Below, piece by piece: positions 1 to 23,656 of a DNA stretch of 23,656 bases; position 1 is the stretch's first letter, and every line of letters begins with the position of its first letter. Under the pieces are notes generated by a model. The model was not told the DNA's origin and did not search any database. It worked only from the letters and a program-made list of their open reading frames with translations. The DNA lies in IMG/VR virus record IMGVR_UViG_3300020472_000168, positions 1-23,656 of that record, one strand, 5' to 3'. The stretch is from a virus. The translations under genes were made by a program, and so were the position numbers.

Positions 1-1662
1 GAACTGTTGGATGCAAATCCAATTGAAACAAATGCAAGCTCCAATTCTGCTAGTACATCTGTACTATTCAAGAACAACAACGCAGTTCTTAAAGTAAATC
101 ATAGAGATCATGGTTTTGAAGATAGTGGAAATTCTTATGTTTTCTATAGAACTGCATTAGAGACTGGTGGTATTACTGCCTCTAATATTAATAGTAACTT
201 ATTCCAAGTTAGTAATTCTGGAGTTGATTCGTATAGTGTTCTTTCTACATCTCAAGCTGCAGGAAACTCTGTTGGTGGTGGTACTTCTGTATATGCAAGT
301 CATAATAGAAAATTTGAAACTTTATATCCTCAAATTCACTATCTAACATTCACAGGCACTGTTCTAGATGTTTCTGTAAAAACAACTAATGTTGTTCCAG
401 TAGATTCTAGTACAACTAATTACACTTCATATTCTCAAACTGAATATGAAAAAACATTCTTAAATGAACCACATTACTTTACAAATCAGAAGATGATTGC
501 TTCTGATATTAATGAAACTTTGAATAGTATTTCATCATCTCTAGATTATAAGATGAAAATATCGTCTACTGTGTCTCATTTGAGTCCAATTATTGACCTT
601 TCTAATGCATCTGTTAAAACAATCACTAATAGAATTGAAAATGCTACTGGTCAAGAGAGTAGATTTGGTAGAAGAGATCAAGTTATTGAATTCTATCCTG
701 TATATCAATTTGATCTTGCTGGTAATGCTGGAACAGAATTACAAGCTAATCAAACAATTGAAGGTCAGACTTCTAAGACATCTGGAACTATTGCAAGAGT
801 TAATGGTCAAGTTGTATATGTTAGAGTTAAGACAAGTCAATTCTTCCAAAAAGGTGAGAAAGTAAATCTAGGGAATCAAACTGCATTAACTAATGTTACT
901 GTTGATTCTAATCCAACACAAGTATTTGCATCTATTGCAGATGCTTCTACTATTGTAGCACGTAATCCTTCTGTAATTCTTGAAACATATGACAATACCA
1001 TTACTGGTAAAACAGTTATTTGGAATAGTCAGACTCAAGAATTAACTGCTAGAGTTGATATTAAACCAATTAATGACAATTATACTGATAAGATTGTTGA
1101 CAATGCTTTATACAATAGAAATTCTGTTGTAGGTGATCAAATTGCTGATATCTTCCGTATAGGAGACTTTATTAAATATCCAAATCAACCAGATGAAGAA
1201 GCTAATTATCTAGAGGTAGGTAAGATTACATATTCAAATGGTGTTGATTTTGTTTCAGAAGATACTTCTAAGAATGGTTCTGCAATTGCTAAGTATGTAA
1301 CTAAGGAAGTTGTTATTAACAATCCAGCAACTGCTATTGATGTACATCTAATGGCAAATGTTAAGGACATTTCTAATATCCAAGTTCTTTATAAGTTTAA
1401 AAAAGCATCTAGTCAAGATAACTTTGATGATATTGATTGGATATTATTCAATGGTAATGGACAACCAGATACTTTAGAATTAGCAACTACAGAAAACACA
1501 ATATCAAGTGTTGTTGAGAAACAATCTTCTTATCAAGATCTTAAATATAGTGTATCTGATATTGAAGAATATTCTTCATTTGCTATTAAAATTGTCATGC
1601 TTGGTGTTGATCCTGCATTCTCTCCTAAGATTCAAGATATACGTGCTGTTGCTGCATTCTAG
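1..1662 (+). CDS. virion/baseplate structural protein, C-terminal part (5' truncated)
   Basis: The reading frame is open from the first base (it begins Glu-Leu-Leu-Asp), so the gene almost certainly starts upstream; the TTG at 7 has no ribosome binding site or other support as a start. About 554 residues are visible. They are Ser/Thr/Asn-rich and beta-rich, with no signal peptide or membrane segment. The middle has a 'QTIEGQTSKTSGTIARVNG' segment of a kind common in phage structural proteins, in which a flexible domain binds or packs around the tail. The end has 'IQVLYKFKK', 'FAIKIVM' and a terminal 'KIQDIRAVAAF', which resembles the closing part of large cyanophage and pelagiphage baseplate-associated proteins. 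I infer a baseplate or tail structural role from this ending and from the fibre genes immediately downstream. A specific T4 equivalent (for example gp10) cannot be assigned. The structural role is fairly secure, the exact identity is not. Confidence 0.7.
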   Translation, partial: ELLDANPIETNASSNSASTSVLFKNNNAVLKVNHRDHGFEDSGNSYVFYRTALETGGITASNINSNLFQVSNSGVDSYSVLSTSQAAGNSVGGGTSVYASHNRKFETLYPQIHYLTFTGTVLDVSVKTTNVVPVDSSTTNYTSYSQTEYEKTFLNEPHYFTNQKMIASDINETLNSISSSLDYKMKISSTVSHLSPIIDLSNASVKTITNRIENATGQESRFGRRDQVIEFYPVYQFDLAGNAGTELQANQTIEGQTSKTSGTIARVNGQVVYVRVKTSQFFQKGEKVNLGNQTALTNVTVDSNPTQVFASIADASTIVARNPSVILETYDNTITGKTVIWNSQTQELTARVDIKPINDNYTDKIVDNALYNRNSVVGDQIADIFRIGDFIKYPNQPDEEANYLEVGKITYSNGVDFVSEDTSKNGSAIAKYVTKEVVINNPATAIDVHLMANVKDISNIQVLYKFKKASSQDNFDDIDWILFNGNGQPDTLELATTENTISSVVEKQSSYQDLKYSVSDIEEYSSFAIKIVMLGVDPAFSPKIQDIRAVAAF

Positions 1663-1671
1663 GTTCCGCGT

Positions 1672-1878
1672 ATGGACTATATTAAAGTTAAAGGACATGA
1701 TGATCTTGTGAGAGACAAGAACACAGGTGCCATAATCAATCTTGACGATTCTGCAATCACTGCAAGACGTAAGTCAAAACAGCTTGGTTCCGCGTTGGAC
1801 GACATAAATATGTTGAAGAATGAAGTTTCTGAAATTAAATCACTACTTAGAGAGTTAGTAAAAAATGCCATCAATTAA
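1672..1878 (+). CDS. small coiled-coil protein, probably virion-associated
   Basis: This 68-residue protein starts with 'MDYIKVKGHDDLVRD' and includes 'TGAIINLDDSAI'. Its C-terminal third (about residues 40-66) is a Leu/Ile heptad-like helix ('LDDINMLKNEVSEIKSLL') expected to form a short coiled coil. Small proteins of this plan recur next to baseplate and fibre genes of T4-like marine phages, but I know of no assigned function. The ATG at 1672 follows an AGG about eight bases upstream. The gene begins nine bases after the previous stop, and its last 14 bases overlap the next gene, which suggests coupled translation. A role in oligomerising or anchoring the neighbouring fibre is an inference. 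An opposite-strand frame covers almost the same bases but has no start context and runs against every other gene. Confidence 0.75.
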   Translation: MDYIKVKGHDDLVRDKNTGAIINLDDSAITARRKSKQLGSALDDINMLKNEVSEIKSLLRELVKNAIN

Positions 1879-4800
1879 CGTCGCAAAAACTGATACTTTT
1901 GAGAATCAAAGGCAAAAGATTAATCAAATTGGTGATCAAATTTTTAGCATTAGTCAGGGTGGTAGTGATCTATCTACTGGCATTTTGAAAATTGGAGATG
2001 GTACAAAACCATTACCATCATTAGCATTTACTACTGATTCATCTCTTGGTATTTACAAACCATCACAGGGAGCCCTTGGATTCGTTCATAATTCAAAGGA
2101 TCTCTTTAATATTTCTAATGATAGTCTAAATTCGTTTAGAAATATTTTACTAACAAGAAAACTTATTGAAACATCTGGTGTTTCTATCAATGCTCCAGGT
2201 CAAAACTATGATGATGGAACTTTTGCTAATATTCCGTTAAATGGTGGTAGTGGAACTGGAGCACAAGCAGAATTTGTTGTTACTAAGTTTACTGGAACTA
2301 TCACAACAACAGGGGATAATTACGTTCCAGGTCAATATAGTAGTGTAAGTTTATCTGGTGGAAATGGATCTGGTGCTATTGTAGACTTTAACATCCCATC
2401 TATTGGTGGTGTTGTTAGTGTTCCTGGTGCAGGATATATACCAGGATCTTACACTGCGGTTCCACTTACACCAACAACAGGAAGTGGTGCTGGTGCTATT
2501 GGAACTATTGATATTACAGGAGATGCTTTTATTCTTGGAACTATTAGTGCTCCTGGTTCAGGATATGAAACTAATAGTTATCAAGCAGTAACTTTATTAA
2601 ATACTCCCACAACAACTTATACAGTTACTAGTACAACAAATCTAGGAACTCCTCCACCAGCTAATGTATACCAAATTAATGGTGTTACGCAACAGGCACT
2701 AACATTAATAAAAGGAAATTCATATACGTTTGATGTTTCAGATGCATCAAATGATACACACCCATTTGTTTTTCAAACTACACAAGGAGGAACATTAGGA
2801 GAAAATTATTCTGTAATTACAAAAGGAACTCCTGGCACGGCAAATGCTACTGTACAATTAATTATTAAACCAAGCGCACCTAACGAGTCAATTAAATACA
2901 ATTGTACTGCTCATGATGGTATGGGTGCTGCTGTTACTATTACTACTGGTACTGCTGGATCTTATGGATCTGGTGCAACAGCCAACATTACTGTTGACTC
3001 TGGTGGTGCGATTACTGGCGTTTCTAACGTAACCCTAGGATCTGGTTATCAAGTTGGAGATGTTTTAAGTGCTTCTCAACGTGATATTGGTGGTCAGTCA
3101 TTTGGTGGTTCTGGATTTCAATGGACTGTCAGTAGTTTTGATTATCAAGGAACTATTAATCAAGTAGTTATTACAGATTCTGGTACAAACTATCAGTTAA
3201 ATAATATTCTTGAAATTAACAATGCTGATGTTGGTGGAGCTGGTGCAGGATTTCAGTATACAATTTCTACGACACCAGGAAAAGTAACTGAATTATTATT
3301 CAGTGACAAAGGAACTGGATATCAAGTATCAGATGTTTTAACTCTACCTGCTGCAGTTTCTACTAGTGGTGAACTAAAAGGAACTGTTGGTCCTCTTTCA
3401 ACAACTCTTAGCGATGCGAGTGCTACTATTACAGTAACATCTACTACTGGAATTGTAGCAGGTATGATAGTATTTGGAGGACAAACAGATACTGGAGCAT
3501 TAGCTGGTAATACTACAGTAGCATCTGTAGATAATGCTACAGAAATTACTTTATCTGATATTCCTACTGTCGCAGGTGCAGCAAGTCTTACATTTGAATC
3601 TGCAGGCAATTTAGCAGAAGTTGTTGTTGGTTCAAAAAATGGACTTTTAATTGGTGCTGTTGTAACTGTAACTTCTGGAACAGGAACATTAGCAGCAAAC
3701 ACAAAAATTCTCAGTATTGATTCTAACAGTAATATTATTGTTTTAGATAAAAATCCAACACAGGCAGGATCTGCAACATTATCATTTGCTCCTCCATATG
3801 GATCTGGTACTGCTTCATTCCAATACACGATTGATGCGTTGGGTGTTGTTGAGAGTGTGGATATTACTAGTGGTGGTAATGGATATGCGGTAGGAGACGA
3901 TTTAAATGTTATTTCTACAGATTTAGTAAATCCAATTGTATACCCCGTAGTTAATGTAGACGGATATACACACACATTTGTTAGTGCTCCTGCTTCCAGT
4001 GCGTTTGCTGCTGGTGATCAGTTAGAAAAATCAGATGGAACATCTCAATCAGGTATTGCTGTTGTAAAGACAACTTTAAATGGTGGAAATATTATAGAAG
4101 CGGATCTAGAGGGTACATTCCAAACAGGTGATGTATTAAGAAAAGTGGGAACAACTTCCCCAACCTTTGAAGTAAATACAGTTGCTGCAGATGCAGATTA
4201 TTTTTACAAGTTAGATGTAGGATCTGGATATACTTTACAACCAAGTTTTACTTTTTATGTTGGAAACACATATCAGTTTGATCTCAGTGATCCAACAAAT
4301 TCTACTCACACATTTGCATTAAGTTCTTTCCCAGAAGGAAGATGGGGACAAAGTTTAATTGAAAACATTACCGCTAGTTTGTTAACTAGCAATAAACAAA
4401 TTACAGTTTCTTCTACTACAGGAATTGTAGCTGGAATGGTTGTTGAAGCTGTTTCTGGTACTGGAACTGTTGATCAATCTACAGTTGTGGAAAGTGTGGA
4501 TAGTGGTACTACACTAACTTTAAGTGTTAATCCAACTGCTTCTGGAACTGCAGTATTAAAATTTTATGGTGCAGAATATACAGATGGTGTTACTAGAACA
4601 GCAACTACATTAACAATCAAAGTTACAGCAACAACACCAACACCTTTATATTATTATTGTTCTACCCCAGATGATAGTCATACTGGAGAAGGTGGATCAT
4701 CTTCAATTACTATTGATGCAAATAATCCAAAAACTTTTGGAACTGGATTTATTTTAGATGTAAATGCTGTTTCTTCATCAAATACAGTAAGCACAAACGT

Positions 4801-6718
4801 TTTAACTGGTGAAGTTTCTAGTGCAACTGTAAACGCAACTACATCAATAACAACCACACAAGGAAATATTACTAATATTTCCGCAGATAATACTACAACT
4901 ACAAATCTCGTTGTAGAACAAATTGATTCTTCTACCAATCTAGAATTAACTGCCTTAAGTTTAAATGTAAATAATCCACTTAATGTTGGAGCTAATTTAC
5001 AGATAAGTAATACCAATGGTAATATTACTACCACTGGTGTTGTCAAATCTACAGGAACTTTCAGTTCTTCAGATGTTCTTCAAATTGAATTGGCAGAAAT
5101 TAGCAGCATTGGTGCTAATGATTTGACTATTGCTCCTGCTGGAGGAAGAATTGCAAAAGTATCAGGAACCACTGCGTTAGTTCTTCCTGTTGGAGATACT
5201 TTAGAAAGACCACAATCACCTATTGCACAAAATGGTGCAATTAGATTTAATACTGATAATAACCAATACGAAGGTTATAATTCTACTACAACATCTTGGT
5301 CTTCTCTAGGTGGTGTTCGTGATATTGATGGCAATACTTATATCTTAGCAGAACTTACTGCTGGAGCAAATGATAATATATTATGGTTCTACAATGATGC
5401 TGTAAACACATTAAAGTTAACTCCAAATTCCTTAGATTTTACAGGAGTTAAAACAATCTCTTCTACAAAGTTAGGACTTCCAACATATGTAGAATGGACT
5501 GCGAATACTCCAGTAACCCTTGGACAATATATCAAATACAGAAATAATCTATATGAAGTAACTGGTGCTGGATCTACTGCTACTTCAGGAGGTGAACCAA
5601 CACATACAACAGGAGCATTGAACAATGGTACTTCACAATTAACTTGGAGTCAAAAAGCAGTTTCATCAATCACATTTGATAACGCTGAAGAAGTTAGGAT
5701 TGGACCTTTTAAAAATTGTCCTCTGATCATTGGATCTGAGTTAAAACTGCATGACAATAGAATTTCAACAACGGTTCAAGATTTAATCATTGAACCAAAC
5801 GCAGGCAAGCAAACAATTGTACTGTCAAATACACATTTTAGAATTCCTGCTGGTACTGACAACGAAAAACAAATTGCAGCTGCTGGTCCTGGTTCTATTC
5901 GTTTCAACACTGATATTCAACAGTTTGAAGGATACAGTGGTACTAACTGGTCTTCACTTGGTGGTGTTAGAGACGTTGATGGCAATACTTACATCATTCC
6001 AGAAACTGCTCCTGGTCAGAACGAGAACATTCTGTATTTCTATAACAACAATAAAAATACACTTCAGTTGTCCGAATCTGAATTAGATTTTACAAACATT
6101 GATACAATTACAACTAGTGGTGGAACAAGTCTTGCTCTTGACACAGCAACTTTAACGTTAAACACTAATGACACTACTATTGATAACACTGATTCAACTA
6201 GAACATTTATCAGCAGCACAAAACAGTATTTTGATCTGGGATTATCTTCTGGATTAAATACAGATCCTATCCTTAGATTAGATGATCAGGGTGATGTTTA
6301 TCTGAACACAACCTTTGGGTCTGGATCATTTAATGGAGTTAAGATTTTTGATGGTGATCTAAAAGAATTTGAACTAGCTGATTATAAACTTAAAACTTCT
6401 ACATTTACATTGGACAAAGGAGGTTTAGAATCATCCGCTGTAGTTCTCTATGATAGTTCAACTTCAAAGGGTTGTAAAGTAACTGTAGTTTCTAAATCAG
6501 ATTCTGGAAAAAGATCTATGGCAGAGTTTTCAGTTATAGATAATGGTACGGATATTTTCTACAGTGAATATGCCGCATTGAATACTTCTGCTGATGGATT
6601 TGCAGCATCATTTGACTTTACTGCTTCTACAGAACCAAGAATTACATTGACATTGACAGATAATCACACTGTTGCTGATATCATTCAGTTCACCGTACTA
6701 ATTCAGGAAATTAAGTAA
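1865..6718 (+). CDS. modular tail fibre-like structural protein (1617 aa)
   Basis: A long Gly/Ser/Thr/Asn-rich, beta-rich protein with the composition of a phage fibre. Approximate order of parts: N-terminal attachment-like segment (1-110); glycine-rich 'Y-x-PG-x-Y-x-x-V-x-L-x-GG-x-G-x-GA' repeats (112-245); a cupredoxin-like domain (266-361) with H299, C347, H350 and M353 placed like type 1 copper ligands; further Gly-rich segments (365-520); two copies of an 'STTGIVAGM'-type repeat (521-643); a second cupredoxin-like domain interrupted by a third such repeat (about 780-955); and a carbohydrate-binding-like 'W-x-x-N-x-x-V-x-x-G-x-Y' module near 1209-1265. The carbohydrate-binding-like module lies between two copies of a 125-residue unit containing 'SSLGGVRD(I/V)DGNTYI'. 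The C-terminus (about 1515-1617) is a compact beta domain. No enzyme active site or signal peptide was found. The start overlaps the preceding gene by 14 bases. I infer a virion appendage; which structure it forms is unknown. Confidence 0.8.
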   Translation: MPSINVAKTDTFENQRQKINQIGDQIFSISQGGSDLSTGILKIGDGTKPLPSLAFTTDSSLGIYKPSQGALGFVHNSKDLFNISNDSLNSFRNILLTRKLIETSGVSINAPGQNYDDGTFANIPLNGGSGTGAQAEFVVTKFTGTITTTGDNYVPGQYSSVSLSGGNGSGAIVDFNIPSIGGVVSVPGAGYIPGSYTAVPLTPTTGSGAGAIGTIDITGDAFILGTISAPGSGYETNSYQAVTLLNTPTTTYTVTSTTNLGTPPPANVYQINGVTQQALTLIKGNSYTFDVSDASNDTHPFVFQTTQGGTLGENYSVITKGTPGTANATVQLIIKPSAPNESIKYNCTAHDGMGAAVTITTGTAGSYGSGATANITVDSGGAITGVSNVTLGSGYQVGDVLSASQRDIGGQSFGGSGFQWTVSSFDYQGTINQVVITDSGTNYQLNNILEINNADVGGAGAGFQYTISTTPGKVTELLFSDKGTGYQVSDVLTLPAAVSTSGELKGTVGPLSTTLSDASATITVTSTTGIVAGMIVFGGQTDTGALAGNTTVASVDNATEITLSDIPTVAGAASLTFESAGNLAEVVVGSKNGLLIGAVVTVTSGTGTLAANTKILSIDSNSNIIVLDKNPTQAGSATLSFAPPYGSGTASFQYTIDALGVVESVDITSGGNGYAVGDDLNVISTDLVNPIVYPVVNVDGYTHTFVSAPASSAFAAGDQLEKSDGTSQSGIAVVKTTLNGGNIIEADLEGTFQTGDVLRKVGTTSPTFEVNTVAADADYFYKLDVGSGYTLQPSFTFYVGNTYQFDLSDPTNSTHTFALSSFPEGRWGQSLIENITASLLTSNKQITVSSTTGIVAGMVVEAVSGTGTVDQSTVVESVDSGTTLTLSVNPTASGTAVLKFYGAEYTDGVTRTATTLTIKVTATTPTPLYYYCSTPDDSHTGEGGSSSITIDANNPKTFGTGFILDVNAVSSSNTVSTNVLTGEVSSATVNATTSITTTQGNITNISADNTTTTNLVVEQIDSSTNLELTALSLNVNNPLNVGANLQISNTNGNITTTGVVKSTGTFSSSDVLQIELAEISSIGANDLTIAPAGGRIAKVSGTTALVLPVGDTLERPQSPIAQNGAIRFNTDNNQYEGYNSTTTSWSSLGGVRDIDGNTYILAELTAGANDNILWFYNDAVNTLKLTPNSLDFTGVKTISSTKLGLPTYVEWTANTPVTLGQYIKYRNNLYEVTGAGSTATSGGEPTHTTGALNNGTSQLTWSQKAVSSITFDNAEEVRIGPFKNCPLIIGSELKLHDNRISTTVQDLIIEPNAGKQTIVLSNTHFRIPAGTDNEKQIAAAGPGSIRFNTDIQQFEGYSGTNWSSLGGVRDVDGNTYIIPETAPGQNENILYFYNNNKNTLQLSESELDFTNIDTITTSGGTSLALDTATLTLNTNDTTIDNTDSTRTFISSTKQYFDLGLSSGLNTDPILRLDDQGDVYLNTTFGSGSFNGVKIFDGDLKEFELADYKLKTSTFTLDKGGLESSAVVLYDSSTSKGCKVTVVSKSDSGKRSMAEFSVIDNGTDIFYSEYAALNTSADGFAASFDFTASTEPRITLTLTDNHTVADIIQFTVLIQEIK
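2200..2600 (+). repeat. glycine-rich beta repeats in the 1617-aa fibre
   Basis: Four imperfect units follow one another, each opening with a 'NY/GY' turn and reading roughly Y-x-x-G-x-Y/F-x-x-(V/I)-x-L, then a GG-x-G-x-GA loop. The openings are 'QNYDDGTF', 'NYVPGQYSSV', 'GYIPGSYTAV' and 'GYETNSYQAV', spaced about 38-43 residues apart. Related 'GSGY' units recur at 3000-3330 and in the giant fibre gene. Tandem units of this type suggest an elongated beta structure and a substrate for recombination; that reading is an inference. Confidence 0.7.
3425..4570 (+). repeat. three ~58-aa 'TTGIVAGM'-type repeats
   Basis: Three related units lie at about 3425-3601, 3614-3793 and 4397-4570. Each reads as (I/V)-T-V-x-S-x-T-G-(I/L)-x-x-G-(M/A)-x-V, then 'G-T-G-T-x-x-x-x-T-x-(V/I)-x-S-(V/I)-D', then a threonine-rich strand and a closing 'NPT-x-x-G-(S/T)-A-x-L-x-F'. 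The first and second are adjacent. The third lies inside the second cupredoxin-like domain, between its two halves. The first and third copies share the run 'STTGIVAGM'. Confidence 0.75.
5087..6112 (+). repeat. duplicated ~125-residue fibre unit
   Basis: Two copies, at about 5087-5460 and 5738-6112, begin with Glu-Leu and contain in order 'DLTIAP'/'DLIIEP', 'IRFNTD-x-x-Q-x-EGY', 'WSSLGGVRD(I/V)DGNTYI', 'N-x-NIL-(W/Y)-FYN' and 'NTL-x-L', and end with 'LDFT-x-x-x-TI'. The intervening 280 bases encode the carbohydrate-binding-like module. At the protein level this is a clear internal duplication, with enough divergence that it is not recent. Confidence 0.8.
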
Positions 6719-7219
6719 ATGGCTACCAATTTAGAAAAGTTTGAATCCCTTGGTGGATATTCTGTAGACGAAACAGTCCACATTGATGAGAAGCATAATG
6801 CTATGTCTCTCAACTCTATTGAGATGAAAAATCAGTTTTATACTGACAGTAAAACAACAAATTATATTTTACGAGGTGTTAATACATCCACACTTCAGTT
6901 AGATGCTGTTGGAACCCAAATTACAATCAACAATAACACTGTTAATTTTGTTACAGGTCATTTTCTTGGTGTTAATCCATCAGGAGTTGTATATTCTGGA
7001 AAAATTGAAAGTGCAGTTTACTGTGATGCAGTTGGTGCAACATCAGTTCTTTCAAGTATGTTGACAATTATTAAACACGATGTTCCTACTGGTGAATCAT
7101 GGACAATTGAACCATTCACAGCAACCAATCGTTTTAGTTATTCTACTGTAAGATCTGGAACTGTACAAACAATTAAGTGGGCAGTATCTACAGAAGTTAT
7201 TAGTATTGCTTGGGCTTGA
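6719..7219 (+). CDS. small virion structural-type protein of unknown function
   Basis: A 166-residue protein whose ATG directly follows the stop codon of the fibre gene, so the two are probably translated together. It starts 'MATNLEKFESLGGYSVDET' and carries a beta-rich C-terminal half with 'IESAVYCDAVGATSVLSSM' and a closing 'IKWAVSTEVISIAWA'. Its size, position and beta-rich character resemble the compact C-terminal domain of the preceding fibre (about residues 1515-1617), so it may be a related cap, tip or accessory domain encoded separately; that is an inference from composition, not from an alignment. There is no signal peptide, membrane segment or catalytic motif. I do not recognise a named family. 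A gap of 45 bases holding a late-promoter-like motif separates it from the giant fibre gene. Confidence 0.65.
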   Translation: MATNLEKFESLGGYSVDETVHIDEKHNAMSLNSIEMKNQFYTDSKTTNYILRGVNTSTLQLDAVGTQITINNNTVNFVTGHFLGVNPSGVVYSGKIESAVYCDAVGATSVLSSMLTIIKHDVPTGESWTIEPFTATNRFSYSTVRSGTVQTIKWAVSTEVISIAWA

Positions 7220-7221
7220 TG

Positions 7222-7228
7222 CTAAATA
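7222..7228 (+). promoter_or_regulatory. late-promoter-like motif (CTAAATA)
   Basis: CTAAATA lies three bases after the stop of the 166-aa gene and 43 bases before the ATG of the giant fibre gene. It matches the TAAATA core of the T4 late promoter (TATAAATA), which is read by the phage sigma-like factor gp55 and needs no -35 box. The same heptamer occurs just after the giant gene, so I take it as the late promoter of the giant fibre. Confidence 0.5.
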
Positions 7229-7264
7229 TAATATAGGAAAAAAGTCAAGAGCACAGGGAACACC

Positions 7265-10200
7265 ATGAGTTTTCATATTAATTCCGATAAAGAAAAAATT
7301 AGGGGCGTCAACCCTAAAATTATTGGTGATAATGAGACTACCATAAGAGTTGGCAGTGGAGCTGACGAACGAGAAATAATGCGTTTGGAGTTAGATACTC
7401 AAAGCGGGTTACCTCGTGTTGGTATTAACAGAACTGGTCAGAGAGTTAATAATATCAACGTCACTGCAGGTGGTTCTGGGTATACATTAGCTCCTACTGT
7501 TGTTGTTGATGCTCCTCCTAGTGGAGGAACTCAAGCTCTTGCTTCCGCGTTTATTTTTAATGGTGCTGTTGTTTCTGTAGCAGTAAATGATCCTGGTAAT
7601 GGATACACGACTGCTCCAAACGTTGCATTTACTGGTGGTAATGGAGCTGGTGCTGCAGCAACTTCAGTCCTTGATACTGTTGATTTTGAACTTGATATTA
7701 ATGGTGCTATCAGAACCTCTACATCTATTATTTCTGATACTGCTAGAATTTTAAACTTAGATATTGAGAACTTTATCACTCCAGATCTAAATTTAAGAGC
7801 ACCAAATCTTAAGACATATATGAATGGAACTGGTACGCCATGGGCTGCCAATGTTATTGTAGCTAAAGGTGCTTATAGATACGCACAAGGAAATGTATAC
7901 GAAGCAACCAACACAGGAACATCTGGAACAAGTGCTCCTATTCATAAAGATGGAATCGTACTTAATGGTGAGGTAAACTTTAAACACATTGGTTTCAGAG
8001 TTGACGATAATAATGATTTCAAGTATCTTGAAACTGGTAACGCTGGTGTATTTCCCCGTTCTATCACACCCATACTAGGTGATAGATCTGACAAAATTGC
8101 AACTACAGAATACGTACTTAACCTAGCAACAAATGACGTTGGTGGTCGTGTTTATGTGTCCGCACAAATTGGTTCTGACTTAAATGATGGTCGTTCTGCT
8201 GTAAACCCAGTCCGTACTATCAAGAAAGCAGCACAGATTGCATGGTCAACACCTGGTGTTAAAGAAACACTTATTGTATCTGGTGGAGATTATGTAGAAG
8301 ATAACCCAATTTCATTACCTCCAGACTGTTCAGTTGTTGGTGACAACCTTCGTTTGGTTATTGTCAGACCAGCTAACCTTGGAAAACATATTTTCAAATT
8401 TGGTGATAAAAACTATGTTACTGGAGTAACATATAGAGATAAAATTGATTCCAATGGCGACTCAATTGGAACTTGGGATTATGCTATGGTCTTTGACGAT
8501 AAGCAAAGAATCGTTATTGATAATGAAGCAAACGGAGATGCTAGTGTAGAGTTTCCAATTGGACATCAAATTTTTGGACCAGAAAGATTTCGTATTGGAT
8601 TCCAAAATAACACAGGATTGGCATTATTACAATCTAATGTTGAAGCTGTAGGTTTAAACACTGGTGCTAGAGCAAATATTGTTGATGTTGCCTTTACTAC
8701 CACCACAGGTGCCAGTGCATATGTCACTGGTACTATTGATGTACAGTTAAAATCTGGTTCCTTAATTGAAGGTGATCAGTACAGTTATATTACATCTGCA
8801 TCTACTGGTGGTGCATCATCATTAACTATTTCAGGTACATCTGGTAATAACAAACTAAGGTTTACCAATGATCCATCATCTGAAATTCCAGTAAATTCTG
8901 TTGTATTTTTAGATGATACTGATAATTCTAGTTTTACATCAGGTTATTATCAAGTAACTAGTATTGATACTTCAAACTCACCAACTTATTGGGATGTTGA
9001 GTTTATTCCAATCTTAGGTGCTCCTTCTTGGGATACTACACTAACAGAAACCATTGCAATGAGTTCTGCTACAACAGTATCCAATACAATAGATACTGTC
9101 AATCTAAAATCAATTAGATCTGAGGGTGAAGTTGTTTCTTATGATCAAGATGTAACATCAACTCTACCTATTTCTAGAGTTGATTTCTCTTTACAAGGAG
9201 ATGCTAGTATTGCAACAGGTGGTTTCCAACAAGCTCAATTTGGAAGTGCAGAAGATATTGGTGGTATTGTTTTCTATACAAGTGCTCTTGTAGGTAGAAC
9301 AAATTTCCATGAATTTAAAGAAGGACAAGAAATTATTATTAGTGGAATGCCAACTAATAGTCCAGATTTGTCTTTCCTTAATGGTAAACAAAGAATTTAC
9401 AAAGTTTTAGAAGATGCTGATGGTCGTGCAAGAAGATTTGTAATTCCTAAAAAATTCCCATCATTAACAACATCAAACTTTAATCCAGGAGAATTTGCAA
9501 CAGTACAGTCATATTCTAAAGTTGTTACATTATCACTATTAAACTCACCAAACAAGTTTCCTCTTGCTACACCTGTTGAAAGAAGGTATCAAGATGCTTG
9601 TCAGTTAATTAGAAATAATAGAGATTATATTGCAGAGGAAGTAGTTGGTAGAATTAATAAGGAATTCTCAAAAGATTATTTTGCTGTATATAATATTAAT
9701 ACCGTCAGTAATACTTTTGACATTTATCTTGGTGCTACAGATCATGTAAACACATATGTTAGTGGTGGTACAGTAACATTTGGCGGTAGTTCGTATACAA
9801 TTAGTAATTTTGTATATGACAATGTAGGTGGTGTTGCTACAGTTACAACAACTAATCCTGCTGTTAGTGCATTATCTGAAGATGATATTGTTAAATTAGC
9901 AGATATTCTTATTTCTTGTAGTGCAGGTCAAAAAGTATATCCAGCATACAGTGCTCCAACTTCTGGAATCAATACTGGTGATGATGGTGATACACAATGT
10001 AAGCAAGATATTATTCACTTCTTAAATGCTCTAGTAAGAGATCTTGAGTTTGGAACTAACCATAATATTATTGAAGGTTCTAAAAAATATATTATTGATG
10101 GCAAGATCACTTATATTGATGATGAAATTATTCAGAATGTGCGTGCTATTGAATATGCCAGAGAATTAGCAATTTATGCAATGTGTAACTGGAGGATTAA

Positions 10201-13200
10201 AGATAGAACTCCTACTGATCCTCTATACGTTACAAAATATGCTACATCTACAAGATATATTGATGATACAATTATATCAGCAACAGCAGGAAATCCACGT
10301 TGTGATGATGTAAGAGCTGCTATTGATACTTTATCGTTCTTGTGGGCTGATGTTATCACTAATAATGCTAATGGAACTTATCTTGATGCTGCATATTTAA
10401 TTGCAAGAAACGCTGATGTAATTGCAGATCAAGCACTTATTGATACAGAAGCTGCATATCCAACACTTGATCTTTCTGATTTACATCAGAGAAAATGTCG
10501 TAGAGATATTAAGATTGTATTAGAAGGATTATTGAGAGATTTAGTTCTTGGTGGAAACCATGGTGTTGTTTCTACTGCAGAGGCATACTTTAGCGGAACT
10601 GTTCTTTCTGGTATCTCAGAAGGACAAAGAGCAGAAACACTTTATGCTTTTGAAAGAGTAAAACTATATTCCATCCAGGCAATGCGTAACTGGTCTGATG
10701 GAAACGTTTTACTAACAACTCCAACAGGATCTACGTATGTTCCTGCTACAGGAGCATTGACAGTAGTTATTCCAGATCCAGCAGTAGCACCTGTAGCAAA
10801 CTCAGACAGGATTGCTTTCTCTGAGGGAGCGTTAACATTTACTTGTGCATATGGTGGTGGTGGTACTGATGCAGGTCCTTATAGAACTGACATTGCATTT
10901 GGTAAGAGTTTCTTAATCACTAACGTAGCTTCTAGTGGTGGTAACACTACACTTTCACTTAATGTTGGTGTTGCAGGAAGCAATACTGACACACATACAT
11001 TTGATAGTGCTCTTGCTAATGGCACTAAAATTATCTATGGTCCTATTACATTAACATCTCCAATTCCTAGGTATGAAGATTGGAGTATCTTAACTGAAAG
11101 TGGTGCTGCTCCTATTGGCATATTTACTCCATCAAATGTTACTTATGATCCAGCAAATGGTGATCTTACATTTACTACTGCAACTGCACATAATTTAACA
11201 AACTCCAATACAATTCGTTTCCAACCAGAATCATTGGTGTTTACTTGTGATATGGATAATGATGCTACAGAGCATAGATATCCACAAAATGGTCAACCTG
11301 CATTTGGTAATAACCTTGTAATTACTGGAACAACATCCAATACAGTTACAGTTAATGTTGGTGCTGTTGGTAGTAATGTTCAATTTACACCTACTGCAGG
11401 AAGTTATGATCCTGCAACAGGAATAATGACACTAGAGATTGGTGCTCATACTTTAGATGTTGGAGAAGGTGTTGTTATTGCTGATAATTCATTATCATTC
11501 AAGTGTTTAATGGATGGTAATACTGCAACTAAGACATATCCAAGACCTTCTATTGATAGAGTTAGTGGAAGATCAATTTCAATTGCAGGAAAAACAGCAA
11601 CTACAATTTCAGTTAATGTTGGTAAATCTCCTGCAGATAGAACATTCCAAGCAGGTTCTAACACAGCATATGATCCTGTATCTGGACTTTTAATTCTTGA
11701 TGTAGGTACTCAACATGGTATTGGCGTAGGAAGAAATATTGTATTAGAAGATGGTGCTGTAACGTTTACATGTAATCTTGATGGTAATGCAACTCAACAT
11801 AGTTATCCTCGTTCAACCGACCCTGCATCTGGAACATCTCTAGAGGTTACTGATGTTACAACTTCATCACATACAGTAAGCAATGCACCATACGATGCAG
11901 CTACTGGTATTATAACATTCACATTATCATCTCATGGATGGGCAACTGGTGATTATATCAAGATTGATGATGATGCATTAACATATAAATGTGAACTTGA
12001 TGGTAATTCAACTGATCATGCTTATCCTCGTGCTGGATTTGATTATGCAAGTAATCGTTGGTTACCGATTACAAAGATAGATGACAATACATTCTCAGTT
12101 GATGTTGGTGTTTCTTCTTCTGCTGATCAATATACACATACATTTGTAAGTGCTGCAGCTAACGGAATTAAGAGGCAAGCTGGATTAATAGTTGTTAATG
12201 TTGGTACTACTCCTCTTGTTAATTTCACTCCTAGTGGAGTAACATACAATACTACAAGTGGTGATTTAGTTATTCAATTGAATGCAAATCATGGACTTAC
12301 TGTTGGAACAAGCATTAAACTTGCTACAGATTCATTAACATTTGAATGTCCTGCTGCTGTTGGAACTCATACATTTGTAAGTGGAACTACTGGAGCAATT
12401 CAAGCAAGTAATGGTAATACCAATACATTTACTGCTATAACAGGTACAACTTATAATCCTACAACTGGAGTTTTAATATTAAAATTCTCTGGTGCTCATG
12501 GTTTATCAACAAGTAATAAAGTCACGATTGCTAACGGTGGAGTTACATTTACTTGTGATGCTGATAATCATGCAACAAACCACCCATATCCTAGAGCATC
12601 TGATCCTGTATCAGGACAAGCACTTGACATTGATGCTGTAACTAGTGATACAATTGAAGTTAATGTTGGTATAGCATCTTCAAATAGTCAGAGTACATAT
12701 CCTCGTGCAACAGGTGCTAATACATCTAGTGGTGCTGACTATGCATATGACACTGCTCTACCAATTACTAATGCAGATCAGGCAGCTGGTACAATTACAA
12801 TTAATGTTAATGGTGGACAAGGTGCAATTAGTGTAGGATCTACCCATACATTTGTATCTGCAACAGCTGGAGCAGTAATTTCTGGTGGTAATTACGCACA
12901 TACATTTGTAAGTGGTCTTGCAAATGGTATTAAATTTACACCACAATCTGCACATACATTCGTATCTGCAACAACTAATGCAATTTCACATACTCCAAAT
13001 TCACCTCACGCATTTATAAGAGCAAATACAGATGCTGTAAGTGCTTATTCTTCTAGTGCTGGATCAATTTGTGCAAATGTAGAATCTAGTATTAACACAG
13101 CATTAGAACTGTTTGCAGATATTCTAGACGGAACAACCCTTCCTGGATCTACAACCCAAACGTTTGGAACTTTATATGATACTGCTCCTATCATTACATA

Positions 13201-16200
13201 TCCAGATAGTTACATCACTGATTTCTATAATCAGAGAATGGCAGTTCGTGGTATTTACGATGATTATCCTATCATTGAAGCATCTCCATATACACAGAAC
13301 GCATCTGTTATTTCCTTTAGAGGGGGTGGTGGTGCTCTTGTTGATGGATCTAAAGTTAAGCAACCTAACTGCCCATTTGCTGGATTAGAACCAGATGGAA
13401 CAGCATCCTTCCCTAATCAGGGTAAATCCATGGTTGCTGCAGCGTTCACGATTGTGTCGTTTGGTGGTACTGGATATAGAATTATAGAAGATGGATATGT
13501 ACAGTTAGTTTCTGTATTTGTTATTTTCTGTCAAGACGGTGTTCTTGCTGAATCAGGTGGTTATGCATCTATTACTAACTCTGCTACCAACTTTGGTACA
13601 TATGCTTTAAGGGGTAAGGGATATAGAGAAGAATGTTATGAGTTTGACCAAGGAACAGTTAATGTTGTATCTCAGACTCCAACTGGAAGAACCACCATGA
13701 CAATTGGTGGTATTGGTAGGGAACCACTTGAGCACTACATTGTTAAATTGGACGGATATACAAATGCAGATCCAACCAAAGAATTCTTTATTGATAGTGT
13801 AAGTGGTGTTACTGTAGGACCACCTTTCTCAGCGACTCTTATAATTGATGATGGTGTGGGTAATGGATTAAGTCTGATTGAAACCGCAACTGGTAATACT
13901 ATTTCTGGACTAACAGCATTACAAGCTGCGTTAACACCAGCTGCTGCATCTAACGCAACAATCAAGTTACATAGACCATCAATTGTTAATTCCTCATCAC
14001 ACACTTGGGAATTTGCTGGTTCTGGTAACAATTATCTTGCATTACCTGAAAACGGTGGTACTAAGGTAGAAGCAAATGAGCAAGTATCTCAAGATTATGG
14101 TCGTGTTTATGTTTCAGGTACTGACGAACTTGGAGACTTCAAGGTTGGTACATTTGCTAGAATTGAGAACAGAACTGGTAACATTACCTTTACTGGTACG
14201 GTTACAATTTCTGAAGTTGAATTCTTGAAATTGAAGGGTGGTGATGTTGTTGTTACTGGTTTTGATGCATCTAACACACTTGGTGGTGCTAACACTAGTG
14301 ACTCTAAACTACCTACACAGAAGGCAGTTAAGGACTTCATTACAAACAACTTAGGTCCTTATATTAACAAACCTTTCTCAACTAACGCTGTTCCTAGAGC
14401 ACTGGTTGAACTTACTGATTCTGGTAAAATTTCTATTGACCAGATCCCTGCACTCAGACCTTTCCAAGTATTTACTGTTGCAACTCAAGCAGATAGATTA
14501 AAGATTGAAGGAGCACTTGCTGGTGACATCGCTATCCAACAGGATACATCACAGTCATTTATTTTGAACAATGACCTTGAGAGTTTATTCTTAGGATTTG
14601 CAGTTGATTCTACTCTTGTATTTAATATCAACGATGTATATACTGGTACTCCTTCTACAGGTAGAATCCAAGCTACTGAATATAGAGAGGGTGTACTTCG
14701 CCAAATTCTTATTACTAACGGTGGTTCTGGATATACTGTTGCTCCTACCGTATCAATTTCTGGTGGTAATCCAACAGCTGGTGCTGTTGCAGCAACTGCA
14801 ACTTGTACAATTGCAAACGGTGAAATCGTCACTGTTACAATTAATGAAAACGCTGGTTTGATTGGTGGTTCTGGATATACCACACAACCAGTAATTACAA
14901 TTCAAGCACCTCCAGGAGCTGGTACGCAAGCACAAGCAGATGGTTTTATTGAAAGTAGATTGTATGGTGATATTGTTAACAATATCAAGATGCTTGATAC
15001 TGATACATTTGATGATAGTGATTCACCATCTGCAAATACTATCAATATTAGCAGAGTTGTCAACACATCTTCTACTAACAATTCTAACTGGGTATCACTA
15101 TCATCTAACCAAATTGCCGCATCAGATATTACATCGGGTGTCATTGAAACAGATAGATTGGCATCAGGTGGTGCTGCTAACTCTTTCACCTTCTTAAGAG
15201 GTGACCAAAACTTTGCTCCTGCTGTTCAGTCAGTTAAAGGTGCAGAAACAAGATACTTCGCAAGACTCGCTGCTCAAGCATCAGTTGGTGCTAACGCCTT
15301 TATCTTTACTAGCAATTCTGATGCTTTGATTGGTCACTCAGTTGTAGCAAACGTTGCTGGTATTGCAGCAAATACAAACATCAATGGAATTACTACTGTT
15401 GGTGGATTGACAACTGTTTCTCTTAATAATCCAATTACAGCAACAATTGCATTAGGAACAGTTATTGAATTTGAAAGAGGAGAATCTCCTCTAACATTTG
15501 ATTCTTCAAATACAATTGGTAACTTTATTGACAGTGTTGTAATTGCTAATCCTGGCACTGGTTACACTGACGGTCAATATTTTGATATTGGTCTTGATGG
15601 AGGAACAGGAAATGATTTAAGAGCTAACCTTATTATTTCTGGTGGAGCAATTACAGATGCAACTGTAACAAATGCTGGTTCTGGTTATACTGCAGATTTC
15701 CAAATTACTCCTAATCCAGGTGCAATTGGTGCTGGATCTAACCTAGTTCTTCTTGGTAAAGTTAGCACTGTTAATAAGCAGTTTGCTAACGTTGCAGTTG
15801 ATATTCAAAGAGTTTCTGATTTAACAATTTCTGCTGATCTTTTCGGAACAATTGGTGTTTCTAGATTTAAGAAATCTCAGTTCAACATTGGACAAGAAGG
15901 AAACGGTTCTATTACAATTAAAACTGGTCCTGACAGTGGACTTGATGCAGATTTATTAGATGGTCAGCAAGGTGGTTACTACCTTAACGGTGCGTTCTTC
16001 GTTGACAGTAGTATCGGTCCTGATAAACTTGCTAGTGGTACTTACAGTATTGATATTAGTGGTAGATCTACTAACACACTTCGTGTTGACACTGGTATTA
16101 ATAACCCAACTTCTAACCCATCACCAAGTGATTCGGTTCAAGGTTTAACACTAAGCACAGTATTCAATAGTTCTAATGGGTTATTAACAGCATTCCCAAG

Positions 16201-18475
16201 TGTAGACACTGGTACTTCTAACTCAGCTAAACACTTAGTTATGACTCTCCGTAATGGTGAGTCTGGTATTGATGCCACATATGGTGGTGTCAGACAACTC
16301 GCATTTGGTAATGACGATAGATTATATTTACGAGGTTCTGGTGATGGTGTAACAACATATGGATCTTGGTATCAAATTTGGAACTCAGGAAATCAGGGTA
16401 TTGACTCAGGATTAGATGCTGACAAACTTGATAATAAAGAGGGTGCTTGGTATCAAGATGGTTGGAATATTCAGAATAATGAAATTTTTGATACAAGACT
16501 TCCAGTATGGAGAAGTTCTACTAAATTTAGAAATAAAATTGAGATCAAATCATATACTGGAACCGATGTTTCATACAGAATTTTAGTAAGACAAGTTCTT
16601 GATACTTCAGTAGGTGGAGATTTTGAACCAGGTTCTCAAATTAATATCTACAATGTTAACAAGCAAGACATTGGTGACTTCTTTATTGATAATGTACAGC
16701 AATTAGATGATCAGAATGATTCTACTAGAAGTTACACAATGCTTATTGGTAGACTTGCTTCTGGTGGTAATCTTGAGACTGCTATATTCGTGGGAGTTGC
16801 TGGTGATGAAAGAAACTTTGAAAACTATGAAATTTATGATAGCAACACCACACAATTTGCAGAAATTGGAAATGATGGTGGAAATGGTTTTGTAAGACTT
16901 GGTAGATATGATGGCAGTTTTGCCACAAATCCATACATCTGGTTTAACTCATCTCTACAACAAGCTGCAGATAACAATGGTGATCCTTCTTACAACTCTG
17001 CTATTATTGCCGATGGTGGTGATGCAACAGAAGGATCTGGTTCTTTAGAATTTAAAGTTGTAGATGAAAATGCATTAAAGGTTAACAATAACATTCTTTG
17101 GAACGCAGGTAACGTTGCTTTTAACACTGCTAACGTTTCATCTACAGCGTCACTCAAGTCTGCTGTAATGAGAGATACCAGTGGCAATTTTGCTGCTGGT
17201 ACAATCACTGCTGCATTAACAGGTGCTGCTTCACTCAACGTATTGAAAACTGGTGATACAATGACTGGTGGTTTAACAATCACTGGTAATAATAACATTA
17301 ACATTCAAGGAACTGGTACTTTATCTGTTGGAGCAAGTGCAACTATTGGTACTAATCTAACTGTTGATTCTGGAACTTTCTACGTTAATGCTACTGATAA
17401 CGTAGTTAACATTGGTCAAACAACTAACTCTAATAATGTTACATTTAATGTTTATGATAACATTGGTGATAATGAGTATGATGAAACTGCAGCATTATCT
17501 TCACAAAGATCAATCTATCATTCAAGTGTATTCAATCAAAACAATGCTGGTGAATCTGGTCTGATTCTACAACATGGTGCATCTGGTGCTGCTCAATGGG
17601 GTATTTCAACACATAGAACTGGTAGTAGTGTTGGTGAACTGATCTTTAGAACTAGAACAGCTGGTTCTAGTTCTGCTACAAGGTTGGTTATTAGCAGCGG
17701 TGGAAATGTTCTTCCTGGTGAAGATAGTGATCAAGATTTTGGTGCTGATGGTACAAGATGGCAGAACATTTACAGTGATATCACACACGCACTTAACAGT
17801 GTAAGGATTGCTAAAGGAACTGCAAACCAAGAAGCAGACATCCAATTAAGAGGTGGTGGAACTGCTGCTGGTGGTGGTAGAGGATTCCGTTTAGGATCTA
17901 ACATTGGTGGTGGTGCTGATCTTTTTGAAATTTACTCATCTGAAACCAATGGTCAAGATGATTGGAAGAGTTTAGCAACTCCAGCTGGAGCACCAGCAAT
18001 CGCAATTCAAGGTGCTAATAACAGGGTTGGTATTAATACTAACACTTTCTCTGGTACTGATACTAGCGCAGATCCAAATGTTAATAGAGATTATATCCTG
18101 AATGTTCAGGGTGATATGAACCTCAATGGTCAATTCTTCCAAAACAATGAGGAGTTTGTAACTTCTAGATGGACAGAATCTTCAAATGATTCTGGTGCTA
18201 ACATCTACAGAAACTCCAAGGTTGGTATTGGTAATGTTCCATCACCTGCTTATCAATTAGATATATCTGGTGACCTTAATATGTCTGGGAAGATGTATGT
18301 TGGTGGACAAGCACAATGGTTAGATTCTAAAGGAATCATTAGAACAACATCTAATTTAATTGAAAGTAATGCCACTGTTAATTCTGGTGTTATCGCACAG
18401 TCAGGTGGTCCAGTAGAAATTGCGGATGGTTACACTATCACAATTTCTAGTGGTGGTACTTGGTCTATTATCTAA
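7265..18475 (+). CDS. giant modular tail fibre-like protein (3736 aa)
   Basis: Start: the ATG at 7265 is preceded by AGGGA at 7255-7259. The protein is fibre-like, Gly/Ser/Thr/Asn-rich, with no signal peptide. Approximate order: Gly-rich 'GSGYT' units (66-130); carbohydrate-binding-like module 'PW-x-x-N-x-x-V-x-x-G-x-Y-x-Y' (190-245); 'KIATTEYV' linker; a beta-helix-like segment with 'IGSDLNDGRS' and 'RTIKKAAQ' (295-400), as in pectate-lyase-type folds; helical Cys-containing segments (775-1145); seven A-B repeat pairs (1156-1809); four exact 18-residue repeats (1861-1932); a second beta-helix-like region with 'SVFVIFCQDGV' and 'YASITNSATNFG' (1977-2150); 'GDFKVGTFARIENRTG' and 'LPTQKAVKDF' fibre segments (2285-2370); more 'GSGYT' units (2480-2830); two 'GLDAD-x-LD' segments (about 2892 and 3049) as in T4-type long-fibre proteins; and a C-terminal beta tail ending 'SGGTWSII'. 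I infer a host-recognition appendage. No terminal chaperone domain was recognised. Confidence 0.85.
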   Translation: MSFHINSDKEKIRGVNPKIIGDNETTIRVGSGADEREIMRLELDTQSGLPRVGINRTGQRVNNINVTAGGSGYTLAPTVVVDAPPSGGTQALASAFIFNGAVVSVAVNDPGNGYTTAPNVAFTGGNGAGAAATSVLDTVDFELDINGAIRTSTSIISDTARILNLDIENFITPDLNLRAPNLKTYMNGTGTPWAANVIVAKGAYRYAQGNVYEATNTGTSGTSAPIHKDGIVLNGEVNFKHIGFRVDDNNDFKYLETGNAGVFPRSITPILGDRSDKIATTEYVLNLATNDVGGRVYVSAQIGSDLNDGRSAVNPVRTIKKAAQIAWSTPGVKETLIVSGGDYVEDNPISLPPDCSVVGDNLRLVIVRPANLGKHIFKFGDKNYVTGVTYRDKIDSNGDSIGTWDYAMVFDDKQRIVIDNEANGDASVEFPIGHQIFGPERFRIGFQNNTGLALLQSNVEAVGLNTGARANIVDVAFTTTTGASAYVTGTIDVQLKSGSLIEGDQYSYITSASTGGASSLTISGTSGNNKLRFTNDPSSEIPVNSVVFLDDTDNSSFTSGYYQVTSIDTSNSPTYWDVEFIPILGAPSWDTTLTETIAMSSATTVSNTIDTVNLKSIRSEGEVVSYDQDVTSTLPISRVDFSLQGDASIATGGFQQAQFGSAEDIGGIVFYTSALVGRTNFHEFKEGQEIIISGMPTNSPDLSFLNGKQRIYKVLEDADGRARRFVIPKKFPSLTTSNFNPGEFATVQSYSKVVTLSLLNSPNKFPLATPVERRYQDACQLIRNNRDYIAEEVVGRINKEFSKDYFAVYNINTVSNTFDIYLGATDHVNTYVSGGTVTFGGSSYTISNFVYDNVGGVATVTTTNPAVSALSEDDIVKLADILISCSAGQKVYPAYSAPTSGINTGDDGDTQCKQDIIHFLNALVRDLEFGTNHNIIEGSKKYIIDGKITYIDDEIIQNVRAIEYARELAIYAMCNWRIKDRTPTDPLYVTKYATSTRYIDDTIISATAGNPRCDDVRAAIDTLSFLWADVITNNANGTYLDAAYLIARNADVIADQALIDTEAAYPTLDLSDLHQRKCRRDIKIVLEGLLRDLVLGGNHGVVSTAEAYFSGTVLSGISEGQRAETLYAFERVKLYSIQAMRNWSDGNVLLTTPTGSTYVPATGALTVVIPDPAVAPVANSDRIAFSEGALTFTCAYGGGGTDAGPYRTDIAFGKSFLITNVASSGGNTTLSLNVGVAGSNTDTHTFDSALANGTKIIYGPITLTSPIPRYEDWSILTESGAAPIGIFTPSNVTYDPANGDLTFTTATAHNLTNSNTIRFQPESLVFTCDMDNDATEHRYPQNGQPAFGNNLVITGTTSNTVTVNVGAVGSNVQFTPTAGSYDPATGIMTLEIGAHTLDVGEGVVIADNSLSFKCLMDGNTATKTYPRPSIDRVSGRSISIAGKTATTISVNVGKSPADRTFQAGSNTAYDPVSGLLILDVGTQHGIGVGRNIVLEDGAVTFTCNLDGNATQHSYPRSTDPASGTSLEVTDVTTSSHTVSNAPYDAATGIITFTLSSHGWATGDYIKIDDDALTYKCELDGNSTDHAYPRAGFDYASNRWLPITKIDDNTFSVDVGVSSSADQYTHTFVSAAANGIKRQAGLIVVNVGTTPLVNFTPSGVTYNTTSGDLVIQLNANHGLTVGTSIKLATDSLTFECPAAVGTHTFVSGTTGAIQASNGNTNTFTAITGTTYNPTTGVLILKFSGAHGLSTSNKVTIANGGVTFTCDADNHATNHPYPRASDPVSGQALDIDAVTSDTIEVNVGIASSNSQSTYPRATGANTSSGADYAYDTALPITNADQAAGTITINVNGGQGAISVGSTHTFVSATAGAVISGGNYAHTFVSGLANGIKFTPQSAHTFVSATTNAISHTPNSPHAFIRANTDAVSAYSSSAGSICANVESSINTALELFADILDGTTLPGSTTQTFGTLYDTAPIITYPDSYITDFYNQRMAVRGIYDDYPIIEASPYTQNASVISFRGGGGALVDGSKVKQPNCPFAGLEPDGTASFPNQGKSMVAAAFTIVSFGGTGYRIIEDGYVQLVSVFVIFCQDGVLAESGGYASITNSATNFGTYALRGKGYREECYEFDQGTVNVVSQTPTGRTTMTIGGIGREPLEHYIVKLDGYTNADPTKEFFIDSVSGVTVGPPFSATLIIDDGVGNGLSLIETATGNTISGLTALQAALTPAAASNATIKLHRPSIVNSSSHTWEFAGSGNNYLALPENGGTKVEANEQVSQDYGRVYVSGTDELGDFKVGTFARIENRTGNITFTGTVTISEVEFLKLKGGDVVVTGFDASNTLGGANTSDSKLPTQKAVKDFITNNLGPYINKPFSTNAVPRALVELTDSGKISIDQIPALRPFQVFTVATQADRLKIEGALAGDIAIQQDTSQSFILNNDLESLFLGFAVDSTLVFNINDVYTGTPSTGRIQATEYREGVLRQILITNGGSGYTVAPTVSISGGNPTAGAVAATATCTIANGEIVTVTINENAGLIGGSGYTTQPVITIQAPPGAGTQAQADGFIESRLYGDIVNNIKMLDTDTFDDSDSPSANTINISRVVNTSSTNNSNWVSLSSNQIAASDITSGVIETDRLASGGAANSFTFLRGDQNFAPAVQSVKGAETRYFARLAAQASVGANAFIFTSNSDALIGHSVVANVAGIAANTNINGITTVGGLTTVSLNNPITATIALGTVIEFERGESPLTFDSSNTIGNFIDSVVIANPGTGYTDGQYFDIGLDGGTGNDLRANLIISGGAITDATVTNAGSGYTADFQITPNPGAIGAGSNLVLLGKVSTVNKQFANVAVDIQRVSDLTISADLFGTIGVSRFKKSQFNIGQEGNGSITIKTGPDSGLDADLLDGQQGGYYLNGAFFVDSSIGPDKLASGTYSIDISGRSTNTLRVDTGINNPTSNPSPSDSVQGLTLSTVFNSSNGLLTAFPSVDTGTSNSAKHLVMTLRNGESGIDATYGGVRQLAFGNDDRLYLRGSGDGVTTYGSWYQIWNSGNQGIDSGLDADKLDNKEGAWYQDGWNIQNNEIFDTRLPVWRSSTKFRNKIEIKSYTGTDVSYRILVRQVLDTSVGGDFEPGSQINIYNVNKQDIGDFFIDNVQQLDDQNDSTRSYTMLIGRLASGGNLETAIFVGVAGDERNFENYEIYDSNTTQFAEIGNDGGNGFVRLGRYDGSFATNPYIWFNSSLQQAADNNGDPSYNSAIIADGGDATEGSGSLEFKVVDENALKVNNNILWNAGNVAFNTANVSSTASLKSAVMRDTSGNFAAGTITAALTGAASLNVLKTGDTMTGGLTITGNNNINIQGTGTLSVGASATIGTNLTVDSGTFYVNATDNVVNIGQTTNSNNVTFNVYDNIGDNEYDETAALSSQRSIYHSSVFNQNNAGESGLILQHGASGAAQWGISTHRTGSSVGELIFRTRTAGSSSATRLVISSGGNVLPGEDSDQDFGADGTRWQNIYSDITHALNSVRIAKGTANQEADIQLRGGGTAAGGGRGFRLGSNIGGGADLFEIYSSETNGQDDWKSLATPAGAPAIAIQGANNRVGINTNTFSGTDTSADPNVNRDYILNVQGDMNLNGQFFQNNEEFVTSRWTESSNDSGANIYRNSKVGIGNVPSPAYQLDISGDLNMSGKMYVGGQAQWLDSKGIIRTTSNLIESNATVNSGVIAQSGGPVEIADGYTITISSGGTWSII
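7460..7660 (+). repeat. 'GSGYT' units, N-terminal set of giant fibre
   Basis: Two units read 'GGSGYTLAPTVVV' and 'PGNGYTTAPNVAF', each followed by a GG/GA-rich loop. The same pattern returns at about 14716-14960 ('GGSGYTVAPTVSI', 'GGSGYTTQPVITI') and at 15540-15720 ('PGTGYTDGQYFDI', 'AGSGYTADFQI'), so one building block is used at least six times in this single protein and again in the 1617-aa fibre. Confidence 0.75.
10730..12690 (+). repeat. seven tandem A-B module pairs in giant fibre
   Basis: Module A reads Y-(D/N)-x-x-(T/S)-G-x-(L/I)-x-(L/F), then an HG-rich turn and a basic-hydrophobic strand. Module B reads (L/V)-(T/S)-(F/Y)-x-C-x-x-D-(G/N)-(N/D)-x-T-x-(H/K)-x-YPR, then 'DP-x-SG' and a closing 'V-x-V-N-V-G'. 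Cysteines of the B units are encoded near 10844, 11245, 11503, 11779, 11990, 12347 and 12553. B1 and B6 are shortened or divergent: B1 lacks 'YPR' and B6 jumps from 'FECPAAVG' to an 'HTFVSG' motif. The average period is about 93 residues. Confidence 0.85.
12845..13060 (+). repeat. four tandem 18-residue (54-bp) 'HTFVSA' repeats
   Basis: Histidine codons at 12845, 12899, 12953 and 13007 each open an 18-residue unit: 'HTFVSATAGAV', 'HTFVSGLANGI', 'HTFVSATTNAI' and 'HAFIRANTDAV', each followed by a 5-7 residue Gly/Ser/Asn/Pro-rich linker. The spacing is exactly 54 bases three times. Isolated relatives occur near 12138 and 12369 in the same gene and near 3971 in the 1617-aa fibre gene. Confidence 0.9.
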
Positions 18476-18482
18476 CTAAATA
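18476..18482 (+). promoter_or_regulatory. late-promoter-like motif (CTAAATA)
   Basis: CTAAATA begins on the base after the stop codon of the giant fibre and ends 22 bases before the ATG of the 71-residue gene. It is identical to the motif in front of the giant fibre and matches the TAAATA core of the T4 late promoter. Confidence 0.5.
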
Positions 18483-18504
18483 GTATTAACATTGTATATT
18501 TGGC

Positions 18505-18720
18505 ATGTCAGCAAAATTAACATTAAAAAATGCTATATCTAGTGTTGGTGTAGTTTTACCAAAATACGGCAATATATCATCTATGCCTGGTGATGCTGAT
18601 GATGGAACTTTGGTGTACAATACAGACGATGGTTTTATCTATGTGTGGGCACCAAAAAACGTTAATGATATGACTGATAAGGAATGGAAAAAAGTTCCAG
18701 CAACTTGGTCTACACCATAA
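18505..18720 (+). CDS. small fibre-module protein (71 aa)
   Basis: The protein reads 'MSAKLTLKNAISSVGVVLPKYGN' and then contains 'GTLVYNTDDGFIYVWAP' and 'EWKKV'. This is the short 'LP-x-Y ... G-x-x-(V/I)-(Y/F)-NT-(D/E)-D ... (Y/V)-W' module found at the N-terminus of many phage fibres, and the same module forms residues 17-53 of the next protein. Here it is the whole protein, so it could be a stand-alone accessory or adaptor, or the remnant of a longer fibre. There is no clear Shine-Dalgarno sequence; the only in-frame start near the motif is the ATG at 18505. Fifty-one bases separate it from the next gene. Confidence 0.7.
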   Translation: MSAKLTLKNAISSVGVVLPKYGNISSMPGDADDGTLVYNTDDGFIYVWAPKNVNDMTDKEWKKVPATWSTP

Positions 18721-18744
18721 CTATTACTTTATAATAACCTAAAC

Positions 18745-18752
18745 TATAAATA
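18745..18752 (+). promoter_or_regulatory. T4-type late promoter (TATAAATA, perfect match)
   Basis: The octamer TATAAATA is identical to the T4 late promoter consensus recognised by RNA polymerase carrying gp55. It lies 27 bases before the ATG of the 364-aa adhesin gene, in the 51-base gap after the previous stop. It is the best promoter in the window and marks the adhesin and downstream genes as late. Confidence 0.75.
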
Positions 18753-18771
18753 CGTCTAGTCAGGAAAAGAT

Positions 18772-19866
18772 ATGTCTACATTAAACGCAGGGACTTTAAA
18801 TGTCACGGAAAAATTAAATCTTCCAACATATAATGTTTCTCAAAGAGATGCACTAAGTGGAGTTTCAACAGGATTTATGATCTTCAATACTGAAGACAAT
18901 GTAGTCCAAGTATGGAACGGAACTGATTGGAGTAGTGGAGGAAGCACAGGAAATGATGGTTCTTCCGCAGAAAAAGCTGCTACTTCTTTACAAGATTTAG
19001 TAGATGCTGGTATTACTGCTGATGGTGTTTACTGGTTTCAAGATTCTGGTGCTCAGACATATCAAGCATATTGCAAGATGCAGAGTTCAATTGATGGAGT
19101 TCCTTGGATTTTAGTATTTAATATTAATACAGACAGTGCTCAAAATAGTCAAGGAGGAATTCCGCATTGGGATAATACTTCTTTCTGGACTACCCAGAAC
19201 TCACAGGGATCATCAGCAAATAATCCATGGACAGCAAATGTTAAAACAAGAGCTTACGACAAATACCCAGTAAGTAAATTTTGTTTCATGGTTCACAAAC
19301 AAGGTGGATTTGACAATACAGCTGGTCAACTTCATGGATATGGAGTTTACAAGAATGATAACTATCCTGGTCAGACCATGTATACCATGATGGCATCGGG
19401 TACAAATAAAACTATTTCAAATAGTGCAAGAGAAAGTGGTCAAGATTATTCTCAAGGATTAACTTGGAATAATAACCGCCCACAAATTTTGGGTGGAGAT
19501 TTGTTTATTTCAAATACTATTAATGGTTATAACAACGCATCATATAATTTGATGTTTAATGTTACTAACAATTTTAATTCTTCCAACGAAGCAAAAGCAA
19601 GAATTTCTACATCAGGTGCCTCTGGTAATGGTAACTATGGATACACTGCTGGTGGTGTTGGTGTAAAACACGGACACAATGGTAACTGGGGTGGATATGC
19701 TGGATACTGTATGGTTTCTGCATATTGTGGAGGAAAGGAGATTTATGGATCCAACAGTAATGGAGTTAACTACCTAGGTGGTATTAACCCAAATTCTCCA
19801 TTCATCAATTGTATGGGTGGTGGTAATGGAGTTGTTAATTATAACCTAGCACTTTGGGTAAGATAA
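18772..19866 (+). CDS. candidate tail adhesin with fibrinogen-related-like domain
   Basis: A 364-residue protein with a good ribosome binding site (AGGA at 18762-18765) behind the perfect late promoter. Residues 17-53 are the short fibre module ('LPTYNVSQRDAL ... MIFNTEDNVVQVWNG'). Residues 69-118 read 'SLQDLVDAGITADGVYWF', 'AYCKM' and 'PWILVF', the pattern of the first part of fibrinogen-related or intelectin-like domains (D-G-V-Y-W, then Y-C-x-M, then W-x-L-V). The C-terminal 85 residues are rich in Gly, Asn and aromatic residues, with four Cys ('YCMVSAYCGG', 'FINCMGGG' and others), and end 'NYNLALWVR'. Such domains usually bind glycans or acetylated groups in calcium-dependent fashion, so a role as receptor-binding tip is plausible. 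Binding residues cannot be assigned here. Glycine-rich loops also occur in T-even gp38 adhesins, by analogy only. Confidence 0.7.
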   Translation: MSTLNAGTLNVTEKLNLPTYNVSQRDALSGVSTGFMIFNTEDNVVQVWNGTDWSSGGSTGNDGSSAEKAATSLQDLVDAGITADGVYWFQDSGAQTYQAYCKMQSSIDGVPWILVFNINTDSAQNSQGGIPHWDNTSFWTTQNSQGSSANNPWTANVKTRAYDKYPVSKFCFMVHKQGGFDNTAGQLHGYGVYKNDNYPGQTMYTMMASGTNKTISNSARESGQDYSQGLTWNNNRPQILGGDLFISNTINGYNNASYNLMFNVTNNFNSSNEAKARISTSGASGNGNYGYTAGGVGVKHGHNGNWGGYAGYCMVSAYCGGKEIYGSNSNGVNYLGGINPNSPFINCMGGGNGVVNYNLALWVR

Positions 19867-20151
19867 ATGAAACTTAAAATTTTTAAAAACAAAACAGTTG
19901 TAGATGCAAATAACGAATTTACATACGTTATAGAACTTTATGATGATGCTGGAAAACTAAACAATACAAATATTGTTAAGGTTCCTCCAACCAAATACAT
20001 GACACCAGATGACAGTAAGTTTACTGTAGCACCTACATTAAATCAAGTAAAGTTTTCTATGGAATGTAAGAGAGATCCAAACATTCCAACGGATCAACAC
20101 ATGCCAGAGTTTACTCTGGATAGATGCGAGATTGAGGAAGTTATGCTATAA
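19867..20151 (+). CDS. unknown 94-aa protein coupled to the adhesin
   Basis: The ATG follows the adhesin stop codon without a gap. The protein is basic at its start ('MKLKIFKNKTVV') and acidic at its end ('DRCEIEEVML'), with 'FTYVIELYDDAGKL' and 'PPTKYMTPDDSKFTV' in between. It is likely to be a small beta/alpha cytosolic or virion protein, with no signal peptide or membrane segment. I do not recognise a family. By position it could be an assembly chaperone or a partner of the adhesin, as small genes after phage adhesins often are, but nothing in the sequence proves it. Confidence 0.6.
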   Translation: MKLKIFKNKTVVDANNEFTYVIELYDDAGKLNNTNIVKVPPTKYMTPDDSKFTVAPTLNQVKFSMECKRDPNIPTDQHMPEFTLDRCEIEEVML

Positions 20152-20172
20152 TAATTTGATACGACGTATATT

Positions 20173-20769
20173 ATGATAACTGAATTATTTCCTATATCAA
20201 TTTACAAAGCAAAGGTAGAGAGCAATTCTGATATCCAGTCTCTGTGTATGGGGTGGGTAGAAGAAGAATACGAAAAGAATCCAACAACGTTCTCTGCTCC
20301 ATGGGATAATGATATTTTTACCAGTTATGGTAAAGATGTTGGATTTTCTTGGCAAGACGTATTGCCTTTGTATGTGCCTAATTTTGAAGAGCTTGCTAAA
20401 GAAATGAATATTTCTGGACAAGTTTCTGTCAATAGTGCATGGGTTAATGCATATAAAACCAATCAATCTCATGATTTACATGATCATTTACCATGCCAAT
20501 TTTCTGCTGTTCATTATTTAAAATATAATCCAGAAGTTCATACTTCTACTATATTTGTAAATCCATATAGGCAAGTGTCTATCTCTTCGTCTCCAAGACA
20601 TGAGTCTTTTCTTATGGATCAAATCCCACCAATGTGGCATCCTCAATCAACACTAGAAGTTGAAGAAGGGGACATTTTAATCTTCCCATCATTTTTTGAA
20701 CATAGAGTTGCTAGACAAACAAGTGATGAGTTGAGGGTAACTATTTCATTCAACTTTAATTTTATGTGA
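20173..20769 (+). CDS. 2OG-Fe(II) oxygenase-like protein 1
   Basis: A 198-residue protein of the small cyanophage type of 2-oxoglutarate and Fe(II)-dependent oxygenase. It starts 'ITELFPISIYKAKV'. The central 'WVNAYKTNQSHDLHDHLP' carries H103-D104-H105, followed by 'FSAVHYLKY'. The C-terminal 'EEGDILIFPSFFEHRV' gives a distal His177, and Arg188 eleven residues later is placed to hold 2-oxoglutarate. This is the layout of the putative 2OG-Fe(II) oxygenase family common in marine T4-like phages, and the length is normal. Such enzymes couple decarboxylation of 2-oxoglutarate to hydroxylation of a substrate, here unknown. The ATG at 20173 follows the previous gene by 21 bases with a poor Shine-Dalgarno. 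It is the first gene of the coupled cassette. The first metal pair is HxH rather than the textbook HxD/E. Confidence 0.75.
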   Translation: MITELFPISIYKAKVESNSDIQSLCMGWVEEEYEKNPTTFSAPWDNDIFTSYGKDVGFSWQDVLPLYVPNFEELAKEMNISGQVSVNSAWVNAYKTNQSHDLHDHLPCQFSAVHYLKYNPEVHTSTIFVNPYRQVSISSSPRHESFLMDQIPPMWHPQSTLEVEEGDILIFPSFFEHRVARQTSDELRVTISFNFNFM

Positions 20770-20771
20770 TT

Positions 20772-21386
20772 ATGGCATTACAAGCATTGGAAATTTTCCC
20801 AACCAGATTGTTTCATTCTGACTGGGAAGGTGATACTGAAGCTCTTTTAGAATACATTAAAAGATCTTTTACTAACGAAGGGACACAGGTTGTTGATCAA
20901 TCCACACCTAATCTATATCTAGATCCTAACTGCTCAGAGTTATTTGGATTTATAAATCAGTGCCTTGAAGAACTAAAACAAGGATATGAATTTAAGTGTG
21001 ATGGATTTAAAATAACTACAGCGTGGGCAAACAAATATGGTCCACATACTTCAAATCAATTTCATCGTCATCCTATGAGTGCATGGAGTGGGGTGTTTTT
21101 CTTAACTGAGGGAGCTCCTCTTGCTGTAAGAGATCCAGTTGTGTATAGATCACATCAATCTACAATGCCTATCTCTCCACACGAGAATTCATATTTTACT
21201 TTAGATCCTGTCCCAGGAAGAGCAGTGTTTTTTCCTCACTGGGTAGAACACGGAGCAATTAATGATAGAGAAGAAGAGAGATGGTCTATAGCATTTAATT
21301 CAATGCCATATGGAAAAGTTAACTTTAATGATGGTAGAAATTTATCTTCTGCTATTTTAAGAGTAGAAGATTACATTGATGAATAA
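20772..21386 (+). CDS. 2OG-Fe(II) oxygenase-like protein 2
   Basis: I prefer the ATG at 20772, giving 204 residues that start 'MALQALEIFPTRLFHSDW' as family members usually do. A GTG at 20766 overlapping the previous stop would add two residues and cannot be excluded. Motifs follow the same plan as the preceding gene: 'AWANKYGPHTSNQFHRHP' with H98 and H100, then 'AWSGVFFL', then 'GRAVFFPHWVEHG' with the distal His160, and 'EERWSIAFN' with Arg170 ten residues later. This again gives a complete set of likely iron and 2-oxoglutarate residues. The protein is clearly homologous in plan to its neighbours, probably an old duplication, but it differs strongly in sequence, so the substrates may differ. 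Its end overlaps the start of the sulfotransferase-like gene by eight bases. Confidence 0.75.
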   Translation: MALQALEIFPTRLFHSDWEGDTEALLEYIKRSFTNEGTQVVDQSTPNLYLDPNCSELFGFINQCLEELKQGYEFKCDGFKITTAWANKYGPHTSNQFHRHPMSAWSGVFFLTEGAPLAVRDPVVYRSHQSTMPISPHENSYFTLDPVPGRAVFFPHWVEHGAINDREEERWSIAFNSMPYGKVNFNDGRNLSSAILRVEDYIDE

Positions 21387-22167
21387 AGAATATTTTTTTA
21401 TTGCTGGATTTCCTAGAGCTGGAGAAACATTGCTTTCAACAATTCTAAATCAAAATTCAACATTTCATTCTGGTCCAGAATCTCCAGTATGTAATTTAGT
21501 ATCTAGTGTGTATGACGTATTAGGAACTAATGAACAACAATTATTATATCCAAAAGTTGATTGTTTTAAACACATCGCAAAGGGAATTGCTGACGGATAT
21601 TATTCGGATGTAAAAGAAAAATATATCTTTGATAAATGTAGAGTGTGGAATAGCATTTTCAACATCAATCACATACTGGGAGTTATAAACCAAAATATTA
21701 AGGTGATTTGTTGTGTTAGAAGTATTCTAGAAATACTAACATCATATGTCTGTTTAATTGAAAGATCTAAAAATTCTTTTGTTGATGTAAATTTATCCAA
21801 GCTTGGATTAGAAATTAATAATTCAAATCGTTGTGAATGGTTGATGCAAAGAGAAGGTCTAATTGATCTTGTGATAAACTGTATGAGAGAATCCTATAAA
21901 TTGGATTGTGTTCATCTAGTTGAATATGACGACCTAGTTTTAAACACAAATAAAACTATTAGTAAGTTGTATAGATTTTTAGATTTACCAGAGCATCAGC
22001 ATGAGTATAAAAATTTAGAGAACAAATTTCCCCCAAGGGATGATCTACTAGGATTACCAGATCTTCATTACGTTAGAAATACTGTAGAGAAAACTTCTAG
22101 AAATCCACATGATGTTTTACCCCCTTCTATCATAAAAAAATATAAAGACATAGAGTTTTGGAGATGA
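21379..22167 (+). CDS. sulfotransferase-like protein
   Basis: The ATG at 21379 gives 262 residues and overlaps the previous stop by eight bases; the TTG just before it is a weaker start. Residues 6-19 read 'FFIAGFPRAGETLL', matching the 5'-phosphosulfate-binding loop of sulfotransferases (usually 'PRSGTTLL'). 'TILNQNSTFHSGPESPV' follows, as in phage sulfotransferases. Residues 109-123 ('KVICCVRSILEILTSY') match the 3'-phosphate-binding motif, with Arg114 and Ser122 as likely contacts. Family members transfer a sulfuryl group from PAPS to hydroxyl or amino groups of glycans, lipids or small molecules. Two residues of the loop differ from the usual form (Ser to Ala, Ser/Thr to Glu), so activity is not certain. 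The gene sits between oxygenase genes with translational coupling on both sides, suggesting a joint pathway. It could also be inactive. Confidence 0.75.
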   Translation: MNKEYFFIAGFPRAGETLLSTILNQNSTFHSGPESPVCNLVSSVYDVLGTNEQQLLYPKVDCFKHIAKGIADGYYSDVKEKYIFDKCRVWNSIFNINHILGVINQNIKVICCVRSILEILTSYVCLIERSKNSFVDVNLSKLGLEINNSNRCEWLMQREGLIDLVINCMRESYKLDCVHLVEYDDLVLNTNKTISKLYRFLDLPEHQHEYKNLENKFPPRDDLLGLPDLHYVRNTVEKTSRNPHDVLPPSIIKKYKDIEFWR

Positions 22168-22727
22168 CAGTTATTGATGCGTTTACAGTACCTATATTTA
22201 CATATAATAATGTAGAGGTGATAAAAAATTTAGATCTGAAAAAGTATAATCACCAACAAACATTTGATCTCCATCAAGATAAGAATTTTACAGAACTTGT
22301 AAATTTTAAAAAGGAGTCGGCAAAAGATTGTTTATCTGAAATGGGATACTCCACTGATTATGAAATTGATATTACAACCATGTGGATTAATATTATGAAG
22401 CCACATTCCCATACAAACGAAATGATACCTCATTCACATGATAATCAATTTTTAAGTTGTGTTTTTTATACAGAGAAAATCAATAGTCCTATTGTTTTTC
22501 AGAGACCGTGGATTACACAATTCTCTCCAACTAAAATAGATAACACTGCTTATAATGCAAATTCTTATTTCATCCAACCAGAAGAAGGAGATCTTATAAT
22601 TTTTCCTTCATATCTACTTCACCAAGCATTGATAAATGTTCATATGTATGATAGAATTTCTATAGCATCTAATGTTGTATTGCGTGGAAATTACGGCAAT
22701 CACGAAGGAACCAGAGTAAAATTATGA
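22164..22727 (+). CDS. 2OG-Fe(II) oxygenase-like protein 3
   Basis: The ATG at 22164 overlaps the stop of the sulfotransferase-like gene as ATGA, and gives 187 residues; the TTG six bases upstream is less likely. The start 'MTVIDAFTVPIFTYN' matches the family. 'EMIPHSHDNQFLSCVFYT' supplies H90 and H92, and 'EEGDLIIFPSYLLHQAL' the distal His153. Arg164 in 'YDRISIASN' lies eleven residues after it, and 'GNYG' follows near the C-terminus, as is usual for this family. This is the third member in the window with the H-x-H form of the metal site. Its stop overlaps the next start as ATGA, so all genes from 20772 to 23335 are read in a closely coupled row. Confidence 0.75.
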   Translation: MTVIDAFTVPIFTYNNVEVIKNLDLKKYNHQQTFDLHQDKNFTELVNFKKESAKDCLSEMGYSTDYEIDITTMWINIMKPHSHTNEMIPHSHDNQFLSCVFYTEKINSPIVFQRPWITQFSPTKIDNTAYNANSYFIQPEEGDLIIFPSYLLHQALINVHMYDRISIASNVVLRGNYGNHEGTRVKL

Positions 22728-23335
22728 TTAAAGATTTTGAATTGAGAGATGATTTTATCGGAATATTTTATTCCGATATAAATTGCAGTCAGTATATTGA
22801 CTTCCATAAAAGATCAGATGAAGCAAATAATATTATTCGCAGAAGAAATGTAAATGTTGAAGATAATAAACCTCAAAAAAGAGCACAACTAGTACAGGAT
22901 GATCTTGTTACTATTGATACTACTTCTCATATGTTGAATTTTAATAGAAACGTTCCATTACTTTCTGATTATAATAATCTAACTTCCCAAGCAATGGACT
23001 TGTATGTTCAAAGGTGGAATAGTGTTGCTAATTTTGAGTTTCAACAAGCTTATATGAATATTCAAAAGACTTCCAAATCTCAAGGGTATCATGTTTGGCA
23101 TTATGAAGATGGACCGTATGCGAACAATAGAAGAATGTTTGCTACAATGTTATATCTAAATGATGTTGAAGAAGGTGGGGAAACTGAATTTTTATATCAG
23201 TCCCTCAGAGTAAAACCAGAGAGAGGTAAATTTTTAATCTGGCCAGCACAGTGGATGCATACGCATAGGGGAAACCCTCCATTATCTGGTGAGAAATATA
23301 TTATTACCAGTTGGATTGAGAATACTGAACTATAA
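22724..23335 (+). CDS. prolyl-4-hydroxylase-type 2OG-Fe(II) oxygenase
   Basis: A 203-residue protein of a different oxygenase subfamily from the three before it. 'GYHVWHYEDG' carries the H-x-E pair (H126, E128), followed by the family's 'LYLNDVEEGGETEF' and the C-terminal 'WPAQWMHTHRGN'. The distal His is probably H181, with Lys191 ten residues on in 'GEKYIITSWIE', the same His-to-Lys distance as in prolyl-4-hydroxylases, where Lys binds the C5 carboxylate of 2-oxoglutarate. All catalytic residues appear present, so activity is likely. Proteins of this subfamily are common in marine T4-like phages next to structural genes. The substrate could be a proline or other residue of a phage or host protein; this is inference. 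It is last in the coupled cassette and is followed by a gap with a late-promoter-like motif. Confidence 0.85.
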   Translation: MIKDFELRDDFIGIFYSDINCSQYIDFHKRSDEANNIIRRRNVNVEDNKPQKRAQLVQDDLVTIDTTSHMLNFNRNVPLLSDYNNLTSQAMDLYVQRWNSVANFEFQQAYMNIQKTSKSQGYHVWHYEDGPYANNRRMFATMLYLNDVEEGGETEFLYQSLRVKPERGKFLIWPAQWMHTHRGNPPLSGEKYIITSWIENTEL

Positions 23336-23341
23336 TAAATA
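23334..23341 (+). promoter_or_regulatory. late-promoter-like motif (AATAAATA)
   Basis: AATAAATA overlaps the stop codon of the last oxygenase and matches the relaxed T4-like late motif NATAAATA. It lies 35 bases before the ATG of the small coiled-coil gene. Confidence 0.5.
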
Positions 23342-23368
23342 ATACACACACCATTTAATGTGATAACT

Positions 23369-23569
23369 ATGGATCCTGCACAATTAAAAAAGAATTTTGA
23401 AGAACAGATTGCTTCTACCGAAAAGCAAATTATAGAGCTAGAAGCAAATCTAGTCAAAGCAAAAGAATATAAAATGAAATTGGTAGGAGGTTTAGAAACA
23501 CTAGGTCTTTTAGAAGGTGAATCTGAAACACCACCTGCACCACCAGAACCAGAAGCACCAGCAGAATAA
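23369..23569 (+). CDS. small coiled-coil protein with acidic Pro-rich tail
   Basis: With the ATG at 23369 the protein has 66 residues (a GTG at 23360 would add three). Residues 5-45 ('QLKKNFEEQIASTEKQIIEL', then 'EANLVKAKEYKMKL') form a continuous helix with heptad-like Ile/Leu spacing, probably a coiled coil. 'GGLETLGLLEGE' and a Pro/Glu/Ala tail ('PPAPPEPEAPAE') follow. A protein of this plan is found in many marine T4-like cyanophages next to the neck genes, but I know of no function. It is the last gene before the terminator and has its own candidate late promoter, so it may be made as a separate abundant message. A structural or assembly role is a guess. Confidence 0.75.
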   Translation: MDPAQLKKNFEEQIASTEKQIIELEANLVKAKEYKMKLVGGLETLGLLEGESETPPAPPEPEAPAE

Positions 23570-23574
23570 ATATC

Positions 23575-23611
23575 AAATCCCTTCTTCCTAAATAGGTAAG
23601 AAGGGATTTTT
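23575..23611 (+). terminator. rho-independent terminator
   Basis: A perfect 12-base-pair stem (AAATCCCTTCTT at 23575-23586 pairing with AAGAAGGGATTT at 23598-23609) continues into T residues, with five T in a row at 23607-23611. The 11-base loop contains CCTA and TAGG that can pair further. It sits six bases after the stop of the small coiled-coil gene and ends the structural-plus-oxygenase transcript. It is the only strong terminator seen in the window. Confidence 0.9.
23588..23594 (+). promoter_or_regulatory. late-promoter-like motif in terminator loop (CTAAATA)
   Basis: The same CTAAATA heptamer found before the giant fibre and before the 71-residue gene lies exactly in the loop of the terminator, 31 bases before the ATG at 23619. 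The other four candidates lie 27-43 bases before their genes, so the spacing fits. Another match, AATAAATA at 23565-23572, overlaps the stop codon upstream. Either could drive the last gene. Confidence 0.45.
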
Positions 23612-23618
23612 GTGTGTA

Positions 23619-23656
23619 ATGGCATCTCCAAGTTCTAAAGCTGAACTCATCACATA
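23619..23656 (+). CDS. start of probable gp13-like neck protein (3' truncated)
   Basis: Only the first twelve codons and part of the next are in the window, reading 'MASPSSKAELIT' and then a codon beginning TA. Cyanophage gp13-type neck proteins begin with a Ser-rich stretch and an 'EL(I/K)-x-Y-C-L-R-x-L-G-A-P' segment, and the visible part fits. T4 gp13, which joins head and tail with gp14, has 'ELKDVILRRLGAP' at the same place. The short length makes this a tentative call. In T4 the gene follows gp12 and wac, which would match fibre genes lying upstream. The frame is open to the end of the window. Confidence 0.5.
   Translation, partial: MASPSSKAELIT

Follow-up and report, generated by a model that had tools for sequence, protein, structure and literature searches.

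A probable late-gene block of a cyanomyovirus with a lectin-like adhesin, four probable hydroxylases, and a sulfotransferase

Layout of the adhesin-enzyme block

The window analyzed here is the whole 23,656-nucleotide stretch of IMG/VR record IMGVR_UViG_3300020472_000168, a cyanomyovirus contig. In one late-gene block it encodes a lectin-like host-binding protein and, downstream of it, a sulfotransferase and four probable hydroxylases (Table 1). An earlier note on this DNA had described a coupled set of four oxygenases and a sulfotransferase at 20173-23335, and Pfam profile matches and gene coordinates bear this out. Of the four 2OG-Fe(II)-type oxygenase genes in the cassette, three belong to PF13759 and the other to PF13640; the remaining gene is of the Sulfotransfer_3 family. 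The five genes are linked as the note had claimed, by a 2-nt gap (ORF1/ORF2) or by overlaps, i.e., eight bases at ORF2/ST and a shared ATGA at both ST/ORF3 (22164-22167) and ORF3/ORF4 (22724-22727). The start codon of both ORF2 and ST is ATG. The placement between an adhesin gene on one side and neck genes (gp13) on the other was also correct. The unit is larger than first described and includes the adhesin gene and a 94-aa gene (sm94).

Late-promoter-like boxes bound the block, before the adhesin gene (TATAAATA) and after the last oxygenase gene, making it a candidate late transcription unit. An equivalent of the first box, [ACT]TAAATA, lies 26-37 bp 5′ of the adhesin gene in 7/7 module loci checked, and we did not find such a box before any enzyme gene in these loci. 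A box ahead of the first gene with none internally would fit a T4-type late unit, but the box is short.

Table 1. Features of the block and its boundaries.
Feature	Position	Strand	Remarks
Late-promoter-like box TATAAATA	18745..18752	+	5′ of adhesin gene
ADH, modular tail adhesin	18772..19866	+	N-terminal anchor; C-terminal domain predicted to be intelectin/fibrinogen-like
sm94, small conserved partner gene	19867..20151	+	Between adhesin and enzymes
ORF1, putative 2OG-Fe(II) oxygenase	20173..20769	+	PF13759; constant neighbor of lectin adhesin
ORF2, second putative oxygenase	20772..21386	+	PF13759; alternative start GTG at 20766
ST, Sulfotransfer_3 family	21379..22167	+	PF13469; phrog_27463
ORF3, third putative oxygenase	22164..22727	+	PF13759; optional cassette member
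ORF4, prolyl-4-hydroxylase-like oxygenase	22724..23335	+	PF13640; HxE...H...K
Late-promoter-like box ATAAATA	23335..23341	+	3′ of cassette, 5′ of phrog_580 gene
phrog_580 gene	23369..23569	+	Backbone marker adjoining gp13 (gp13 start about 23620)

Predicted properties of the encoded proteins

The N-terminal anchor of the adhesin (about residues 1-80) is common to other cyanophage adhesins, including those of S-RSM4 and S-SM1. The C-terminal domain appears to be intelectin/fibrinogen-like. It has a profile match to NF040941 (fibrinogen-like) that falls below the cut-off (5e-4), the ADH profile matches lamprey serum lectin 7e1e (E = 1.2e-3, over residues 71-128), and the top Foldseek matches to its model, which is weak (pLDDT 48), are all intelectins or ficolins. 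We did not find relatives of ADH in cellular genomes. A gene of 82-94 aa is found at the sm94 position in module loci (28-91% identity); domain and phrog searches assigned no family to sm94, and a search of 50,697 phage records gave no match to it.

ORF1, ORF2, and ORF3 match PF13759 above the Pfam cut-offs (3e-16, 4e-14, and 2e-14, respectively; 53-60 bits vs. a curated cut-off of 27). H103, H105, H177, and R188 (ORF1 numbering) are invariant in a PF13759 alignment of 21 proteins. The AF2 model of ORF1 (pLDDT 83) has its best PDB matches in 3bvc/2rg4, then in proline hydroxylases and PHD2. A double-stranded beta-helix fold is therefore predicted, in which the residues for metal and co-substrate are conserved. 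The motif is HxH...H...R instead of the classical HxD/E...H triad, and cofactor use of PF13759 is thus only putative; use of 2-oxoglutarate by the three proteins is assumed from the family name. Their mutual identity of 18-31% rules out a recent tandem duplication. ORF3 is missing from contig L089 and from L009-type contigs and is present, 93% identical, in L090, while its slot in L097 is occupied by a PF05118 Asp/Asn-hydroxylase-type gene. Single-protein scans with ORF3 and with ST found close relatives only.

ORF4 matches PF13640 (2e-12; 48 bits vs. a cut-off of 27). H126-Y-E128, H179/H181, and K191 are invariant and supply the HxD/E...H...K residues. The protein matches prolyl 4-hydroxylase 3itq at 1.3e-9 and LH3 at 6e-3. 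A precedent that works in a similar way is PBCV-1, which also encodes a prolyl 4-hydroxylase and for which hydroxyproline evidence in viral proteins is reported (Eriksson 1999, as cited in PMC9301287). The PBCV-1 substrates are collagen-like, whereas no protein in the window has a run of four or more Gly-X-Y, and a collagen-like substrate for ORF4 is ruled out within the window.

ST matches PF13469 (8e-11) and PF00685 (2e-10), both above the Pfam cut-offs. Among 91 relatives, the PAPS-site residues R13, G15, R114, and S122 are invariant and T17 is kept in 84. The 5′ P-loop and the 3′-phosphate Arg/Ser are retained, and ST is predicted to use PAPS. The nearest solved structure is a protein-tyrosine sulfotransferase (3e-4). 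Glu34 falls in the base column of tyrosylprotein sulfotransferases, where Glu is the catalytic base of the human enzyme. This Glu occurs only in the 10 cassette members, and most of the viral family lacks it. ST differs from tyrosylprotein sulfotransferases, its closest solved relatives, in its length of about 260 aa, its bacterial-virus context, and the remoteness of the similarity. Phage sulfotransferases of S-SRM01, S-SKS1, and OM43 phages, whose function is stated as unclear (PMC10580990), belong to the same general family but share 31-39% identity with ST and have other gene neighborhoods.

Co-occurrence of adhesin type and enzyme set

The order ADH-sm94-ORF1-ORF2-ST-ORF4 recurs, complete or ended by a contig edge, in nine other contigs, of which L009 and L010 are near-duplicates, with about 46-96% protein identity among the enzymes. 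The gene order is therefore not a product of chance. Reciprocal profile scans with the adhesin and with ORF1 match the same contigs, and the two genes are adjacent wherever the locus extends far enough, without exception and in two genomic contexts. In 78 loci whose adhesins share this anchor, oxygenases and sulfotransferases make up 194/356 (54%) of the genes in the first five positions downstream and 11/226 (5%) of the upstream genes. For 29 non-redundant adhesins, the difference in enzyme count is 0.72 inside a receptor-domain family and 3.26 across families (0/2000 shuffles), a test from which shared ancestry is not fully removed. L176 has the same insertion site as L009 and L175 (neighbor gene 82%), yet it carries another adhesin and zero enzymes.

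The locus in the window is chimeric. The long fiber (73-84% to the L098 type vs. 22-25% to the L009 type), phrog_580 (70-74% vs. 28-33%), and the adhesin anchor (53-55% vs. 35-36%) are closest to the L098 type. The lectin domain is closer to the L009 type (62-67% vs. 43-46%), and ORF2, ST, and ORF4 are absent in the L098 type and 47-64% identical to those of the L009 type. Because the backbone and anchor are L098-like while the lectin and enzymes resemble the distant L009 type, the lectin domain and enzymes were probably exchanged as one. Such joint swapping of binding part and enzymes among related viruses suggests that the enzymes modify that particular binding protein or act in concert with it. 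The earlier note had counted a lack of co-occurrence with particular fiber genes in other genomes among the observations against its proposal. The reciprocal searches, the contrast between the L009 type and L176 at one site, and the chimeric adhesin favor coupling.

For the sulfotransferase family as a whole, linkage to oxygenases is weaker (found within 2 kb in 11/28 records against an expectation of 5.9; P about 0.01). General linkage was rejected as no more than modest, and it is thus the cassette clade and the adhesin-centered survey that carry the case for coupling. As a side observation, phrog_5449, tried as a reference point for locating oxygenases relative to fibers across whole genomes, was present in only 4/10 genomes.

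Tandem 2OG-Fe(II) oxygenases of the same families (PF13759, PF13640) are known from cyanomyoviruses such as S-RSM4, S-SM1, and S-SCSM1, where they were discussed as metabolic genes and not as adhesin partners (PMC3037559, PMC9602691). The isolates S-RSM4 and S-SM1 have the same plan as found here, in that a single gene separates the oxygenases from an adhesin with the shared anchor. The tip of their adhesin is of another type (Gly-rich in S-RSM4), and they have no sulfotransferase in the cassette. In metaviromic islands of marine phages, Fe(II)-dependent oxygenases occur among variable host-recognition genes with lectin-like and fibrinogen-like proteins (PMC3909814); in contrast to the present cassette, that description has no sulfotransferase and no pairing of enzyme set with receptor domain, and it offers no mechanism. 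Tandem oxygenases near phage host-recognition genes are thus already known, and lectin-specific co-exchange together with a sulfotransferase appears to be new.

Possible roles of the cassette

The earlier note had proposed hydroxylation and then sulfonation of virion fibers or a host glycan. The association of the enzyme set with one lectin type of adhesin gives good reason to consider the virion adhesin, or else the glycan bound by it, as the target. The sequential pathway fared less well. Cassettes without a sulfotransferase are common (S-RSM4, S-SM1, and L098 types), and hydroxylation must therefore be useful alone.

Our leading interpretation, to which we give a probability of about one half, is that the block at 18772-23335 is a late-expressed, lectin-specific modification cassette that most likely hydroxylates and sulfonates the adhesin. 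The tail adhesin with its intelectin-like tip, the small partner, and the lectin-type-specific enzymes would form one host-recognition module. Late in infection, side chains of the freshly synthesized adhesin, or of its small partner, would be hydroxylated by the oxygenases. ST would move sulfate from PAPS onto a hydroxyl, either that of Tyr or one made by the oxygenases, and the modification may tune the folding of the lectin tip or its glycan binding. The conserved order, the constant adhesin-ORF1 pairing, a lectin and enzyme history unlike that of the backbone, and intact active-site residues underpin this reading. The variable slots hold families known for protein hydroxylation (the prolyl-4-hydroxylase-like ORF4; PF05118 in L097). 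No substrate motif stands out for adhesin modification, and a literature search for hydroxylated or sulfated phage fibers found nothing direct.

More tentatively, and with somewhat less confidence than we place in the adhesin as the substrate, marine T4-like phages may carry interchangeable receptor-binding cartridges, each lectin or adhesin type bringing its own post-translational modification enzymes (hydroxylases, and here a protein sulfotransferase as well). If so, to change host range would mean replacing both the binding domain and the enzymes responsible for its maturation.

The main rival is that the enzymes mask the receptor, by modifying the host surface glycan or lipid-linked precursor recognized by the lectin. 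This would keep progeny from re-adsorbing to the infected cell or its debris and would exclude other phages. Such a cassette must match the specificity of the lectin and hence would travel with it, so that co-exchange with the lectin domain is a prediction of this explanation too. Enzymes that alter the receptor of the lectin should follow the lectin just as closely as enzymes that act on the adhesin. ST relatives elsewhere adjoin GT9-like genes (Pfam GT9 match weak, 0.019) and other sugar genes, which fits modification of a glycan, and also repeat adhesins. Four hydroxylase-type enzymes, some of a protein-hydroxylase type, would however be unusual for altering a glycan, the module has no glycosyltransferase, and the predicted late co-expression with the adhesin is more in keeping with virion maturation. 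We therefore consider masking unlikely, though still the strongest competitor to adhesin modification. The link between a transferable enzyme set and an adhesin type poses a testable question, whether a receptor-binding protein is matured or its receptor disguised, and in both cases the outcome would affect the counting of auxiliary genes as well as the prediction of host range from marine virus sequences.

It is improbable that the enzymes are general accessory genes carried along in a recombination-prone fiber-neck interval, with no functional tie to the adhesin. The interval is indeed variable and 2OG genes occur elsewhere in these genomes. This explanation is nonetheless already disfavored by L176, with a different adhesin and no enzymes at the same site, by the prediction of enzyme set from receptor-domain family, and by the adhesin-ORF1 pairing, without exception in two contexts.

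Cyanophage 2OG oxygenases, of which one genome has 24 (PMC9602691), are among the most numerous unexplained ocean-virus genes and are mostly treated as metabolic. A metabolic role here, in which the oxygenases deplete 2-oxoglutarate or have small-molecule substrates, as proposed for cyanophages in PMC3037559 (2OG level, NtcA) and PMC9602691, and ST sulfonates a metabolite, is the least probable explanation, as it leaves unaccounted for the adhesin-specific enzyme sets, the late-type transcription unit apparently shared with the adhesin, and several divergent copies (18-31% identity) side by side.

Genome setting and extent of the module

The window is a 23.7-kb cyanomyovirus fragment closely related to Synechococcus phages ACG-2014i and ACG-2014e (~77% DNA identity across about half of the window). 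Structural genes are followed by the long tail fibre, the cassette, the backbone marker phrog_580 and the neck gene gp13. ACG-2014i has just three small genes in the equivalent interval, none of them annotated as an enzyme; S-CAM4 and Sf-CH1b have different genes there, those of S-CAM4 including Pfam-confirmed oxygenases. In the RefSeq records of S-RSM4, S-SM1 and S-CAM4, genes that carry the label "DNA endonuclease" or "DNA endonuclease V" match the 2OG oxygenase family PF13640 above cut-off; these labels are likely misnamings that conceal oxygenases within cassettes.

The earlier note described four oxygenases (ORF1-4) and a sulfotransferase (ST) as overlapping or abutting genes. Every junction proved correct when rechecked on the sequence, as did the domain calls; ORF1-3 belong to PF13759, ORF4 to PF13640 and ST to Sulfotransfer_3. 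The real unit is longer, with a 364-aa adhesin and a 94-aa gene upstream of ORF1. The adhesin's N-terminal anchor is common to S-RSM4 and S-SM1 adhesins. Its C-terminal part matches the fibrinogen-like model NF040941 at 5e-4, under that model's cut-off, and lamprey serum lectin 7e1e at 1.2e-3 in a profile search; the best structural matches, from a weak model (pLDDT 48), are intelectins or ficolins. The full-length adhesin and 94-aa protein had no matches among 50,697 phage records, so the module is known solely from uncultivated viruses in the collections searched. Directly 3' of anchor-type adhesins there is often a gene for a small protein, its size varying with adhesin type; this protein may chaperone the adhesin or may itself be what the enzymes modify.

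A late-promoter-like box lies upstream of the adhesin in 7/7 module loci examined, and the next usually follows the last enzyme, ahead of phrog_580; none precedes any enzyme gene in these loci. The motif is short and isolated occurrences carry little weight, the evidence being placement across loci.

Coordinates of the module, its surroundings and compared genes
Feature	Location	Length
Long tail fibre	window 7265-18475	3736 aa
Small gene following anchor-type adhesin	window 19867-20151	94 aa
Second gene following anchor adhesin	L119-L155	175-196 aa
PF13640 gene named DNA endonuclease/DNA endonuclease V, S-RSM4	L113:7448-7957	
PF13640 gene so named, S-SM1	L114:6881-7405	
PF13640 gene so named, S-CAM4	L003:13034-13633	
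Gene adjoining adhesin site in one phage lineage (and homologues)	L009:4526-6274	577-582 aa
Protein with collagen-like stretch	L040:6734-8767	

Pairing of enzymes with receptor domains

IMG/VR scans with adhesin and ORF1 profiles (8 and 13 loci) converged on the same contigs, the two genes being adjacent in every contig of sufficient length. The pair is found in two genomic contexts: the window, L089 and L098-L101 have it beside gp13, whereas L009, L092-L094 and L097 have it among other structural genes. The window-type lectin is accompanied by ORF2, ST and ORF4, the L098-type lectin by other oxygenases (PF13640). A wider survey, queried with the anchor alone, gave 78 adhesins; oxygenases and sulfotransferases make up 54% of the five genes downstream and 5% of the five upstream. 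After near-duplicates were dropped (29 adhesins, 13 receptor-domain families), enzyme sets were concordant inside and divergent across families (difference 0.72 within vs 3.26 between; 0/2000 shuffles), a test that common ancestry inflates, so two natural controls outweigh it.

The first is the window adhesin, by its sequence a chimera. Its anchor, like the long fibre and phrog_580, resembles the L098 type; its lectin domain and ORF2, ST and ORF4 resemble phages of the distant L009 lineage. The apparent switch point is near residues 80-90, and ORF1 is about equidistant from both types (47-50%). The second is L176, which at the site used by L009 and L175 (82% identity in the adjoining 577-aa gene) has an unrelated adhesin and zero enzymes. 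That adjoining gene has a weak methyltransferase match.

The module is conserved and probably expressed late, and its enzymes track the lectin-like domain. They would modify the adhesin, or else the small protein encoded next to it, ahead of virion assembly, as suggested by protein-hydroxylation families in variable slots (P4H-like ORF4; a PF05118 aspartyl/asparaginyl hydroxylase in the ORF3 slot of L097) and by the frequency of cassettes without a sulfotransferase. Receptor masking, in which the enzymes alter the host receptor that the lectin recognises, makes identical genomic predictions, and we consider it rather unlikely. Hitch-hiking of enzymes functionally unconnected to the adhesin fits the natural controls poorly, as does a metabolic role.

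Fe(II) oxygenases have been tabulated in host-recognition islands (PMC3909814), and cyanophage tandem oxygenases are well documented (PMC3037559, PMC9602691). A viral prolyl hydroxylase and hydroxyproline in viral proteins are known for PBCV-1, as cited in PMC9301287. What seems new in the openly accessible literature is that receptor-domain type and enzyme set are paired, that they have apparently been exchanged as one unit between distant phages, and that such a cassette includes a sulfotransferase.

Active sites and the sulfotransferase family

Metal, co-substrate and PAPS residues are intact in the cassette enzymes: H103, H105, H177 and R188 are invariant in PF13759 proteins (n=21), ORF4 keeps HxE...H...K, and R13, G15, R114 and S122 are present in 91/91 sulfotransferases. 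PF13759 has HxH...H instead of HxD/E...H, so 2OG dependence is an assumption for three of the four oxygenases.

Viral contigs harbour the ST family, phrog_27463, in large numbers (>500 candidate IMG/VR loci), with no function assigned in phages (PMC10580990). Oxygenases lie within 2 kb in 11/28 records (5.9 expected), only a modest general link; other members have GT9-like genes, DUF6445 genes or repeat adhesins as neighbours, a recurrent arrangement among the family's loci L009-L088. Glu at position 34 occurs in 10/91 sulfotransferases, exactly the ten cassette members. This position aligns with the column that we take to hold the catalytic base of tyrosylprotein sulfotransferase; the ten are probably a single lineage, so the pattern is a hint only. 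Near another sulfotransferase, a protein of L040 contains a collagen-like GPPGPPGPE stretch, which would make it a better candidate prolyl-hydroxylase substrate than any window protein.
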